Of a DNA stretch of 64,000 nt, positions 1 through 64,000 are shown in pieces. Position 1 is the first letter of the stretch. Every line of letters starts with the position of its first letter. The stretch is from Bacteroidota bacterium (lineage in GTDB: Bacteria > Bacteroidota > Ignavibacteria > Palsa-1295), in the NCBI GenBank assembly GCA_018266755.1, contig JAFDZW010000005.1:1377963-1441962 (forward strand), read 5' to 3'. Position numbers and translations under genes: made by a program. A model generated the notes under the pieces. It was not told the DNA's origin and did not search any database. It saw only the letters and a list, made by a program, of their open reading frames with translations.

Positions 1-1072
1 CAAGCAACTCATACGCCTTGCCGAAGTCGCCCATCGTCGCGTACGCCCCGCTGAGCTGGCTATACACGTTATCGATCACACGACGATTGGTCGTGTTCTT
101 GAGCATCGCCTCGGTCGCACGCAGGTAGCTCAGTGCACTGTCCATCCGGCCGTTCGAGCGGAAGAGATCCGAGAGCTCGATCATCGCCTGTGCGAGAAAA
201 CTGATCCGCCCTTCGTCGCCGCATGTACGAAACCCTTCGATCGCACGCCGGTAATAATAGAAGGCGCTGTCCTGCTCGTGCTTGCGATTGAACGCCTGGG
301 CCAAGAGGAAGTAGCCTTGTGCGTGTTGCTCGCCTGCGGGCAAGCCGGCGACAGCACGCAAGCCGAGACGCGTATAGTAGAGCGCCGAATCCATCGCCGC
401 AGATTCGGTGATCGAGCTATCAGCGCCGCTCATGAAATAGCCAGCCATGTTCTGTGCGCTGACAGCCATACCGTCCGGATTGTGGATCGCAGAGTACAGT
501 CGGTACGCTTCGCGCGAGAACCCATGTGCACGAAGATGATCGCCTTGATCGCTGAATACGCAGCTCAGGTCCGTATTCGATTTCCCCATCTGGAATGTAT
601 CACGGGCGTGGGTACTGAGATCGAGCTCTCTGTAAAAATTCTCCAACGCCTCCTTGAGGTGCCCTTGCTCGAGTTCGATATCGCCGAGCATCCCGTAGCC
701 GAACGCGCTGACCCGGGCATCACTGTGACGATCGCCAATGTCGATGGCCTTTTGGGCATAGGTCTTGGCCAGATCGTAGTTGCCGGCCAAGTGAGCAGAC
801 ATCGAGAAATGCACTTCGATCATCCCGAGGCGTCGGCTATCGAGATGTCCGCTGCGCAAGGTACCCAACCGCTCAAGGTCAGACGCAGCGGCTGCAGAAT
901 CTATGCCGCGTTCGAGGTCGAGCAGTTGCGAGAGAATATCGAACCGGGCCGTATCGGTATTTGCACCGGGGAGCGCACGGCGAAGGCTGTCGATCCGAGG
1001 GTTACGCTGTGCGTGCAGAACCGACGGCAGCACCAGAAGCAGGACAAGTGCGATGCATGGGCGGGCTCGCAT
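1..1072 (-). CDS. TPR-repeat exported protein, probably a sensor (3' end outside window)
   Basis: The reverse strand is open from an ATG at 1072 to the window edge (357 codons), so the C-terminus is missing. The N-terminus MRARPCIALVLLLVLPSVLHAQ is a signal peptide with an A-Q cleavage site. The rest is alpha-helical with TPR-like units: residues near 95-175 contain NYDLAKTYAQKAIDIGD and HLKEALENFYRELDLS, and later units carry DSAFYYYRRAIEGF and GRMDSALSYLRATEAML. In Bacteroidota, exported TPR arrays of this kind often continue into a membrane segment and a histidine kinase. The response regulator gene only 22 bases upstream in the same direction fits a two-component pair. Kinase activity is inferred, because no kinase domain is visible. 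The forward ORFs over this stretch look like antisense shadows. Confidence 0.8.
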   Translation of the reverse strand, partial: MRARPCIALVLLLVLPSVLHAQRNPRIDSLRRALPGANTDTARFDILSQLLDLERGIDSAAAASDLERLGTLRSGHLDSRRLGMIEVHFSMSAHLAGNYDLAKTYAQKAIDIGDRHSDARVSAFGYGMLGDIELEQGHLKEALENFYRELDLSTHARDTFQMGKSNTDLSCVFSDQGDHLRAHGFSREAYRLYSAIHNPDGMAVSAQNMAGYFMSGADSSITESAAMDSALYYTRLGLRAVAGLPAGEQHAQGYFLLAQAFNRKHEQDSAFYYYRRAIEGFRTCGDEGRISFLAQAMIELSDLFRSNGRMDSALSYLRATEAMLKNTTNRRVIDNVYSQLSGAYATMGDFGKAYELL

Positions 1073-1094
1073 CTTCCGGGGAAAAAGTGTATCG

Positions 1095-1589
1095 TTAACT
1101 AAAGCGCAGATAGATCATGTAGGCGATCATCAGGAACAGCAGCACCCAAACGACCGTACTCATGGTTTTTTGGAAGCCGTGCGATTTCTTCAGCTCGTTA
1201 TACGAGAGCAAACTGCCGATCGCGAGCTCGAGCTTCTGAAAGGCCGTCTCGTTCTTGACGATGTAATCGCGAGCACCGTACTTGATCGTGTTCGTCGCAA
1301 CTTCCATCCGGTCCTGGCTGCTGAGGAAGATGATGGGCAGTTGCGGGTAGCGCTCGCGAAGCTTCGTCAGCACCTGAATGCCATTCATTGCATCGGCTTT
1401 GACGCTATCGAGCTGGTAATCGAGGATCACCAGATCCGGCGCAAGTGAAAGCGTGGAAAGGGCGTCCTCGCCGGTGTTGTAGATCTCGACCTCCGTGCCG
1501 GGAAATTTCTTCCGTAACATGTCGGCGATCATCTCGCACATGGTCGGGTCGTCGTCAATGGCTACGATGCGAAGGGTAAGCGCGCTCAT
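1095..1589 (-). CDS. Receiver-domain response regulator with C-terminal membrane tail
   Basis: This is a 164-residue receiver (REC) domain protein. MSALTLRIVAIDDDP carries the acidic pair after strand 1, LVILDYQLD supplies the phospho-acceptor Asp, IIFLSSQD holds the conserved Ser/Thr and RDYIVK the conserved Lys. There is no DNA-binding or enzymatic output domain. After the receiver fold the chain ends in a hydrophobic helix (VVWVLLFLMIAYMIYL) and a short RFS tail, so the protein looks tail-anchored in the inner membrane. The open frame extends 20 codons further upstream, but the added residues do not belong to the REC fold, so the ATG at 1589 is preferred. It is co-directional with the TPR gene that follows. 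Confidence 0.85.
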   Translation of the reverse strand: MSALTLRIVAIDDDPTMCEMIADMLRKKFPGTEVEIYNTGEDALSTLSLAPDLVILDYQLDSVKADAMNGIQVLTKLRERYPQLPIIFLSSQDRMEVATNTIKYGARDYIVKNETAFQKLELAIGSLLSYNELKKSHGFQKTMSTVVWVLLFLMIAYMIYLRFS

Positions 1590-1656
1590 AGGAATGAAAA
1601 TGTGACGCCAAGGATAACTCAATTTCGCATTGAAGGTTCCGGGCAGCAAATAGCGG

Positions 1657-1664
1657 TATTTTTG
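1657..1664 (+). promoter_or_regulatory. TAnnTTTG promoter box upstream of the CopD-like gene
   Basis: TATTTTTG matches the Bacteroidota -7 box TAnnTTTG. It ends only 5 bases before the ATG at 1670, so the transcript could be leaderless. A weak -33 TTG lies at 1630-1632. No start-site evidence is available. Confidence 0.3.
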
Positions 1665-1669
1665 TCATC

Positions 1670-2182
1670 ATGCTGCACCTATTATCGATCGAAGGGATCA
1701 CCTATGTGTACTGGGCGTCGCTGTACATGCACCTGTTCAGTGCCGTGGCCTGGTTGGGTGGAATATTGTTTCTGACTGGCGTTTCGAGGCCGATCTTCGA
1801 ATTCTACAAAGGCTCTCAGTACCAGCTACAACAGGAGCTCAAAGAGCGCTTCCTTGGGTTCTCGTGGATGCTTGCGATCACGACGGCTGTGACCGGGACG
1901 ATTATCATCCTGTGGTCCACTCGCTTCCTCTTCTTCAATTTTTCATCGTTGTGGCTGGTGCTTGCACACCTGAAGATTCTCGGTTTCCTGCTCTTAGCGG
2001 GCGCAACGTTCATTCTGCGATCGAGCTACCGTGAACTTCGCTCGGCGCGGGCCGAAACCATCGAAGGCGAAGACCTCTCGCCGCGCGAGATCATCCTCTG
2101 GCGTGTGCGCGTCATCGAGCAGATCGAAGTATGGCTCGCGATCCTGATCCTGCTCACGGTTTCACTCATGCAGATCAACTAA
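1670..2182 (+). CDS. CopD-like four-helix membrane protein
   Basis: A 170-residue integral membrane protein with about four hydrophobic helices. The first has the pattern YMHLFSAVAWLGGILFL, and helix three has LAHLKILGFLLLAGATF. A His followed by an Ala-rich, W-L-G-G stretch is characteristic of the copper resistance D (CopD, PF05425) and related heme-binding membrane families, and the spaced His residues could hold a metal or heme. The C-terminal helix is preceded by a charged loop (RSARAETIEGEDLSPREI). The following NUDIX gene starts about 5 bases after this stop. Copper transport is not demonstrated; a generic CopD-fold membrane protein is the safe call. Confidence 0.6.
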   Translation: MLHLLSIEGITYVYWASLYMHLFSAVAWLGGILFLTGVSRPIFEFYKGSQYQLQQELKERFLGFSWMLAITTAVTGTIIILWSTRFLFFNFSSLWLVLAHLKILGFLLLAGATFILRSSYRELRSARAETIEGEDLSPREIILWRVRVIEQIEVWLAILILLTVSLMQIN

Positions 2183-2187
2183 CGGTT

Positions 2188-2769
2188 GTGGCACATCGTC
2201 GGCGCAGCAGCCTCCCACCGTGGCGGACACTCGAAGAACACGAGGTCTTTCATACACGCATTTTCGATCTTGATGCTGCACGCCGCCGTGAAGACGAGAC
2301 CGGCAACGAAGGCGAATTCTATATCCTGCGCTCTCCGAACTGGATCAATGTCGTCGCGATCACAACAGCAGGTATGCTTGTCCTGGTCGATCAATTTCGG
2401 CATGGCACCGAGCATTTCGAGCTCGAGATCGTCGGCGGCATCGTCAACCCGGACGAGTCGAGCATCGACGCCGCATTACGAGAACTGCGCGAAGAAACTG
2501 GCTACGTCGTAACGGCGGAAAGCCATATCGAATGTATCGGTTCAGTCCTGCCGAACCCGGCATTCCTCGATAACCGCTGCGATACGATCCTCGTCACGCA
2601 GGTCGAACGCCGAGCCGATGTCGAGTTCGACGAACACGAGAACATTGCTGTCGTACTCGAACCCATAACCCGTATGCACGAACTGGTTCGAAGCGGCGAG
2701 ATTACGCATTCGCTTGTCATCAATGCGTTCTATTGGTACGATCTCTGGCGTAAGAATAATAAAGGGTAA
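2188..2769 (+). CDS. NUDIX hydrolase, ADP-ribose pyrophosphatase type
   Basis: The perfect Nudix box GX5EX7REUXEEXGU is visible as GGIVNPDESSIDAALREL followed by REETGY, so this is a Mg-dependent nucleoside-diphosphate-X hydrolase. The upstream strand pattern EFYILRSPNWINVVAITTAG and the W-x-L opening resemble ADP-ribose/sugar-nucleotide pyrophosphatases of the NudF type. The frame is open further upstream into the preceding gene, but the residues there do not look like a Nudix N-terminus. A GTG at 2188, just after the upstream stop, gives a 193-residue protein of normal size. The substrate cannot be fixed from sequence. Confidence 0.85.
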   Translation: MAHRRRSSLPPWRTLEEHEVFHTRIFDLDAARRREDETGNEGEFYILRSPNWINVVAITTAGMLVLVDQFRHGTEHFELEIVGGIVNPDESSIDAALRELREETGYVVTAESHIECIGSVLPNPAFLDNRCDTILVTQVERRADVEFDEHENIAVVLEPITRMHELVRSGEITHSLVINAFYWYDLWRKNNKG

Positions 2770-2836
2770 ATAGGCCATCTGCCGCACTACTTCCCCACAG
2801 AATGCGTATGACACAGCATGAAATGTCTGTGACGCC

Positions 2837-2919
2837 GTCATTCTGAGCAACGCGAAGAATCCCGTTGGCGGAGCCTCACTGGGTTTCATCGAGGGATTCT
2901 TCGCTTCGCTCAGAATGAC
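2837..2919. repeat. REP-like inverted repeat hairpin
   Basis: GTCATTCTGAGCaacGCGAAGAATCCC at 2837-2863 is faced by its near-complement (GGGATTCTTCGCTTCGCTCAGAATGAC) at 2893-2919, with about 29 bases between, forming a long hairpin in the NUDIX-parA gap. The same sequence family recurs singly at 47995, 48202, 53022 and, degraded, at 60140. It is a dispersed non-coding repeat and may act as a transcription barrier. Confidence 0.8.
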
Positions 2920-3029
2920 AGATGACAAGGTGTTCAAACCTGGTCACAACCGGCAAAACTGACATTCAATTTTTCCCCCCTGTCCTGCGTTATGATACGA
3001 CTTATCCGAACAATCGGGATCGTATACCC

Positions 3030-3815
3030 TTGGGAAAGATCATTACCATAGCGAACCAGAAAGGCGGCGTCGGAAAGACGACGACGGCGGTCAACCTTGC
3101 GGCTGCATTGGCCCATAGCGGGTTTCGGACCCTGTTGGTCGATATCGACGCACAGGCAAATGCAACGAGCGGGCTCGGGATCGACCCAAAACCGCTTACC
3201 AAGACCATCTACGAGGTGCTTGTCGGGAAAGAGCAACCGGCAAGTGTGATCCTTGCGTCGAATATTGCAAACCTCTCCGTCTTGCCGTCGCATATTAATC
3301 TTGTCGGTGCCGAGATTGAGCTGATCGATATGGAAGATCGCGAGCATGTCATGAAACGCGCGCTCGCGCAGATCAGCGGCCAGTACGATTACATTCTGAT
3401 CGACTGCCCGCCGTCGTTGAGCCTGCTGACGCTCAATGCGCTTGCAGCGAGCAACAGCGTGCTGATCCCCGTGCAATGTGAATATTACGCCCTCGAAGGT
3501 CTTGGGCAGCTCTTGAATACGATCAATATCGTCAAGAAGCACCTGAACCCGCCGCTCGATATCGAAGGCGTGCTCCTGACCATGTACGATGCTCGGTTGC
3601 GGTTGTCCAATCAGGTGGTTGGCGAAGTACAGCGATATTTCGATCAAAAAGTGTTCAAGGTCGTCATCTCGCGCAACGTGCGGCTTTCGGAAGCGCCGAG
3701 CCACGGCATGCCGGTCTCGAGCTACGATGCGGCAAGCACCGGGGCGAAACAATATGCGGATCTTGCGCGCGAAGTGATCGATCGCAACCCAACGATCAAG
3801 CCGCGCGTGGCCTGA
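3030..3815 (+). CDS. parA: ParA/Soj chromosome-partitioning ATPase
   Basis: A deviant-Walker P-loop ATPase of 261 residues when started at the TTG at 3030, which gives the family-typical opening (M)[12 protein letters not shown]. The deviant Walker A motif KGGVGKTT is at residues 11-18, with the signature Lys at 11. [10 protein letters not shown] at about 35-44 is the A' motif, and [10 protein letters not shown] is Walker B. ParA dimerises on nucleoid DNA with ATP and moves ParB-parS complexes. The open frame extends 36 codons upstream, but those residues are not part of the fold. parB follows within 33 bases. Confidence 0.95.
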
Positions 3816-3848
3816 ATGTAAGTGTCATCATCCCCCTCAGAAGTCACT

Positions 3849-4793
3849 ATGTCTAAGACCAAATTCTCACTCGGCAAAGGCCTTTCGGCGCTGATCCCGA
3901 CGGCTGACAGCGACGCCACCGCCGCACTCGAATCACCCGATGTAGCCTCGAAGCTCGGCTCGGTCGCGATGGTCGCACTTTCCGAGATCGCGCCGAACCC
4001 GCAGCAACCCAGGCAGGACTTCGAGCCCGAAGCGCTCGGCGAACTCGTCGAGTCGATCCGCAGCCACGGCATCATCCAGCCCGTGACCATCCGCCGCAAA
4101 CCGAGCGGCGGGTACGAACTCATCTCCGGCGAACGTCGTGTCCGCGCAGCTCGCATTGCAGGTCTGTCCGAGATCCCGGCATATGTGATCGAAGTCGACA
4201 CCGACCGCCGAATGCTCGAGCTTGCGATTGTCGAAAACGTCCAGCGCGCGAACCTCAACCCGATCGAAGAAGCGGAATCCTATCGCCGGCTGATCGAGGA
4301 GTGCGGACTGCGTCAAGATGAAGTTGCCGAACGCATTGCACGTGACCGCACGACGGTCTCGAATTTCCTGCGCTTGCTGAAGCTGCCGATCGAGATCCAG
4401 GAATCGCTGCGCAAAGGCGAGCTCGGCATGGGTCATGCGAAGGCGATTCTCGCAATAGCCGACCCTGCGTACCAAGTGGCGCTCTGGCGTACCGCCGTCA
4501 CCGAGAGCTACTCCGTGCGTCGCCTCGAAGAACTTGCCCGAAAGGCCGCCTCCGAGCAAGGCGCAAGCGGCAACGCCGGACGCAAGCGCGTCGGCCGCCC
4601 GATGAAGGAACAAGCCGCCGACGGACAGAACGAGGCCGTCGTCCCCATGGAATCGTCGTTGAAACAAAAGCTTCAAACACAGGTACGTATTCGTATGAAG
4701 AACGAGACGCAGGGCGAGATCGCCCTCGAGTTCTACTCTCTCGACGATCTCGAACGAATCGCGGACCTACTCTTATCGCTCGACGTACAGTAA
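3849..4793 (+). CDS. parB: ParB/Spo0J chromosome-partitioning protein
   Basis: A 314-residue protein that clamps on parS DNA and stimulates ParA. The N-terminus MSKTKFSLGKGLSALIP is the usual ParA-contact peptide. The CTPase/ParB fold contains NPQQPRQDF and the arginine-rich CTP-binding loop GERRVRAARIAG near residue 95. A helix-turn-helix follows (RQDEVAERIARDRTTVSNFL), then a linker rich in charged residues and a C-terminal dimerisation segment (EIALEFYSLDDLERIADLL). The ATG at 3849 is preferred over an upstream in-frame ATG at 3822 because it gives the conserved start. The stop codon shares its last base with the ridA start. Confidence 0.95.
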   Translation: MSKTKFSLGKGLSALIPTADSDATAALESPDVASKLGSVAMVALSEIAPNPQQPRQDFEPEALGELVESIRSHGIIQPVTIRRKPSGGYELISGERRVRAARIAGLSEIPAYVIEVDTDRRMLELAIVENVQRANLNPIEEAESYRRLIEECGLRQDEVAERIARDRTTVSNFLRLLKLPIEIQESLRKGELGMGHAKAILAIADPAYQVALWRTAVTESYSVRRLEELARKAASEQGASGNAGRKRVGRPMKEQAADGQNEAVVPMESSLKQKLQTQVRIRMKNETQGEIALEFYSLDDLERIADLLLSLDVQ

Positions 4794-5176
4794 TGATCGA
4801 ACATATCCAGACTTCGAACGCACCCGCGCCGATCGGCCCCTACTCGCAAGCCGTGCATACCGGCACCTTGCTGTTTTGCTCCGGCCAGATCGCGCTCGAT
4901 CCTGCAACCGGCCAGATGGTGACGTCCTCGATCGAAGAGGAAACGCGCCTCGTACTGCGCAATCTTGTCGCGGTGCTCGAAGCCGGCGGCGCGTCGGCTG
5001 CAAGCGTTGTCAAGACAACGATCTTCCTGACGAACATGGCCGATTTCCCTGCCGTCAATGCGCTCTACGAAGAAGTGTTCGGCGCGTCGAAGCCTGCCAG
5101 AAGCACGATCGCCGTCGCGGCCCTGCCGAAAGCCGGACGCATCGAGATCGAAGCTATCGCCGTCGTTCGCTCATAA
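4793..5176 (+). CDS. ridA: RidA family reactive imine deaminase
   Basis: A 127-residue YjgF/YER057c/UK114 protein. Conserved blocks are NAPAPIGPYSQAV near the N-terminus, LLFCSGQIALDPATG, the VVKTTIFLTNMADF core, and KPARSTIAVAALPK with the substrate-carboxylate-binding Arg. RidA trimers hydrolyse enamine/imine intermediates (for example 2-aminoacrylate) produced by PLP enzymes. The ATG overlaps the parB stop by one base, so the two are translationally coupled. Confidence 0.95.
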   Translation: MIEHIQTSNAPAPIGPYSQAVHTGTLLFCSGQIALDPATGQMVTSSIEEETRLVLRNLVAVLEAGGASAASVVKTTIFLTNMADFPAVNALYEEVFGASKPARSTIAVAALPKAGRIEIEAIAVVRS

Positions 5177-5188
5177 TCTCGGTTGCCG

Positions 5189-5737
5189 ATGCTTCGGTCG
5201 CTCTTCGTTGCCCTTGCCATTTCGCTTGCTGCGCAGGTTGCAGATGCACGGGGATTCGAAGTGACCGATTCTGCAACGCAGCAGCATGCGCGGATCGATA
5301 CTGTCCGCTTCAAGATGACAAAGGATCCGTGGCTTGCTTTTGGGCTCTCGGCAGCCATGCCGGGCGCCGGGCAAATCTATCTCGGCCAGTGGTACAAGAC
5401 GCCGTTTATTTTAGCCGGCATCGGCGGATGCATTACCGCGGCACTGATCCAGAACGGACGTTACAAGTACACCGCCGATAGCGTGACCAATCAGATCGCA
5501 CGCGGAGATTTATATAATGCCGCTCGCTACACATCGGTACGAGAGTTCTACCGCGACGATCGCGACCGATGGTATATTTACGCAGGACTTGTGTATGTCG
5601 CAAATCTGCTTGACGCCTACATCGCTGCAAACCTCTATGACTTCGACGTCTCCGATCCCGCGGGCGCACATCCGTACATCTCCGCCCCCGCTTCTTCCGC
5701 CGAACCGTGGCGCGTTGGTGTTCGCGTGGGCTTTTAG
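5189..5737 (+). CDS. DUF5683 exported/membrane protein
   Basis: 182 residues from the ATG at 5189; a TTG two codons upstream is also in frame. The N-terminal segment MLRSLFVALAISLAAQVADA is a signal peptide. The core PWLAFGLSAAMPGAGQIYLG is the hallmark of DUF5683, a family of envelope proteins common in Bacteroidota, and a second hydrophobic stretch (WYIYAGLVYVANLLDAYIAA) follows. Its molecular role is unknown. The end overlaps the start of the next gene by about 20 bases, which suggests coupled expression. Confidence 0.8.
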   Translation: MLRSLFVALAISLAAQVADARGFEVTDSATQQHARIDTVRFKMTKDPWLAFGLSAAMPGAGQIYLGQWYKTPFILAGIGGCITAALIQNGRYKYTADSVTNQIARGDLYNAARYTSVREFYRDDRDRWYIYAGLVYVANLLDAYIAANLYDFDVSDPAGAHPYISAPASSAEPWRVGVRVGF

Positions 5738-6626
5738 CCTGCTCGTGCTTGCGAGCTGCTCGTCGGCGCCGCGCCTTTCGATTCCCGTCTTTGAAAAAGA
5801 TCAGTTCATCGGGACACTGACCGTCAAGCGGTCGTTCGGACATTTTACCGACGCATCAGCACTCTCGTTCGATCAGTTCGGCGATTTGTACGTGACCGAT
5901 GGCGGAGGAAATGGTCTCTACAAATTTAATCGCAAGGGTGATAGTCTTGCCGCTGTCGTCGCTCAGGGACATGACCACGGACAGTTCGACCGTCCGCTTG
6001 GTGTCGATGCAAGCCTAACGAACTCGGTTGCCGTTGCCGATCGCAATAATTATCGTATCGAAGTCTTTTCCCGCGATCTCATCTATCAGTCGACGATCGA
6101 AGGGCATGCACCGGGCTCGCAGATCCAATTTGGCTATCCCTCGGCCGTATGCCGCAGCACCACGGGGTATTACTATGTGATCGACGGCGAACGTCATCGG
6201 CTTATCGCCTTCAATCCCGCAACCGGTGTGCAGCGCGCGTTTACAACCGTCGCCGACGAGCATCACTACGAACTCTTTCCGCGCGATATCGCCCTCGATG
6301 CCGGCGAGTATGTCGCCGTCGCCGATGTCAACAGCGGGGGCATCAAGCTGTTCAATTCTACGGGTAGCACCGTCAAAGAGGTTCGCTATCGTCCCGCATC
6401 CGAAGCGCGAATGACGGTGAGCGGCAACGACCTGGTTGCGTTCGATCATGTTGCAAATACCGTTCGGCTCTTCGATTTCCGCGAATTGACCTATGCCGGT
6501 TCGTACTCGCTCCCACAGGAATTGAAGAATGCGGTCACAGTCGTCAAACGCGACGACGAACTCTATGTGCTGACAAAGGACAAGGTGGTGGTATGTTCGA
6601 TCCATTCGGCAAGCGACCTGAATTAG
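5718..6626 (+). CDS. NHL-repeat beta-propeller lipoprotein
   Basis: About 302 residues. The start is placed at GTG 5718 (TTG 5715 is the alternative), giving a short lipoprotein signal FAWAFSLLVLASC with lipobox LASC. Downstream are NHL-type blades: FTDASALSFDQFGDLYVTDG, FDRPLGVDASLTNSVAVADR with NNYRIEVFS, and FPRDIALDAGEYVAVADVNSG. NHL propellers bind proteins or ligands in the envelope, and no catalytic motif is seen. The frame opens far upstream inside the DUF5683 gene, but that extension is proline/threonine-rich and lies before the signal. The last 34 bases overlap the AlbA_2 gene. Confidence 0.8.
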   Translation: MFAWAFSLLVLASCSSAPRLSIPVFEKDQFIGTLTVKRSFGHFTDASALSFDQFGDLYVTDGGGNGLYKFNRKGDSLAAVVAQGHDHGQFDRPLGVDASLTNSVAVADRNNYRIEVFSRDLIYQSTIEGHAPGSQIQFGYPSAVCRSTTGYYYVIDGERHRLIAFNPATGVQRAFTTVADEHHYELFPRDIALDAGEYVAVADVNSGGIKLFNSTGSTVKEVRYRPASEARMTVSGNDLVAFDHVANTVRLFDFRELTYAGSYSLPQELKNAVTVVKRDDELYVLTKDKVVVCSIHSASDLN

Positions 6627-7309
6627 TCCTGCGCCCGAAGCATCTGACGCGCCGTGTGCTCGACGAGCGTATCGCCGAAGGCGAGAGCACGACGCTGGAA
6701 TTCAAGCGACATTTCTCAAGTCCAGATCGGATGGCTAAAGAGATAATCGCTTTCGCCAACACCAAAGGAGGTATGATCCTCATGGGGGTCGACGACGACG
6801 GCTCGGTCGTTGGCGTCGAGAGCGAAAAATCGGAAATGGCAGAAATCGAACACACGGCGCAATTCCTCTGCGAGCCGCCGATCCCGGTCGAGATTCAGGT
6901 CGTACATTTCGGCGGATCGACCGAGGTAGTCGCCGTAATTATCCCCGAAAGCACGAACAAGCCGCATACCCTCGTCGAGTTTGATTCGAGCGGCAAACGT
7001 GTGCAGAACCCGCAGGCACAAGGCTATGTGCGTGTAAAAGATCGTTCGATGCAGGCAAGCCGCGAGGTGATGAAGGTCATGAAGAGCCGCCGCCCGGATG
7101 CTCCGCCGCTTCGCATCGCCATCGGATACAACGAACGAGCGCTCTTCGATTACTTAGAGAAGCACGGCCGCATCACCGTCGACGAGTTTGCCAATCTCGT
7201 GAACATCTCGCGCCGTCGTGCAAGTAAGATCGTTGTCGATCTCGTCCGTGCCGGGACGCTTCTGATTCATACCGTCGAAACAACAGAGTTCTTTACGCTG
7301 TCAGAATAA
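6593..7309 (+). CDS. AlbA_2/Schlafen-type DNA-binding domain with winged-helix C-terminus
   Basis: 238 residues. Residues about 28-70 contain the AlbA_2 (PF04326, formerly divergent AAA_4) signature: ESTTLEFKRHF, then KEIIAFANTKGGMILMGVDDDG. The C-terminal 60 residues form a helix-turn-helix (YNERALFDYLEKHGRITVDE, then SRRRASKIVVDLVRAG). This architecture is found in transcriptional regulators and some defence-associated Schlafen-like proteins. It is shorter than the common 450-residue AlbA_2 regulators because the central domain is missing. It starts inside the NHL gene. Its target is unknown. Confidence 0.85.
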   Translation: MFDPFGKRPELVLRPKHLTRRVLDERIAEGESTTLEFKRHFSSPDRMAKEIIAFANTKGGMILMGVDDDGSVVGVESEKSEMAEIEHTAQFLCEPPIPVEIQVVHFGGSTEVVAVIIPESTNKPHTLVEFDSSGKRVQNPQAQGYVRVKDRSMQASREVMKVMKSRRPDAPPLRIAIGYNERALFDYLEKHGRITVDEFANLVNISRRRASKIVVDLVRAGTLLIHTVETTEFFTLSE

Positions 7310-7383
7310 CCCTCGTAGGGTCGAGGCATGCCTCGCCCGCACTTCGGATAGCACAATGCTTACTTTGACAGTAACACCGAACC

Positions 7384-7623
7384 GTGTCATTGCGAGGACT
7401 GCGCGGCACTCATCCTTCGCGCATCAGTCATGTTGGGCGCAGTCCGTGGCAATCTAAGAGATTTCGTGTGCCGGAAAGATTTTAGATTGCTTCGTCAGCC
7501 GTCAACGTGATTGGTAGTCCGACACCGCTCGTTACGGCTTCCTCGCAATGACAGATTGGAGGGTCAGACTACATGGGGCATTCGAGCGGGTGAAGGCGGG
7601 CGAGGCATGCCTCGCCCCTACGT
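7384..7623. repeat. MITE-like palindromic repeat, copy A
   Basis: A 167-bp core is bounded by the perfect 13-bp inverted repeat GTCATTGCGAGGA (7386-7398) and TCCTCGCAATGAC (7540-7552). Inside, CAATCTAA and TTTAGATTG face each other across about 25 bases. Exactly 45 bases after the core comes the 20-bp perfect palindrome GGGCGAGGCATGCCTCGCCC (7598-7617). No ORF fits the unit, so it is non-autonomous. Confidence 0.85.
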
Positions 7624-7664
7624 TCTTTTTGGGGGTAATCCTGAGGTTTGCAGATTTCTTCAAT

Positions 7665-7904
7665 GTGTCATTGCGAGGACTGCACGGCACTAAACCTTCG
7701 GACATCCCGACATATCGTGCGCAGTCCGTGGCAATCTAAGAGATTTCGTGTGCCGGAAAGATTTTAGACTGCTTCGTCAGCCGCTGACGTGATTGGTAGT
7801 TTGACACTGCTCGTTGCGGCTTCCTCGCAATGACAGATTGGAGAGTCAGACTACATGGGGCATTCGTACGGGTGAAGGCGGGCGAGGCATGCCTCGCCCC
7901 TACG
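7665..7904. repeat. MITE-like palindromic repeat, copy B
   Basis: Second copy in the same orientation. Core ends are at 7667-7679 and 7822-7834, and the 20-bp palindrome is at 7880-7899, again 45 bases after the core. It differs from copy A at scattered positions only. Confidence 0.85.
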
Positions 7905-7916
7905 GGGAGGTTGTGC

Positions 7917-7947
7917 AAAAAAAAGCCGCTGGTGTTCAGCGGCTTTT
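7917..7947 (-). terminator. Rho-independent terminator of the cyclophilin operon
   Basis: AAAAGCCGCTG (7921-7931) and CAGCGGCTTTT (7937-7947) form an 11-bp stem with a 5-base loop. Read on the minus strand the hairpin is followed by eight T residues. Confidence 0.9.
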
Positions 7948-7970
7948 GTCTTCAAGTTTTCGTCTTGGGA

Positions 7971-8513
7971 TTATCCTTCGACGTACACTTTCTTCATGAC
8001 TGCAACGCGGCCCGGATTGTCGTTGCCGTCGCGCTTGAGGCCTGCGATCTTATCGAGCGCATCGAATCCGTCGGTGAGCTGTCCCCAGACCGTGTATTGA
8101 CGATCGAGGAATTGTGCAGCGTCGTGGCAAATAAAGAACTGGCTCGAGGCCGAGTTCGGGTCGCTGGTGCGAGCCATCGAGCAAACGCCGCGCTTGTGGC
8201 TGACATCGTTGAACTCCTGCTTGAGCTTATCGCCCATCGAGCCGGTGCCGTGGGTGCGAAGGTTATCGCTCTTGGAGTTCGGGTCGCCGCCCTGAATCAT
8301 AAAGCCCGGGATCACGCGGTGGAACGTACAGTTATCGTACATGCCATCGGTTGCGAGCTTCACGATCTGCGCAACATGGTTCGGTGCGAGCTTGTCAAAG
8401 AGCTGGATCTTCAGTGCGCCGAAATCGGTCTCGATCACGAGCCGGCGGTCCGGCGTCGATGTGTAGTTGGCGAGTATTTCGCCGCTATAGGGTGCGGTAT
8501 TGCTTGTTGCCAT
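7971..8513 (-). CDS. Cyclophilin-type peptidyl-prolyl isomerase, cytoplasmic
   Basis: 180 residues; catalyses cis-trans isomerisation of X-Pro bonds. Cyclophilin motifs are present: FHRVIPGFMIQGGDP with the catalytic Arg, MARTSDPNSASSQFFIC, and YTVWGQLTDGFDALDKI. No signal peptide, so it is probably cytoplasmic. The ATG at 8513 follows AGGAGT at good spacing, which decides the start over an upstream frame extension. It sits 2 bases after the exported paralogue and shares its terminator. Confidence 0.93.
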   Translation of the reverse strand: MATSNTAPYSGEILANYTSTPDRRLVIETDFGALKIQLFDKLAPNHVAQIVKLATDGMYDNCTFHRVIPGFMIQGGDPNSKSDNLRTHGTGSMGDKLKQEFNDVSHKRGVCSMARTSDPNSASSQFFICHDAAQFLDRQYTVWGQLTDGFDALDKIAGLKRDGNDNPGRVAVMKKVYVEG

Positions 8514-8515
8514 AA

Positions 8516-9154
8516 TTACTCCTGTACCCACGCTTTGGTGATCAGTGCATCTTTGCCCGGGTTGACGCTACCGTCCGCCGGGTTCTGCTGGTATTTGCCG
8601 GAGTCATGGAGAGCGGTGATCTTGTCCAATACATCATAGCCTTGCACTAATTGCCCCCAGACAGTGTACTGATGGTCAAGCATCGAGGCTGTCGCATTGC
8701 AAACGAAGAACTGACTGGTCGCAGAATTCGGATCCTGAGTACGAGCCATCGAGCAGACGCCGCGAAGATGTTTGACTTCATTAAACTCTGCCTTTAGTCG
8801 ATCTCCCATGCCACCCATTCCGTCGTTGCTGGGATCTGCATCCTTGGTATTCGGATCGCCGCCCTGGATCATAAAGCCGGGAATGATACGGTGGAAGTAT
8901 GTTCCATCGTACATGTGATCTTTTGCGAGCTTCGTGATCTGTGCCACGTGGTTCGGTGCGACCTTGTCGAAGAGTTGGATTTTCATCGTCCCGAGGACGG
9001 TTTCAAACACCAGCAACCGCTTGGGATTCGAGCAATACTTGTCGAGCGTCGGGCCGGAATATGGCGGGTTGTCCTCAACTTTCTTCAACTGCGCCGAACA
9101 GCTCACGCTCACGAGCGAGAGAACGGCAAAAACGAAAAGTGCAAGTCTGTTCAT
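8516..9154 (-). CDS. Cyclophilin-type peptidyl-prolyl isomerase, exported
   Basis: 212 residues. MNRLALFVFAVLSLVSVSCSAQ is a signal peptide, possibly of the lipoprotein type (SVSC is a weak lipobox), so the enzyme works in the periplasm or attached to a membrane. Core motifs match the neighbour: FHRIIPGFMIQGGDP, MARTQDPNSATSQFF and YTVWGQLVQGYDVLDKI. An insertion (KDADPSNDGMGGMG) and a longer C-terminal loop (SGKYQQNPADGSVNPG) distinguish it. The ATG at 9154 is preceded by AAGGAAA. The tandem arrangement with the cytoplasmic form suggests local duplication. Confidence 0.93.
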   Translation of the reverse strand: MNRLALFVFAVLSLVSVSCSAQLKKVEDNPPYSGPTLDKYCSNPKRLLVFETVLGTMKIQLFDKVAPNHVAQITKLAKDHMYDGTYFHRIIPGFMIQGGDPNTKDADPSNDGMGGMGDRLKAEFNEVKHLRGVCSMARTQDPNSATSQFFVCNATASMLDHQYTVWGQLVQGYDVLDKITALHDSGKYQQNPADGSVNPGKDALITKAWVQE

Positions 9155-9644
9155 GTAGTGGTTTCCTTGTAAACAATACGCGGACACGCCGCGCCTGAGC
9201 GTGGTTAAACGGGCAGGCTGTGGCGAAGGTTTCGGGGGAGGCTATCTCCCTACCGTAGGGTCGAGGCATGCCTCGACCGCACTCTCGGCGGAGACAATCC
9301 TTGGTTCTGCCACCATCCCAAACAGTGTCATTGCGAGGACTGCGCGGCACTAATCCTTAGGCCATCCCGACTGCCCAGCGCAGTCCGTGGCAATCTAAGA
9401 GATTTCGTACGCTCGAAAGATTTTAGATTGCTTCGTCAGCCGCTGAAGTGAGTGGTGGTCCGACAGTGCTCGTTGCGGCTTCCTCGCAATGACATCTTGA
9501 TGAGTCTGACTGCATGGGGCATTCGTACGGGTGAAGGCGGGCGAGGCGTGCCTCGCCCCTACGGGGTTCCAGGGCTCCGTGGTGGCTTAACTTATCTCCC
9601 CTCTTCGGCGTTTAATACGTCCGCTTAATCCGTAGCATTCAATC
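9155..9644. other. Gene-free region between cyclophilins and glyS
   Basis: 490 bases. Contains a partial repeat tail (gtagggtcgaggcatgcctc at about 9255-9276) and full repeat copy C. The last 80 bases must hold the glyS promoter; no T-box or other recognisable leader was seen. Confidence 0.75.
9325..9564. repeat. MITE-like palindromic repeat, copy C
   Basis: Third copy, same orientation as A and B, on the other side of the cyclophilin genes. Core ends at 9327-9339 and 9481-9493; the palindrome at 9539-9558 has one central change (GCGTGC for GCATGC). Confidence 0.85.
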
Positions 9645-11114
9645 GTGGCAAAACCTCAGGCAACGGGCGCTCAGACGCTCGAAAAGATCGTATCGCTGGC
9701 AAAGCGCCGCGGCTTCATTTTCCAGTCGTCCGAGATCTACGGCGGCCTCAACGGCTGCTGGGATTACGGCCCGCTCGGCGTTGAATTGCTGCGTAACCTC
9801 AAAGAGGCGTGGTGGCGCTCGATGACCAATCGCGACGAGATCGAAGGGCTCGACGCCTCGATCCTCATGCATCCGCGCGTCTGGGAAGCCTCCGGCCACG
9901 TCCAGCACTTTTCGGACCCGATGGTGGACTGCAAGTCCTGCAAGGCCCGCTTCCGCCTCGACCACCTCTTCGCCGACATGTCCGAGAAGAAAGTGCAGGC
10001 GATCGCAAAGCACCTGACCATCGAGCATCGCGACCACACGAAGGACGAGCTCGCGGAGTACATCTTTGCCCAGCTCGATGCGAACCCGGCGCTCTTCGAA
10101 CAGCTCGTCGAAGAAGAGCTCATCGTCTGCCCGAATTGCGGTACGAAGAAGTCGCTGACTGCTCCGCGCAACTTCAACCTGATGTTCGAGACCTACATCG
10201 GACCGGTGAAGGATGCAGCGAACGTCGTGTATCTGCGTCCCGAGACGGCACAGGGCATCTTCGTGAACATGCTCAACGTGATGCAGTCATCGCGTCAGAA
10301 GCTGCCGTTCGGCATCGCCCAGATCGGCAAAGCATTCCGAAACGAGATTAATACGAAGAACTTCCTTTTCCGTACGCGCGAGTTCGAGCAGATGGAAATG
10401 CAGTTTTTCGTCAAGGACGGCACCGACGATCAGTTCTTCGAGCAGTGGCGCGAGCAGCGGTTCAACTGGTGGATCGCGCTCGGTATGCCGAAAGACAAGT
10501 TGAAGCTCAAGCCGCATGAGAAGCTTGCGCACTATGCGAAGGCGGCGGTTGACATCGAGTTCGAATTCCCGTTCGGCTTCGGCGAGATCGAAGGCATCCA
10601 CAACCGTACGAACTTCGATCTGTCGCGCCACGAAGAGTTCAGCGGCAAGTCGCTCTCGGTGCATGACGAAGAGACGAAGGAGAAGAAAGTCCCGTTCGTG
10701 ATCGAAACGTCAGCCGGCGCCAGCCGTGGCTTCATGGCATTCCTCTGCAATGCGTACAACGAAGAAGAGGTCGGCGGTGAACAGCGTGTCGTGATGCGCT
10801 TACATCCGTTCCTCGCTCCGATCAAAGCAGCTATCCTACCGCTCGTCAACAAGGACGGGATGCCCGAGATCGCTGAGAAGCTCACGAAAGACCTGCAGCG
10901 CGCGATGAAAGTGTTCTACGACGATAGCGGAGCCGTCGGCCGCCGCTACCGCCGCCAGGACGAAGTCGGCACCCCGTTCGGTGTAACCATCGACTCGGAT
11001 ACGCTGCAAGACCAGACAGTCACTATCCGCGAACGTGATTCGATGGAGCAGATCAGACTCCCCATTGAGAAGGTAAAGAGCTATCTGCTCGAGAAGATCG
11101 AATGTCCGGTGTGA
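9645..11114 (+). CDS. glyS: Glycyl-tRNA synthetase, homodimeric class II type
   Basis: 489 residues from a GTG. It charges tRNA-Gly and is the single-chain alpha2 enzyme, not the alpha/beta form. Visible motifs: [20 protein letters not shown] at the N-terminus, paired cysteines (CKSCK and CPNCG) that fit the inserted Zn-like module, [17 protein letters not shown], and motif 2 [14 protein letters not shown]. The class II catalytic Arg lies in [12 protein letters not shown]. The last 110 residues are the anticodon-binding domain ([17 protein letters not shown], then [18 protein letters not shown]). Length is normal for the family. Confidence 0.96.
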
Positions 11115-11115
11115 G

Positions 11116-11573
11116 AGTAACGAGTTGAAAGTAACGAGTAACGAGTATTGTTATCATGCCTGTCAAGAATTTTGAAGACTTGGTCTGTTGGCAGAAGGCG
11201 CGGACACTATGCAACGCCGTCTACGACTTCACCGAGAGTTCTAAATTCAAGAAAGACTACCGGCTATGCGACCAGATCGAAGCTGCGGCAGTCTCAGTTA
11301 TGTCGAACATAGCGGAAGGGTTCGAGCGGGCGAGACGCAATGAGTTTATACAATTCTTGCAAATAGCAAAAGGCTCTTGCGGCGAAGTCCGATCTCAGTT
11401 ATATGTGGCGTTAGATCGTGGGTACATCACTGAGGAGCAGTTTGAGGCAACGCGTAACCAAGCCATTGAAGTAAGCAGAATGATAGGCGGTCTTCGGGCC
11501 AAACTACTTCGTGATCGCCATAACGAAAAGGCATGATACCCCACTCGTTACTCGTTACTTTTAACTCGTTACT
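11116..11573. repeat. Long inverted repeats enclosing the four-helix-bundle gene
   Basis: The left arm at 11116-11146 and right arm at 11543-11573 are 31-base inverted copies with one mismatch, made of AGTAACGAGT-like units. A second block TATCATGCC (11152-11160) pairs with GGCATGATA (11530-11538). The arms therefore contain the start codon region on one side and the stop codon on the other, and RNA of the whole unit would fold into one long stem capped by the gene. Confidence 0.9.
11156..11536 (+). CDS. Four-helix-bundle protein (S23/IVP family)
   Basis: 126 residues of the TIGR02436/S23 family, first known from ORFs in intervening sequences of bacterial 23S rRNA. Typical patterns are FEDLVCWQKARTLCNAVYDF, YRLCDQIEAAAVSVMSNIAE with GFER, and FLQIAKGSCGEVRSQLYVAL. 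The product forms a small helical bundle whose biochemical role is not settled. Here it lies outside any rRNA, between glyS and rluB, enclosed in long inverted repeats, so it behaves like an independent insertion. Its base composition is a little lower in GC than glyS by eye. Confidence 0.9.
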   Translation: MPVKNFEDLVCWQKARTLCNAVYDFTESSKFKKDYRLCDQIEAAAVSVMSNIAEGFERARRNEFIQFLQIAKGSCGEVRSQLYVALDRGYITEEQFEATRNQAIEVSRMIGGLRAKLLRDRHNEKA

Positions 11574-11579
11574 ACAGGC

Positions 11580-11831
11580 ATGAATCCGAACAGAGCTCTC
11601 GGCCTCGCAATCCTAATCGTCCTGTTCGTAGGGCCGGTGGCAGGACTTGTCTTTCGTATTCCGTTCGGATACACGATGTCCTTCATGGCCGGAGCAGTCG
11701 CGATTTGGTATGGCATCGCGAAGCTACGCTGGGAGCGCAAACAGGATGAGCGCAGACGACGAGCAGTGGAGGCGTATATAGACCGGCAACTTCTCGAACA
11801 AGAAGAAGAACGCAAACACGGTGCCGAGTAG
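11580..11831 (+). CDS. Small membrane protein with charged coiled-coil tail
   Basis: 83 residues, family not recognised. Two hydrophobic segments (LGLAILIVLFVGPVAGLVF and TMSFMAGAVAIWYGIA) are followed by a strongly charged helical tail (KLRWERKQDERRRRAVEAYI). It begins 6 bases after the right inverted-repeat arm. The ATG at 11580 and intact frame favour a real gene, but there is no homology-based support. Confidence 0.5.
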   Translation: MNPNRALGLAILIVLFVGPVAGLVFRIPFGYTMSFMAGAVAIWYGIAKLRWERKQDERRRRAVEAYIDRQLLEQEEERKHGAE

Positions 11832-11834
11832 AAA

Positions 11835-12569
11835 TTAGAATCCGAAGTCGTCTTCCTTCACGCCGGCCACGCGTTTGAGCGCCCGAACTTCCCGTTGCGT
11901 CAGTGGCCGACTTTCACCTCGTTTCATTCCCTGATGGGTGATCCCTGCAAACGAAACGCGGTCGAGTTTCTCGACTTCATACCCATGCGTCTCGAAGAGG
12001 CGTCGGACTTCATGGTACTTCCCTTCTCGCAACGTGATCATCACGTCGCGCTGATCGCGCGTTGAGAGATCGAGCTCTACCTTCGACGTCACGTTTCCGC
12101 GACCGATATTGACGCCACCGCCAGCGATGCGCTCGGCATCGCTTCGTGCGAGCGGCTTGTTGAGATAGGCGTGGTAGATACGAGGGATCTCGTATCGTGG
12201 GTGCGTCAACTTTGCCGTCAGGTCGCCGTCGTTGGTCAGGAGCAGTACGCCGGTTGTGTTGCGATCGAGACGACCCACCGGATACAGACGTTCGTGTGAA
12301 TGCACGAGGTCCATCACCGTCTTGCGGTCTTTCTCGTCCTTGACGGTGGTGATGTAATCCTTCGGCTTGTTCAGGAGGATGTATAAATGTTTTTCACGCA
12401 ACGAGACGGTCGCACCGTCAACGACGATCTTGTCTTGATACGGATGTACCTGGACCCCAAGCTCTGTAATCACCTTGCCGTTGACGCGAACTTTCCCGAG
12501 CGTGATCAGCTCGTCGGCTTTGCGACGCGAGGTGACTCCGCTCGAGGCGATGAAGCGGTTGAGCCTCAT
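11835..12569 (-). CDS. rluB: 23S rRNA pseudouridine synthase, RluB/RsuA family
   Basis: 244 residues from the ATG at 12569. The N-terminal S4 RNA-binding domain is MRLNRFIASSGVTSRRKADE followed by LITLGKVRVNGKVI. The catalytic domain carries LLNKPKDYITT and YPVGRLDRNTTGVLLLTNDG with the nucleophilic Asp at about residue 102. The family converts uridine to pseudouridine in rRNA; assignment to RluB rather than RsuA/RluE/RluF is by its neighbours, since scpA-scpB-rluB is a common order. The frame extends upstream as a Lys/Arg/Pro-rich stretch overlapping scpB; that extension is probably a frame shadow. Confidence 0.9.
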   Translation of the reverse strand: MRLNRFIASSGVTSRRKADELITLGKVRVNGKVITELGVQVHPYQDKIVVDGATVSLREKHLYILLNKPKDYITTVKDEKDRKTVMDLVHSHERLYPVGRLDRNTTGVLLLTNDGDLTAKLTHPRYEIPRIYHAYLNKPLARSDAERIAGGGVNIGRGNVTSKVELDLSTRDQRDVMITLREGKYHEVRRLFETHGYEVEKLDRVSFAGITHQGMKRGESRPLTQREVRALKRVAGVKEDDFGF

Positions 12570-12585
12570 CGTCGCGACCGCAGAC

Positions 12586-13476
12586 TCAGACCTCGGCCTC
12601 TGCGTTCGCTTCGCCAGCCGGGGCTTCGGCGCCGGCATCTGCAAGCGCTTCTTCTGCCCTCTCGGCGATGGCTTCGTCGTCGAGCGTTTCGGCGCTTGTT
12701 TCTTCTTTGCTGACGGCGATGATCTCGTCAATGGTGACCGCGTCTTGTTCGGCATCTGGATCGACAAATTCTTGTGCAGCTTCTTCGAGTGTGGTCGCCT
12801 TGACCGACTCTTCTTTGAGTAGTTCTTCGATCTCGCGCGGCTTCGGCAGGTCCTTCATCGACGGCAGACCGAACTGGCGCAAGAACTCGTCCGTCGTGCC
12901 ATAGAGCAACGGACGCCCGACCGCTTCAGCGCGGCCGGTGATGGTGACGAGATTCTTTTCGAGCAGCGACTTCAACACTTCATCGCAATTCACGCCGCGA
13001 ATGTTCTCGATGTCCGCTTTCGAGACGGGCTGCTTGTAGGCAACGATCGCAAGCGTCTCGAGCGCGGCGCTCGAAAGGCGGCGGCGCGAACGCTCTTTGT
13101 ATAAGCGCGAGACGTACATGCTCACGCCCGGCTTCGTCGCGAACTGGAAGCCTCCGGCGATCTCCACGATATGGAATGCGCGGCCGGTCTCTTCGTAGGA
13201 AGCATTGAGCAATTCGACGGACTGACGAATCACGTCCAGGTCGAGCAGCGCTCTCTTCCTCGAGCCTTTGCCTTCGGCGGCGGGCTCGTCGGCCGGTGTA
13301 TCGAGCAGATCCGGTTCGGCAGCGCCATCGGCAGGCACAGCAACTGCCGCGCGCTTGATGGGCTCGTCAAGAATCAGCGAACGAATATCGTTCGCCGACA
13401 GCGGTTCGTCACTGGCGAATACCAACGCCTCGACGACATCTGCAAGGTCTTGTGGATTTTTATAATCCAATGGCAT
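12586..13476 (-). CDS. scpB: Segregation and condensation protein B
   Basis: 296 residues. ScpB is the winged-helix subunit of the SMC-ScpAB condensin. NPQDLADVVEALVFASDEPL opens the first winged helix, and the second contains TLAIVAYKQPVSKADIENIR and RGVNCDEVLKSLLEKNLV, both diagnostic. GRPLLYGTTDEFLRQFGL closes the core. An acidic linker interrupts the first domain (AVPADGAAEPDLLDTPADEP), and the last 80 residues are an acidic, Ala/Glu-rich tail, longer than in the usual 200-residue protein. It lies 20 bases downstream of scpA. Confidence 0.94.
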   Translation of the reverse strand: MPLDYKNPQDLADVVEALVFASDEPLSANDIRSLILDEPIKRAAVAVPADGAAEPDLLDTPADEPAAEGKGSRKRALLDLDVIRQSVELLNASYEETGRAFHIVEIAGGFQFATKPGVSMYVSRLYKERSRRRLSSAALETLAIVAYKQPVSKADIENIRGVNCDEVLKSLLEKNLVTITGRAEAVGRPLLYGTTDEFLRQFGLPSMKDLPKPREIEELLKEESVKATTLEEAAQEFVDPDAEQDAVTIDEIIAVSKEETSAETLDDEAIAERAEEALADAGAEAPAGEANAEAEV

Positions 13477-13496
13477 GAGGGGGTTCTCGGATTTCG

Positions 13497-14276
13497 TTAC
13501 GGTTTGAAGAGAATGATATCGTCGAACGCATCGCTCTGGCGCAATGCGATCATTTGGCTGCGCACGAGTTCGAGCACCGCCATAAATGTGACAACCAAGC
13601 GCAAGCGCACCGGCGTCGAAAGCTCTTCGATCGTGTTGGCGTCGATGAAGCCGGTAAAGAGCTCGATGAAGTTCATTTCGCCCTTGAAGGCAAGCATGTC
13701 GAGGATATACTCGCTTTGTTCCTCCACCGTCACGGGGATCATCTCGACATCGTGGGTCCGCTTGATCAGCGGTGCTCTGAGCATCGCCTTTTGGAATGCC
13801 GAGAGCAGATGGAAGAGCGTAATACTTCCGACGAGATCTTCGCTGTCGTCCTCGATATGCGACTCGCGATCGTCGGCTTTGAAGAACTGCCGATAATGAA
13901 GTTTGCGCGCCTCCTCGTTCATGGTCCCGAGTTGCTCGCTCATTTCTTTGAAGCGGCGGTATTCGATCAGTCGGCGGACGAGATCGGCACGCGGATCGTC
14001 TTCTTCGATCCCTTCCTCGGTGCGCTCCTCCCGGGGCAGGAGCATCTTGGCCTTGATCTGGCAGAGCTCCGCGGCGACAACAATAAACTCGCCCGCAACT
14101 TCGAGGTCGAGCATCTGCATCATGCGCAAATACCCGAGAAATTCCGTCGTGATGTGATGCACCGGAATGTCATAAATATCGAGCTCATCTCGTTTTATGA
14201 AAAACAGGAGCAGATCGAGCGGACCCTCGAACAGCGGCAGTCGAATCTTATATTGTTGTGACGCGAGTTGTTCCAA
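13497..14276 (-). CDS. scpA: Segregation and condensation protein A (kleisin)
   Basis: 259 residues. The kleisin that bridges SMC heads. The N-terminal block YKIRLPLFEGPLDLLLFFIK is the ScpA signature, followed by DIYDIPVHHITTEFLGYL and AAELCQIKAKMLLPREE. The C-terminal winged helix is TVEEQSEYILDMLAFKGEMN and VVTFMAVLELVRSQMIAL. It is the first gene of the scpA-scpB-rluB run and is divergent from the secreted protein to its right, with a promoter region of about 130 bases between. Confidence 0.95.
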   Translation of the reverse strand: MEQLASQQYKIRLPLFEGPLDLLLFFIKRDELDIYDIPVHHITTEFLGYLRMMQMLDLEVAGEFIVVAAELCQIKAKMLLPREERTEEGIEEDDPRADLVRRLIEYRRFKEMSEQLGTMNEEARKLHYRQFFKADDRESHIEDDSEDLVGSITLFHLLSAFQKAMLRAPLIKRTHDVEMIPVTVEEQSEYILDMLAFKGEMNFIELFTGFIDANTIEELSTPVRLRLVVTFMAVLELVRSQMIALRQSDAFDDIILFKP

Positions 14277-14409
14277 AACAGTCTGAATTTCCGCTAAAAT
14301 ACGGCAGAATCGGTAACAATCCCTTGACGGGTATTCTTCCTGTGAAACCGAACAAATCTAGTAACAACTTGTTGTATTTTTCAATGTGATGAGACACAGG
14401 ATGACCTTC

Positions 14410-16578
14410 ATGACCAGAAACGCTGTTTTTGCCCTTTTCCTGAGTGTTCTGGCCGCCTCAGTGGCTACTGCCCAGTGGCAGATTCCCACGCCACGCGAAC
14501 AGCACGCTGTGCCGTCCGACGGTACCACGATAAATTATCCGACCGTGTCGCTTCCGATCGGCGTCCGGTACCATATCCACTCCGAGGGCCGGGTTCAGGT
14601 CTCGAGTGCCGGCGATATTGCCGATGCCTGCTACTACGTGAACGTATTTCCATTCGGCCCGAATGTCGTCCCGGTTTCTGCCAAAGTACGACTCAGCGGC
14701 ACCCAGGAGTCATGGATGTACGACTTGTTGTCGCCACAATCCTATCAATCGTCGCACACATACGATGTAGGCACGGCAAGTCAGGGCTCACCGTTGAGCG
14801 TTCGATTCTTCGACCGCAGCGACCCGCCGAACGCATATTATAACGACAACTCCGGTTCGCTCACGGTCGAGGTGGCGCAAGAAACGCCGATGATCGTCGC
14901 GAAATACGATACGGTCCGCTTCGGCAATATCGCTGTCGGTAAGAACCGTACCCTTGAGGATTCGATCGAAGCCTATGGCACCGAAGGATACCGCTGCGAC
15001 GGCGTCTCGCTTTCGGGTCCGTCGCAAAGTAAGTTTTTCGTCTTCAGCGAGCGGACCGTTCCATTCGGTCTGCAGGAAACGACCAACGAATTCCGGTTCA
15101 CCTATACACCAACAACGATACAGGCCGACACTGCATACTTACGGTTGGTCTCGTCCAATGCATATCTGCCGCAGCGCAGCTTTGTGATCGTCTTGATCGG
15201 TAATGGGATCGGCAGCCAGTTGACGGTCGCGAGAGACACGCTGGATTTTGGCACCATCCGCGTCAACTCGACGAAGAATCTGACCCAGACGTTCCGAAAC
15301 GCAGGATCGGTGGATGCAACGATCGCTTCGATCGTGGTTGCCCCTGCCGGAAATTTCACGGCCGGCGCGACGCCGATCAGCGTGCCAGGGACTGGTTCGG
15401 CCGGATGTACGGTCTCATTCACTCCGACAAGCGTCGGCAATTTCTTTACCCGTTTCATCTGTACGACCGACGACGGCTCGACACTCGTATTCTATGCCAA
15501 AGGCGCAGGTGGCATTCCTTCTCCGTATATCAGCTCGCCCGTGCTCGACTTCGGGCGTCTGCTGATGAATAGCTCAAAGACACTCTCCGATACGATCCTC
15601 AATAAAGGCACGACCGACCTGAATGTTGTGTCTACGACAAATACGAACGCGTTTGAATATACAGTGATCGGAGGCCAAGGGCCGCAAAGCTATCCGCCCG
15701 GCAACGGGGCACGGTACTCGTTCACGTTTACCCCGCGCGTTCATATCCCCTTCTGGGGCAACCACGACGGGTCGTTCACGTTCAACTTCGACGACGGAAC
15801 AAGTAAAACGATTGTCTTCAAGGGATGCGATCACGATGCGATCAGTACACGCCTGGCGATCGATACGAATTATTATGTGAATGTCGGCAACACGATCGAG
15901 GTCTCCCAAAAACTTCTCGGTCCTCTCGATAGCGCCTTCACTCCGATCCGTTCGCTGCAAGAGCGGATCAGCTTCGATCAGCAAACATTCGATTTTGTGA
16001 GCGCCCGCAAGGGTGCGCTGACGGCGAGCGGCGATTGGACGTTGACGACAACACCCGGGCCCGGCTTTATCGACATCAAGCTTTCGGCAACAAATTCGTC
16101 GTTCGTGGCAACTGGCAGCATTGTCCTGCTCACGTTCCGAGCACATACGGACGCCATTCCGGGCCAGCTTACCTTATTGCCGCAACTGAGCATCGACTTC
16201 GCGAATAACTTCGAACCCCTTGTCACCTCGAGTTCGGGACGGATCATTGTCTCAGATATGTGCACACCTGTGCGGCTTACAAATGCATATACATCGAAGA
16301 AAACCTACATCGAACAGACACAACCGAACCCGGTGGTGCGCGAAGCGCTGGTCAACTATACGATCGGCACCGATGTCGGCGGCACGGCTGCCGTGCCGGT
16401 TAGAATTCGAATCTTCGACCAAATGGGAAGACTGGTGCAGGTTGCTGTGAATGAGAACTTGGCGGCGGGTCGTTATTCTACGGTGTTTTCCACCACCGAT
16501 CTCGCACCTGGAATGTATTGGTACACGCTCGATGCGGGCGGCGTCTCGTGCTCGCGATCGATGCTCGTGGTTCGGTAA
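14410..16578 (+). CDS. Secreted choice-of-anchor-D protein with T9SS sorting domain
   Basis: 722 residues from the ATG at 14410, which has AGGA 8 bases upstream; ATGs at 14389 and 14401 are in frame. Signal peptide: NAVFALFLSVLAASVATAQ. Two or three Ig-like choice-of-anchor-D modules follow, each opening with a strand such as YDTVRFGNIAVGKNRTL, RDTLDFGTIRVNSTKNL or SPVLDFGRLLMNSSKTL. A cohesin-like beta domain comes next (RISFDQQTFDFVSARKGAL). The last 80 residues are a type A T9SS sorting domain (TQPNPVVREALVNYTIG, IRIFDQMGRLVQ, LAPGMYWYTL). The protein should be exported and attached or released at the cell surface; ligand unknown. Confidence 0.85.
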   Translation: MTRNAVFALFLSVLAASVATAQWQIPTPREQHAVPSDGTTINYPTVSLPIGVRYHIHSEGRVQVSSAGDIADACYYVNVFPFGPNVVPVSAKVRLSGTQESWMYDLLSPQSYQSSHTYDVGTASQGSPLSVRFFDRSDPPNAYYNDNSGSLTVEVAQETPMIVAKYDTVRFGNIAVGKNRTLEDSIEAYGTEGYRCDGVSLSGPSQSKFFVFSERTVPFGLQETTNEFRFTYTPTTIQADTAYLRLVSSNAYLPQRSFVIVLIGNGIGSQLTVARDTLDFGTIRVNSTKNLTQTFRNAGSVDATIASIVVAPAGNFTAGATPISVPGTGSAGCTVSFTPTSVGNFFTRFICTTDDGSTLVFYAKGAGGIPSPYISSPVLDFGRLLMNSSKTLSDTILNKGTTDLNVVSTTNTNAFEYTVIGGQGPQSYPPGNGARYSFTFTPRVHIPFWGNHDGSFTFNFDDGTSKTIVFKGCDHDAISTRLAIDTNYYVNVGNTIEVSQKLLGPLDSAFTPIRSLQERISFDQQTFDFVSARKGALTASGDWTLTTTPGPGFIDIKLSATNSSFVATGSIVLLTFRAHTDAIPGQLTLLPQLSIDFANNFEPLVTSSSGRIIVSDMCTPVRLTNAYTSKKTYIEQTQPNPVVREALVNYTIGTDVGGTAAVPVRIRIFDQMGRLVQVAVNENLAAGRYSTVFSTTDLAPGMYWYTLDAGGVSCSRSMLVVR

Positions 16579-16601
16579 CGGAAGAGGACAGGTGTAGCCG
16601 G

Positions 16602-16928
16602 TTACGAAGCGATCGAACCGTTCTTGATCGCCGATGCAAGTGCTCGCAAATATTCCCAGGAATAGATACCCGTATCGTGCCCATCCTTCCAGTATGCCTG
16701 AACGGCGTACTGTCCGACCGGCACCAATTTCTCGAGCTGATACATCCCTTCCTGAAATATTTTCAGAGGCGCTGGATAATGCGTACCGAGGATCGTCTCG
16801 CCTTTACATCCTGCGCATGGGCATTCGTCGCGGAGCACCTTGATCGGATATTCGGACTGCGAGCCGTCATCCCATGTGATGACGAGCATCTCTCGTTCTG
16901 CATCGCGCTTAATTCGGGTAGGTTGCAT
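16602..16928 (-). CDS. DUF971 (GBBH-like N-terminal domain) protein
   Basis: 108 residues. WDDGSQSEYPIKVLRDECPC, the CPCAGC cysteine cluster, and WKDGHDTGIYSWEYLRAL are the hallmark of DUF971, which also forms the N-terminal domain of gamma-butyrobetaine hydroxylase. The cysteines and His may bind Zn or serve in iron-sulfur protein maturation; stand-alone members have been linked with Fe-S carrier proteins in other bacteria, and here the gene sits in one run with an iron-sulfur flavoprotein. The functional link is inference. Confidence 0.85.
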   Translation of the reverse strand: MQPTRIKRDAEREMLVITWDDGSQSEYPIKVLRDECPCAGCKGETILGTHYPAPLKIFQEGMYQLEKLVPVGQYAVQAYWKDGHDTGIYSWEYLRALASAIKNGSIAS

Positions 16929-16939
16929 GGTGTGCAGAA

Positions 16940-17599
16940 TTACTTCTTCTCCGATTGTTCGATAAACTGAAAACCGGTCTTTGGCAGACTAAACTTTGTG
17001 GTATCGACTGCCCATGCCGTGTCCAATGCAACGAGTTGTGTTCCGATCATCCCATCGCGTGTCTGGGTAATCTTTTTCATGAGGATACCTCTCCAGATCC
17101 AGAACTTCCCGCTTCCGTCACGGTTCTCCCATCGAGTGGCGGGGACTCCGGCGATCGTATCGGTCCCGACGGCACGCATCAAATTGTTGTGCATGCTCTT
17201 CTCGAGGAACTGTGCCGGGGTCGGAATTTCGGACTCGGAAAGATGGTAGAGACTATCCAACTCGGGTGGTTTGAGATGCACAACCTTCCGCTCGTTCAAG
17301 GAGATATTATAGACGTCGGCCAGGCGGGTAATCCCCGCGCTACCGACTGGCTGTATGCCTTGTTCCCCGAGCAATTCATATTTCGAGTACCGTGCTTCGT
17401 ACCTCCCATAGTCGGCAATGAACATCTCTTCGCCTCCGCGAGCGTTGCCGAGGAATTCGTACTGCATGTGCACATTCTTGATCTCGTAACGCCGGAATGC
17501 ATTCACCGGTCCCGAGTACTCGTGTTTGCCGCAGCCGATGACAGAGGCGACGAGCGCCGCACCGAGCAGCGCCCGAAGGGTGGATATACGAATGGTCAT
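16940..17599 (-). CDS. Hypothetical lipoprotein
   Basis: 219 residues; family not recognised. MTIRISTLRALLGAALVASV followed by IGCGKH is a lipoprotein signal with the lipidated Cys in IGC. The mature part is a mixed beta protein with RWENRDGSGKFWIWRGILMK near the middle, a pattern like proteins that track conversion of a bound substrate (compare outer-membrane LolA/DUF4412 folds). The ATG overlaps the stop of the upstream flavoprotein gene (ATGA), so the two are translationally coupled. The longer open frame upstream is inside that gene. Confidence 0.65.
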   Translation of the reverse strand: MTIRISTLRALLGAALVASVIGCGKHEYSGPVNAFRRYEIKNVHMQYEFLGNARGGEEMFIADYGRYEARYSKYELLGEQGIQPVGSAGITRLADVYNISLNERKVVHLKPPELDSLYHLSESEIPTPAQFLEKSMHNNLMRAVGTDTIAGVPATRWENRDGSGKFWIWRGILMKKITQTRDGMIGTQLVALDTAWAVDTTKFSLPKTGFQFIEQSEKK

Positions 17600-20500
17600 A
17601 CGTGTGCAACAGGGTCGAGCGTCAGCAAGTGCTCGAAATATCCGAGCGATAGTTTTTCCTGTAACGAATTGACCTTCAAGCGATCGTTGAGGTTTTTGAA
17701 ATCCACCATGTCCAGCGGCTGATCTTGGTTGAAGCAACTGAAGACAAAGCCCTTCTCTTCCTGCGTCACCGGATCGACGTGCTTTTGCAGACACTGTGCG
17801 CAGACTTCCTTCATCATGCACTGCATCGGTGAGTTGATCGAACCGATGGCGGCGTGTCCTTCTTTCATGAGCTCACCTAGCACGCCATCTTTCCGTCGCG
17901 CCGCTTTGACTGCCGCCATCATGCGGTCGGAACCGATGGCGATGATGCGGTCTATGTTGCAGAACGGGAACATGCGTTCGACGCCAAGCTTCTGGTCATG
18001 GTAGGCCAGCATCGCCTGAATGATGTTACCGCGGAAGTGCGTATCCTGCGGACGGTTCGACGAGATCTCGGCACCGGCATCGGTTGACCAGATGACCTGG
18101 TCGGTGGCCGCTTCGATCTCTTCGCGTTTGAAAAGGTCCTCGCCGAACTTGTAGCCGGCAAAGTAGATCACCTTGTTGTTCTTCTCCTTCAGCGCCTTCG
18201 CGATCGAGAAGAGCACGGCATTACCGAGGCCGCCGCCGGCGAGTAATACGGTCTCGTTCTCGGGGATCTCGGTCGGAGCGCCGGTCGGGCCCATGACAAT
18301 CACGGGCTCGCCGGGCTTCAGCATTGCAACTTGCCGCGAGCTCGAGCCCATTTCGAGCACGATCAGCGACAGCAGCCCCGCTTCTTTATCGACCCATGCA
18401 CCGGTGAGCGCCAGGCCCTCCATCGTGATCGGCGTGTTCGAGATCGTCTTCGCCAGTCGTTCGAAATTCTGTAAGCGGTAGAACTGACCCGGATGGAAGT
18501 GACGTGCAGCGGCCGGAGCTTTCACAACGACCTCAACGATCGTGCGGGTCAAGCGCTCCACTCTGACGACCGTCGCTTTGAACTCGTCGTCTATCATGCG
18601 GCGCATCGCATACCATTCGCCGATATCGACGACATCGCGCTTGTCTGCCTTGCCCCACACTGCATAGACAACATGCTTGAAGCCATCTTTTGCACTGGCC
18701 ATTGCTTTGACGACATTCCCTGCATAGCGGGGATGATTGTCGCCGTAGAACGTGATGTACTTGCCGTTCTTGTTGTAGCTCGTGAAGAAGCCGTTGTCGT
18801 TCGGCTCGAACGAACCGTTGAGGTGATGCGGCTGGAAAAAGTTGTCCCACTTGTCTTTGACGAACGTCCCCGGCTGTTCGCGTTCGTAGATCGTGTTCGG
18901 GCTGGTGCCTGCAGCGACGCAGACGCTCTTGGCCGCGAACTCGACGAACTCGCCGTTACCGCGCTGCTTGCCATCGATCATTGCCTGACGCTCGAAGCGC
19001 ATGGCCTTCACTGCGCCAAACTCGTCGGCGATCGCTTCGAGGGGCGACATGTTCTCGACGTAGTAAATGCCCTCTTCGAGCGACTTCTCGATCTCTTCGT
19101 GATTGAGCCTGTATGCCGGCGAATCCTTCAGACTCTTGCGATAGACGAGCGTGACGCCACCCCACTTGCGTACGAGCGGTACGAAGTTCGGCTTCTCGCC
19201 TGAAGCTTTCGCGCGTGCGCGCTCGGCACGGACTTCCCTGCCGTGCTCGAGGAATGTGGCAAGGATCGCTTTGTCCTCGGCATCGAGACGAGCGAAGAAC
19301 GCCTCTTCGCCACTTTCTTTCACCACGATCTCGTATCGGTCGAGTACTTTCTCGACCTGAATCGGATAGTACGCTGCAAGTTCTGTCGCCGTGTCGATGG
19401 CCGTCAGTCCGCCGCCGATGACAACAGCCGGCAGTTGGACCTGCAAATTGGTGAGCGTCGTCTTCTTCGCTGCACCAGTAAGCTGCAGGGCCATGAGAAA
19501 ATCGGAAGCTTTGCGAATGCCGCGGATGAGATTATTCTTCATCGGCACGATCGTCGGCTTGCCTGCACCGCTGGCAATGGCAATGTGATCGAAATGGTAG
19601 CGGTCGAATGCGTCCTCGATTGTCACTGTCCCACCGAAGCGAACGCCACCATAGATGGCGAACGTGTTGCGCCGCGAGAGCGTCAGGTAGATGAGCGTCA
19701 GGAAGTTCTTATCCCAACGCACAGTGATGCCGTACTCGGCGACGCCGCCGAAGCCGTCCATCGACCGATGATCGAGCGCACGATAGATATCATCCCAATG
19801 CTCGATCGGTTTCGGCGCAACCCACTTGCCGTCGTTGCCGAGATACCCCGTCAATTCCTTTTCAAGCGGTTCGATCTTCAAACCATCAATCCCAACGACT
19901 CCGAACCCTTCGTTGAGTAGATAGTGAGAAAGCGTATAACCGGCGGGGCCAAGCCCGACGACGAGCGTCTTCTTGCCGGTGTACTCGACTGGGTACGGGC
20001 GACGCACGTTCAGCGGATTCCAGCGAGTGAGCAAGCCATAGACTTCGACGCCCCAGCGCATGCGCAGTACGTCGGTCAGCGCGCCTGTCTCGGCCTGCGG
20101 GATGTTCACCGGCGTCTGCTTCTGATAGATGCATGCTTTCATGCAGTCGTTGCAGATACGGTGCCCGGTGCCGGGGCACATCGGATTATCGAGCATCACG
20201 AGTGCGAGCGAGCTGATCGAGTCGCCCTTCGATTGGAGCATGTGCATTTCCGAAATCTTCTCGTCGAGCGGGCAGCCGGTGAGCTTGATTCCCAGCGGAT
20301 TCTTTTTCAGCGAACCGTCCTTCTCATGAATCCCCTTCGAACAGGAGTCCTTCGAACGATCGTGACAGAAGATGCAGTACTCGGTCTCGCCGCGAACTTC
20401 GCGCTGATTCATGCGGTCGTCGGTGAGGGCGAAGCCATCGCGGCGGCGATACTCTTCTTCGGGCCCGATGATCTTTTCGGGCAGTAACTCCTCCGGACGG

Positions 20501-21156
20501 ATGATCTGGACGAGGTTATCGAAATCCATATTGTGCGGCAAGTGATAGCTTGCCCACGTCTTCACCCGTGCATGCAGCGAATGATCGTACACGCAAGCAG
20601 CGATGTAGGCTTCGAACATGTCCATTGTACCTGCGGGGTGCTTTGCCAGCTCGCCCGATTTTTCTTCTGCGACAAGCTGCATTGCCATCTTCGCCGTCGC
20701 AAGCTCTTCGTCGTATTCAGTGAAGATCGATGCGAAGGCTCCACTACGAAGCGCATCGTATGCCGCCGTGAGATCGGCGATCGGCGCGACCGCCGTACAT
20801 TTTTCGAGCGTCGAGAGCTTCTTCATTGCACGACGTTGGAGGAAGTCGCGCTTGAAATCGAAGATCACCTTCTCGCGCTGGGCAACGGTCATCAGACGTT
20901 CGCGGTCGGACTGAATATTAAACAGGTCCGCAACGAACTCGCCGACATACGGCGCCATCTCCACGAGCAGCGTCGACACGTCGACCGGCGTCAGAGCGCC
21001 GCCGCCGCTTGCAGCGTACGCATTCCAACGCGTCGAGAGTGCGGCATCGCGCGAAGCGACGAACGCGTGGAACACCGTGTGAAGTCGAGCAAGTGCGCTC
21101 GCGTCGAAGAGGTCGGAGTAAGAGAAGTTCTTAAGACCCAGTTGCAATTGTGACAC
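17596..21156 (-). CDS. Fused iron-sulfur/FAD oxidoreductase with PyrK-like reductase module
   Basis: 1186 residues from a GTG. Residues 1-255 are helical with no recognised domain. Residues 261-342 hold eight Cys (CIFC, SC, GCP, CPGTGHRICNDC, C), as in the Fe-S N-terminal region of GltD and dihydropyrimidine dehydrogenase. A Rossmann FAD motif GLGPAG is at 401-406 and a second dinucleotide motif GGGLTAID at 581-588. From about 870 comes a ferredoxin-reductase fold (HPGQFYRLQNF, VIVMGPTGAPTEIPE, LLAGGGLGNAVLFSIA), ending in C1113-x5-C-x2-C-x18-C1141, a PyrK-type [2Fe-2S] site. It resembles a GltD-like flavoprotein joined to a PyrK/NfnA-like reductase, so NAD(P)H-driven electron transfer, perhaps bifurcating, is plausible. 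The substrate is unknown. Confidence 0.8.
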   Translation of the reverse strand: MSQLQLGLKNFSYSDLFDASALARLHTVFHAFVASRDAALSTRWNAYAASGGGALTPVDVSTLLVEMAPYVGEFVADLFNIQSDRERLMTVAQREKVIFDFKRDFLQRRAMKKLSTLEKCTAVAPIADLTAAYDALRSGAFASIFTEYDEELATAKMAMQLVAEEKSGELAKHPAGTMDMFEAYIAACVYDHSLHARVKTWASYHLPHNMDFDNLVQIIRPEELLPEKIIGPEEEYRRRDGFALTDDRMNQREVRGETEYCIFCHDRSKDSCSKGIHEKDGSLKKNPLGIKLTGCPLDEKISEMHMLQSKGDSISSLALVMLDNPMCPGTGHRICNDCMKACIYQKQTPVNIPQAETGALTDVLRMRWGVEVYGLLTRWNPLNVRRPYPVEYTGKKTLVVGLGPAGYTLSHYLLNEGFGVVGIDGLKIEPLEKELTGYLGNDGKWVAPKPIEHWDDIYRALDHRSMDGFGGVAEYGITVRWDKNFLTLIYLTLSRRNTFAIYGGVRFGGTVTIEDAFDRYHFDHIAIASGAGKPTIVPMKNNLIRGIRKASDFLMALQLTGAAKKTTLTNLQVQLPAVVIGGGLTAIDTATELAAYYPIQVEKVLDRYEIVVKESGEEAFFARLDAEDKAILATFLEHGREVRAERARAKASGEKPNFVPLVRKWGGVTLVYRKSLKDSPAYRLNHEEIEKSLEEGIYYVENMSPLEAIADEFGAVKAMRFERQAMIDGKQRGNGEFVEFAAKSVCVAAGTSPNTIYEREQPGTFVKDKWDNFFQPHHLNGSFEPNDNGFFTSYNKNGKYITFYGDNHPRYAGNVVKAMASAKDGFKHVVYAVWGKADKRDVVDIGEWYAMRRMIDDEFKATVVRVERLTRTIVEVVVKAPAAARHFHPGQFYRLQNFERLAKTISNTPITMEGLALTGAWVDKEAGLLSLIVLEMGSSSRQVAMLKPGEPVIVMGPTGAPTEIPENETVLLAGGGLGNAVLFSIAKALKEKNNKVIYFAGYKFGEDLFKREEIEAATDQVIWSTDAGAEISSNRPQDTHFRGNIIQAMLAYHDQKLGVERMFPFCNIDRIIAIGSDRMMAAVKAARRKDGVLGELMKEGHAAIGSINSPMQCMMKEVCAQCLQKHVDPVTQEEKGFVFSCFNQDQPLDMVDFKNLNDRLKVNSLQEKLSLGYFEHLLTLDPVAHV

Positions 21157-21307
21157 TGTCGTCGTAGCTACTCAAAGTGAATAGCAATAAACAACCGTGC
21201 CCACGGAACGGTTGAGAAAAACGAGGATAATAATCTTCGATATCGGACTAGACCAGCCCGATTATTTCAAGTGTGGTGCGGACCCATGAGGACCGGGCCG
21301 CTCGCGC

Positions 21308-22420
21308 TTACTCAACCGTTTCGGCGACCTTCGCGCGTTTCGCTTCGAGCACCGACAAGAGCTTTGCGAAGGCTTCTTCGAATTTCTTGACGCCGTCGAG
21401 CTGGAGCGCTGCGGCGACCTGCTCGGTATCGATGCCAAGAGCACGAAGACGGTCGATCACATCATGTGCCTCGGCGAGGCCCGTAGCAAGCGTATCTGCC
21501 GCCTTGCCGTGGTCGGCGAACGCAGCGAGGGTATCGTCCGGCACTGTAGTCACGGTCTCTTTGCCGATCAGGGGTTCGATGTAGAGCACGTCGCTATACG
21601 CCGGGTTCTTTGTGCTCACCGATGCCCAAAGGCAGCGCTGCACATTGGCGCCTGCCGCACGCAGATCGTCGAATTCTTTCCCGTAGAAGATCTTCACATA
21701 GCGCTCGTACGCAAGCTTTGCGTTGGCGTTCGCAGCCTTGCCCATCAGATCGGCATGGTCGCCGCCCTTCTGTGCAAGTTGCGCATCTACATTCGAATCG
21801 ACACGCGAGAGGAAGAAACTCGCCACCGAGCGCACGTTCGAAACGTCCTCGCTCTTTTCGACACGGGCACGAATACCAGCGATATAGGCACGAGCCACCG
21901 ACGCATAGTTCTCGATGCCGAAAAGCAGTGTGACATTCACGTTGATGCCCTCGGAGATAGCCTGGGTGATCGCAGTCAGGCCGTCCGGCGTACCGGGAAT
22001 CTTGATCATCACGTTCGGCCGGTCAACAATCTTCCAGAGTCGGCGAGCCTGTGTGATGGTCTCTTCGGTGTTATGCGCGATGGTCGGGTCGACCTCGATG
22101 CTCACGTAGCCGTCTTCGCCGCCGGTTGCGACGAATGTATCGTAGAGGACGTCTGCGGCGAGGCGTACGTCGTCGGTCGTCAGCTTGTCGTAGATCTCGT
22201 GCGTCGTTACGCCTTCTTCGATGAGCGAGCGAATATCGTCGTCATATTCGGCTCCTTTGGAGATCGCCTTTTCGAAGATCGCCGGGTTGCTCGTCACGCC
22301 CTTAACGCCGAGCTCGTCGATCATCGCGGCAAGTCCGCCGGAGGTGACGAACGAACGACTGATATTATCGTACCACAACGATTGGCCAAAGACTGCAACG
22401 GATTTCCAGGGATTCGACAT
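21308..22420 (-). CDS. tal: Transaldolase
   Basis: 370 residues from the ATG at 22420. Transfers a dihydroxyacetone unit between sugar phosphates in the pentose phosphate pathway. Motifs: GVKGVTSNPAIFEKAI at the N-terminus, YVSIEVDPTIAHNTEE, and the Schiff-base region RPNVMIKIPGTPDGLTAI with the catalytic Lys. INVNVTLLFGIENY and ASFFLSRVDSNVDAQL follow. It is the longer Tal type common in actinobacteria and cyanobacteria. A strong terminator lies just upstream, so it has its own promoter within the short gap. Confidence 0.95.
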   Translation of the reverse strand: MSNPWKSVAVFGQSLWYDNISRSFVTSGGLAAMIDELGVKGVTSNPAIFEKAISKGAEYDDDIRSLIEEGVTTHEIYDKLTTDDVRLAADVLYDTFVATGGEDGYVSIEVDPTIAHNTEETITQARRLWKIVDRPNVMIKIPGTPDGLTAITQAISEGINVNVTLLFGIENYASVARAYIAGIRARVEKSEDVSNVRSVASFFLSRVDSNVDAQLAQKGGDHADLMGKAANANAKLAYERYVKIFYGKEFDDLRAAGANVQRCLWASVSTKNPAYSDVLYIEPLIGKETVTTVPDDTLAAFADHGKAADTLATGLAEAHDVIDRLRALGIDTEQVAAALQLDGVKKFEEAFAKLLSVLEAKRAKVAETVE

Positions 22421-22429
22421 GCGCTGAAA

Positions 22430-22467
22430 GAATAAGAAAAAACCCTCGTTGCAGAACAACGAGGGTT
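22430..22467 (-). terminator. Rho-independent terminator of the beta-barrel gene
   Basis: AACCCTCGTTG and CAACGAGGGTT (22441-22467) form an 11-bp stem with a 5-base loop. On the minus strand the hairpin is followed by TTTTCTTATT. Confidence 0.92.
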
Positions 22468-22490
22468 CGGAAAAAGAAGTGTCGCAGATT

Positions 22491-23294
22491 TTATCGGCCG
22501 ACGAGCGCGCGAACGGCAACACCGGCGAATGCAGAGTTCGCTTTCCAGTTGCCCGGGATCGCATTACTATTGACCTTCGTCAGTGCCAGATCGTACCCGA
22601 CGGTGGGGCTGGCCACCCAGGTTTCCGTGATCGGGATATCATAGGCGAACATCGCACGAAGCGCCAATCGGATCGACGACGGATCGAGCACGTCCGTCTT
22701 CGAAGCGACATTTGAAGTCCCCACCGCAGCAGACACCTCAACGGTACGAGTAATGCTACTCGTCATCTTGATACCAGTGCTGAGCACAGCCTGGATACTT
22801 GGGCCCACTGGCGTTGGTGCAGGAGTAAAATTATACTTGTACCCAAGATTCAGCGTCATGTACGTCAGATTGGCGGAAGCGGAAGTATTGACATACCCGA
22901 GTTTAGTAACGCCGTTATACTTGGTCAATACCTGCGTACTACCGTTATTGATGGCCGTGAACTTACTGGACTTCGAATCGAAGATCACTTCGGCCATGAT
23001 GAAGTTCTGCATCGTTTCTGCATTGAGCGGCAACAATGCCGAGACGCCGACGAACGGTGCGATATCAGAACCGTTCTGCGCAAGGAAGCATGTCGGCTCA
23101 AGCCCTAAGAGGGGGAATTGATCCGTGCTATAGGTTACCAGATTAACACCTCCGATGGGACCGATCAGCCAGCCACCGACCTCTGTAGGCATAAGTACGT
23201 CACCACCCGAGCCCTGTTCTCCCTGGGCATGGACGAGGCCCGCGGCTAGCAGCAGCACAAGTGCCGTCAGATAGGAAAGAATGCGTTTCTTCAT
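22491..23294 (-). CDS. Outer-membrane beta-barrel protein, function unknown
   Basis: 267 residues. MKKRILSYLTALVLLLAAGL then VHAQG is a signal peptide, and AGGAG at good spacing supports the ATG at 23294. The mature chain alternates short aromatic/aliphatic strands such as YMTLNLGYKYNFTP, SSIRLALRAMFAYDIPIT and PTVGYDLALTKV, and ends in ...VRALVGR with no sorting domain. This fits a small porin-like barrel. The family is not recognised. Confidence 0.7.
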   Translation of the reverse strand: MKKRILSYLTALVLLLAAGLVHAQGEQGSGGDVLMPTEVGGWLIGPIGGVNLVTYSTDQFPLLGLEPTCFLAQNGSDIAPFVGVSALLPLNAETMQNFIMAEVIFDSKSSKFTAINNGSTQVLTKYNGVTKLGYVNTSASANLTYMTLNLGYKYNFTPAPTPVGPSIQAVLSTGIKMTSSITRTVEVSAAVGTSNVASKTDVLDPSSIRLALRAMFAYDIPITETWVASPTVGYDLALTKVNSNAIPGNWKANSAFAGVAVRALVGR

Positions 23295-23457
23295 ACTGTC
23301 TCCTGTGGTTCCTGTTCTCAAGATGATGTATTATAACTCGTTATCGTTCTTCCGTATTCTCGATGACAGTTTCAGGGGTTCAAATATACACACTCGAACC
23401 CCTGGTTGTCCGAAAATCAGCTTTTTCCCAACATTGGGAGCCATACATGCCTCATGA

Positions 23458-26400
23458 TCAGCGCTCGATTACAAAGCGTCCGCTGCGGACACCTCGCGCT
23501 CCAAAGTCGACTCGGTACACGTAGCTTCCTGCAGGCAGATCGTCTGTATCGAAGAGCACCTGGAACGTGCCGGCCGGATGGTGCGCATGATCAAGCAGAC
23601 GCGCCACTTCCTTGCCGAGCGGATCGAACACCGAAAGACTGACTTCACCCTCGACTCGCTGCGAATACGAGAGTGCGACCGAGTGCGACGTTCCCGTGAC
23701 CGGATTCGGCACAGCCGGAATGATCCGGACCGGCGGCACGCCATCGATCATATACTTACGCAAGGTCGAATCACCGCATTCGAGTACGAGCGTCACGCTC
23801 GTATCCTGATGGGCATACACCATGCAACCCGGCACTTGCGCGCCGAGGCTGTCGTAGAGTGTCGAGCTCGTCAGGTTCACGGTCGTCGAGTTGGACGACT
23901 TTGTTAACGCCACCTGGAAGTTCACAGAGCCCAGCGAGGTCATTGTCTCGGTCAGCGGCGTCTTCGGTCCGACAAGCGTGAGCGTTAATATCTTGTTCGT
24001 GACGTCAAGACCGGAGTTCGCGGTATCAATCTTCCAGCCGGGGATTGCGGACGTAAACATCGTTGCCTTATTGACGATATTCAACAGGTCGATGTCATAT
24101 GTATATGTCAAGACGACCTTCTCGATTGCGAGCATGCTCAATGGTTCGCTCAATCCGTTCTTCGACAATGCCAATGCGATCGGCATCGACGTATTGTCGT
24201 TCGCATGAACGATCGGTTTCGTGAACGAGTGGTTGAACGACAGATCGAAGTAGCTGGCCGTGCCTCGCACGGAATCGCTGATCAAGACGGTATCCGTCTG
24301 ACCGATATCGATCACCGAAGCCGTGAGATACCCAGCGTAGTACGCCGGTGTGGTCGACGGAACCGGCGCAAACGTGACAGGGACCTTCACCGACGAATTC
24401 GGCGGAATCGTGATTGCAACCGGCAGTGTGACGGCAGGTGTGAACGATCCTGCCGCAGGCTGAGCCACATTGACACCGACGATCTGCTTCGGTACAGGCT
24501 GCGAATTGGTCACGGTCACCGAATCCACGGTGCTTGCGCACGACAGGATTGTCTTGGTCGTGAAGCCCTTGATCGTGGGCGGACCGACAGACGTCGTCGC
24601 AGTGATCGACACCGCAAGGTTCTGATGCGCCTGCACGCATGCATCGGTGATAATCCCAAAATCTCCCTCCTGAGCATTATCGAGCAGTGCGGGGTCGAAC
24701 TGCACATAGATTGTCAAACAGCCTCCCACCGGTACAGTAACCGGGAAGGTCGCCGGCGTACCGCCGGTAAGTTTCATCACGCCGGTCAACTGGAACTGCG
24801 ACGAATCCTTCGACAAGAATTTGTCGATGCGCGAGACCGTCAGCGGATCTTTGCCATTGTTGCAGACGATGAACGAATCGATAATGACCGAGCCGCCAAC
24901 AGCAACCGTATTCAGATTCACCGTTCCGCGCGAAAGCTGTGCGTCGCGATAGATGTCGCAGACGTTCGCATACCCGCGAATCGTGTCACCATAGACACTG
25001 ACGAGGAAGATGGTATCGGTAAAGCAATCTGACGTGCGCGCCGGCGGCGAGTAGAGCACATCGGCGACAATCGTCTGCGATTCGTCAACGCGCATCGGCA
25101 GTGTGTACACCTTGCCGAAGCCGTCTTCGAGCGTCGGTGTCTGGAAATGCGCCTTGTCGGAATGGGTGATCGCGACCAGCGAATCCGGGAAGTTGCCGAC
25201 GTTCTGGAACTTCACGTGCAGCGTGATCGGGTTGTTGCAATCTGTCTTGACGGTATCCGGTGTGCTCACAATCATCGGAGCGCATCCTTTACCATCAACG
25301 GTTGCCGTTCTCTCGCCCGTGACACTCGGTGAAATGAAATGTGCCGTCGTCGAGACCGGGCCGACAGCCGTCGGGGTACACGAGAATGTGACGGTGGCTA
25401 CACCTCCGAGCGTACCGGTTCCGGGCACAGTAATCGGGAGCGAGTTGCCCGGCAGCGTCGGATCGAACTTGAAGTGCACATTGTCATCGAGTGTGATGCT
25501 CGTTACCTGAATCGAACCGCTCGACGTATTGATAATCTGACACTTCGTCAGGTATCCCGTCGAATCGGGGATGATACAATCGAAGTGGATCGGCGGAACA
25601 TTGAATTCCGCAGCACCGCCCGAACCGAGCAGCGTACAACGAGCATACTGGCATCCGTCGAAAATCTCGATCGTATCGGATACACCCGTCGCAACCGGCG
25701 CGGTAAACTTGATCTTGATGATGCGTTTGCCACCCGGCGGGATGAGCCCGTCGGCGCCGACCGAATCGATGACAAAGCCCTGATTACCTCGCAGGAGTTT
25801 CAGGTTCGTACCGATAAAACTGTATGCATTGTCCGAAAAGCTTCCGGTATTGACGAGGGTATCGTACCCGTAGACTGCCACACCAACACTCGGACTGCTC
25901 AGGACGAACGGACACGGCTCAAAATCGACGGTCGACGGCTTGAACGTACTGACCACCGTCGTCGCATTGCCCGCAAGGTCGAACGATGTGACCGAGACAT
26001 ACGCCTCTTGCGACGAATCCGTCACGCAAATATCATAGTACGATTGCGACGTACCGACACCGTCGATGAAGTTCGCATCGCGGTTGAACGTCATATTGAA
26101 CGCGGAGTCGATCACGATCGAGTTCAGTTTCGAATCGCCGGTGCGATCATCACGAACCGAGATATGCGCACAGAAGCACGCACCGGTCGTATCGGCGATC
26201 GGTGGAAGCGTATCGAGCGAATTCGCGGAGCGAATACCGAGGGCGCCTGCCCATGCATAGCTGTCGTAATCTGTATATCCATACAGATACACACCAACGC
26301 CAGTGTCTGAGGCTACAACATGGTTGCCACCGCCAGCCCCTGCGGTTGTGTATGAAAGTTGGATTGCTTCCCAACCGGAAGCACCAAATGGGAACCGCTT

Positions 26401-27720
26401 AATAGAGGTACCGGGGATTGCATTTAGCTGTCTACCGTCCATTGTGGTCTTGGACTCATGACTAGCGGGGAGAATGAAGTTCACATAATTTGTAAAATCC
26501 GGTTCTCCGTTACCCAAGGTACCTCCAAGTTGTGGAATTTGGAAAATAATCCTTGAGCCAAATTGATCGATGGGATTGACCACAACACTCGCCGGATCAC
26601 CCACATTCTTCTTCTGCGATGATGGAGCCAGGTGGTTTGCGCTTTCGATGTATTGTACGAGTTGAAATGCAGTATCGCTTGTCCACTCCGACGCTTCAGT
26701 AATGTCGTAAATCCAAAAATGATCAAACGCTGACGTAAGAATTGCAGCCTGATTCCCGTTCCGAAAAATCACCTGTCCGGGTTTCGTGCCTACTACCAGA
26801 AAAAGATCGCCCCCATATTGTCGCCCTCGAAATGGCACTGAAAAATAGTGGTTCGACCAAGTACGAATTGGCTGCATCATGTCAAGTACGTGGTCACATG
26901 CCGGGTCCGGGGCAGGAATGTTAGGACACACCGACCCGCCTATCATTCCAACCGGCTTATCGCCAACCACGATCGTACCGGTAAGATCCGGATCATCGCC
27001 CGGATTCGGCGTAACAGACTGGAACTGCATACACTCGCCGCGATTGAGTGTTACGTTGAACGTTTGACCCTTGGGGTGCGCAACCACAGAAGGGAACCCA
27101 TCCTGACGAATATCCCAAGTGGGCGTAATTTGTATATTCGTATTATCCTGCGAGGCAACAACGATAAACTCCGATGGAAGATCGGCAATCGATGGATCAA
27201 GCAAATATGCCTCATACCCGGCTACAACGTATGACGTACCCCACCCAACAGTAGGAATGCAATACATGCCATCTGTCGTTTGTGGTGCACGCGACAAAAA
27301 ATACACCGACAAATCGGCATCCGTCGACCAAACATGGATCGTCTTCGTCTCCGTAGAACCACTGGATACCAATTCAAAACTCTTGGGGAGTTCGCCGGTT
27401 ACCGAACTAACAATTGAAGTCTGATTTGCAGTAATCGCCTTTAAAATCGGAGGGGCGGAACCGAATTGAATATGGGCCGTCGTATTTCTTGGCGAAGATA
27501 TATATATATAAAAATACCTTCGTGGATCGCCGAGCGGACCATCCTTAAAATAATTTTGAGGAATACCAAACCAAAAATCACGACCCAAATACTGAGTTGC
27601 CTTGGGCGCAGTCGTAATGACATGGTGAATCCTCCCCTGCGCTTGGAGGGGGGCCGTCGAACCGCCGAACGCGGCCACGCAGCCGATCAGCAGTAGAATC
27701 AGGGACATTCGTCGCATCAT
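23458..27720 (-). CDS. Giant secreted IgGFc-binding/choice-of-anchor-D protein with T9SS sorting domain
   Basis: 1420 residues from the ATG at 27720, which has GGAAA upstream. Signal: MSLILLLIGCVAAFGGSTAP. Residues about 30-480 fit the IgGFc-binding N-terminal family (LGRDFWFGIPQNYF, YFLSRAPQTTDGMY, SVYF, DNTNIQITPTWDI, GMIGGSVCPNIP, DHVLDMMQPI). The middle 700 residues carry several Ig-like choice-of-anchor modules with many Cys pairs. The last 80 residues are a T9SS type A domain (IPAVPNPVTGTSHSVALSYS, LSVFDPLGKEVARLL, LPAGSYVYRVDFG). The N-terminal third is visibly richer in A+T than the rest, with a run of alternating AT near 27500. It is probably surface-exposed and adhesive. Confidence 0.85.
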   Translation of the reverse strand: MMRRMSLILLLIGCVAAFGGSTAPLQAQGRIHHVITTAPKATQYLGRDFWFGIPQNYFKDGPLGDPRRYFYIYISSPRNTTAHIQFGSAPPILKAITANQTSIVSSVTGELPKSFELVSSGSTETKTIHVWSTDADLSVYFLSRAPQTTDGMYCIPTVGWGTSYVVAGYEAYLLDPSIADLPSEFIVVASQDNTNIQITPTWDIRQDGFPSVVAHPKGQTFNVTLNRGECMQFQSVTPNPGDDPDLTGTIVVGDKPVGMIGGSVCPNIPAPDPACDHVLDMMQPIRTWSNHYFSVPFRGRQYGGDLFLVVGTKPGQVIFRNGNQAAILTSAFDHFWIYDITEASEWTSDTAFQLVQYIESANHLAPSSQKKNVGDPASVVVNPIDQFGSRIIFQIPQLGGTLGNGEPDFTNYVNFILPASHESKTTMDGRQLNAIPGTSIKRFPFGASGWEAIQLSYTTAGAGGGNHVVASDTGVGVYLYGYTDYDSYAWAGALGIRSANSLDTLPPIADTTGACFCAHISVRDDRTGDSKLNSIVIDSAFNMTFNRDANFIDGVGTSQSYYDICVTDSSQEAYVSVTSFDLAGNATTVVSTFKPSTVDFEPCPFVLSSPSVGVAVYGYDTLVNTGSFSDNAYSFIGTNLKLLRGNQGFVIDSVGADGLIPPGGKRIIKIKFTAPVATGVSDTIEIFDGCQYARCTLLGSGGAAEFNVPPIHFDCIIPDSTGYLTKCQIINTSSGSIQVTSITLDDNVHFKFDPTLPGNSLPITVPGTGTLGGVATVTFSCTPTAVGPVSTTAHFISPSVTGERTATVDGKGCAPMIVSTPDTVKTDCNNPITLHVKFQNVGNFPDSLVAITHSDKAHFQTPTLEDGFGKVYTLPMRVDESQTIVADVLYSPPARTSDCFTDTIFLVSVYGDTIRGYANVCDIYRDAQLSRGTVNLNTVAVGGSVIIDSFIVCNNGKDPLTVSRIDKFLSKDSSQFQLTGVMKLTGGTPATFPVTVPVGGCLTIYVQFDPALLDNAQEGDFGIITDACVQAHQNLAVSITATTSVGPPTIKGFTTKTILSCASTVDSVTVTNSQPVPKQIVGVNVAQPAAGSFTPAVTLPVAITIPPNSSVKVPVTFAPVPSTTPAYYAGYLTASVIDIGQTDTVLISDSVRGTASYFDLSFNHSFTKPIVHANDNTSMPIALALSKNGLSEPLSMLAIEKVVLTYTYDIDLLNIVNKATMFTSAIPGWKIDTANSGLDVTNKILTLTLVGPKTPLTETMTSLGSVNFQVALTKSSNSTTVNLTSSTLYDSLGAQVPGCMVYAHQDTSVTLVLECGDSTLRKYMIDGVPPVRIIPAVPNPVTGTSHSVALSYSQRVEGEVSLSVFDPLGKEVARLLDHAHHPAGTFQVLFDTDDLPAGSYVYRVDFGARGVRSGRFVIER

Positions 27721-27994
27721 GGTGCTGCTTTTCCTTTCAGAGATATCTCGATTCTCCCAACGTGTATAACAAAAGACACCTGCCGGAATTACGAATCTCG
27801 CCGCCGGCAGACGGCGGTCGTCTGCGTGTACACTGTAGTTGTTACCAGAAGCGGAGCGCGATGGTTCCGAGCGCTTCCTCCAGCCGTTCGAGCGGACACG
27901 GCAGAGGATCGGCAGCATCGTGCAACCGGCCCCCGACGGGTACCGGCCGCACATGCCTCTACAAACGAACTGCCTGGGGATGCAGTATGAACGA

Positions 27995-30622
27995 TTACTG
28001 GTTGATCGGGGTCTCGATCACGACCTGAACCGTACGGTTATAGTAACGACCTTCCGGCGTCTGGTTCGGATAAAGCGGCGGCACTTCGGCTGTTCCTTTG
28101 CCGTATCCGGTTGCCTTGAGCGTATGGACGTTGTTCTTGATTCGTGCCTGAATATCTCTCAACGTTGCCGACGCACGGTTCGACGAGAGCTTCAGATTAT
28201 AATCAGGGGTTCCGAGATTATCGGTGTACCCGTTCACTTGCACGTCCGATGCCGGTTTGATACGATCGAACACATAGTCGTTCAAGATCTTCGAATTCCA
28301 CTTGCCCATCTCCGAGCTGTTATACTTGAAGAGGATAAGGTTATACGTTTCCTGCGTCTTGTCCTTCATGTGCACAACAGCCACGTCTTTCTGCGAGAAC
28401 TGGCGAACGCCGGTCAGATCGACATTGGATTTGTGTACCTTGCCAGCAACGTCGGTTACGAGGAGTTGTACGCCGAAATCGGTTTCGTCAGCGGGCAGTT
28501 TGTGATCCGCATCCGAGCGCCAATTCCACTCCGGCGATTCGGCTGCGCTCACCGGCCCGAGGTCGGAGATATGAGCCCACTCCTGACCGTTATGCGTGAT
28601 CGAAAGCTCGCGGCTCTTGACACGATCGTCTTTAATACCGTTCTTCATCGAGAACTTCGCGGTGCGGAAGTCGGGATACTTCACGAGCATTTCCTTACGG
28701 ATCGGCTTGATGATTTCCCAATCGTCGGATGACACCTCGACACGACGATTTTCTTCGATACCTTCGATCGTGGTCGACAGCGTGGAGTTCGCCGGCAAGC
28801 CGCGTGCCTCGATGGGCAGACGAGACGCATCGATGCCCCAAATATCGACGAGATACTTCTTAACGTTCTCGGCACGAGCACGCGAAAGGTCGGTCGACTT
28901 TTCGGCATCGTTATCCTTCTGTTGCGAATTACAACCGATGAGGGTGATCTTCGCATCGGGATGTTTGCGCAACCGCAGGCCGAGGCAGTTCAGATAGTTG
29001 TAATAGCCGTTGAGCGTTGCGCTGATCGTATCCTCGCTGAACCCGTTGGTCTGCGCCGGATCGGTGAAGAGCACGTAGCGTGACGGGAAGGTACTCTGAC
29101 CCGGATCGAAAAAGATCATCGGCAGGAGTGCATAGAGTTCGACCGTCAGACGCTCGCGAACGATCAGACCTTTGAAACCGGAGAAGCGGTCTGCCATGCC
29201 GGGTTCTTTCAACAGCTCGGGCGTTTCGGTGACCCAACGTACCTCCGGCGGCACTTCGTTATTCATCGGGATGTCATGCGTGATCACGCGTGACGAATCG
29301 TTGCGAAGCGGAATATTCTCGCGCGTTGCCGGGTACGGGAAGTGGTTCGGCTCGGTGGCGCTGATCATGTACGAACCGCCGAGATAGCCTTGCTTATTCG
29401 CCGTGAGCACACAGACGTACTCGCCTGTTTCGCTGTTAGCTTGCTTGTTATACACGGTGTCGCCCGTCTGTTCGTCGGTAATCACGACGTGTGCGGCAAG
29501 CTTCTCGTTGGTGTTGACGTCATAACAGATACCTCGCAACACGAGCGTCGGCTTCGGCTGCGGCGGGTTGAACGCAACATAAATATCGAGGGCACCCGAA
29601 CCGCCTCCGCGGTCTGATGAGAAGAACAATACATTCCCGGATGCCGGGATCGTGAGGAACATCTCGTTCGCCGGCGAGTTGATCGGCGGCGGCAGTGCGA
29701 CCGGTGTCGTCCAGTCGGTATCCGACGGTCCTTTGAACTCGGACATAAAGATGTCGCGCTGTCCCTCGCCGCCGTGGCCGTTCGAACAGAAATACAACGT
29801 CTGACCGTCGGCTGCCATGAACGGCGAACCGTCGTATTCGGAGGTGTTGATCGTCGAACCGAGGTTTACAGGCTCACCCCAGCGGCCATCGGGCATCTGG
29901 TGAGAGACGAAAATATCCAGGTTGGTGGCCTTTTCATTGCCGACACGTCCCGGGCGATTCGAAGCGAAAAAGAGTTTTTTCCCATCCGGGCTGATTGCCG
30001 GTTGCGATTCCCACTTGTTGGTATTGATCGGGGAGCCGACCTCGTGCATGTTCTTCCACTCATGACCATCGAGGGTAGCGACCCAAATATTCATGTCGTT
30101 CGTCCCCGATGTACCGCGATTCGTAGCGAAATAGATGGTTTGTCCATCGGCAGCGATCGACGCAGCGCCATCGCCAAGTTCGCTATTGATCGACTCCATG
30201 TTTACCGGGGCGGTCCAGGTCGTGTCGTCGCCGCTGGGGTTTGTCGTCCCCCAAAAATCGTCATAACCCTTGCTTCCGTCTTTACGACGCGAAACGAAAT
30301 ACATCGTCCGTCCGTCTGCGGTGACCGTCGGTCCGAAATCTTCGGAGCTGGAATTGATCACGGGTCCGAGGTTCTTGACGATCAGCTTACGAAACTGGCT
30401 GGTGCCGGTATCGGGAAGCGGCACGGGACGCATGGGTGTCGGTTTTGCAAATGCCTGCGGCGCCGGAGTGGTAAGGGTGCTCACCGGCGAAGAGATCTGC
30501 TTCAACTTCGTTTTGACAAGCCGAAATGCGGCGCTGGGCTCGAAGAACGCGGCGATCGATGCAACCGCGAGAACCGTTGCAACCCAGATCACAAGAGGGC
30601 GTCGTGAGGTTGAAAAGTTCAT
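27995..30622 (-). CDS. PD40 beta-propeller / double OmpA-domain envelope protein (PorE-like)
   Basis: 875 residues. A single N-terminal hydrophobic segment (LVIWVATVLAVASIAAFF) is followed by at least five PD40/WD40-like blades, each with the pattern DG(R/Q/K)x(M/I/L)YF: TADGRTMYFVSRRKDG, AADGQTIYFATNRG, SPDGKKLFFASNRPG, AADGQTLYFCSNGHGG and NVLFFSSDRGGG. A carboxypeptidase-regulatory-like beta domain comes next (LVLRGICYDVNTNEKLAAHV). Two OmpA-type peptidoglycan-binding domains close it, with LSRARAENVKKYL and LSSNRASATLRDI. This order matches PorE, the peptidoglycan-anchored component of T9SS, except that no TPR region is seen. The role in secretion is inferred from this and from the nearby T9SS cargo. 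Confidence 0.85.
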   Translation of the reverse strand: MNFSTSRRPLVIWVATVLAVASIAAFFEPSAAFRLVKTKLKQISSPVSTLTTPAPQAFAKPTPMRPVPLPDTGTSQFRKLIVKNLGPVINSSSEDFGPTVTADGRTMYFVSRRKDGSKGYDDFWGTTNPSGDDTTWTAPVNMESINSELGDGAASIAADGQTIYFATNRGTSGTNDMNIWVATLDGHEWKNMHEVGSPINTNKWESQPAISPDGKKLFFASNRPGRVGNEKATNLDIFVSHQMPDGRWGEPVNLGSTINTSEYDGSPFMAADGQTLYFCSNGHGGEGQRDIFMSEFKGPSDTDWTTPVALPPPINSPANEMFLTIPASGNVLFFSSDRGGGSGALDIYVAFNPPQPKPTLVLRGICYDVNTNEKLAAHVVITDEQTGDTVYNKQANSETGEYVCVLTANKQGYLGGSYMISATEPNHFPYPATRENIPLRNDSSRVITHDIPMNNEVPPEVRWVTETPELLKEPGMADRFSGFKGLIVRERLTVELYALLPMIFFDPGQSTFPSRYVLFTDPAQTNGFSEDTISATLNGYYNYLNCLGLRLRKHPDAKITLIGCNSQQKDNDAEKSTDLSRARAENVKKYLVDIWGIDASRLPIEARGLPANSTLSTTIEGIEENRRVEVSSDDWEIIKPIRKEMLVKYPDFRTAKFSMKNGIKDDRVKSRELSITHNGQEWAHISDLGPVSAAESPEWNWRSDADHKLPADETDFGVQLLVTDVAGKVHKSNVDLTGVRQFSQKDVAVVHMKDKTQETYNLILFKYNSSEMGKWNSKILNDYVFDRIKPASDVQVNGYTDNLGTPDYNLKLSSNRASATLRDIQARIKNNVHTLKATGYGKGTAEVPPLYPNQTPEGRYYNRTVQVVIETPINQ

Positions 30623-30807
30623 AGTCGTGTAGTTGTAATTAGTATGATGTACAATGAAACTTCCGTGCTGTCCGAACCGCAGGGTGATGACGCGAGCGGC
30701 CTGATCCCACAACACATGGCTATAGCCCCTGTATCCAAGCTACAGCCGCGGACAACGAAAATACTGAATTTTTTACACCTCCACGCAGATTTGCGCCTGC
30801 ATGGCGA

Positions 30808-32271
30808 TCACTCCGAAACGATCTTCACGGGGAAGCCGGCACCGCTTTGCGCGGGCAGGAGATAGATCGACATCGGGCGGTTCGCAACCACGGTCATGGG
30901 GACACTCCGGGTCGCACTGCCATCTGCCAGCGTGAGCGTTGTCGCTCCAACCGGCACATCAAAATACGCAACTTCTTTGAATGCAAGCGATTTTTGCAGA
31001 CTTGAGATGCCAACCGCGATGCTCGGATGATCGGGCGAAACCATCACAACACGCACCCGATTGAAGCGTCTGTCCTCCGGAATCGTCATCGTATCGCGGA
31101 GGATCAAATGATCGAGCGATGTAGTTTGTGAACCCAGCGGTGCTTTCTCTACACTCACGAACGTGTACCGATCGTCGGACTGCGCACCACCGACAACCCA
31201 CTCGTCCATCTTCGTCGTTGCAGAATAGATATTGGTTGTGCTGAAGACGTAATGACTGTATGCATTCAATCCCGGATTCAACGCAAGGTAGGACGAGAGA
31301 CTATCCGTCGGGATATCGAGTACTGTCGTCGCTTGTTGCGGATAGTTGCTTCGCGGGTCGTATTGTTTTGCAGAATCGGCCGGACCTTTGATCAGCAAGC
31401 TTAGTTGCGACAGCGACCGCGATGCATTCATGATACGCACACCGAACGTCGAGAAATCATTGAGGAAGCTGCCCCCTTGCGCATCGGAAAGTATGAATGT
31501 CGATGCCGAATGCTCGTTTCCGATCGGCTTGGTGCGGCCTCGGATCACGATCGTTACAAAGAAACCGTTCGACGTGAATGCATACGGAATAAGCGCAATG
31601 ATATGCTTCGGATTCCCGGCTTCCGTGACAATGAGCGAATCTTGATGATCCTTATCGTACACTTGCATCCGAACATCGGAGTACGGGTTCGCTTTCCCGT
31701 AATCGATCGTCGCATTCGGTTTGCCATCGGGGGTGGTATGCCAATGAATATCGAGCGACGGAAGATCGGGGATGGCATGGATGAAGCGGATGTACGTATG
31801 ATTCGGATCCGGCGCCATCGTCTGGTCGTCAAGCAGGAGCACCTTCTTCGTGTTGGGTTCGGTCGGCGCGGCATGCACACGGCCCATGACGATCAGGGTT
31901 TGCCGATTGACATTGAGTTTGACGGTATCCGTCACCAGCGTATCGCGGCCTGCCGCATCGGCGGTGACGACGACAAACGTAGAGCCGATCGACAGCGGCG
32001 TTCCGTCTGCGTAGTGATCGTAATACCCAAACGGAAAACTCACGGAGACTTCATACGGATAATCGGGCCAGAAGCGGCGGCCATTGAGCCAAATCGTCAC
32101 GCTGTCCTGGTCGGGCATCGCATTGACGATGCGCAACTTCGCCACACGGATTTCGGGGTAATCGCATTGGGGTGTACACCCATCCGAAAGCAACACCAAT
32201 ACAAACAGAATCGGAAGCAAAACGGCCGCGGAGCCAACTCGGCGGAGCATGTGGAATACGGATACGATCAT
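30808..32271 (-). CDS. DUF4397 lipoprotein
   Basis: 487 residues. VGSAAVLLPILFVLVLLSDGC gives a lipoprotein signal with the lipidated Cys in SDGC; the start may be the ATG at 32271 or the one seven codons later. DUF4397 modules show as AKLRIVNAMPDQDSVTIWLN and HTYIRFIHAIPDLPSLDIHW, each an R-(I/F)-(V/I)-(N/H)-A-(M/I)-P-D start. VGATTLTLADGSA near the C-terminus starts a related end domain. The family is found in surface lipoproteins of Bacteroidota; its ligand is unknown. The frame ends 185 bases before the PorE-like gene, with a 9-bp hairpin at 30719-30747 between them. Confidence 0.82.
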   Translation of the reverse strand: MIVSVFHMLRRVGSAAVLLPILFVLVLLSDGCTPQCDYPEIRVAKLRIVNAMPDQDSVTIWLNGRRFWPDYPYEVSVSFPFGYYDHYADGTPLSIGSTFVVVTADAAGRDTLVTDTVKLNVNRQTLIVMGRVHAAPTEPNTKKVLLLDDQTMAPDPNHTYIRFIHAIPDLPSLDIHWHTTPDGKPNATIDYGKANPYSDVRMQVYDKDHQDSLIVTEAGNPKHIIALIPYAFTSNGFFVTIVIRGRTKPIGNEHSASTFILSDAQGGSFLNDFSTFGVRIMNASRSLSQLSLLIKGPADSAKQYDPRSNYPQQATTVLDIPTDSLSSYLALNPGLNAYSHYVFSTTNIYSATTKMDEWVVGGAQSDDRYTFVSVEKAPLGSQTTSLDHLILRDTMTIPEDRRFNRVRVVMVSPDHPSIAVGISSLQKSLAFKEVAYFDVPVGATTLTLADGSATRSVPMTVVANRPMSIYLLPAQSGAGFPVKIVSE

Positions 32272-32300
32272 ACTAATACAACAAGATAGCTCACTGAAAG

Positions 32301-32849
32301 TTACTCCGCCAGTGCATGCGATACGTCATTCCAGCCATAGAGCATATCGCAATAGACCGCTCCGTCAAGGTGAAAATCGGCCTCCTGACAGACGTCTGGA
32401 CGATAGCGGTCGTAAAATCGGCGGCCGAGCTTGTTCGCCGTCAGTACATACAGCTTAAACGAGCTGACGCCCCGCTCCTCGAATGCATGCATCATTGTCT
32501 GCCATAACAATTTGCCGACCCCGAGCCCATGGTACTCGGGCCGCAGGTAGAGCGCATATAACACAGCCCCGTATCCGTCATTGTCATCGTTCGTGCCGGC
32601 ACTGACGTAACCGATCACATCAGTGCCGAGCGTCGCGACGAAGCACCAGCGACGCTCGGGTATCTCGGGTGTAAGGATTCGCTGCCACTTTGCAATATAG
32701 TCTCCGAGTGCCATCGTATCGAGTACGGCGCGGTCGATGATCCCTTCGTACGTACTGCGCCACACATCGATATTGATGCGGGCGATCTGCTCGGCATCGA
32801 GTGTCGAAGCCGGCCTGATCTGTATCGTTGGTGCAGGGTCCATCTGCAA
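32301..32849 (-). CDS. GNAT family N-acetyltransferase
   Basis: 182 residues. A GNAT fold: RPASTLDAEQIARINIDVWR at the start, GYVSAGTNDD on strand 4, then the acetyl-CoA loop LYLRPEYHGLGVGKLLWQTM with the (Q/R)-x-x-G-x-G/A motif, and LYVLTANKLGRRFYDRYRP. Acceptor is unknown. ATGs at 32849 and 32843 are equivalent choices. Confidence 0.88.
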   Translation of the reverse strand: MQMDPAPTIQIRPASTLDAEQIARINIDVWRSTYEGIIDRAVLDTMALGDYIAKWQRILTPEIPERRWCFVATLGTDVIGYVSAGTNDDNDGYGAVLYALYLRPEYHGLGVGKLLWQTMMHAFEERGVSSFKLYVLTANKLGRRFYDRYRPDVCQEADFHLDGAVYCDMLYGWNDVSHALAE

Positions 32850-32889
32850 TGTATGACACGAACTTGCAAAAAGTTGTTTCCAACGGCGG

Positions 32890-32897
32890 TATTTTCG
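32890..32897 (+). promoter_or_regulatory. TAnnTTTG-like promoter box for lpxH
   Basis: TATTTTCG is one base off TAnnTTTG, with a TTG at 32864-32866, 23 bases upstream. It ends 7 bases before the lpxH ATG. Confidence 0.3.
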
Positions 32898-32904
32898 TAC
32901 GCGA

Positions 32905-33657
32905 ATGCCAAAGCATTACTTCATCAGCGATTGCCACCTGGGCTTCGGGACCGACCGCGAGGCTGACCGCCGCCGCGAAAACCGGCTCTTGGCGGTGCTC
33001 GATCGCATCGAGACCGAGGCAGCGCGCGGCGAAACCCAAACGCTCTTTATTGTCGGCGATCTCTTCGATTCGTGGTTCGAGTACCGTCAGGTGATCCCGA
33101 GGCGGCATGTGCGGACCATTGCTGCGCTCGCGCGTATCCGCTCGCACATCCGAGTGGAGTATCTGATGGGAAATCACGACTTCGGGCACCGCAACTACTT
33201 CCGGTCGGAGCTCGACATTCCGATTCATGGAGGCGACCTCGAAGAAACGATCGACGGCAAGAAGTTCTATATCGCTCATGGAGACGGCAAGGCGCTCAAC
33301 GATACAGGATATCTCATTCTTCGCTCGATCCTTCGGAACAAGTTCTTGCTGTGGTGCTATTCATGGATTCATCCCGATATCGGGATCTGGATCGCCGAAC
33401 GAATGAGCAGCACGTCGCGAGGATACACCGACAACCGCGACGCACTGCAACAGCAGGACGGACTGCGCATCTTCGCAGAGAAAAAAATCGCCGAAGGCTA
33501 TGACTATGTCATTATGGGGCACCGGCATAAGCCACAGTTCGAGCAGATCGGCACGGGGTATTATATTAATCTTGGCGATTGGCTCAAACACTATTCGTAT
33601 GGCGTCTTCGACGACGGACAATTCCGACTCGAGACCGCACCGGAAGCAACTATCTGA
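32905..33657 (+). CDS. lpxH: UDP-2,3-diacylglucosamine diphosphatase (LpxH type)
   Basis: 250 residues; a calcineurin-like metallophosphoesterase. The five metal-binding blocks are present in order: ISDCHLG (Asp9, His11), VGDLFDSW, MGNHDFG, IAHGDGKALND and MGHRHKPQ. Length and the HGDG...GHRH pattern fit LpxH, which removes UMP from UDP-2,3-diacylglucosamine in lipid A synthesis on the cytoplasmic face of the inner membrane. This supports a lipid-A-containing outer membrane. The gene is read away from the GNAT gene. Confidence 0.88.
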   Translation: MPKHYFISDCHLGFGTDREADRRRENRLLAVLDRIETEAARGETQTLFIVGDLFDSWFEYRQVIPRRHVRTIAALARIRSHIRVEYLMGNHDFGHRNYFRSELDIPIHGGDLEETIDGKKFYIAHGDGKALNDTGYLILRSILRNKFLLWCYSWIHPDIGIWIAERMSSTSRGYTDNRDALQQQDGLRIFAEKKIAEGYDYVIMGHRHKPQFEQIGTGYYINLGDWLKHYSYGVFDDGQFRLETAPEATI

Positions 33658-33668
33658 CGTTCTCGTTG

Positions 33669-33676
33669 TAGATTTG
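33669..33676 (+). promoter_or_regulatory. TAnnTTTG promoter box directly before the PBP1A gene
   Basis: TAGATTTG is an exact TAnnTTTG match and ends 5 bases before the GTG at 33682, so a transcript from it would have almost no leader. No convincing -33 TTTG was found, so this could be chance. Confidence 0.3.
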
Positions 33677-33681
33677 TAATC

Positions 33682-35964
33682 GTGGACGACCAGCAATACG
33701 AAGAATTCGAGGGCTACGAAGGGCCCCAAGACCATCTCTCACAGTTTGGGGTAACCCCGTGGGAGCGGTTTACGGCATTCCTGAAAAAACGGAAGCTGGT
33801 GATCGTACTTGTTCTCGTGTTTGGCGTCGGCTTCCCGTGGCTGACCTACGAAGTCCTCAAAGGCGTCCCGACACTCGACCAGCTCGAGAACCCCCATCCC
33901 GAATTAGCGACACGTATCATCAGCTCCGATGGCGAGCCGCTCGATCAGTTCTTCATCAAGAACCGCACCACTGTCAAGCTTCGCGAAGTGCCGAAGGCGC
34001 TCATCGACGGACTGATCGCCACCGAAGACCGCGAGTTCTACGATCACTGGGGCATGAACGTCTGGCGCACGTTCAAAGCGGTCTGGACCGACATTATCAC
34101 GCTCAGCCCGAAGCAAGGGGCTTCGACGATCACCCAGCAGCTTGCACGTAATCTGTACCTTTCGCAAGAAAAAACTCCGCTGCGCAAACTCCGCGAAGCC
34201 GTCAGCGCCATCCAGATCGAGCGTACGCATACGAAGAACGAGATTCTGGAGATGTACCTGAACGTCTGCTACATGGGTCGCGGTGCATACGGCGTCGCCG
34301 TGGCAAGTCAGGTCTATTTCGGCAAGGACGTGTCGAAACTGACGCCGGCGCAGTGCGCATTCCTTGTCGGCGTGCTCAAGGGGCCGGAGAACTACGACCC
34401 CGACGACAACTACGATCGCGCGCTTGCCCGTCGAAATACCGTTCTGGAGAACATGGTCGATGCCGGCTATCTCGACAAGAGTTCGTGCGATAAGTACCGC
34501 CAGGAAAAGATCAAAGTAGTCCCTGCACGCACGTATCAAGGCGTCGCGCCGCATTTCGTGGAGATGGTACGCCAGCAGCTTTCGAAGATGCCGGAGCTTG
34601 CGGGCTATGATCTCTACCGCGACGGCCTCGTGGTCTACACCACCCTCAACGCACAGATGCAGCGCGCCGCCAACCGCGCGGTCGATGAACACATCGCGGA
34701 ATACCAAAAGACTGTTGTCGATAAGCGATGGAATTGGAAATCGCATAAAGAATTGCTCGACTCGCTTGTCGCGCATGCTGCACGCAACAATCCGGAAGTA
34801 CGAAATACCGAGGACGACAAAATGCGTGAGAAGCTCGAACGAAAACTGCGTGCAGATCAGAGATTTATCGACAGCGTGAAAGTCTCAGAGCTCCGATTGC
34901 AAGCGGGTTTTGTTTGCATCGATCAGAAGACGGGGCAGATTCTCTCGATGGTCGGCAGTTCGAACTACCGCGAACACCGCTACGGCCTCAACCACGTTAC
35001 GCAGATCATCCGACAGCCCGGTTCTTCGTTCAAACCGTTCGTCTATGCAAGCTGCTTCGAGAAGGGATACACGCCGGAGTCGTTAGTCTCGAATGATCCG
35101 ATCGAGATGCCCGACGGTGACAAAGTATGGCGTCCGCAGAATTTCGCCGGCGAGGCGGTGGGCGGCCCGATGACCATTCGAAGCGCGTTGCAATGGTCGA
35201 GCAATCTCTGCGCCGTGCATGCGATCACCGAGTTGACAAACATTTCGGATGTCGTGAAGATGGCGAAGCGCCTCGGGATCAAGTCGAACATCCCTGCGGT
35301 GCCGTCGATCGCGCTCGGTACGGCGGAAGTCTCGCCGCTCGAAATGGCGAGCGCGTATTCGACCTTCGCCAATGATGGCGTTCGTGCAACACCGTTTGCC
35401 GTGCTTCGTGTCGAAGACCGCAACGGCAAGATTATTTATCGTGCAAAACCGGAGTACGATCTGGTCTTCGAGCCGAAGATCGCACAGATGATCACGATCT
35501 GCCTCAAAGCTGTTGTCGACGGCGGAACGGCAAGCAGCGGCGTTCGTAGGTTTTTCGGCTATCCCGCTGCCGGCAAGACGGGCACCACACAGAACTTTGC
35601 CGACGCCTGGTTTTGCGGATATACACCGTACTACACCGCCTGCGCATGGGTCGGCTTCGACGATAAACGCGTGACCTTCACCGGGTCCGACGGCCAAGGC
35701 GGCCGTGCTGCCGCGCCGATCTGGGGACGCTTCATGAAGTATGCCTACGAGGCCATGAAGCCGAAAATGATATTCTTCAATACCAATTGGAACGGCGCCG
35801 TCGCCACACCGGATTCGACCAAACGTGGCGACAGCACCGGTGGCGTGCTTCCGACGATCCCGAACGCGCAGACACCGATGCACGATCAGCATACTCCTCC
35901 GACTCAGCCGACGACAACCCCGCAGCCACAGCCGATCGTGCAACCGAAAGAACCGAAACCGTAA
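33682..35964 (+). CDS. Class A penicillin-binding protein (PBP1A type)
   Basis: 760 residues from a GTG. Bifunctional peptidoglycan glycosyltransferase/transpeptidase. One inner-membrane helix at about 38-57 (KLVIVLVLVFGVGFPWLTY). GT51 domain: catalytic Glu115 in IATEDREFYDHWG, then GASTITQQLARNLYLS and EILEMYLNVCYMGRGAYGV. Transpeptidase domain: SxxK Ser448 in QPGSSFKPF, SxN in QWSSNLC and KTG in AAGKTGTTQNFADAWF. The C-terminal 70 residues are a Pro/Thr/Gln-rich tail. It acts in the periplasm to polymerise and cross-link the wall. Confidence 0.95.
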   Translation: MDDQQYEEFEGYEGPQDHLSQFGVTPWERFTAFLKKRKLVIVLVLVFGVGFPWLTYEVLKGVPTLDQLENPHPELATRIISSDGEPLDQFFIKNRTTVKLREVPKALIDGLIATEDREFYDHWGMNVWRTFKAVWTDIITLSPKQGASTITQQLARNLYLSQEKTPLRKLREAVSAIQIERTHTKNEILEMYLNVCYMGRGAYGVAVASQVYFGKDVSKLTPAQCAFLVGVLKGPENYDPDDNYDRALARRNTVLENMVDAGYLDKSSCDKYRQEKIKVVPARTYQGVAPHFVEMVRQQLSKMPELAGYDLYRDGLVVYTTLNAQMQRAANRAVDEHIAEYQKTVVDKRWNWKSHKELLDSLVAHAARNNPEVRNTEDDKMREKLERKLRADQRFIDSVKVSELRLQAGFVCIDQKTGQILSMVGSSNYREHRYGLNHVTQIIRQPGSSFKPFVYASCFEKGYTPESLVSNDPIEMPDGDKVWRPQNFAGEAVGGPMTIRSALQWSSNLCAVHAITELTNISDVVKMAKRLGIKSNIPAVPSIALGTAEVSPLEMASAYSTFANDGVRATPFAVLRVEDRNGKIIYRAKPEYDLVFEPKIAQMITICLKAVVDGGTASSGVRRFFGYPAAGKTGTTQNFADAWFCGYTPYYTACAWVGFDDKRVTFTGSDGQGGRAAAPIWGRFMKYAYEAMKPKMIFFNTNWNGAVATPDSTKRGDSTGGVLPTIPNAQTPMHDQHTPPTQPTTTPQPQPIVQPKEPKP

Positions 35965-36059
35965 GTCGTCTCCTGTTCACATCGACTCCTCCAAGAGCCT
36001 TTTAGTACCGATCCCCCGGTTGAATCGGGTATATTTGTAGTTCTAACTTTTGTGCATCC

Positions 36060-37226
36060 ATGCAGACCGACGCCCTCGATTTTCATTTGAGCGAAGACCA
36101 ACAAGCCATCCGCGACGCTGCGCGCTCGTTCGCAGAATCCGAGATTAAACCGCATGCCCTCGAATGGGACGAAACGCAGACCTTCCCACTCGATGCGTTC
36201 GCTTCGATGGCGTCACTTGGGTTTTTGGGGATCATGGTCCCGACCGAACTCGGTGGCGCCGGACTCGGTGCGATGGAGAATGCAATCATCATCGAAGAAA
36301 TCGCCCGTGCCTGCCCGGCGGTTGCACTGTCGATCGCTGCACATAATGGGCTCTGTACCGGTCATATCCTTGCGTTTGCGTCGGACGAACTCAAACAGAA
36401 GTATATCCCCGATCTTGCCAGCGGTTCGGTGCTCGGCGCATGGGGCCTGACCGAACCGAGCTCCGGCTCCGATGCCGGCGGCATGCAGACGACGGGTGTT
36501 CGCGATGGAGACCACTGGATCCTCAACGGAGCGAAGAATTTTATTACGCACGGCACCTACGGCAAGACGGCCGTGATCATGGCCATTACCGACCGTGCAA
36601 AAGGCCCAAAGGGCATCAGCGCATTTGTCGTCGATAAGTCGATGCCAGGGTTCTCGGCGTCGAAGAAAGAGAACAAGCTCGGCATGCGAGCAAGCGACAC
36701 GTCGAGCCTCCTGCTCGATACTGTTCGTGTGCCGGCGGCGAACCTTATCGGCGAGGAAGGCATGGGATTCGTGCAGGCGCTGCAGATCCTCGACGGTGGT
36801 AGAATTTCCATTGCGGCGTTGAGTGTCGGCTGCGCGCAAGGCGCATTCGAAGCCGCGATGAAATACGCGCAAGAGCGGAAACAGTTCGGCAAGTCGCTCG
36901 CAGAGATGCAGGGTATTCAGTTCAAGCTCTCGCAGATGTCGATGAAGCTCGATGCCGCACGATTACTCACCTACAAGGCGGCATCGTTGCGCGATGCGGG
37001 CCAACCCTACGGCGAAGCCGCGTCGATGGCGAAGATGTTCGCGTCGGAGGCATGTGTGAATATCTGCGAAGAAGCGATCCAGATCCACGGCGGGTACGGA
37101 TATATCAAAGAATTTCCGGTCGAGAAATACTGGCGCGATTCGAAATTGCTCACGATCGGTGAAGGAACGAGCGAAGTGCAGCGCATGGTCATTGCCCGCC
37201 ACGAGCTCAAGGCATTTGCTTCCTAA
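36060..37226 (+). CDS. Acyl-CoA dehydrogenase
   Basis: 388 residues. An FAD enzyme that introduces the alpha-beta double bond in acyl-CoA. Family motifs: FAESEIKPHALEWDE, GFLGIMVPTELGGAGLG, GAWGLTEPSSGSDAGGMQT (flavin/substrate loop), KNFITHG, LGMRASDTSSLL, and the C-terminal EEAIQIHGGYGYIKEFPVEK and WRDSKLLTIGEGTSEVQRMV. The Glu in the YGYIKE-VEK region at the short-chain position is consistent with butyryl-CoA-type enzymes. TATATTTG at 36030-36037 is a promoter box candidate. Chain length preference is not certain. Confidence 0.94.
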   Translation: MQTDALDFHLSEDQQAIRDAARSFAESEIKPHALEWDETQTFPLDAFASMASLGFLGIMVPTELGGAGLGAMENAIIIEEIARACPAVALSIAAHNGLCTGHILAFASDELKQKYIPDLASGSVLGAWGLTEPSSGSDAGGMQTTGVRDGDHWILNGAKNFITHGTYGKTAVIMAITDRAKGPKGISAFVVDKSMPGFSASKKENKLGMRASDTSSLLLDTVRVPAANLIGEEGMGFVQALQILDGGRISIAALSVGCAQGAFEAAMKYAQERKQFGKSLAEMQGIQFKLSQMSMKLDAARLLTYKAASLRDAGQPYGEAASMAKMFASEACVNICEEAIQIHGGYGYIKEFPVEKYWRDSKLLTIGEGTSEVQRMVIARHELKAFAS

Positions 37227-37236
37227 GTCACTCTGC

Positions 37237-40200
37237 TTAGCGAACGATCAACTGAGTGCTGCGGGAATCGGTCGGTGTGCTGACAACAAGCCGATATGCC
37301 CCCGCATCCAGCGTCGGCAGCGATACAAGCGTTTGCTGCCCGGTCATACGCGACCGATACACCGTTCTGCCGAGGACATCGTAGACCCTGACATCCTGCG
37401 CACCGTCAAACGGACTTTCGATATGCAGCATGCCTTCACATGGGTTCGGATAGCATCGCAACAGAGAGCCCGATGCCACTGCCTGACTGACGGAGCTCGT
37501 CCCGAACCACGCAGCGGTCGCGTTATCGATCGTACGCTTGAGGTCCGAATCGTCCACGCCGAAGCCGAACACATAGGTTACATGGACCGAATCCATCGAC
37601 GCGAGCGGTACGTTGCGAAGTCCGTAGATCATCGAGACGTCGCCAGGGCCGCTCAAGAGCTGAGGCGTTGTCATCGTCGTAAACTTGTTCGCATTGGGAT
37701 ATCCGTTGAAGACTCCGATCCCACTATCGCTCCCATCGTTGAGCATCGCAAAGAGATTGAACGAGGTACCGTCGGGCAGCGCAGAAATGATCTTGACGCC
37801 GACAAATGGGAAACCGGGATCAAGACGCTTCGTGACCGCAAGCATCGAATCCAGCGGAGATATCATCGACACATTATTCGCTCCCGAAGAGCCGACGTCC
37901 CAATCCATGTAGAGCGCCACGGCTGTCTGGTCCGAAGCTGCAATACCGTTGAGCGCATCCTGATGTGATAGCACATAATCGAGAACGACCGCATTCGCTG
38001 CGGCACCGCCGAATTCATACGCCGTTGCGTGCACATTCACACCGACTTGCTGTGCGATCAGCGACGAGTCCGCCGGCGAATCGTCGAAGCGACATTCGAT
38101 CTCTTGTAGTGCGCCCGGTTTGTCCGGTTCGAGTATGTAGTGCGATGGTTCGAGAACCCGGAAATCCTGATCCCAGACAAGGTCATTTGCGGCGCTGGGC
38201 GCCGACGATACGACATGATCGGGATCGGTCGCAACCATCAACCCGGCATCGAAGAGCGCAGTCTTGCCGCTGGCGAGAATGCTCGGCGGCGCACCGACCC
38301 ACGTGAAGCCGCTTCCCTGCTCGTTGTTCGGAGGATCGTTGAAGCCGACATCACCCCTCGCACTGATCGTCGCTGTAATGGTATTTTTGTTCAGATCGAG
38401 ATACGACGGGTTGATCACAAGCGTGAAGTAATCGATGTCGCCCTGATAATCCGTACCATTGCTGAAGGTCACACGGATCGGAATGACGAGGTCAAGCCCG
38501 GCGGTCGGACTGACATTGACATGCAGCGTCCCGGAAACATTCTGTACAACATCGAGGGTATTCGCATCGGGAAATTGCAGATCGTTCGATGTGAACGAGA
38601 TCGTACCCGGAGTAGGGTCGAGGACTTGAATGTGGGCCGTGAGGTGCTCGATCGGATCGAGAAAATTACGAACCGAAAGCACGATATTCGCCCCTTCGCC
38701 ACTTTGCAATGTTCCGTCGCCGTCGGGATCATCGATCGTTACACTGACAATTCGAACCGAATGGTGTGGCTTGGTAAGATCCAGTGCAGAGTCCGCCTGA
38801 ACGATCCCATGACCCGTGAATCCGTTTTGGCGGTCCTGTTCTGTAAGGTTAATTGGGCGTGCCGTCGAACGAATGCGCTCGGCAACCTGATCGGGTGTGA
38901 GACTCGGAAACTTCTGGCGCACCAACGCCGCAACACCCGCTGCGTTCGGCGAAGCCATACTGGTACCGTCCATCGAACGATACTTATCGGATGGGATTGT
39001 GCTCACGATTCCCTGCCCCGGAGCGGCGACATCGACATGCCTGCCATAACTCGAAAAATATGCAAGCCCGTCGAGTTGATCGGTCGCACAGACCGAAAGC
39101 ACATGATTAAAACTTGCCGGGTACAAATCCTCAAGCGTCTGGTCGTTTCCCGCAGCGGCAACTACGAGGCAATTCTTCGCCGTCGCATAGTTCACCACAT
39201 CTTGTCCGAGCTGCGAGAAACCGGTGCCGCCCCATGAGTTATTCACGATCTTCGCGCCCATATCCGCCGCGTACACGATCCCTTCATAACCGAACGCGAC
39301 GCTGCCGCCGAGATCGTCGCCACATTTCAACGGAAGCAACCGGGCGCCAAAGGCGATGCCGCAAATGCCGGTAATGTTATTTCCTTCGGCAGCCATGATC
39401 CCGCCCGTGTGGGTGCCATGCTCGGCGAACGTACTGGGATCGTTATCCGACGTCGAACCGTCGGCGCCAGCAAAATCCCAGCCGTGCCAATCGTCGACGA
39501 ACCCGTCGCCATCGTCGTCGATGCCATTACTGCGTTTGTCGTACCCGAGCGAATCCAGCCCTACTTCACCCTGATTGACGAAGATCGCATCGCGCAAATC
39601 CCGATGATTCCAATCGGTCCCGATGTCGTCGACTGCAATAAGCATCGTCGAATCGCAGCGCACTTTGTCCCACGCTTGGGTCACATGCATCGTTGCGATC
39701 GAGTATTGCATCGACAGAAGCGAGTCGTTCGGCACGAATGTCGTTGCATACGCGAATCTCGGCTCGGCGAATTCCACGATCCCTGACTTCCGAAGCCAAA
39801 CGGCAATCGCAGCGGGTGAGGTGCTCGGATCGAAATGCAGTTCGAAGCATCGGGCAATGCGGTCTTCGCTCGAGCGAAGCATCGCAAGCGCCTCGGTTTC
39901 TGCGATACGAGTCGTGAGTTTGGAATTCGAGAACAGAATCGGGTTTGTCCGTTCGCGCAGCGATTCGAGCGCGACATTATGCTGTGCAAACAGCGGTGTA
40001 ATCCATAAACCCCGGACCGAACCCGGGAGCGAGAACACGTCGCGGATCTGCGACTCTGCGCGAAGTGTGCAACGTTGCGGATCGAAGTGCGGATCGTTCG
40101 ATACGACGGGTTCAAAGAGTGTGCGCATGCGTTCAACGGCATCCGGAGTTACGCGCACGATGATCCTTCCTGCGACGGGGTTCTGTGCAGCAGCGGAGGA

Positions 40201-40254
40201 CACAATAAGAAAGACGGCCGCAATGGCCGAGAGGATGTTACGATATTGACTCAT
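37237..40254 (-). CDS. Secreted S8 (subtilisin) serine peptidase with T9SS sorting domain
   Basis: 1005 residues. Signal MSQYRNILSAIAAVFLIVSSAAAQ, then a prodomain to about 170. The S8 triad: Asp209/210 in MLIAVDDIGTDWNH, His279 in FAEHGTHTGGIMAAE, and Ser431 in SMDGTSMASPNAAGVAALV; the oxyanion Asn lies in NNSWGG at about 338. A Ca-like loop GIDDDGDGFVDD at 244-255 is typical of T9SS subtilases. The C-terminal 400 residues are beta-rich modules, and the last 75 form a T9SS type A domain (LRCYPNPCEGMLHIESP, VRVYDVLGRTVYRS). Exported protease, probably on or off the cell surface. Confidence 0.92.
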   Translation of the reverse strand: MSQYRNILSAIAAVFLIVSSAAAQNPVAGRIIVRVTPDAVERMRTLFEPVVSNDPHFDPQRCTLRAESQIRDVFSLPGSVRGLWITPLFAQHNVALESLRERTNPILFSNSKLTTRIAETEALAMLRSSEDRIARCFELHFDPSTSPAAIAVWLRKSGIVEFAEPRFAYATTFVPNDSLLSMQYSIATMHVTQAWDKVRCDSTMLIAVDDIGTDWNHRDLRDAIFVNQGEVGLDSLGYDKRSNGIDDDGDGFVDDWHGWDFAGADGSTSDNDPSTFAEHGTHTGGIMAAEGNNITGICGIAFGARLLPLKCGDDLGGSVAFGYEGIVYAADMGAKIVNNSWGGTGFSQLGQDVVNYATAKNCLVVAAAGNDQTLEDLYPASFNHVLSVCATDQLDGLAYFSSYGRHVDVAAPGQGIVSTIPSDKYRSMDGTSMASPNAAGVAALVRQKFPSLTPDQVAERIRSTARPINLTEQDRQNGFTGHGIVQADSALDLTKPHHSVRIVSVTIDDPDGDGTLQSGEGANIVLSVRNFLDPIEHLTAHIQVLDPTPGTISFTSNDLQFPDANTLDVVQNVSGTLHVNVSPTAGLDLVIPIRVTFSNGTDYQGDIDYFTLVINPSYLDLNKNTITATISARGDVGFNDPPNNEQGSGFTWVGAPPSILASGKTALFDAGLMVATDPDHVVSSAPSAANDLVWDQDFRVLEPSHYILEPDKPGALQEIECRFDDSPADSSLIAQQVGVNVHATAYEFGGAAANAVVLDYVLSHQDALNGIAASDQTAVALYMDWDVGSSGANNVSMISPLDSMLAVTKRLDPGFPFVGVKIISALPDGTSFNLFAMLNDGSDSGIGVFNGYPNANKFTTMTTPQLLSGPGDVSMIYGLRNVPLASMDSVHVTYVFGFGVDDSDLKRTIDNATAAWFGTSSVSQAVASGSLLRCYPNPCEGMLHIESPFDGAQDVRVYDVLGRTVYRSRMTGQQTLVSLPTLDAGAYRLVVSTPTDSRSTQLIVR

Positions 40255-40309
40255 GAGCTTCTCTATAGGAGTAACACCCGGACCTCAAAAAAGTATCACC
40301 TGCCTCCAG

Positions 40310-40348
40310 AAAAAATGCGGCCCCTGTCCGCCATGGCGGACAGGGGCC
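40310..40348 (-). terminator. Terminator formed by a 30-bp perfect palindrome
   Basis: 40319-40348 is a perfect palindrome starting GGCCCCTGTCCGCC. On the minus strand it is followed by GCATTTTTT, so it should terminate the gene at 40374-41216 and separate it from the peptidase gene. Confidence 0.85.
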
Positions 40349-40373
40349 AATAAACACTATACCTGGAAATCGG

Positions 40374-41216
40374 CTATTTTTCCGATCCGGTCGGCAACGG
40401 TTTCTTTTGCTCGTCTTGCCGGACAACCTTATAGTCGCTCGGAATCGTCAGAATATCGTCACTGACCGATTCTTCGGACATACTGACCATCTCGCTTTTA
40501 ATCAGCGTCTGGCCATTATGTGAGAGCGTTGCAACAACCGGCGTCCGACCTTCGCCGAGGAACGGTGCGACGATCGCGAGCGCTTCTTCCATTCCACCCA
40601 TGCCGGTGCGCTGCTTGCCAAGGAATGCATCGCGGACGATATCGTAGAAATGCAGACGCGAGTCTTGCGTCAGCCAGAACGTCAGGTCGTTGTCGCCGAT
40701 CTTCGTCTTAAACTCCTCGCATGCCAAACCGTTGATCGTCTTTTTTTGACCGGCGGACTGCGGCATGTGGGCCTGCAGCGAATCGATCATGTCATGATGT
40801 CGGTTGATGGAATCGTCGACAACGGACTTCACTTTATCGAACGTATGCAGATCGCTGACGTAGGCCATCTTATCCGGCGTCAAGAGCGCAACCGTACGCG
40901 CATTGCGGTCGATAATCGTATGAATCTTGATCGGGAAGCCGATCAGGGACATATCATACGCGACCTTGTCGCCTTTTGCAAACATGGTGATCTCGACCGA
41001 TGGGCCGCTCGGGTTTACCGCTTCGTGTGCGGCGCCTGCGCCGGTCAGATCCGTGCTGTCACGCTCCTGCTTCTGGCCGATCAGGCTTTTGTTGATCGTG
41101 ATCTTCTGGACGATCTTGCCTTCAAAACCTTTCCCCGGCGTCTGTCCGCGGTCTGCACACGAGACCAGCACGAAGAGTGGAAGAAAGAACAGATACCGTA
41201 GATTGTGGTGAGTCAT
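40374..41216 (-). CDS. DUF4412-like lipoprotein
   Basis: 280 residues. MTHHNLRYLFFLPLFVLVSC is a lipoprotein signal (LVSC). The mature part is a beta-rich fold: GFEGKIVQKITINKSLIG, VEITMFAKGDKVAYDMSL, TIIDRNARTVALLTPDKMAY and KKTINGLACEEFKTKI. Those blocks match DUF4412/LolA-like substrate-tracking proteins seen in Bacteroidota. The function is unknown. An inter-gene palindromic terminator follows. Confidence 0.7.
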   Translation of the reverse strand: MTHHNLRYLFFLPLFVLVSCADRGQTPGKGFEGKIVQKITINKSLIGQKQERDSTDLTGAGAAHEAVNPSGPSVEITMFAKGDKVAYDMSLIGFPIKIHTIIDRNARTVALLTPDKMAYVSDLHTFDKVKSVVDDSINRHHDMIDSLQAHMPQSAGQKKTINGLACEEFKTKIGDNDLTFWLTQDSRLHFYDIVRDAFLGKQRTGMGGMEEALAIVAPFLGEGRTPVVATLSHNGQTLIKSEMVSMSEESVSDDILTIPSDYKVVRQDEQKKPLPTGSEK

Positions 41217-41273
41217 TGCGCGTTACTGAAGTGATGAATGCGTTGGTCTAACGTCCTGCGCCAACGATTGTTT

Positions 41274-43055
41274 CTACCGGACCGCGTCCTGAGAGCGGTA
41301 GAGGCGCACCGAGCCGTCCGTCTGGGATGGGCTCAGAACATACATCTTATCGTTCGAATCGAAGCGAATGCGCTTCAGCGCGACTCCGGCGGGCATGCCC
41401 TGTACGTTCAGAGCTTTGAATGCCGTCGACCCGACCGTCCCCGTCTTGAACCCTGCCGAGCTAAGAAATAGCGCAGTGCCTGCATTGGTAAACGCAAGCG
41501 GAGTGCTGTTCCAGCCGTAGGTGTGCCACGTTTGTCCGAAGTCGGCCGATTCGAGTTCTTCGATGAAGTTCTCGGTGTGGGCATACAACTTGCCCGTCGA
41601 AGGGTTCTCGGTCATCGTTGTAAAGTTCGTCCCATTCGTGAGTGTTGTGAACGTCTTGCCGCCATCGGTTGACTGCGACAGCAGCCCGTTCGTCCAGGTT
41701 GCTACATTCTGATTGTATTGCGCCAAACCGAGCAATAGGTAGCCGTTCGTCCGATTGAAACAGAACATGATGCTCGTCGGCCACGCATTCGATAGGAGCG
41801 TAGGCATGGCGTTCGTGGCCCAGGTCGCGCCGTTGTCCGTCGAGCGAAGCACACCCAACCCGACCCCAACGATCGCGATGCGAGACTGTGCATCGGTCGC
41901 CAGCCATCCGCTGCCCGCAGCGGCAAGCGTATTCCACGACGAGCCGTTCGCGCGGTACGTCGCTCCTTCTGCAGAAAGCAAGAGCGATTGGTTAACGTCA
42001 AAACCAAAATCGAAGATCGACGACACGCTGCGACGCCCGATGGTCTGCCATTGCTTCGCGTCCGACGATTTGAGAATGCCCGCATCGTTGATCGTCCCGA
42101 CATAGACGATTCCACCCGTCGCAACGACAGGCCCTGCAGTGCAAGGAATAGACGTAGTCCATGAAGTCCCAGCATCAGTGGACTTTGCAAGAGCGGAGAT
42201 CACGACATCGCTGCCATTCTGGACGTCGTACCCCGTCGCGTAGAGTGCACCGCCGTCGCCTTCGGTCATCTCTTCCGGCGGAGGCATGTTCGTCTGCGTT
42301 TCGATATTCGTGAATGCTCCGCCGCCTCTCGAAACTTGCATTCCGTTTATCTTGGGTGCCCAATAGAAGATATTTCCGTTCGATGATTCGAAGACCCGCA
42401 CTTCAACGAAGTTGATCCCGCTCGACGTAAGCTTAGTCCACGTCGTTGCGTTGTCACTACTACGGAACACGCCGCTTGCCGATGCCGAGAGTAGGTCGCC
42501 GTTATGTGCGACGATGAGATAGCACTTAAACTGTAGGTCGGGCGATACGACCTTCGTCCATGTCGAGCCGTTGTCCGTGCTGCGATAGAACGAGCTTCGG
42601 TTGAATCCGTCGGAATTGACGATGTAGAGATCGCCAGTGGGTGTGACGACGGGCTGAGCCGTCTCGTTCGTCACGGTGGGCAGTGTCAGCGTGGTGAAGC
42701 TGCCGCTCGAGATGTCATACTTGCGAACTTCGTTGCGTGTTGTGGCGATCAACTCCGTATTCGACAGAGATGCCACGTGCAGCAGCGTCGTATCGGTGCC
42801 GATCTGCGTCAGCGTCATTGCGGCAGCATCGACTTTCATCAGGCGCCCGTCAACAATTGCGACGACGATGCCGCTTGGTGAAACCGTGAACGCAGAGACC
42901 GAACCGCCTGATTGCGGCCTGCCGGTCTGCTCGACGAATGTGACTTCGGTCGGAGTGTTGTTGGTCCCGTTGTTTGTAGAACTATCCGTGGACTGTTTGC
43001 ACCCTGCAGCCAATATAGAGGCAAGCAGAATAGCAAGAACAAAGCGATTGAGCAT
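41274..43055 (-). CDS. Ycf48/BNR-repeat beta-propeller lipoprotein
   Basis: 593 residues from the ATG at 43055. MLNRFVLAILLASILAAGC is a lipoprotein signal (LAAGC). The body is a propeller of Ycf48-like/BNR repeats with Asp-boxes such as RSTDNGSTWTKV, RSSDNATTWTKL, KSTDAGTSWTTS, RSTDNGATWATN and QSTDGGKTFTTL. Ends at ...LYRSQDAVR without a T9SS domain, so it stays lipid-anchored. Ligand unknown; sialidase catalytic residues were not seen. Confidence 0.8.
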   Translation of the reverse strand: MLNRFVLAILLASILAAGCKQSTDSSTNNGTNNTPTEVTFVEQTGRPQSGGSVSAFTVSPSGIVVAIVDGRLMKVDAAAMTLTQIGTDTTLLHVASLSNTELIATTRNEVRKYDISSGSFTTLTLPTVTNETAQPVVTPTGDLYIVNSDGFNRSSFYRSTDNGSTWTKVVSPDLQFKCYLIVAHNGDLLSASASGVFRSSDNATTWTKLTSSGINFVEVRVFESSNGNIFYWAPKINGMQVSRGGGAFTNIETQTNMPPPEEMTEGDGGALYATGYDVQNGSDVVISALAKSTDAGTSWTTSIPCTAGPVVATGGIVYVGTINDAGILKSSDAKQWQTIGRRSVSSIFDFGFDVNQSLLLSAEGATYRANGSSWNTLAAAGSGWLATDAQSRIAIVGVGLGVLRSTDNGATWATNAMPTLLSNAWPTSIMFCFNRTNGYLLLGLAQYNQNVATWTNGLLSQSTDGGKTFTTLTNGTNFTTMTENPSTGKLYAHTENFIEELESADFGQTWHTYGWNSTPLAFTNAGTALFLSSAGFKTGTVGSTAFKALNVQGMPAGVALKRIRFDSNDKMYVLSPSQTDGSVRLYRSQDAVR

Positions 43056-43171
43056 GTGCGAAAGGGTTACGTGGATGCGCAAAGATACGAAGCAACATCC
43101 GCCTGAATCTGGGTGGAGATACTTCCGGGTGAGGGTAGTCTGTAAGGGTCGGAAGGATTGAACTCGTCCCT

Positions 43172-45286
43172 TCAGTTAGCCACGATCACCTTTGCAGTTC
43201 CAGACACTCCCGCGATGTTAACAGATACGAACAGTACACCGGCAGAACTTGAGCTCAATACGTACCGGTGCTGCCGTTGTCCGATGGTGTGATCATCGTC
43301 AGATGTTGACAGGAGCACTTTGCCGAGCAGGTCGGTGATAGTAATATCTGCGCTCAGCGGCTGCGAAGCATGATATTCGAGATCGACCTCACCATGACCG
43401 CCCGAGTGAGCGAATACGCGAAGCCCACCCGCGTCACCCGATTGTGCGACGCCGGAAAGCGTATCGGCGAACGTCGTGCGGAAGATGCTGTCCCCCGCTG
43501 CGACAAGCAGATCGCTATTATGGTCGAACAACCGCAATGCTTTTTCCGACAAACCGGCATTGAACCATGTCTGACCGTCATCCTTCGAGTAGATGAGCGC
43601 ATCGTTGTGATAGACTCGTGCAGTGTCGGCGAACACGGTGGTGCCTACGGACTCGAACACCTTCATCCAGCCGACGTCGAAAAAACTGATGGAGCTGTTC
43701 CATGTGGTGCCGTTGTCGATCGATCTGCTGAGGAACGGATACAGGTTGCCCATGTCGTTGCCGATCTCGTAGAAGTCAGCGCCAATGAGCACGGTGGACG
43801 GGTTCGAAGTAAAACAGTACGACGAGACGTTGCGCGAGAGGAAACTCGAATCCCACGTGGCGCCAAGATCGCGCGACACGATCAGCTCATCCCTGGTCTG
43901 CCAACCAACAAGTGCCCCAATGTTCCGTCCGTCGACCTTCATCGCAGAGCTCACGAACCCACAATGCATCGGTTGCCAGGTAAGGCCAAGATCGAACGAG
44001 CGGAAGATGTCTCCAACCGATGCATAGATCGTATCTCGGTTGCCACGGATCGACTCGACCGTCGCGTTCAGCGCGAATGCCGTGGACTGAGACCAACTGC
44101 GACCAGAGTCCGTCGAGCGGAACAAGCCCTGATCGGTACCCGCAAGGACGACATTGCCCAATGGCATGATATCGTAGACGACCGGCCGTCCCGTTGCACT
44201 GGTGATCATCCCGCTATCGCAGTGGACCCAATGATCACCTGCATCACTACTTCTATAGATGCCTGTTGCGTATGCCGAATTCCCTGTACCCACGAACATC
44301 GTACGACCTGACCGTTCCAGACGGATGGTTCTCGGCTGGATGGCTTCGTACCCATGCTGCGTCCAGGTGTTGCCGTTGTCAGTCGACGAATAATAGCCAT
44401 CCATCTGGGAACCGGCATAGACGGTTTGACCCGAAGACGCAAAGCCGTGGACGATCGCATCGCCGAGCCTTGTTGCGCCCCACGTTTGTCCATTGTCGTT
44501 GGAAATCAGGACACCACCATTCGGCAGACTCGCATAGAGTGAAGCACCAACTGCGTACAGTCGCAGTACGACCACGTTCGTCAGACCGGTCGATTGCCAC
44601 GAGGTGCCAAAATCGGTGGATCGCACTATCCCTTGCGCTGTCGCGGCGAACAGATCCGACCCCAATGTGGTCATGTCAATGATCGCAGAATGACGAAGGG
44701 TAGCTCCCGCGAGCGACCAACTCATCCCGTTGTCCGTTGACCGATAGATGCCATCATACGTGGTACCGGCGAAGCGTGACGTACCGAGGGAAGCGAGACA
44801 GGTGACAGCAGAACTTGCGAGTCCCGCCATTACGATGGTCCACGTTGTCCCTGCATTGCTCGAAACCACCACCCCGCTACCGAACTCGTCTGCGACGATG
44901 ATGTTCGAACCGGAGACCGTGATCGCGCCAGGTTGGTGGTGGTTGAAGGTTGCGGTATCGATCTCACGCCACGTCCGTCCACCATCATCGGAGCGCAATA
45001 ACCGTTGAGAACCGGACGACAGAATACTGTTGCCGCTCTTGATGAACCCTGATCCCGCGTTGATCTGTGGTGTTGTATTGCTCCATGTCGCTCCTCCGTC
45101 GGCCGAGAACACGCTGCCGCCATAGTATTTTGAAATGACCATACTCTGGCCATCGACATACATCGATCGGATGCTGCCGGTAACGGGTATCGTCGTCGGG
45201 TGCCAGTTGTATGGCTGCGCTAGAAGTTTCTCCGTACCGGAGAGGACGAGGAGGAGGAACAGGCAATAGGTTGGGATTCTATTCAT
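43172..45286 (-). CDS. Secreted Ycf48/BNR-repeat protein with degenerate T9SS tail
   Basis: 704 residues. Signal: IPTYCLFLLLVLSGTEKLLAQ. About ten BNR/Ycf48 repeats with Asp-boxes (RSDDGGRTWREI, VSSNAGTTWTIV, RSTDNGMSWSLA, RSTDFGTSWQST, ISNDNGQTWGAT, RSTDSGRSWSQS). The last 75 residues resemble a T9SS sorting domain but lack the N-P-F start (ITITDLLGKVLLSTSD, SSAGVLFVSVNIAG), so it is a diverged version. It neighbours a lipoprotein of the same fold. Surface-exposed scaffold or binding protein by inference. Confidence 0.8.
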   Translation of the reverse strand: MNRIPTYCLFLLLVLSGTEKLLAQPYNWHPTTIPVTGSIRSMYVDGQSMVISKYYGGSVFSADGGATWSNTTPQINAGSGFIKSGNSILSSGSQRLLRSDDGGRTWREIDTATFNHHQPGAITVSGSNIIVADEFGSGVVVSSNAGTTWTIVMAGLASSAVTCLASLGTSRFAGTTYDGIYRSTDNGMSWSLAGATLRHSAIIDMTTLGSDLFAATAQGIVRSTDFGTSWQSTGLTNVVVLRLYAVGASLYASLPNGGVLISNDNGQTWGATRLGDAIVHGFASSGQTVYAGSQMDGYYSSTDNGNTWTQHGYEAIQPRTIRLERSGRTMFVGTGNSAYATGIYRSSDAGDHWVHCDSGMITSATGRPVVYDIMPLGNVVLAGTDQGLFRSTDSGRSWSQSTAFALNATVESIRGNRDTIYASVGDIFRSFDLGLTWQPMHCGFVSSAMKVDGRNIGALVGWQTRDELIVSRDLGATWDSSFLSRNVSSYCFTSNPSTVLIGADFYEIGNDMGNLYPFLSRSIDNGTTWNSSISFFDVGWMKVFESVGTTVFADTARVYHNDALIYSKDDGQTWFNAGLSEKALRLFDHNSDLLVAAGDSIFRTTFADTLSGVAQSGDAGGLRVFAHSGGHGEVDLEYHASQPLSADITITDLLGKVLLSTSDDDHTIGQRQHRYVLSSSSAGVLFVSVNIAGVSGTAKVIVAN

Positions 45287-45368
45287 TGAACGAGCGACTT
45301 AGTGATGGCTCAATGACACCTTACGCCGTGGGAAGATTCCCAATACGACCCGCTTGTGGCGACTAGCG

Positions 45369-45857
45369 TTATCGTCGAAAGTAGAGGATTAGATCGGTGC
45401 CCGGGATACTCGTCACTCCGGCCGCGCGTAGCATCGTCACAACCTGCCCACGATGAAACGTGGCGTGATTGCAGACATGCAGCAATATCTCGTCGAAGCG
45501 CTGGCTTGTCTCGACGCCGGAGTGCATCCGGTAGTGGATTACTTCATGCAACTGTTCGTCGCTGAGCGATGCGACATGAGCGATCCAAGCCTCGGTCTGC
45601 TGCTTCATGCGTCGGAGCGCTTCGTCGAACGGGCCGTCGAAGAGTTCGAGATCGACATCGCCGGGATTGTGGCCGTTGACGCGTTCGAACCACACCCATT
45701 CGGCATCCCAGATGTGCAGGACGGTTCGACGAATGGTCGGGAAACTACTGGTTTGGGGGACATCGAGCGCTTCGGCAGGAATGGCGCCGAACAAACGCTG
45801 ATTCGCCCAACTGTTGTAGCTCAACAGTTGGGCGAAATGATCGCGTGCAATTGTCAT
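45369..45857 (-). CDS. DinB family protein
   Basis: 162 residues; a four-helix bundle metalloprotein. YNSWANQRLFGAIPAEAL and the metal ligands in RTVLHIWDAEWVW and LLHVCNHATFHRGQVV (H-x3-H) are the DinB family pattern. DinB-type proteins are thiol-dependent metalloenzymes or of unknown function. It lies 16 bases downstream of aconitase in the same direction. Confidence 0.9.
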   Translation of the reverse strand: MTIARDHFAQLLSYNSWANQRLFGAIPAEALDVPQTSSFPTIRRTVLHIWDAEWVWFERVNGHNPGDVDLELFDGPFDEALRRMKQQTEAWIAHVASLSDEQLHEVIHYRMHSGVETSQRFDEILLHVCNHATFHRGQVVTMLRAAGVTSIPGTDLILYFRR

Positions 45858-45873
45858 ACGATCTCGGAGCGGA

Positions 45874-47832
45874 TTATGCCGTCACCTTCGCAGCTTCCTG
45901 CTTCGCATAGGCAAGCGTACCACCGGCGAGGATGATGTGACGCTGACGCTCGGTGAGCGGGCTCGTCACGACGTACGAGAGGTTCTTCGTCTTGTTCGTG
46001 ACCGTGATCTTCTCCGGGTGCTCGGCGATCTGCACGCGGGCGTTCTCGATCACCAGTTCATCACCCTGTGCGATGGTGTCGTAATCTGCAGCATTGACGA
46101 ACGTCGCGGGCAGGATACCGAAGTTGATCAAGTTCGCAAGATGGATACGAGCGAAACTCTTGACGATCACAGCCGTGACGCCGAGGTAACGCGGTGCAAG
46201 CGCCGCATGCTCGCGGCTCGAGCCCTGACCGTAGTTCTCACCACCGACGAGCATACCGCCGCCCCACTCTTTTGCGCGCTTCGGGAATTCGGGATCCACG
46301 CGAACGAGCGTATGCTCGCTGATCGCGGGAATGTTCGAGCGAAGCGGCAACACCTTCGCGCCGGCAGGCATGATGTGATCGGTCGTGATATTATCGACCA
46401 TCTTCAACAGTACTTTGCCGTGCAAATTCTGTGGTACCGCGTCAAAGCTCGGGAGCGGCTTGATGTTCGGACCGCGCTTGATCTCCACTTTCGAACGGTC
46501 GTTGCCCGGTGCGATCACCATGTCGTCATCAACGATGTACTCGTTCGGCTCGTCGATATGTGTGAACGGCAAGCCGAGGTCACGGGGATCGGTGATGACG
46601 CCCGTAAGCGCAGAGGCTGCGCAGGTCTCAGGGCTGGCGAGATACACTTTTGCATCAGCCGTTCCGCTGCGGCCTTCAAAATTGCGATTGAACGAACGAA
46701 CCGACACCGAACCCGACGGCGGAGCCTGTCCCATGCCGATGCAAGGACCGCAACCCGACTCGAGGATGCGCGCACCGCTGCGAATGAGGCTTGCAAGTGT
46801 CATGTCCTTATCGCGGGCGATCATCTCGAAGACCTGCTTCGAACCCGGCGTCAGCGTGAAGCTCACACCGGAATTGACAGCCTTGTCCTTCAGGATGTAA
46901 GCGGAAATTCCAAGATCGTGGTAGCTCGAGTTCGTGCAGCTTCCGACGCAGGCCTGTGCGATCGGCGTGCCGGCGACGGAGCGTACCGTCACGACGTTAT
47001 CCGGCATGTGGGGCTGTGCGATCAGCGGTTCGAGCTTGCTGAGATCGATCTCAACGTTCTCATCATAGGTCGCACCATCATCTGCCTTCAAATTCTGCCA
47101 CGACGCTTCGCGCTTCTGTGCCTTGAGGAAGCTAAGTGTCTTCTCGTCCGACGGGAAGAGCGACGTCGTTGCGCCGAGCTCGGCACCCATGTTGCAGATC
47201 GTGAAGCGGTCGCCCATGGAAAGATTGTGTGCGCCTTCGCCGTAGTACTCGATGATGCGGCCTGTACCGCCCTTCACCGTAAGGCGGCGAAGCATTTCGA
47301 GGATCACATCCTTACCCGTTACCCAATCGCTTAACGTTCCGGTAAGCTTCACTCCGACCACCTTCGGCATCGGCGTATAGAACGGCTGTCCTGCGAGGGC
47401 CATTGCGATATCAAGACCGCCGGCGCCCATGGCGATCATACCGAGGCCGCCGCACGTCGGCGTGTGCGAATCGGAGCCGAGGAGCGTATCGCCCGGAACG
47501 CCGAAGCGCTCGCGGTGCACCTGGTGACAGATACCGTTACCCGGACGTGAGAAGAACAACCCATACTTCGCGGCGACCGATTGCAGATACTGATGGTCGT
47601 CAGCATTCTCGAAACCCGTCTGCAGCATGTTGTGATCGACGTAGCTGACAGATACTTTCGTCTTGATCGAATCGAGACCCATCGACTCGAACTGCAGATA
47701 CGCCATTGTTCCCGTCGCATCCTGCGTGAGTGTCTGGTCGATGCGAAGGCCGACTTCCTCACCCGGTTTCGGCAGCGAGGTGTGTGAGAGCAAGTGTGCG
47801 GAGAGTATCTTATGCGTCAGACTTTGTGCCAT
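45874..47832 (-). CDS. acn: Aconitate hydratase, Aquifex type
   Basis: 652 residues; isomerises citrate and isocitrate with a [4Fe-4S] cluster. Sites: YVDHNMLQTGFENADDH, LLGSDSHTPTCGGLGMIAMG with the first cluster Cys, ACVGSCTNSSYHDL, and SGCGPCIGMGQAPP with the other two Cys. The swivel domain at the C-terminus has MLVGGENYGQGSSREHAALA with the catalytic Ser/Arg. Size and lack of an AcnA-type linker fit the Aquifex-type (TIGR01342) group used in TCA cycles of FCB bacteria. Promoter and start lie just left of the 47.9-kb repeat region. Confidence 0.94.
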   Translation of the reverse strand: MAQSLTHKILSAHLLSHTSLPKPGEEVGLRIDQTLTQDATGTMAYLQFESMGLDSIKTKVSVSYVDHNMLQTGFENADDHQYLQSVAAKYGLFFSRPGNGICHQVHRERFGVPGDTLLGSDSHTPTCGGLGMIAMGAGGLDIAMALAGQPFYTPMPKVVGVKLTGTLSDWVTGKDVILEMLRRLTVKGGTGRIIEYYGEGAHNLSMGDRFTICNMGAELGATTSLFPSDEKTLSFLKAQKREASWQNLKADDGATYDENVEIDLSKLEPLIAQPHMPDNVVTVRSVAGTPIAQACVGSCTNSSYHDLGISAYILKDKAVNSGVSFTLTPGSKQVFEMIARDKDMTLASLIRSGARILESGCGPCIGMGQAPPSGSVSVRSFNRNFEGRSGTADAKVYLASPETCAASALTGVITDPRDLGLPFTHIDEPNEYIVDDDMVIAPGNDRSKVEIKRGPNIKPLPSFDAVPQNLHGKVLLKMVDNITTDHIMPAGAKVLPLRSNIPAISEHTLVRVDPEFPKRAKEWGGGMLVGGENYGQGSSREHAALAPRYLGVTAVIVKSFARIHLANLINFGILPATFVNAADYDTIAQGDELVIENARVQIAEHPEKITVTNKTKNLSYVVTSPLTERQRHIILAGGTLAYAKQEAAKVTA

Positions 47833-47932
47833 ATTTTCGACTTTCTAAATGGTGGGTTGTACTTACAGCACAGTATTAACAACATGCATCGAAGAATGAT
47901 TTTGGGCGTCAAACAAAGCAAGCAGTAGTAGG

Positions 47933-47980
47933 ACGGACTCTCAGTCCGTCCCCTTTCGGCAACCACGAACATTCGGTCCT
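47933..47980. repeat. 48-base direct repeat, unit 1
   Basis: Starts with the palindrome ACGGACTCTCAGTCCGT (one unpaired centre) and runs through CTTTCGGCAACCAC to ATTCGGTCCT. It is repeated with 4 differences at 48057-48104. Confidence 0.8.
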
Positions 47981-47994
47981 GCCCCGCCCCGCCT

Positions 47995-48021
47995 GTCATT
48001 CTGAGCGAAGCGAAGAATCCC
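47995..48021. repeat. REP-like unit
   Basis: GTCATTCTGAGC followed by GAAGCGAAGAATCCC, the most consensus-like copy of the family seen at 2837, 48202, 53022 and 60140. Confidence 0.85.
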
Positions 48022-48056
48022 TTCAGCAGAGCCGCAGCATGCCCAGGACCGGTGGC

Positions 48057-48104
48057 ACGGACTCTCAGTCCGTGCGCTTTCGGCAGCCACAAACATTCGG
48101 TCCT
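48057..48104. repeat. 48-base direct repeat, unit 2
   Basis: Second copy of the 47933 unit, again with the ACGGACTCTCAGTCCGT palindrome and ending ATTCGGTCCT. Confidence 0.8.
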
Positions 48105-48201
48105 AACCCAACCTCCGCCCACGAATGAATTCGTGGGCTACGCCAGTGGCCGTCCTGCCGGACTCAATGCGGCGAGGCCGCACTGTCCCTTCTCCCAACA
48201 C

Positions 48202-48251
48202 GTCATTCTGAGCATTCTTCTGGAACCATAGGAGCAGAAGCGAAGAATCCC
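48202..48251. repeat. REP-like unit interrupted by a 22-nt insertion
   Basis: The left half GTCATTCTGAGC (48202-48213) and the right half GAAGCGAAGAATCCC (48237-48251) are separated by an insertion bounded by two GAGCA repeats (48210-48214 and 48232-48236). Confidence 0.7.
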
Positions 48252-48522
48252 TCGGATGAAACGCCGTGAGGCTCCGTTTCAGAGCTTGCGAAACCGTGCA
48301 AACTGAGCCACTACCGACCTCCTTTTCCACCGAACGATTCCTTCGGAAATTCGTTATATAATCCGTTGAAAGCTTTCGTTTTGTGTTTTCTCGGGGTTCA
48401 CTGTTTTGCATCTGGGTGTGTGGTTGCCGTTCGGCGTTCCGTTCTACTTGTGCTGCTTGACTCGACAATCCTTCCGAAGCGCATCGTAAGCAGTATCTGA
48501 ATCACTTAATCTAAGGAAGAAT

Positions 48523-48900
48523 ATGAAAATCTATGTAGGCGGCTTGCCGTACCAGACGCAGGACGACCAACTCAACCAGATCTTTACCGCATACGGTGAA
48601 GTTTCCAGCGCAAAGATCATCATGGATCGCGAAACCGGCCGCAGCAAAGGCTTCGGTTTTGTCGAGATGCCGGATGACGATGCAGCAAAGAAGGCCATTG
48701 CCGAGCTCAACGAAGCAGAGCTTGGTGGCCGTACGTTGACCGTGAACGAAGCTCGCCCGATGGCTGAGCGTTCGGGCGGCGGTGGCGGACGCGGCGGTTA
48801 CGGCGGCGGCGGTGGTCGCGGCGGTTACGGCGGCGGCGGCGGACGTGGCGGTTACGGCGGCGGTGGAAACCGCGGCGGTGGCGGCGGCGGCCGTTGGTAA
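48523..48900 (+). CDS. RRM-type RNA-binding protein with RGG-rich tail
   Basis: 125 residues. One RNA recognition motif: RNP2 KIYVGGLPYQT at residues 2-12 and RNP1 SKGFGFVEM at about 46, with the usual beta-alpha-beta spacing. From residue 84 the chain is almost only Gly, Arg and Tyr in repeats of GGGGRGGYG, like eukaryotic RGG and cyanobacterial Rbp tails. The DNA there is correspondingly repetitive. AAGGA lies 6 bases before the ATG. A long AT-richer leader (48340-48520) precedes it, as in cold-inducible Rbp genes; cold control is inference. A strong terminator follows. Confidence 0.93.
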   Translation: MKIYVGGLPYQTQDDQLNQIFTAYGEVSSAKIIMDRETGRSKGFGFVEMPDDDAAKKAIAELNEAELGGRTLTVNEARPMAERSGGGGGRGGYGGGGGRGGYGGGGGRGGYGGGGNRGGGGGGRW

Positions 48901-48924
48901 GCCAACCCGAAGAATCTCTTCACG

Positions 48925-48960
48925 AACAGGGCAGTCAGATTGACTGCCCTGTTCTGTTTT
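48925..48960 (+). terminator. Rho-independent terminator of the RRM gene
   Basis: AACAGGGCAGTCA, loop GAT, TGACTGCCCTGTT form a 13-bp stem (48925-48953), followed by CTGTTTT. Confidence 0.93.
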
Positions 48961-49171
48961 AAGCGGCGTCCTCTCCCACCAGGCACACCCCTCCCTCCGG
49001 CCCTAACATACCGTATTAAATTCGTTTATGAACTTTTGCTCATTCTTCGTAAAGTCCTCTTACGCCTTGTAAAGAATCCTGTTGTGATAGCCATAAAATC
49101 AAATCGATAGGCAGGGGAGCGTGCACCGTCGAACTGCGAAATAGTAAGAGAATTTTCCCTTTTTGGAGGGC

Positions 49172-49186
49172 TGGCACAGTTATTGT
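49172..49186 (+). promoter_or_regulatory. Candidate sigma-54 (-24/-12) promoter
   Basis: TGGCAC-N5-TTGT matches the consensus TGGCAC-N5-TTGC except the last base of the -12 element, with the required spacing. It lies about 220 bases before the decaheme cytochrome ATG, so transcription would start near 49198 and carry the structured leader. No sigma-54 or activator gene is in the window. Confidence 0.45.
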
Positions 49187-49199
49187 CTTAACGCGCCCT

Positions 49200-49336
49200 G
49201 TCGGGTGAAGTTATCCGGCACGTTCATCGAAAGAAGAGTGGCAATAGAAGCCGTAAGTAGCCGACGAAGCTGTAGGGACGGACGACCGATGCGCAATGGA
49301 CCCTTAACCTATGATTATAAACAACCTACAGCTTTG
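49200..49336 (+). ncRNA. Candidate structured leader/riboswitch (GEMM-like) upstream of the cytochrome
   Basis: CGGC (49216-49219) pairs with GCCG (49250-49253), enclosing a stem with a GAAA tetraloop closed by C49228-G49233. Then GTGG-x6-AAGCC (49239-49252) and GTAGG-x-A-CGG-x4-ACCGATG (49272-49291) resemble parts of the GEMM class I aptamer, which binds c-di-GMP or cGAMP and precedes multiheme cytochromes in Geobacter. CGAAGCTGTAGG (49265-49276) and CCTACAGCTTTG (49325-49336) form a 12-bp long-range helix. The 5' CACGCA signature of GEMM is missing, so this may be a divergent or a different RNA. Confidence 0.35.
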
Positions 49337-49405
49337 TTAGCCTATTCAAATACCCCCTTCTCTTGTGTGGGTTGTGTACTATAAACATCTGCAAAGATCG
49401 ATGCC

Positions 49406-50440
49406 ATGAGAACTCTAGTCTATCATCTATTAATCAGTGCCGCAGTCGTCTTGGCTGCAGGCGGTGTGGAACGAGCCTTCGTTTCGCACGCAGGGACCGG
49501 CCTGGCACCCGCCATCACGGGGACCAGCACGTCCGGCACACCGGTCGCGGCCAACGTACCGTCGGGCAAATGCACGATGGTCGGTGGGAGCGCAACCAAG
49601 GACATGACGTCCGAGAATACCGCGTTCAAGGGTGCCAAGACCGACCCGGAAGAATGCGTGAAATGCCATGAAGACGAAGTCGCTTCGTACAAGAGCACGA
49701 CGCATGCAAAATCCTGGCAGAATGGCCAGTCATGCGAAAGCTGTCATGGTGAATCCGCCAAACACGTGGAGACTGGTGGTGCCCCCGGCACGATCCAGAC
49801 GATGAAAGGCAAATCGGCGAACGAAGTGTCGCAGACCTGCCTCAATTGCCATCAGCGCCCGGGCGAACAGAGCCATGGTCAACTGAGCGAGCATTTCCGC
49901 GCCGGCGTCGGCTGCACCAGCTGCCACGACGTGCACCCGAGTGCTCAGCATAAGCATGAAATGAACAATGCCGGTATGAGCGCAATGCTCAAAGGCAAGC
50001 AGACAGACCTGTGTCTCTCCTGTCATAATACGGTTAACTCGGACTTCAACAAGCCGACGCATCACCGTCTGAAGGAAGGCATCGTCGAATGCTCCAGTTG
50101 TCATAACCCGCACGGCACGACGCAGGAACATCAGCTTCGCGCCGACAAGAAGACCCTCTGCTTGAACTGTCACCAGGATAAACGCGGACCGTTCGTGTAT
50201 GAACACAACGCGACGGCTCTCGAGGGTTGCGTCGCCTGTCACGAAGGACACGGCAGCTCCGCTCGAAACCTGTTAAAGGATCGCGATCCTCGAACGCTGT
50301 GCATCAGCTGCCACTCGAAAGAGATCGGCGCCGGAGTACCGCATAGCCGCGCAAACTTCAGTCTGCAGACAACCGGCGACTGCACGCGCTGCCACAACAC
50401 GATCCATGGTTCGAACCGTGACGAATACTTCATCCAATAG
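49406..50440 (+). CDS. Decaheme c-type cytochrome, DmsE/MtrA family
   Basis: 344 residues with a signal sequence (MRTLVYHLLISAAVVLAAGG) and ten CxxCH heme sites in order: CVKCH, CESCH, CLNCH, CTSCH, CLSCH, CSSCH, CLNCH, CVACH, CISCH, CTRCH. Size, heme number and spacing fit MtrA/DmsE/PioA proteins, which form a heme wire inside an outer-membrane barrel and carry electrons between periplasm and cell exterior. The gene is followed 8 bases later by a large beta-barrel gene, which supports this. The first Cys in GKCTMVGG is not part of a heme motif. Expression may depend on the sigma-54-like site and leader upstream. Confidence 0.92.
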   Translation: MRTLVYHLLISAAVVLAAGGVERAFVSHAGTGLAPAITGTSTSGTPVAANVPSGKCTMVGGSATKDMTSENTAFKGAKTDPEECVKCHEDEVASYKSTTHAKSWQNGQSCESCHGESAKHVETGGAPGTIQTMKGKSANEVSQTCLNCHQRPGEQSHGQLSEHFRAGVGCTSCHDVHPSAQHKHEMNNAGMSAMLKGKQTDLCLSCHNTVNSDFNKPTHHRLKEGIVECSSCHNPHGTTQEHQLRADKKTLCLNCHQDKRGPFVYEHNATALEGCVACHEGHGSSARNLLKDRDPRTLCISCHSKEIGAGVPHSRANFSLQTTGDCTRCHNTIHGSNRDEYFIQ

Positions 50441-50448
50441 GAGGGCAT

Positions 50449-52800
50449 ATGAATACCATCAAACAATTCAGATCATTCGCCCTATTGACGCTTGCGACGC
50501 TCGCACTGCTGCTGAGCACCAACGTCAATGTGCATGCACAGGATGAACAGCCGAACTTCCAGGCAGGGCCGTACCTCTTCAACTTCGGTCTCTCGGCCGG
50601 ATTCCTGAGCACCACGACGGCACAGCCGAGCGGCTCCGCGAATCCGAACGACTACTGGGCACAAGAGCGCTACTACGAAGCGATGAACTATCGCACGGGA
50701 ATCAAGATCAACTCGCTCAATCTCTATGGCGAGAAGAGCGGCAAAGAAGGGTTCTTCGACGAGCTCTATGTCAATGCCGACGGTCTTGGCGATCCGTACA
50801 CGACGGCCAGCATCCGTATGCGCCAGTTCAACGCATTCGATTTCAAGATCGACTACCGGAACATGAAGTATTTCCTGAACCGCAACGACTCGATCTATAC
50901 CGGACTGCATAAGTTCGACGAGACGCGCGACTTCCTGAATGCGTCGCTCGGTATCGACGTCTCAAACGACATCAACGTCAAGTTGATGATGAACTCGACC
51001 GGCCATAGCGGCAACTTCACGCAGACGCTCTCCCCGTTCATCGACGGCGGCGAAGAGATCGGCGGCGGAGTGAAGAACGGTGTTGCTCAGGGAGACGGAA
51101 CGTTCGGCACGTATGCTCGCGGAAATATCTATTGGATCAATACGCCGGCAAACGACCGTACGAACGAATACAAATTGCAGGGCACGTTCAAGTTCGCCGA
51201 TCATACGGCCTTGACACTCGGCGGCGGTATTCGCCAGTACACGCAGGATATCGAATACACACCGTTGAGCGACACCGCGTTGACATACTATACCGCAAAG
51301 GGTACGGTCAACTGGGCAGGCGTATTCGCCGGTTTCCCGAACAGCCCGGCAACGATCAGCAAAGCGAACACCAATCCGCTCAATTCGTACGATTGGAAAG
51401 AAACCCGCAAAGGCAGCACGCCGATGGGGTACCTCGAACTCGTCACACGCCCGATCGACCGGTTGGCCGTCACGGCGAACGTGAACTACGAGAAGACGGA
51501 CGTCGACGGCACGACGATCGAAGGTACGCTCGACGGCTGGATGCCTTCGGCAGCAGCGTCACTCGGCGGACCGAAGACTTCGCAGGCCCGCGATATCCTC
51601 TATACCGCTTCCGGCGACAACAAGAGCACGTACTCCACGCTACTCGCGTCGTTGACCGCAGCGTATGACATCACCGATCAACTCGGCGCGACCGTGCTTT
51701 ATCGTATGACGAGCACCGATCTCACGAGCGAAGGTTCGCTACATGGCAATCTTCTTACGAACGACTCCGCCGCAGGCGGTGCCCCGACGCACCAGCTCTA
51801 TGATGCGACGTTCGACACCAAGATTACCAATAAGGTCAGCCAACAGTTGATCCAGGCGTTCGTCAACTACACGCCGATCAATATGCTCAATCTGCGTGTG
51901 GGTGTGAACTATAATTTACGTTCGCCGGAATACGATCGCGCGGTCGATGGTGTGGAAGATTCCGCATCGAACACGAACATGTCACGCGAAACCAAAGGCC
52001 TGGGCGAGTTCTTCAGCTTCTGGTATCGCCCGATCCATGAGATCAAGCTCAGCGGTAGTGTCACGAACACCAACTCGAAGTCCTACATCCATGGAACGAC
52101 GACACAGGTCGATGCACCGATCCGCATCGAGCCCGAGAACATGCTCAACTACAAAGTGGGTGTCGATTTCGACCCGATCTCGGATCTGCGCGTCAATGTG
52201 CACTACTCCGGCCTCAAGGGTTCGAGCGACCTGCTGAACATGATCCCGCTCGTACAGACGTACAATCCGACGCTCGATTCGAAGATGTCGTCGATCGCCG
52301 GTACGATTGCCTATACGCTCATGCGTCATACGACGATCGCCGTCACCGGTGAATACCGCACGAACGACTTCGTCGTCCCGTCAAGCTATACCCGCGGCCA
52401 GGTCGATCCGACCCCGCTCTATGGCGATTCGCTGACGATCAACGTCGAACAGCATACGAAGGACATGAGTATCGATGCTTCGATCATCTCGAACCCGATC
52501 CCCGAATTGCACCTCATGGTCGGCTATTCGATGATCGATTCGAAAGAAGGAAGCTACGTGACGCCGGACACCAAGACCGGTATCGCACCTGACCTCGTAC
52601 GCATCGGCGGCCCGTACACCTGGAGCCTGATCCATGCTTCGGCGTCGTATGATATAACCAAGAACATCGGTGTCATGGTGGACTACCAGCTCGCACAGCA
52701 GAAGGAAGAAGCCATCTATGACAATACGGTGAACTATGCAGGCGTCGTCAATAACTACAAGGCGAGCCTGATCCGTGGAAGTGTCTATATCCATCTCTAA
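50449..52800 (+). CDS. Large outer-membrane beta-barrel, MtrB/PioB-like
   Basis: 783 residues. AGGAGG with ideal spacing before the ATG. Signal: SFALLTLATLALLLSTNVNV then HAQ. The mature chain is a succession of amphipathic strands with aromatic girdles and short turns (NFGLSAGFLSTTT, YRTGIKINSLNLYGEKSG, YKLQGTFKFADHTALTLGGG, FVNYTPINMLNLRVGVNYNL, LIHASASYDITKNIGVMVDY, ASLIRGSVYIHL) compatible with 26-30 strands, as in MtrB. The N-terminal CxxC of Shewanella MtrB is absent. Identification rests on size, topology and its pairing with the decaheme cytochrome; sequence alone is not enough. It ends in an aliphatic-leucine C-terminus suited to Bam insertion. Confidence 0.65.
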   Translation: MNTIKQFRSFALLTLATLALLLSTNVNVHAQDEQPNFQAGPYLFNFGLSAGFLSTTTAQPSGSANPNDYWAQERYYEAMNYRTGIKINSLNLYGEKSGKEGFFDELYVNADGLGDPYTTASIRMRQFNAFDFKIDYRNMKYFLNRNDSIYTGLHKFDETRDFLNASLGIDVSNDINVKLMMNSTGHSGNFTQTLSPFIDGGEEIGGGVKNGVAQGDGTFGTYARGNIYWINTPANDRTNEYKLQGTFKFADHTALTLGGGIRQYTQDIEYTPLSDTALTYYTAKGTVNWAGVFAGFPNSPATISKANTNPLNSYDWKETRKGSTPMGYLELVTRPIDRLAVTANVNYEKTDVDGTTIEGTLDGWMPSAAASLGGPKTSQARDILYTASGDNKSTYSTLLASLTAAYDITDQLGATVLYRMTSTDLTSEGSLHGNLLTNDSAAGGAPTHQLYDATFDTKITNKVSQQLIQAFVNYTPINMLNLRVGVNYNLRSPEYDRAVDGVEDSASNTNMSRETKGLGEFFSFWYRPIHEIKLSGSVTNTNSKSYIHGTTTQVDAPIRIEPENMLNYKVGVDFDPISDLRVNVHYSGLKGSSDLLNMIPLVQTYNPTLDSKMSSIAGTIAYTLMRHTTIAVTGEYRTNDFVVPSSYTRGQVDPTPLYGDSLTINVEQHTKDMSIDASIISNPIPELHLMVGYSMIDSKEGSYVTPDTKTGIAPDLVRIGGPYTWSLIHASASYDITKNIGVMVDYQLAQQKEEAIYDNTVNYAGVVNNYKASLIRGSVYIHL

Positions 52801-52836
52801 TCGGTCCCTCCAAAAAGCGATGAAGGAATGAGCGAA

Positions 52837-52874
52837 AAGGGCCGCTTCCATCCGTGGAAGCGGCCCTTCGTTTT
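52837..52874 (+). terminator. Rho-independent terminator of the cytochrome-barrel operon
   Basis: AAGGGCCGCTTCCA (52837-52850), loop TCCG, TGGAAGCGGCCCTT (52855-52868), then CGTTTT. The upstream AAAA would let it work in both directions. Confidence 0.93.
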
Positions 52875-53021
52875 ACAGCAGATCGTTTGTTGCCACGGCC
52901 ATAGGGCCGTTTTTTTACATTGAAGTGCACACGTGGGAGGGACTCTTGATCCATGCGCGTACGGATCAATTAACAGTGAGGAAGTTACAGATAGTAGCTC
53001 CGTCTCGACCGTAATAACTTC

Positions 53022-53048
53022 GTCATTCTGAGCAAAGCGAAGAATCCC
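53022..53048. repeat. REP-like unit
   Basis: GTCATTCTGAGC followed by AAAGCGAAGAATCCC; one change from the 47995 copy. Confidence 0.85.
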
Positions 53049-53110
53049 TATATGAAACGCAGCAACTCTCCGTCAACGGGACTCGTTGTCGCGCTATTCT
53101 GCGAGACACG

Positions 53111-55627
53111 TCAGCTTTTGCGCCACTCCGTAACCATTTCCGTGTATTGGGTGGCAAGCTGTTCGGCGGTCTCTACCGTTGCTGCATCGACAAGGATTTC
53201 GCAGTTCGGGCGCTCGCGCTCCGGGATGACAAGCACGAAGGCATCGTTGCCCTCGATCGGTTGGAAACGAATGCCGTCGACAAGGATGCGCGGCATGTGT
53301 TTGGTGTGCTCGACCGCACGGCGCATGACCGTGCCGAGTTGATCCTGCGGGCAGAAGGTCGAGCGGCGTGTTTGATGGCGAAGCGGAAGTTCGGCGGCGA
53401 TATCGCCGAGGCGGCGGCCGATCTTCGCACGCATCTGCATGATCCGCGCAGCCGTGTACATGCCATCGACGGCAAAGAAGTAGTCGGAAAAAATAAAACC
53501 GCCCATCGTGCCGCCGACAAAGGCAACGTCCTCCGCGCCGCTGGCGACCATCATCGCAGCATGCGAGTTGCGCGTGTATTGCACCTCAACGCCATACGTC
53601 GCGGCGATCTTCTCGACGGCAACCGAAGCCGAAACCGGAACGGCGATGCATTTGACTTCCGTCTTTGCGATCTTGCTCGATTCGAGAAAGAGCTTCGTCA
53701 CCAGCAGCAATAAGCTTTGGTTGTTGAACACCGCGCCGTTATGATCGAGGAGCGTAATGCGTTCGCCCCCGGCATCGAGGATAAAACCCATGTCGGAGCC
53801 GAGCGATGTAACGATGTTATGCAATTGCTCGATCGAACGCTGGAATTCCTCCGGCGCACGTGTCAGACGTGTCGGGTCGAGATACGCATTGACCGATACT
53901 ACATTGACCCCAAGCGAACCAAGCATATATGGGAAGATCGTCGATGCGATGCCGTTGGCATAGTCGATGGCTATACGAAACTTGGAACGGGCGATCGCAT
54001 CGGTATCGAGCCCCGCAAGAAAGAGCTTGCGATATGCCTCGCCACTATGGGCTGGAAATTCGATGGCGCCGACTTTGTCGTAGGGCGCGCGCGGAAAATC
54101 TTCCCCGAAGAAGTAGCGCTCGATGGTCTTCCCTTTGCCGTTCGGAAGGTCTTTGCCGTCGGAGTCGAAAAAAATAAGATCGGAACGACGCGGATCGTTC
54201 GGATTCTTGCGGATATGCACGCCGGCGGCCTGACGGCCCCCGAGCAGGTAATGCCGTGTGAGCGGGATCGGTGTTTGATCGAGATCGGCAACATCGACGC
54301 CCGCACCCATGAGCCCGCTCGTGAGCGCCCTACTAATGAGCCGCGAGCCGAAATCGCTGTCGCGCGAGATCACCACCCGTTTGCCGGCGCCAACCATCGC
54401 GCCGAGCGATGCACCGACTTTGGCAGAAAACTCCGGTGTGACCTCGATATTCGACAAACCGCTGATGCGCGAGTTGGTGAACAGAGCCTTCGACCACTTG
54501 CCTTCCCAGACGAGACTGGTGTTGAGGATCGAACCGGCCTCGACCACTTTCTCGGGCCACAGCTTCACGTTCGGCATCACCTCGGCGCCGTCACCGATGC
54601 TGCATCGTTCGCCCATGTACACGAACTCGTGGACGTGTGCCCCGCTTCCGATCGTGGTATCGTTGCAGATGACGTCGTAACTGACCTGCGTGCGTTCGCC
54701 GATCTCGACCGAATTCCACATGACTGTATGGTCGATACGCGAACCGCCGTGAATGACGCAGTCTGCACCGATCACGCAATTGAGCAGCTTCACGCCCGGC
54801 GCGACCTTCGCGTTCTTCCCGATGACGTTGAAACCATAGAATTCGACGCCTTCGGTCATCGCACCGCTTTCGATCATCGCATTCTTGACCGGCGTGCCCG
54901 CCGATTGGATCCGTACGCGAGATGCCAATGCGTCGAGATGCGCTTCATGATACTCGCCGAGATTTCCGATGTCGCGCCAGTATCCTTCGGCGATATAGCC
55001 ATAAAGTCCGGCATGCTCTTCGAGCAGCATCGGGAACAGGTCTTTCGAAAAATCGAATTCGCGTTTGTACGGGATTCTGTTGAACGCTTCCGGTTCGAGA
55101 ATATAAATCCCCGTGTTGATCGTATCGCTGAAGACTTCGCCCCACGACGGCTTTTCGAGAAAGCGTTCGATCCGGCCGCCCTCGTCGGTGATGACGACAC
55201 CATACTGCAACGGATTCTTGACCCGCGTCAACACGATCGTCCCGATGGCGCCCTTCTCTTCGTGGTACTTGATCGCTTGGGTCAGATCGAAGTCGGTCAA
55301 TACATCGCCGGAGATAATCAGAATACGCTCGTTGATGCCGAGCTGCTCGGTCGCATTTCGCACGGAGCCGGCCGTGCCGTAATCGGCTTCGGCTTTGACA
55401 TAGTGCATTGATACGCCGAACGGCATACCATCGCCGAAGTATGATGTAATGGCGTCGGGATGAAAATACAGCAGCGAGGTCAGGTCATGAAACCCGTGTT
55501 GTTTCAGCAACCGGACGATATGCTCCATCATCGGCCGGTTCATCAGCGGGACCATCGGTTTTGGGAGGTGCATCGTCAACGGCCGCAATCGCGTGCCGAA
55601 TCCGCCTGCCATTATGATCGCTTTCAT
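53111..55627 (-). CDS. Mannose-1-phosphate guanylyltransferase / phosphomannomutase-like fusion
   Basis: 838 residues. N-terminal nucleotidyltransferase 1-235: MAGGFGTRLRPLT at 6-18, KPM at 23-25, ISGDVLTDFD at about 105-114. Left-handed beta-helix hexapeptide repeats run about 245-375 (GKNAKVAPGVKLLNCVIGAD). From about 380 comes a phosphohexomutase fold: ISRDSDFGSRLISRALTSGL, the metal-like loop ILDAGGERITLLD, and the sugar loop FVGGTMGGFIFSDYF. The phosphoserine loop TASHNP is replaced by HIRKNPNDP (471-479), so mutase catalysis is doubtful. Makes NDP-mannose or NDP-glucose precursors for surface polysaccharides; the nucleotide is not certain. Confidence 0.85.
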   Translation of the reverse strand: MKAIIMAGGFGTRLRPLTMHLPKPMVPLMNRPMMEHIVRLLKQHGFHDLTSLLYFHPDAITSYFGDGMPFGVSMHYVKAEADYGTAGSVRNATEQLGINERILIISGDVLTDFDLTQAIKYHEEKGAIGTIVLTRVKNPLQYGVVITDEGGRIERFLEKPSWGEVFSDTINTGIYILEPEAFNRIPYKREFDFSKDLFPMLLEEHAGLYGYIAEGYWRDIGNLGEYHEAHLDALASRVRIQSAGTPVKNAMIESGAMTEGVEFYGFNVIGKNAKVAPGVKLLNCVIGADCVIHGGSRIDHTVMWNSVEIGERTQVSYDVICNDTTIGSGAHVHEFVYMGERCSIGDGAEVMPNVKLWPEKVVEAGSILNTSLVWEGKWSKALFTNSRISGLSNIEVTPEFSAKVGASLGAMVGAGKRVVISRDSDFGSRLISRALTSGLMGAGVDVADLDQTPIPLTRHYLLGGRQAAGVHIRKNPNDPRRSDLIFFDSDGKDLPNGKGKTIERYFFGEDFPRAPYDKVGAIEFPAHSGEAYRKLFLAGLDTDAIARSKFRIAIDYANGIASTIFPYMLGSLGVNVVSVNAYLDPTRLTRAPEEFQRSIEQLHNIVTSLGSDMGFILDAGGERITLLDHNGAVFNNQSLLLLVTKLFLESSKIAKTEVKCIAVPVSASVAVEKIAATYGVEVQYTRNSHAAMMVASGAEDVAFVGGTMGGFIFSDYFFAVDGMYTAARIMQMRAKIGRRLGDIAAELPLRHQTRRSTFCPQDQLGTVMRRAVEHTKHMPRILVDGIRFQPIEGNDAFVLVIPERERPNCEILVDAATVETAEQLATQYTEMVTEWRKS

Positions 55628-55716
55628 TGCTGCCGCATTCGGTTAGTTCCGTTACGAAAATACGGCGTGTAGTGCATTATCTCGGGGTTTTGCAGACATC
55701 GAGGATCATGGGATCG

Positions 55717-56514
55717 TTAGTACGATTCGTCGTGATTCGGGAAATTGCCGGACCGTACATCTTCCCCGTACTGCTTGAACGCATTACGGACTTCTTCGGC
55801 AAGCGAGAGATACTTTCGCACGAAGCGCGGATGAAATTCTTCGTTGAGGCCGAGCATGTCATGGAGCACCAACACCTGGCCGTCGCAGCCGTTGCCGGCG
55901 CCGATTCCGATCGTCGCGACCTTCAACATCTTCGTCACCTCGGCTGCAAGCGCTGCGGGGATCTTCTCGAGCACGATCGCGAACACACCCGCATCCTGCA
56001 GCGCCATCGCATCGCGTTTGAGTTGTTCGGCTTCTTCGGGATTCGTCCCTCGCGTACGGTAGGTTCCGAACTGGTTGATCGATTGCGGCGTCAGCCCTAA
56101 ATGGCCGCAGACTGGAATACCGTTATCGGTCATGAGTTTCACCGCAGCGCAGGCGCGTTCGCCGCCTTCGAGTTTGACGGCGCCGGCCCCGGTCTCTTTC
56201 ATCACACGCCCTGCATTCCGGAAGCCTTCGACCGGATCGGCTTGATAGCTCATGAACGGCAGATCGCAGACGACCATCGAATGCGAGCCGGCGCCTTTAA
56301 TCACGGCCTTGGTATGGTAGATCATCTCGTCGAGCGTGACCGGCAGCGTCGTTTCGTTACCTTGGACGACATTCGACACGGAGTCGCCGACAAGGAGCAT
56401 ATCGATTTGTGCCTGATCGAGCAATCGGGCGAACGTATAGTCGTACGCCGTCAGCATCGAGATCTTCTCGCCGCGCTGCTTTTTGTCTGCAATCGTTCTT
56501 GTCGTCACTCTCAT
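55717..56514 (-). CDS. panB: 3-methyl-2-oxobutanoate hydroxymethyltransferase
   Basis: 265 residues from the ATG at 56514. Adds a hydroxymethyl group from methylene-tetrahydrofolate to ketoisovalerate in pantothenate/CoA synthesis. Motifs: [39 protein letters not shown] with the metal-binding Asp, [34 protein letters not shown] with the catalytic Glu, and [20 protein letters not shown]. The frame extends 21 codons upstream but the added residues are not conserved. Divergent from ddl. Confidence 0.95.
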
Positions 56515-56525
56515 AAGTAGCCGAT

Positions 56526-56560
56526 TTTGTCCCGAAGATACGAACGGTTCGGTAGATTTG
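56526..56560 (+). promoter_or_regulatory. Bacteroidota-type promoter for ddl
   Basis: TTTG (56526-56529), 23 bases, then TAGATTTG (56553-56560), an exact TAnnTTTG. The ATG follows 24 bases later. Confidence 0.5.
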
Positions 56561-56584
56561 TAACATAACGAACACAACTCTCAG

Positions 56585-57604
56585 ATGAATCTCTGCATCC
56601 TCTTTGGCGGTACGAGCGCCGAACGCGAAATCTCATTGCTCAGCGGGTACGCGATGGCAAAAGCCTATGAAGCGCTCGGACATACCGTCACGCTTCTCGA
56701 TCCGGCGACCGGACGCACGATGGCGATCAAAGAGTACCAGACGATGCCGCCGCATGCCTCGGCCCCCACTCCCGCAGAGCTCGGCGCACTCTCACAGGGC
56801 ACCGTGTTCGTCGATAGCCTGACATCGAAGGCGGTTCGCGATGCCGATTGCGTGGTCATCGGCCTGCACGGCGTCCCCGGAGAAGACGGGCCGGTACAAG
56901 GTGTGCTCGAACTTCTTGGCAAGAAATTTACCGGCAGCGGTTCGCGCTGTTCGGCGGTCAGCATCGACAAAGCATACACCAAGATCTTGATGCAAGCTGC
57001 CGGTGTTCCGACGCCGAAATGGAGCTTCGTCACCAGCACTGCACCCGTAACACTCGACTCGATCATGAAGGACGCACAAGCGAAAATGCCGGGCGGCATC
57101 GTTATCAAGCCGAACGATCAGGGTTCGACCGTCGGACTGACGATCTCGACCCAAGCCGATTTCGATTTTGAAGCGGGTATCCGGCTCGCATGGCAATACT
57201 CAAACGGTGCATTGATCGAAGAGTTTATCGACGGACGCGAACTCACCGTGACCATCCTCGACGGCACGCCGTTGCCCATTGTCGAGATTGCACCCGAAGG
57301 TGGATTTTACGATTATCATCACAAGTACACGAAGGGCATGACGCAGTATTACTGCCCCGCCGAGCTGGATGAAACCCTTACAAAACAATTACAGCTCAGC
57401 GCACTCACGGTTTATAATTGTTGCGACGCTCGCGGCTATGCACGCATCGACTATCGCCTGAAACCCGACGGCACGTTCTATTGCCTCGAGATCAATACGC
57501 TCCCCGGCATGACGGAGACGAGCCTCGTCCCCAAAGCCGCCAAAGCGGCCGGCATGACGTTCGAAGCACTCTGCGCGAAGATATTGGAAGCTGCGATGCG
57601 CTAA
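56585..57604 (+). CDS. ddl: D-alanine--D-alanine ligase
   Basis: 339 residues; ATP-grasp enzyme making D-Ala-D-Ala for peptidoglycan. ILFGGTSAEREISLLSG (start signature), VIGLHGVPGEDGPVQGVLEL, GSGSRCSAVSIDKAYTK, GIVIKPNDQGSTVGLTI, EEFIDGRELTVTIL and the metal-binding ARIDYRLKPDGTFYCLEINT plus LPGMTETSLVPKAA are all in place. Length is normal. A homopolymer tract C9A9 lies just after the stop. Confidence 0.96.
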   Translation: MNLCILFGGTSAEREISLLSGYAMAKAYEALGHTVTLLDPATGRTMAIKEYQTMPPHASAPTPAELGALSQGTVFVDSLTSKAVRDADCVVIGLHGVPGEDGPVQGVLELLGKKFTGSGSRCSAVSIDKAYTKILMQAAGVPTPKWSFVTSTAPVTLDSIMKDAQAKMPGGIVIKPNDQGSTVGLTISTQADFDFEAGIRLAWQYSNGALIEEFIDGRELTVTILDGTPLPIVEIAPEGGFYDYHHKYTKGMTQYYCPAELDETLTKQLQLSALTVYNCCDARGYARIDYRLKPDGTFYCLEINTLPGMTETSLVPKAAKAAGMTFEALCAKILEAAMR

Positions 57605-57614
57605 GGCCGTACTA

Positions 57615-57632
57615 CCCCCCCCCAAAAAAAAA
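57615..57632. repeat. C9-A9 homopolymer tract
   Basis: Nine C then nine A in the ddl-arsR gap. Prone to slippage, and to sequencing error; it affects no reading frame. Confidence 0.9.
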
Positions 57633-57642
57633 TAACAATTTA

Positions 57643-57674
57643 TTTGCGTAGCCATATAACTACACGTATATTTG
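57643..57674 (+). promoter_or_regulatory. Bacteroidota-type promoter for the arsR operon
   Basis: TTTG (57643-57646), 20 bases, then TATATTTG (57667-57674): exact -33 and -7 elements with standard spacing. Confidence 0.65.
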
Positions 57675-57689
57675 TAGTCAAATGACTAC
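57674..57689. promoter_or_regulatory. Candidate ArsR operator palindrome
   Basis: GTAGTC-AAAT-GACTAC is a perfect 6-bp-arm inverted repeat starting on the last base of the -7 box and covering the expected transcription start. A second GTAGT-type half site (aactac) lies at about 57658. The position suits autorepression by the ArsR protein. Confidence 0.55.
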
Positions 57690-57692
57690 TCA

Positions 57693-58016
57693 ATGAATTT
57701 ACGACGTGACGTTTTCCAGGCGATCGCCGACCCGACGCGCAGAGCGATCCTCTTGCTTGTGGCATCGCAGTCGATGACGGCAGGTGCCATTGCGGCGAAT
57801 TTCGATACGGCCAGACCGACCGTCTCGAAGCATCTGCACATCCTCACCGAATGCGAACTCTTGCGCCAAGAGCAGAGCGGACGCGAAGTGTATTACCATT
57901 TGAATCCGGGAAAGATGAAAGACATCGCCAATTTCCTCGAGCCGTTCCGCGTAATGTGGGACGAGCGGTTCAACCGACTCGAGAACGTCATGCGCTCACG
58001 CACACCAAAAAAATAA
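57693..58016 (+). CDS. ArsR family winged-helix repressor
   Basis: 107 residues. [20 protein letters not shown] opens the ArsR fold, then the recognition helix region [20 protein letters not shown] and wing [20 protein letters not shown]. No Cys pair for metals is visible, so this is the AHSA1-linked ArsR subgroup (like SdpR-type/YP regulators), not an arsenic sensor. It is followed 5 bases later by an SRPBCC/AHSA1 gene and probably controls both through the palindrome upstream. Confidence 0.92.
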
Positions 58017-58021
58017 CCGAT

Positions 58022-58489
58022 ATGGAACAACGAACCAAGATCAAAGCGGAATCCGGCGGACAAGATCTCATGATCACGAGAGAATTCGACCTTCCCGTGG
58101 GCTTGCTCTTCGAAGCATACATCGAACCCGAACTCGTCGAGGCGTGGATGGGGACGAAAGTCATCAAACTCGACAGCAAAAAACACGGAAGCTATCACAT
58201 CCAGACGTCCAACCCCGACGGACAAGTCGTCTTTCAGGCCGACGGAGTCATCCACGAGCTCGTACCGAATACAAAGATCATTCGTACATTCGAGATGCTC
58301 GGCACGCCGTTCGGTGTCCAGCTCGAACTCTTGCAATTCGAAGCGCTTGGCGACGAGACGAGCAGGCTCACGATGCACGTCGTGTACGAATCAGGCGCAC
58401 AACGCGATCAGGTATTGCAGATGGGCTATGTACAGGGCATCAACATGGCGCATAATCGGTTGCAAGAGGTTGTTCACTCTTCACGATAA
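58022..58489 (+). CDS. SRPBCC / AHSA1 (START-like) domain protein
   Basis: 155 residues from the ATG at 58022. MITREFDLPVGLLFEAYIEP, VEAWMGTKVIKLDSKKHGSY, and IHELVPNTKIIRTFEMLG are AHSA1/YndB-like features; the fold makes a hydrophobic ligand cavity. The C-terminal helix QVLQMGYVQGINMAHNRLQE is typical. It pairs with the ArsR regulator as in many bacteria, and its ligand is unknown. Confidence 0.9.
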   Translation: MEQRTKIKAESGGQDLMITREFDLPVGLLFEAYIEPELVEAWMGTKVIKLDSKKHGSYHIQTSNPDGQVVFQADGVIHELVPNTKIIRTFEMLGTPFGVQLELLQFEALGDETSRLTMHVVYESGAQRDQVLQMGYVQGINMAHNRLQEVVHSSR

Positions 58490-58495
58490 CCGACT

Positions 58496-58981
58496 ATGGA
58501 TCAGTTACTCAATCCGACGCATGTCCACTTGATGGTCACGCATCTATCGATCTTCGGATCGATACTCGGTGCACTTGTGCTGATCTACGGAATGATCGCG
58601 AAGAGCCATCACACCACAATGGCGGCTATGTGGTTATTCGTCGTCACCGCTCTCAGTGCGTTCATTGCCGACTCGACCGGAGATGCAGCCAGTCATACCG
58701 TAAAGTCAATCGCCGGTATTGCGCGAGCGACGGTCTTGGAACATCACCAGGCTGCAGAGTTCGCGATCGCAAGCCTCTATATCCTCGGAGGCTGTTCGCT
58801 CGCTGCGATCATCTATATTCGTACGAAGAAACCGGCACGCACCCGGGCGATCTACTGGATAGTACTTGTCGTTGCGCTCTGGAGCTTCAGCGTAACCGCT
58901 CGCACAGGGTATCTCGGCGGGAAGATTCGCCATACCGAACTCGATGCGCCGTCGTCGGATTCGACGCGTGCGCCGATGTGA
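58496..58981 (+). CDS. Four-helix membrane protein (DUF2231-like)
   Basis: 161 residues. Hydrophobic segments: LSIFGSILGALVLIYGMIA, TTMAAMWLFVVTALSAFIAD, FAIASLYILGGCSLAAIIYI, IYWIVLVVALWSFSVTARTG. Histidines at the helix ends (VHLMVTH, LEHH) and the end GYLGGKIRHTE resemble DUF2231 proteins, which bind heme in the membrane. The third member of the ArsR cluster. Heme binding is inferred. Confidence 0.65.
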   Translation: MDQLLNPTHVHLMVTHLSIFGSILGALVLIYGMIAKSHHTTMAAMWLFVVTALSAFIADSTGDAASHTVKSIAGIARATVLEHHQAAEFAIASLYILGGCSLAAIIYIRTKKPARTRAIYWIVLVVALWSFSVTARTGYLGGKIRHTELDAPSSDSTRAPM

Positions 58982-59001
58982 CAACCATACAAGAGACGAA
59001 G

Positions 59002-59580
59002 ATGAACCCGAAGGTTGATGCATTCATCGCTCGAGAGAAGCAGTGGAAGAAGGAGTTCGAACTCCTGCGCGAGATCGCGCTCGAATGCGAACTTGGTGAA
59101 GAACTCAAGTGGGGACAACCGTGCTACACAACCGATGGCAAGAATGTCCTGATCATTCACGGCTTCAAAGAGTATTGCGGTATGCTCTTCGTCAAAGGAG
59201 CACTGCTCAAGGACCCGAAGTCTATCCTCATCCAACAGACCGAGAATGTGCAAGCGGCACGGCAAGCACGTTTCACGAGCGTGCAGGAGATTACAAAACT
59301 CCGCACCACGCTCAAGGCGTACATCCGCGAAGCGGTCGACGTCGAGAAGAAGGGATTGAAAGTCGCACTCAAGAAGACATCGGAATATACACTGCCCGAG
59401 GAGTTCGAAGCGAAGCTACGCTCGAACCCCAAGCTGCGCTCAGCATTCAACAGTCTGACACCCGGACGTCAGCGAGGGTACATCCTGTATTTCTCGAGCG
59501 CCAAGCAATCCAAAACACGCGAAGCGCGTATCGAGAAGTTCACGCCGAATATCCTTGCCGGCAAGGGGCTCGATGATTGA
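59002..59580 (+). CDS. DUF1801/YdeI-type protein
   Basis: 192 residues from the ATG at 59002; a longer upstream frame overlaps the previous gene. VDAFIAREKQWKKEFELLRE, LKWGQPCYTTDGKNVLIIHG, FKEYCGMLFVKGALL, and the C-terminal FNSLTPGRQRGYILYFSSAK then QSKTREARIEKFTPNIL are the YdeI/OmpD-associated and DUF1801 pattern. The biochemical role is unknown. Confidence 0.88.
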   Translation: MNPKVDAFIAREKQWKKEFELLREIALECELGEELKWGQPCYTTDGKNVLIIHGFKEYCGMLFVKGALLKDPKSILIQQTENVQAARQARFTSVQEITKLRTTLKAYIREAVDVEKKGLKVALKKTSEYTLPEEFEAKLRSNPKLRSAFNSLTPGRQRGYILYFSSAKQSKTREARIEKFTPNILAGKGLDD

Positions 59581-59702
59581 ACGTAAAGAACTGACACAGC
59601 GCTACGCGCACTACCAGTCTTAGCCAATTGGACCTGGACAGAGTCCTCTGAGTTGCCATCATATGAAACCATAGATCGCATTCTAACGAAGAACACATCA
59701 CC

Positions 59703-60068
59703 ATGAAATTCGAACAGCTTGTGCCAAGTATCTATTACGTCGATGTCAGGAGCAGTCTGGCGCTCTTCGTCGATTGTCTGGGCTTCAGCATCACCCACGA
59801 GGAGTTCGATTCAGACTTCCCGTATTGTGTGATCGAAAAGGACGGACTCGGGATACTCCTGTTCCAAAACCCCGAATATGCCGCTCATGACAAGCCCGAA
59901 CTCAGGCTTGTGACCAAGAACATCCAGGAAGTATACGAGAGGGTATCATCGACACACCCGCAGTTCTTACACCCCAACCTCAATACCATCACGCTCCGAC
60001 CCTGGGGCGCAAAAGAATTTGCTCTGAAGGATCACCACGTGGGAGTCATCGTTCAGGAGTGGCAGTAG
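59703..60068 (+). CDS. VOC (glyoxalase/bleomycin-resistance fold) protein
   Basis: 121 residues. QLVPSIYYVDVRSSLALFVD and CLGFSITHEEFD give the start of a betaalphabetabetabeta unit; DGLGILLFQNPE and KDHHVGVIVQEWQ close it. A short single-domain VOC protein. The metal ligands of glyoxalase I are not all clear, so binding or resistance function is open. Confidence 0.85.
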   Translation: MKFEQLVPSIYYVDVRSSLALFVDCLGFSITHEEFDSDFPYCVIEKDGLGILLFQNPEYAAHDKPELRLVTKNIQEVYERVSSTHPQFLHPNLNTITLRPWGAKEFALKDHHVGVIVQEWQ

Positions 60069-60139
60069 TGTTGCGATGCGAATGGGTACGGACCGAACTT
60101 CTGCCTACCGACACACGAACGGTGGCGGCTGTACCGATG

Positions 60140-60166
60140 AGATTCTTCGCTTCTCGTAGAATGAAA
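60140..60166. repeat. Degenerate REP-like unit
   Basis: AGATTCTTCGCTTCTCGTAG then AATGAAA: a diverged, reverse-oriented copy of the GTCATTCTGAGC...GAAGAATC family. Confidence 0.55.
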
Positions 60167-60177
60167 GACAGGGGCGG

Positions 60178-60903
60178 CTACAAATATCTATCGATCGCTT
60201 GCGGCAGCATTTCGCGCCAGGTAGGCCAGTCGTGGCGGTAGGTGTGATCCCAGCATTCGACCCAATTGGGTATCTGTTTCTTGCCCAGGATCTCGGCAAA
60301 CCGCCAGCTTTGCGACGGGTCCTCATACTCGCCGCTGCCGGTATAGATGTAAATCTTCTTTTTGCGGATTTCGGAGAGAATCGCTTCGTCGGTAAGATTC
60401 GGAATGTAATCGGCCGGTGAATTGAAATAGACATCCTCGTCGAAGTAACCCTTCGTATAGGACTTCAGATCGTAGACACCACTCATCGAGATCGTCCCTC
60501 TATAGAGTTCGGGATTTCGCAGCAGCGTATTCATCGCATGCAACGCGCCGAACGAGACGCCGAACGTATAGATACCCGCGTGATCGGTTTGCTTGTTGAT
60601 GTACGGGACAACCTCATCCCTAATGTAACGATTGAACTCCTGATGTCGAATAGCTTTCTGCCGCGGTTCGATCTCGTTATTGAGCCAACTTTGCGAGTTG
60701 ATGGAATTGATCGAGTAGCAGCGTACACAGCCCGCTTCGATATGGTGTTTGATAGAGTCGATCAGATGAAACCGTTCGTACTCGAGGTAATCCGCTGCGG
60801 CCGACGGGAACATCAGCAGCGCCGGACCCGAATGGCCATAGACAGCGATCGGCATTTCTTCGCTTAGCGCTGTGCTCTGAAAAGAGTCGAGGGTTCTCAG
60901 CAT
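60178..60903 (-). CDS. Esterase-D-like alpha/beta hydrolase
   Basis: 241 residues. YGHSGPALLMFPSAAADYLE at the start, YRDEVVPYINKQTD-like helix RYIRDEVVPYINKQ, and the nucleophile elbow YTFGVSFGALHAMNTLLRN (G-x-S-x-G). RGTISMSGVYDLKSY and DHTYRHDWPTWREMLPQAID with His near the end complete the catalytic set. Matches the putative esterase family (PF00756). No signal peptide, so cytoplasmic. Divergent from DedA. Confidence 0.88.
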   Translation of the reverse strand: MLRTLDSFQSTALSEEMPIAVYGHSGPALLMFPSAAADYLEYERFHLIDSIKHHIEAGCVRCYSINSINSQSWLNNEIEPRQKAIRHQEFNRYIRDEVVPYINKQTDHAGIYTFGVSFGALHAMNTLLRNPELYRGTISMSGVYDLKSYTKGYFDEDVYFNSPADYIPNLTDEAILSEIRKKKIYIYTGSGEYEDPSQSWRFAEILGKKQIPNWVECWDHTYRHDWPTWREMLPQAIDRYL

Positions 60904-60975
60904 TGCGGGGTCAGTTACTTTTGCTAAACTTCTTTGTACGATTAACCGTATTATAGGCTCACAAATTCAGGCGGC

Positions 60976-61617
60976 ATGGAGTTTCTGCACCAGATATTCT
61001 CGAGCGACGGCTTACAACAGCTTGTCAAATCCGGCGGTATTCCCGTTCTCTGCGCGATCATCTTCGCCGAAACGGGCCTGCTCGTCGGTTTCTTCCTTCC
61101 GGGCGATACATTGCTGCTCGCAGCGGGGCTGCTCTGGCCGACCGGGGTGATCCCCGTTTCGTTCGTGATGATGAACGTCCTGCTCATGCTTTCGGCGATC
61201 GTCGGTAATTCCGTCGGGTACTACATCGGCAAGACGGCCGGAAAGAAATTATATGTACGTCCGAATTCAAAATTATTCAAACGCGAGCATCTGATCCGAA
61301 CGCATGAATTCTACGAGAAGCATGGCGGCAAAACGATGGTGATGGCGCGGTTCATCCCGATCGTCCGCACGTTCGCACCGGTTGTAGCCGGCGCAGCTGA
61401 TATGGACATCAAGCGGTTCACGGTCTTCAATGTCATCGGGGCAGTGCTCTGGATCGGTTCCGTCACGTCGATCGGATACGGCGTCGTCGCGCTCTTTCCC
61501 GAATTACAGGCGTACGTCACAAAATACCTGGAGCTTGCAATCCTTGCGGTGGTCGGGGTGTCGCTCTTGTTGCCGGTGATCCACTGGCTCCGTGAGCGCA
61601 GCGCAAGCAAGCGATAA
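60976..61617 (+). CDS. DedA family membrane protein
   Basis: 213 residues. VLCAIIFAETGLLVGFFLPG then DTLLLAAGLLW, GNSVGYYIGKTAGKKLY, and FYEKHGGKTMVMARFIPIVR with TFAPVVAGAADM are the DedA signature (E-x(n)-PG-D and R-F-x-P-x-R). DedA proteins are polytopic inner-membrane proteins; some act as undecaprenyl-phosphate or other phospholipid translocases. Which substrate applies here is unknown. Confidence 0.93.
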   Translation: MEFLHQIFSSDGLQQLVKSGGIPVLCAIIFAETGLLVGFFLPGDTLLLAAGLLWPTGVIPVSFVMMNVLLMLSAIVGNSVGYYIGKTAGKKLYVRPNSKLFKREHLIRTHEFYEKHGGKTMVMARFIPIVRTFAPVVAGAADMDIKRFTVFNVIGAVLWIGSVTSIGYGVVALFPELQAYVTKYLELAILAVVGVSLLLPVIHWLRERSASKR

Positions 61618-61653
61618 GCTCGTCGTTCGGCGAAGGTTCGTACAGACTGAAGA

Positions 61654-62436
61654 TTAATCGAGTCTATTGGCGACAAGGAGGACGGTTTCGTACGATTCCG
61701 TGATTTTGCCGTGAGGGAAGCTGTCTTTGAGAATTCCGTGAACGGTCTCAATGAACGAAGGGAGAAGCTCCTGCGGGATGCCAACGCCGATATACGATTT
61801 CGAGAGCAGATACCCGACGTAGCTTTCCGCCGTGTATTGCATTTCGAATGAAAATGTGTAGCGGTCTACCGCTCCGAAGAGTCCGGACGCTTCGATCGAC
61901 GGTTGAAAATCGGTGCTGACGATATCGGCTCCTCCGCGGTAGGAAGGATTGTGCTCTTTGATCTGTGCGGTAATGTTGCGATAGTACTGCTCGCTTGTAT
62001 GTATTACCTGATTCCACATGACAACAAGCGGACGGTTCGGCTTGAGGATACGATACATTTCTCGCAGCGCCGGTGTCTTGTCCACCCAATGGAATGACTG
62101 CGCCATCACAGCCATATCGAGCGCTTCGCTCGGGATGCCCGTATTATCGGCCGACACTTCGAGGGTGCGGATGTTCGTGAGCCCCTCGAGTCGCGCATTC
62201 TCACTGAGCCGTTCGAGCATGGCGGCTGCGGTATCGACCGCATAGACAGTTCGAACGTACTTCGCCAATTCGAGGGCAATGCGCCCGGTACCCGTACCGA
62301 TATCTGCTACTTCGCTGGAGCGGTCGAGTTCGGCGAGCGTCACGAGGAACAGCAACGCTTCTGCCGGATAATGAGGCCGGTACGCATCGTATTGTTCGGC
62401 GAGTGCGTTGAAGATCGTTCTTCGGTCTTGCAGCAT
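61654..62436 (-). CDS. Class I SAM-dependent methyltransferase
   Basis: 260 residues. Methyltransf_11/25 fold: VADIGTGTGRIALELAKY is motif I, VYAVDTAAAMLERL motif II, DMAVMAQSFHWVD motif IV with the S-F-H-W typical of the subfamily, and ILKPNRPLVVMWNQ motif VI. Substrate unknown. It is convergent with DedA. Confidence 0.9.
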   Translation of the reverse strand: MLQDRRTIFNALAEQYDAYRPHYPAEALLFLVTLAELDRSSEVADIGTGTGRIALELAKYVRTVYAVDTAAAMLERLSENARLEGLTNIRTLEVSADNTGIPSEALDMAVMAQSFHWVDKTPALREMYRILKPNRPLVVMWNQVIHTSEQYYRNITAQIKEHNPSYRGGADIVSTDFQPSIEASGLFGAVDRYTFSFEMQYTAESYVGYLLSKSYIGVGIPQELLPSFIETVHGILKDSFPHGKITESYETVLLVANRLD

Positions 62437-62462
62437 TGGCGTGATCCCAGGTGAGATGCTAT

Positions 62463-62738
62463 CTACTCGATGATCCTGAATTCGTGATCGTCATCTACCA
62501 TAGGGACATTCGCAGTAACCACGCGGTCAACACGGGCGTGGGGTGCCCCTTGATAAGACCATTGTATAAACCGATTCGTCGCGGCTTCGTTTCCCTGTAC
62601 TTCGGCTTCGACCGAGCCGTCGGCACAATTTCGTACATAACCCGTGAGCCCAAGCTCGCGAGCTTTTTTTCTGGCAAAACGGCGAAACCCGACCCCTTGG
62701 ACGAGGCCGTGGATACTGACTCGAACTCGATAGTGCAT
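62463..62738 (-). CDS. acyP: Acylphosphatase
   Basis: 91 residues from the ATG at 62738. VRVSIHGLVQGVGFRRFARK carries the catalytic Arg in G-x-V-Q-G-V-x-(F/Y)-R, and GLTGYVRNCADGSVEAEVQG carries the catalytic Asn. Hydrolyses acyl phosphates. The frame extends 41 codons upstream, but acylphosphatases are about 90 residues, so the internal ATG is chosen. Confidence 0.95.
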   Translation of the reverse strand: MHYRVRVSIHGLVQGVGFRRFARKKARELGLTGYVRNCADGSVEAEVQGNEAATNRFIQWSYQGAPHARVDRVVTANVPMVDDDHEFRIIE

Positions 62739-62872
62739 TGAAGTGTGTCCGGGACGGCCGAGGCTGAAACTATGGCTGCGCTGCAACCGTACCGCGGTCA
62801 AAATCCGTCCTACGGTTGAACCTTCTCTCAAGAGCGGAGCGTTCATTTTAAATAACATCAATAGGCACCATC

Positions 62873-63322
62873 ATGGCAAAAAGTCTTAATAAAGCCCAGA
62901 TTATCGGGAATGCTGGCAAAGACGCAGAGCTGCGTTATACCAACAACGGCAAGGCTGTTGCCCGATTCAGCGTCGCAACGAGCGATTCCTGGAAAGATCA
63001 GGGCGGCAACATGCAAGAGCGCACCGTGTGGCACAATATTGTCGCATGGGACAAACTGGGCGAAATCTGTGCCAACTACGTTAAAAAAGGCACAAAAGTC
63101 TATATCGAAGGGCGTATCGAGAACCGTCAGTATGACGATAAGGATGGCGTAAAGAAGAATATTTCTGAAATCATTGCAACCGATATGATCCTGCTCAGCG
63201 GCAACCCAGGGGAGCGCAACGGGAGCGGTGGTTCATACTCACAAAGCTCACCTGCCGTCGGTTCGCCGATGCCACAGCCCGATTTCGATCAATCGATTCC
63301 GGACGCCGATCTTCCTTTCTAA
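62873..63322 (+). CDS. ssb: Single-stranded DNA-binding protein
   Basis: 149 residues. OB fold: NKAQIIGNAGKDAELRYTNN, FSVATSDSWKD, ERTVWHNIVAWDKLGEIC, KGTKVYIEGRIENRQYDDKD. A Gly/Ser-rich linker follows, then the acidic tip DQSIPDADLPF that docks replication and repair proteins. The next gene begins 9 bases later. Confidence 0.97.
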   Translation: MAKSLNKAQIIGNAGKDAELRYTNNGKAVARFSVATSDSWKDQGGNMQERTVWHNIVAWDKLGEICANYVKKGTKVYIEGRIENRQYDDKDGVKKNISEIIATDMILLSGNPGERNGSGGSYSQSSPAVGSPMPQPDFDQSIPDADLPF

Positions 63323-63331
63323 GACAACCTC

Positions 63332-64000
63332 GTGCGGCAGCAAGCCAACACCGACCTCAAAGTCGGCCTTATGGTATTGGTCGGCCTTGCCATCCTGATC
63401 TTCGGGATCGGCTGGGCAAAAAGCTGGCGCTACGGCGCAGAGCAGATCGCACTCAATACAACATTTGAATCCGCCTCCGGGATCGAGGTCGGAGACCCCG
63501 TGTTCATCCGCGGCCTCAAGCGAGGGCAGGTCGATAAGATCTCGGAATCCGGAGGGCGCATCGCTGTTCGGATCGAACTCTTCGAGCCGATCACGCTTCA
63601 TAAGGATGCGAGTGCTTCGATCGCGATGCTCGAACTCATGGGTGGCAAGAAGATCGATATCAGTCCGGGCACAACCGGGAGTTTCGATCTCAGCCGCGAT
63701 ACGCTCCTCGGCAATGCAAACGGCGACCTGAGCTCGATCGTCTCGTTTGTCAATTCGCTCACAGGGACGGTCGAGCAGCTTGCACATCGTGTCGATTCGG
63801 TGCTTGCATCGGTCAACGACATTTTCGGCAACGGCGCTCTGAAGTCAAAGAGCTATGCCCTGCTCGACGAGGCGACACGAACCATTGCAACCGTTCATCG
63901 CACGCTCGACGAAAATCGCACCGCGATTGCAAAAACGCTCGGCGACATCGACGAACTCGCGAAGACGGGTTCGACCGCGATCGCCGAAATTCGTCCTGGC
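63332..64000 (+). CDS. MCE-domain (MlaD family) lipid-transport protein (3' end outside window)
   Basis: 223 codons from a GTG and still open at the edge. VGLMVLVGLAILIFGIGWAK is the N-terminal membrane anchor. The MCE domain follows: TTFESASGIEVGDPVFIRGL, KRGQVDKIS, ELMGGKKIDISPGTTG. Beyond 140 the chain turns helical (SIVSFVNSLTGTVEQLAHRV). It anchors in the inner membrane and would carry lipids across the periplasm with an MlaE/MlaF transporter; those partners are not in the window. It is not in the list of closed ORFs because it has no stop here. Confidence 0.88.
   Translation, partial: MRQQANTDLKVGLMVLVGLAILIFGIGWAKSWRYGAEQIALNTTFESASGIEVGDPVFIRGLKRGQVDKISESGGRIAVRIELFEPITLHKDASASIAMLELMGGKKIDISPGTTGSFDLSRDTLLGNANGDLSSIVSFVNSLTGTVEQLAHRVDSVLASVNDIFGNGALKSKSYALLDEATRTIATVHRTLDENRTAIAKTLGDIDELAKTGSTAIAEIRPG

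Follow-up and report, generated by a model that had tools for sequence, protein, structure and literature searches.

A decaheme cytochrome and a predicted 26-strand barrel outside the described MtrB/PioB sequence family: a probable outer-membrane electron conduit in a Kapabacteria-like bacterium

Here we ask whether two adjacent genes within a 64,000-nucleotide stretch of Bacteroidota DNA (the window) encode a route by which electrons could cross the outer membrane, and in which direction such a route would mainly be used. In the MtrAB conduit, MtrA sits inside the barrel MtrB and its chain of hemes runs across the outer membrane. We consider it highly probable that the gene pair in the window is a porin-cytochrome electron conduit of this MtrAB/MtoAB type with a new branch of barrel, the inward direction being the more likely, and it probably gives the lineage a means of exchanging electrons with its environment. 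A literature search returned no report of extracellular or trans-outer-membrane electron transfer for the lineage.

Both open reading frames lie on the forward strand, with the barrel gene starting 8 bases past the stop codon of the cytochrome gene (Table 1). The initial annotation had described an exported 344-residue protein with ten CXXCH motifs, a signal-bearing 783-residue barrel preceded by an AGGAGG site, and one terminator for both genes. The description held on closer inspection: the first protein has exactly ten motifs, the second has an N-terminal signal and 26 predicted strands, no terminator-like site is present on the forward strand between the two genes, and hairpins follow the barrel gene. 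The stem-loop nearest to the barrel gene is the probable terminator of the operon, while the sites reported by the terminator scan are no more numerous in this region than in shuffled sequence. The flanking genes of the window appear by reading to be housekeeping-like (aconitase-like, sugar-nucleotide and panB/ddl-like proteins), so that the cytochrome-barrel pair stands alone in the window genome. As the pair is kept in relatives, the two frames are not chance open frames.

Table 1. Positions of the conduit genes and associated features in the window
Feature	Position	Strand	Basis
Decaheme c-type cytochrome, MtrA/DmsE family, predicted to be exported, 344 aa	49406..50440	+	TIGR03508, PDB match 6r2q_A, homologues
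Signal peptide or anchor and ~60-residue low-complexity linker ahead of heme 1	49406..49654	+	
Heme domain: ten CXXCH, residues 84-330, and ten conserved non-motif His	49655..50395	+	
AGGAGG ribosome-binding site for barrel gene, overlapping cytochrome stop codon	50439..50444	+	read directly
Outer-membrane beta-barrel, 783 aa, predicted cytochrome sheath, no Cys	50449..52800	+	AF2 model, Foldseek
Barrel strands 1-26, residues 42-782	50572..52794	+	AF2 secondary structure
Stem-loop, 12-bp perfect stem GGGCCGCTTCCA-TCCG-TGGAAGCGGCCC, then TTCGTTTT	52839..52866	+	read directly; absent from scanner list
Terminator-like hairpin, then TTTTTT	52895..52910	+	terminator scan

The CXXCH motifs of the cytochrome lie at residues 84, 110, 145, 170, 203, 229, 252, 275, 299 and 326; shuffling its residues 20,000 times gave a mean of 0.09 such motifs and a maximum of 3, and every other open reading frame of the window has at most one. 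The curated DmsE/MtrA model TIGR03508, which the initial annotation had singled out as a check, matches residues 82-339 over model positions 3-257 of 258 and scores 202.9 bits against a cut-off of 192.2. The models for pentaheme nitrite (NrfB) and octaheme tetrathionate cytochromes score it far under their cut-offs, so a placement with those periplasmic proteins, named at the outset as a result that would overturn the conduit reading, did not emerge. The nearest solved sequence (E 3.4e-32 in a PDB sequence search) is 6r2q_A, chain A of the entry titled 'Structure of the Mtr complex'; the molecule name attached to this chain in the search, 'cystathionine beta-synthase', is apparently a mislabelling.

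The cytochrome is conserved across seven further homologues, and all ten CXXCH motifs align in a ten-row alignment of the window family with MtrA of Photobacterium (L117) and MtrA of a relative from the same class (L118). Exactly ten additional histidines are conserved (residues 100, 120, 163, 177, 220, 236, 267, 282, 313 and 334), seven of them invariant and three present in nine of the ten rows. This is the number required by bis-His ligation of ten hemes and, judging from the alignment, these residues could be the distal heme ligands. An N-terminal hydrophobic segment is found in all homologues, with a cleavage site that is not evident in every one, so an uncleaved anchor is possible; a further cysteine at residue 56, in the motif SGxC, occurs in seven of the eight homologues. 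In a tree of MtrA proteins the cytochromes of the window family form a separate, well-supported clade; the long branches of the tree permit no further reading. An AF2 model of the cytochrome alone (8 sequences) reached a pLDDT of 34 and was discarded.

TIGR03508 bears the curated name 'DmsE family', and DmsEF has an equal cytochrome-barrel architecture, which together raise the question of whether the conduit might serve a dedicated extracellular reductase, acting for example on DMSO or iodate, instead of a mineral. Mo reductase genes, however, are absent from the neighbourhood of the conduit in the window and were not seen in the conduit neighbourhoods of its family relatives; the sole example seen lies beside a PF11854-type conduit in G680 (L153). 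We regard a DmsEF-like role as very unlikely.

The barrel is recognised by its predicted structure and not by its sequence. Neither it nor its homologues match any Pfam or NCBIfam model, including PF11854 and TIGR03509, and PDB sequence searches with the barrel or its profile returned nothing. As positive controls, Photobacterium MtrB scored 511 bits with PF11854 and 551 bits with TIGR03509, and the barrel adjoining the decaheme gene of G299 scored 282 and 196 bits, respectively. The comparison with MtrB/PioB profiles proposed in the initial annotation thus came out negative; of its suggestion that the pair is PioAB-like or a new variant, the second half stands, while the barrel is not detectable as a member of the MtrB/PioB sequence family. 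The AF2 model of the barrel (nine homologues; pLDDT 70, pTM 0.61) has 26 long strands; as read off the model, the turns on the periplasmic side are short, the loops outside the cell are long and both termini face the periplasm. PioB, MtoB and MtrB have likewise been described as 26-strand barrels (PMC10654088). A Foldseek search of 350,542 PDB chains placed MtrB (6r2q_B) first, with an E-value of 2e-14 and TM-scores of 0.58/0.69, and ranked TonB-dependent receptors next at about 0.33-0.41. By this model the barrel has the MtrB fold, while its sequence falls outside the MtrB/PioB family as described so far. Its signal region includes an A-Q pair at residues 30-31 that is invariant throughout the homologues. 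It has no cysteine at all and hence lacks the N-terminal CxxC of Shewanella-type MtrB, an absence already pointed out in the initial annotation; Photobacterium MtrB carries CSDC.

Two candidate links between the barrel and the MtrB/PioB sequence family were rejected. Profile-profile alignment of the barrel family with PF11854 barrels by hhalign was suggestive, at 92% in a single set-up, but not robust: reversed controls stayed below 1%, yet block shuffling produced 87% in one of 60 controls, and sub-alignments gave 4-16%. Descent of the barrel from MtrB is consequently unproven. A PF11854 mark for one of the G008 barrel copies rested on 18.9 bits in the genome search and had no match by direct scan.

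The lack of a sequence-family match to MtrB/PioB is what would be expected if the barrel were a large porin of another kind, or a TonB-dependent receptor, whose gene lies by chance behind that of a periplasmic multiheme cytochrome, with no conduit formed. Against this stand the 26 strands and the fold ranking, in which MtrB lies well ahead of TonB receptors (TM about 0.36), so that the refutation by an unrelated porin family envisaged in the initial annotation failed; Pfam also detects no plug domain and no TonB domain. The remaining evidence on this point comes from relatives of the window genome.

Within the family of the window, the barrel is present in 7 of 13 genomes; a phylum-wide sample of 396 genomes contains it in two, both from the same family. 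The decaheme gene precedes the barrel gene in every relative whose contig allows a check, and the pair is strictly kept throughout the family. The operon is duplicated in G007 and in G008, in tandem in the latter, and the nearest barrel C-terminus is that of G005 (67% identity). Relatives that carry names are Candidatus Kapaibacterium sp. together with unclassified Bacteroidota/Ignavibacteriae bins, in agreement with the Kapabacteria-like host proposed from the window. Other families of the same class pair MtrA-type cytochromes with PF11854 barrels, and the family of the window therefore has its own barrel type as well as its own cytochrome clade.

A comparison of two gene clusters places these barrel types in the same setting. 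In the relative G002, the conduit pair belongs to a run that encodes c552-like, Rieske, cytochrome b-c, Cyc2-signature and cupredoxin-type proteins; a GltD-like oxidoreductase, an octaheme protein and a cytochrome b in two halves are encoded there too. In G493, a member of another family, the same cupredoxin, GltD-like, octaheme and cytochrome b genes come after the genes for a monoheme-decaheme fusion and for a barrel of the PF11854 type. The shared proteins are 74% (GltD-like), 78% and 65% (cytochrome b), 59% (octaheme) and 58% (cupredoxin) identical between the two, whereas the decaheme cytochromes are just 34% identical and the barrels have no detectable similarity. The presence of a PF11854 barrel in the equivalent module of G493 supports the view that the window-type barrel plays the part of an MtrB/PioB barrel. 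The gene comparison also suggests that the conduit cassette is replaceable within a respiratory module. Such a replacement, like the strict pairing, argues against an unrelated porin, which we consider very unlikely.

Supporting genes for a conduit are present in the window genome (G000) but not adjacent to the operon, and this separation counts against the proposed system. Of the 7 family genomes that have the conduit, 6 also contain a NapC/NirT (CymA)-type tetraheme gene, which is missing from all 6 family genomes that lack the conduit (Fisher P 0.005, with the genomes being closely related and hence not independent). In the window genome, where the initial annotation had advised searching for an inner-membrane quinol oxidoreductase, this gene is found at G000:C2, about 473-474.4 kb, away from the conduit. 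Its product matches PF03264 at 44 bits and has three CXXCH motifs and one CX4CH, and the gene is adjoined by one for a 122-aa monoheme c protein, for which a PDB search gave no match to MtoD. In G005, the NapC-like gene comes after the barrel gene on the same strand and its product is 70% identical to that of the window genome; the other genes around it in G005 (for a 117-aa protein, a histidine kinase and a response regulator) share 48-64% identity with their counterparts flanking the NapC-like gene of the window genome. The supporting genes appear to belong to one system that has been split apart in the window genome. A single cluster in G003 (L028) holds c552, NapC, cytochrome and barrel genes, which is the gene content listed for mtoABD-cymA (PMC10654088).

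The MtrC/OmcA model TIGR03507 has no match in any of the 13 family genomes, including that of the window, which extends to the whole family the absence of an adjacent surface cytochrome remarked on in the initial annotation. No HiPIP (PioC) was seen among the neighbourhoods read. A bc-type complex and small c cytochromes were considered as conduit-specific partners, and the complex was dropped as specific evidence, with the bc gene occurring also in conduit-free genomes of the family and a close form of it being absent from the window genome.

We propose that the ten-heme cytochrome is exported and inserts into the 26-strand barrel, and so carries a heme chain across the outer membrane. As no MtrC/OmcA is present in the lineage, a donor or acceptor at the surface would trade electrons directly with the outermost hemes of the cytochrome; direct electron exchange at the cell surface has been proposed for PioAB and MtoAB. 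The monoheme c cytochrome and the NapC/CymA-type inner-membrane tetraheme protein would connect the conduit to the quinone pool and the respiratory chain. With inward flow, Fe(II), a mineral or a partner cell would be oxidised and the electrons delivered to respiration.

MtrAB-type conduits can run in both directions, and the same conduit could act mainly as an outlet, with the NapC/CymA-type protein oxidising quinol and electrons leaving through cytochrome and barrel, with no surface cytochrome involved, for humics, partner cells or minerals of Fe(III)/Mn(IV). The co-occurrence of the NapC/NirT-type gene with the conduit would fit this, CymA of Shewanella being a quinol dehydrogenase of that type which feeds electron export (PMC8805035). 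An outlet is, however, less easily reconciled with the lack of any MtrC/OmcA match in the 13 family genomes, with the conduit itself being the sole match to TIGR01905 (doubled CXXCH) in the window genome, and with the Cyc2-signature genes that lie a few kb from the conduit in relatives. In the Cyc2 iron-oxidase signature, AXPXFAR[Q/K][T/Y] precedes CXXCH and PXL follows it (Keffer et al., PMC8406198). A 416-aa protein with this signature (AIPLFARKY...CFTCH...PLL) is encoded in the window genome at G000:C11 9887-11137, but Cyc2-like genes are present also in conduit-free genomes of the family. We therefore favour electron uptake, with somewhat better than even confidence, as the main direction, on the circumstantial grounds of the missing surface cytochrome, the Cyc2-signature genes and the Mto-like gene content of G003; a mainly outward role is possible and in our judgement distinctly less probable.

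A more far-reaching reading is that the barrel was independently recruited as a 26-strand protein and converged on an MtrB-like sheath, that the cassette is exchangeable in a conserved respiratory module, and that the hosts are electron-uptake Kapaibacteria with both conduit and Cyc2. Taken jointly, these propositions are speculative and we think them unlikely to be correct in full. If they were, the hosts would be unrecognised Fe(II)- or mineral-oxidising Kapaibacteria bearing a multiheme conduit together with Cyc2.

On a practical level, annotation based on PF11854 and TIGR03509 would call the barrel hypothetical, and conduits of this kind have probably been overlooked. Two very different barrels that apparently serve one kind of heme wire, and do so even inside a shared module, offer a natural comparison, and the conduit, NapC-like and Cyc2-like genes are specific targets for asking whether the hosts draw electrons from iron or minerals.

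Among known systems, the Pcc complex of Geobacter (OmbB-OmaB-OmcB) resembles the conduit proposed here in combining a barrel with a periplasmic multiheme cytochrome. Its cytochromes have 8 and 12 hemes, one being located at the outer membrane (PMC4245776), whereas the window cytochrome has ten hemes and is without a surface partner. Like the window system, both MtoAB(D)-CymA of Sideroxydans and PioABC of Rhodopseudomonas have a decaheme cytochrome, a 26-strand barrel and no surface decaheme. MtoABD-CymA has further counterparts in the monoheme c and NapC/CymA-type proteins of the window genome, which form one cluster with the conduit in G003; the window barrel differs in not being detectable as PioB or MtoB, the partners of the window genome lie at a separate locus, and no counterpart of the HiPIP of PioABC was seen in the neighbourhood. 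The PF11854 conduits of the same class (G299, G479, G493, G527, G555, G668 and others) also have an MtrA-type decaheme gene directly before the barrel gene, with barrels that score 218-403 bits against PF11854 in the genome search; the barrels of the window family do not match this model, apart from the weak, unconfirmed G008 mark. Compared with MtrCAB of Shewanella (PDB 6R2Q), the window family is without MtrC/OmcA, the window barrel has no CxxC, lies outside PF11854/TIGR03509 and is 783 aa long as against 649 residues in 6r2q_B, and the linker before heme 1 of the window cytochrome is longer. The MtrAB portion of that complex nevertheless shares with the window pair the same decaheme family, the number of strands, the nearest fold in the PDB and the order of cytochrome followed by barrel.

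A protein of our own genome (G000) carries the published Cyc2 signature; the neighbours of its gene are one encoding a c-type protein with two hemes and one of carboxypeptidase-regulatory/cupredoxin-like type. Searches of Pfam and NCBIfam returned no match for this 416-aa protein, which is possibly a fused cytochrome-porin iron oxidase. The signature, scored in strict or relaxed form, also recurs beside conduit operons of the relatives (Table).

Among putative redox partners, the fourth heme motif of the NapC/NirT-type protein is CX4CH (CMTSGCH) rather than CXXCH, a form shared by the NapC/NirT-type proteins of the relatives read. The GltD-like oxidoreductases are 74% identical across families; NAD(P) or ferredoxin might receive electrons from the conduit by way of this enzyme.

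Genome G008 encodes NirK-like and NosZ-like proteins ∼15-20 kb away from its conduits. Its tandem pairs contain barrels that resemble each other only distantly, and the conduit has been duplicated and then diverged within one genome. The NirK-like and NosZ-like proteins possibly tie electron uptake to denitrification.

In the decaheme cytochrome of the window, Cys56 is kept in 7 of 8 homologues. In several homologues the N-terminal hydrophobic segment shows no obvious cleavage site and might therefore be retained as an anchor. In G493 and G680, the monoheme-decaheme fusion gene is in each case followed by a gene for a barrel of the MtrB/PioB family (PF11854).

Table. Coordinates of conduit-associated and candidate redox features.
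Feature	Location	Remark
Cyc2-signature protein, own genome	G000:C11:9887-11137 (L074)	AIPLFARKY...CFTCH...PLL
Cyc2-signature protein, relative	L025:3999-5393	few kb from conduit operon
Cyc2-signature protein, relative	L028:3830-5317	few kb from conduit operon
Cyc2-signature protein, relative	L026:4890-6257	few kb from conduit operon
Cyc2-signature protein, relative	L029:8050-9387	few kb from conduit operon
NapC/NirT-type protein, own genome C2	L046:1468-2187	
GltD-like NAD(P)-FAD/4Fe-4S oxidoreductase	L025:1420-3321	in conduit module
GltD-like NAD(P)-FAD/4Fe-4S oxidoreductase	L151:12644-14527	in conduit module
Decaheme-barrel pair, two tandem copies, G008	L026:7108-14491	
NirK-like multicopper/cytochrome c fusion protein and NosZ-like protein, G008	L076:13454-18636	assigned by reading
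Cys56 of decaheme cytochrome	window 49571-49573	SGxC; in linker, outside heme motifs
Monoheme cytochrome fused N-terminally to MtrA-type decaheme, G493	L151:8166-9488	11 CXXCH
Monoheme cytochrome fused N-terminally to MtrA-type decaheme, G680	L153:6955-8229	11 CXXCH
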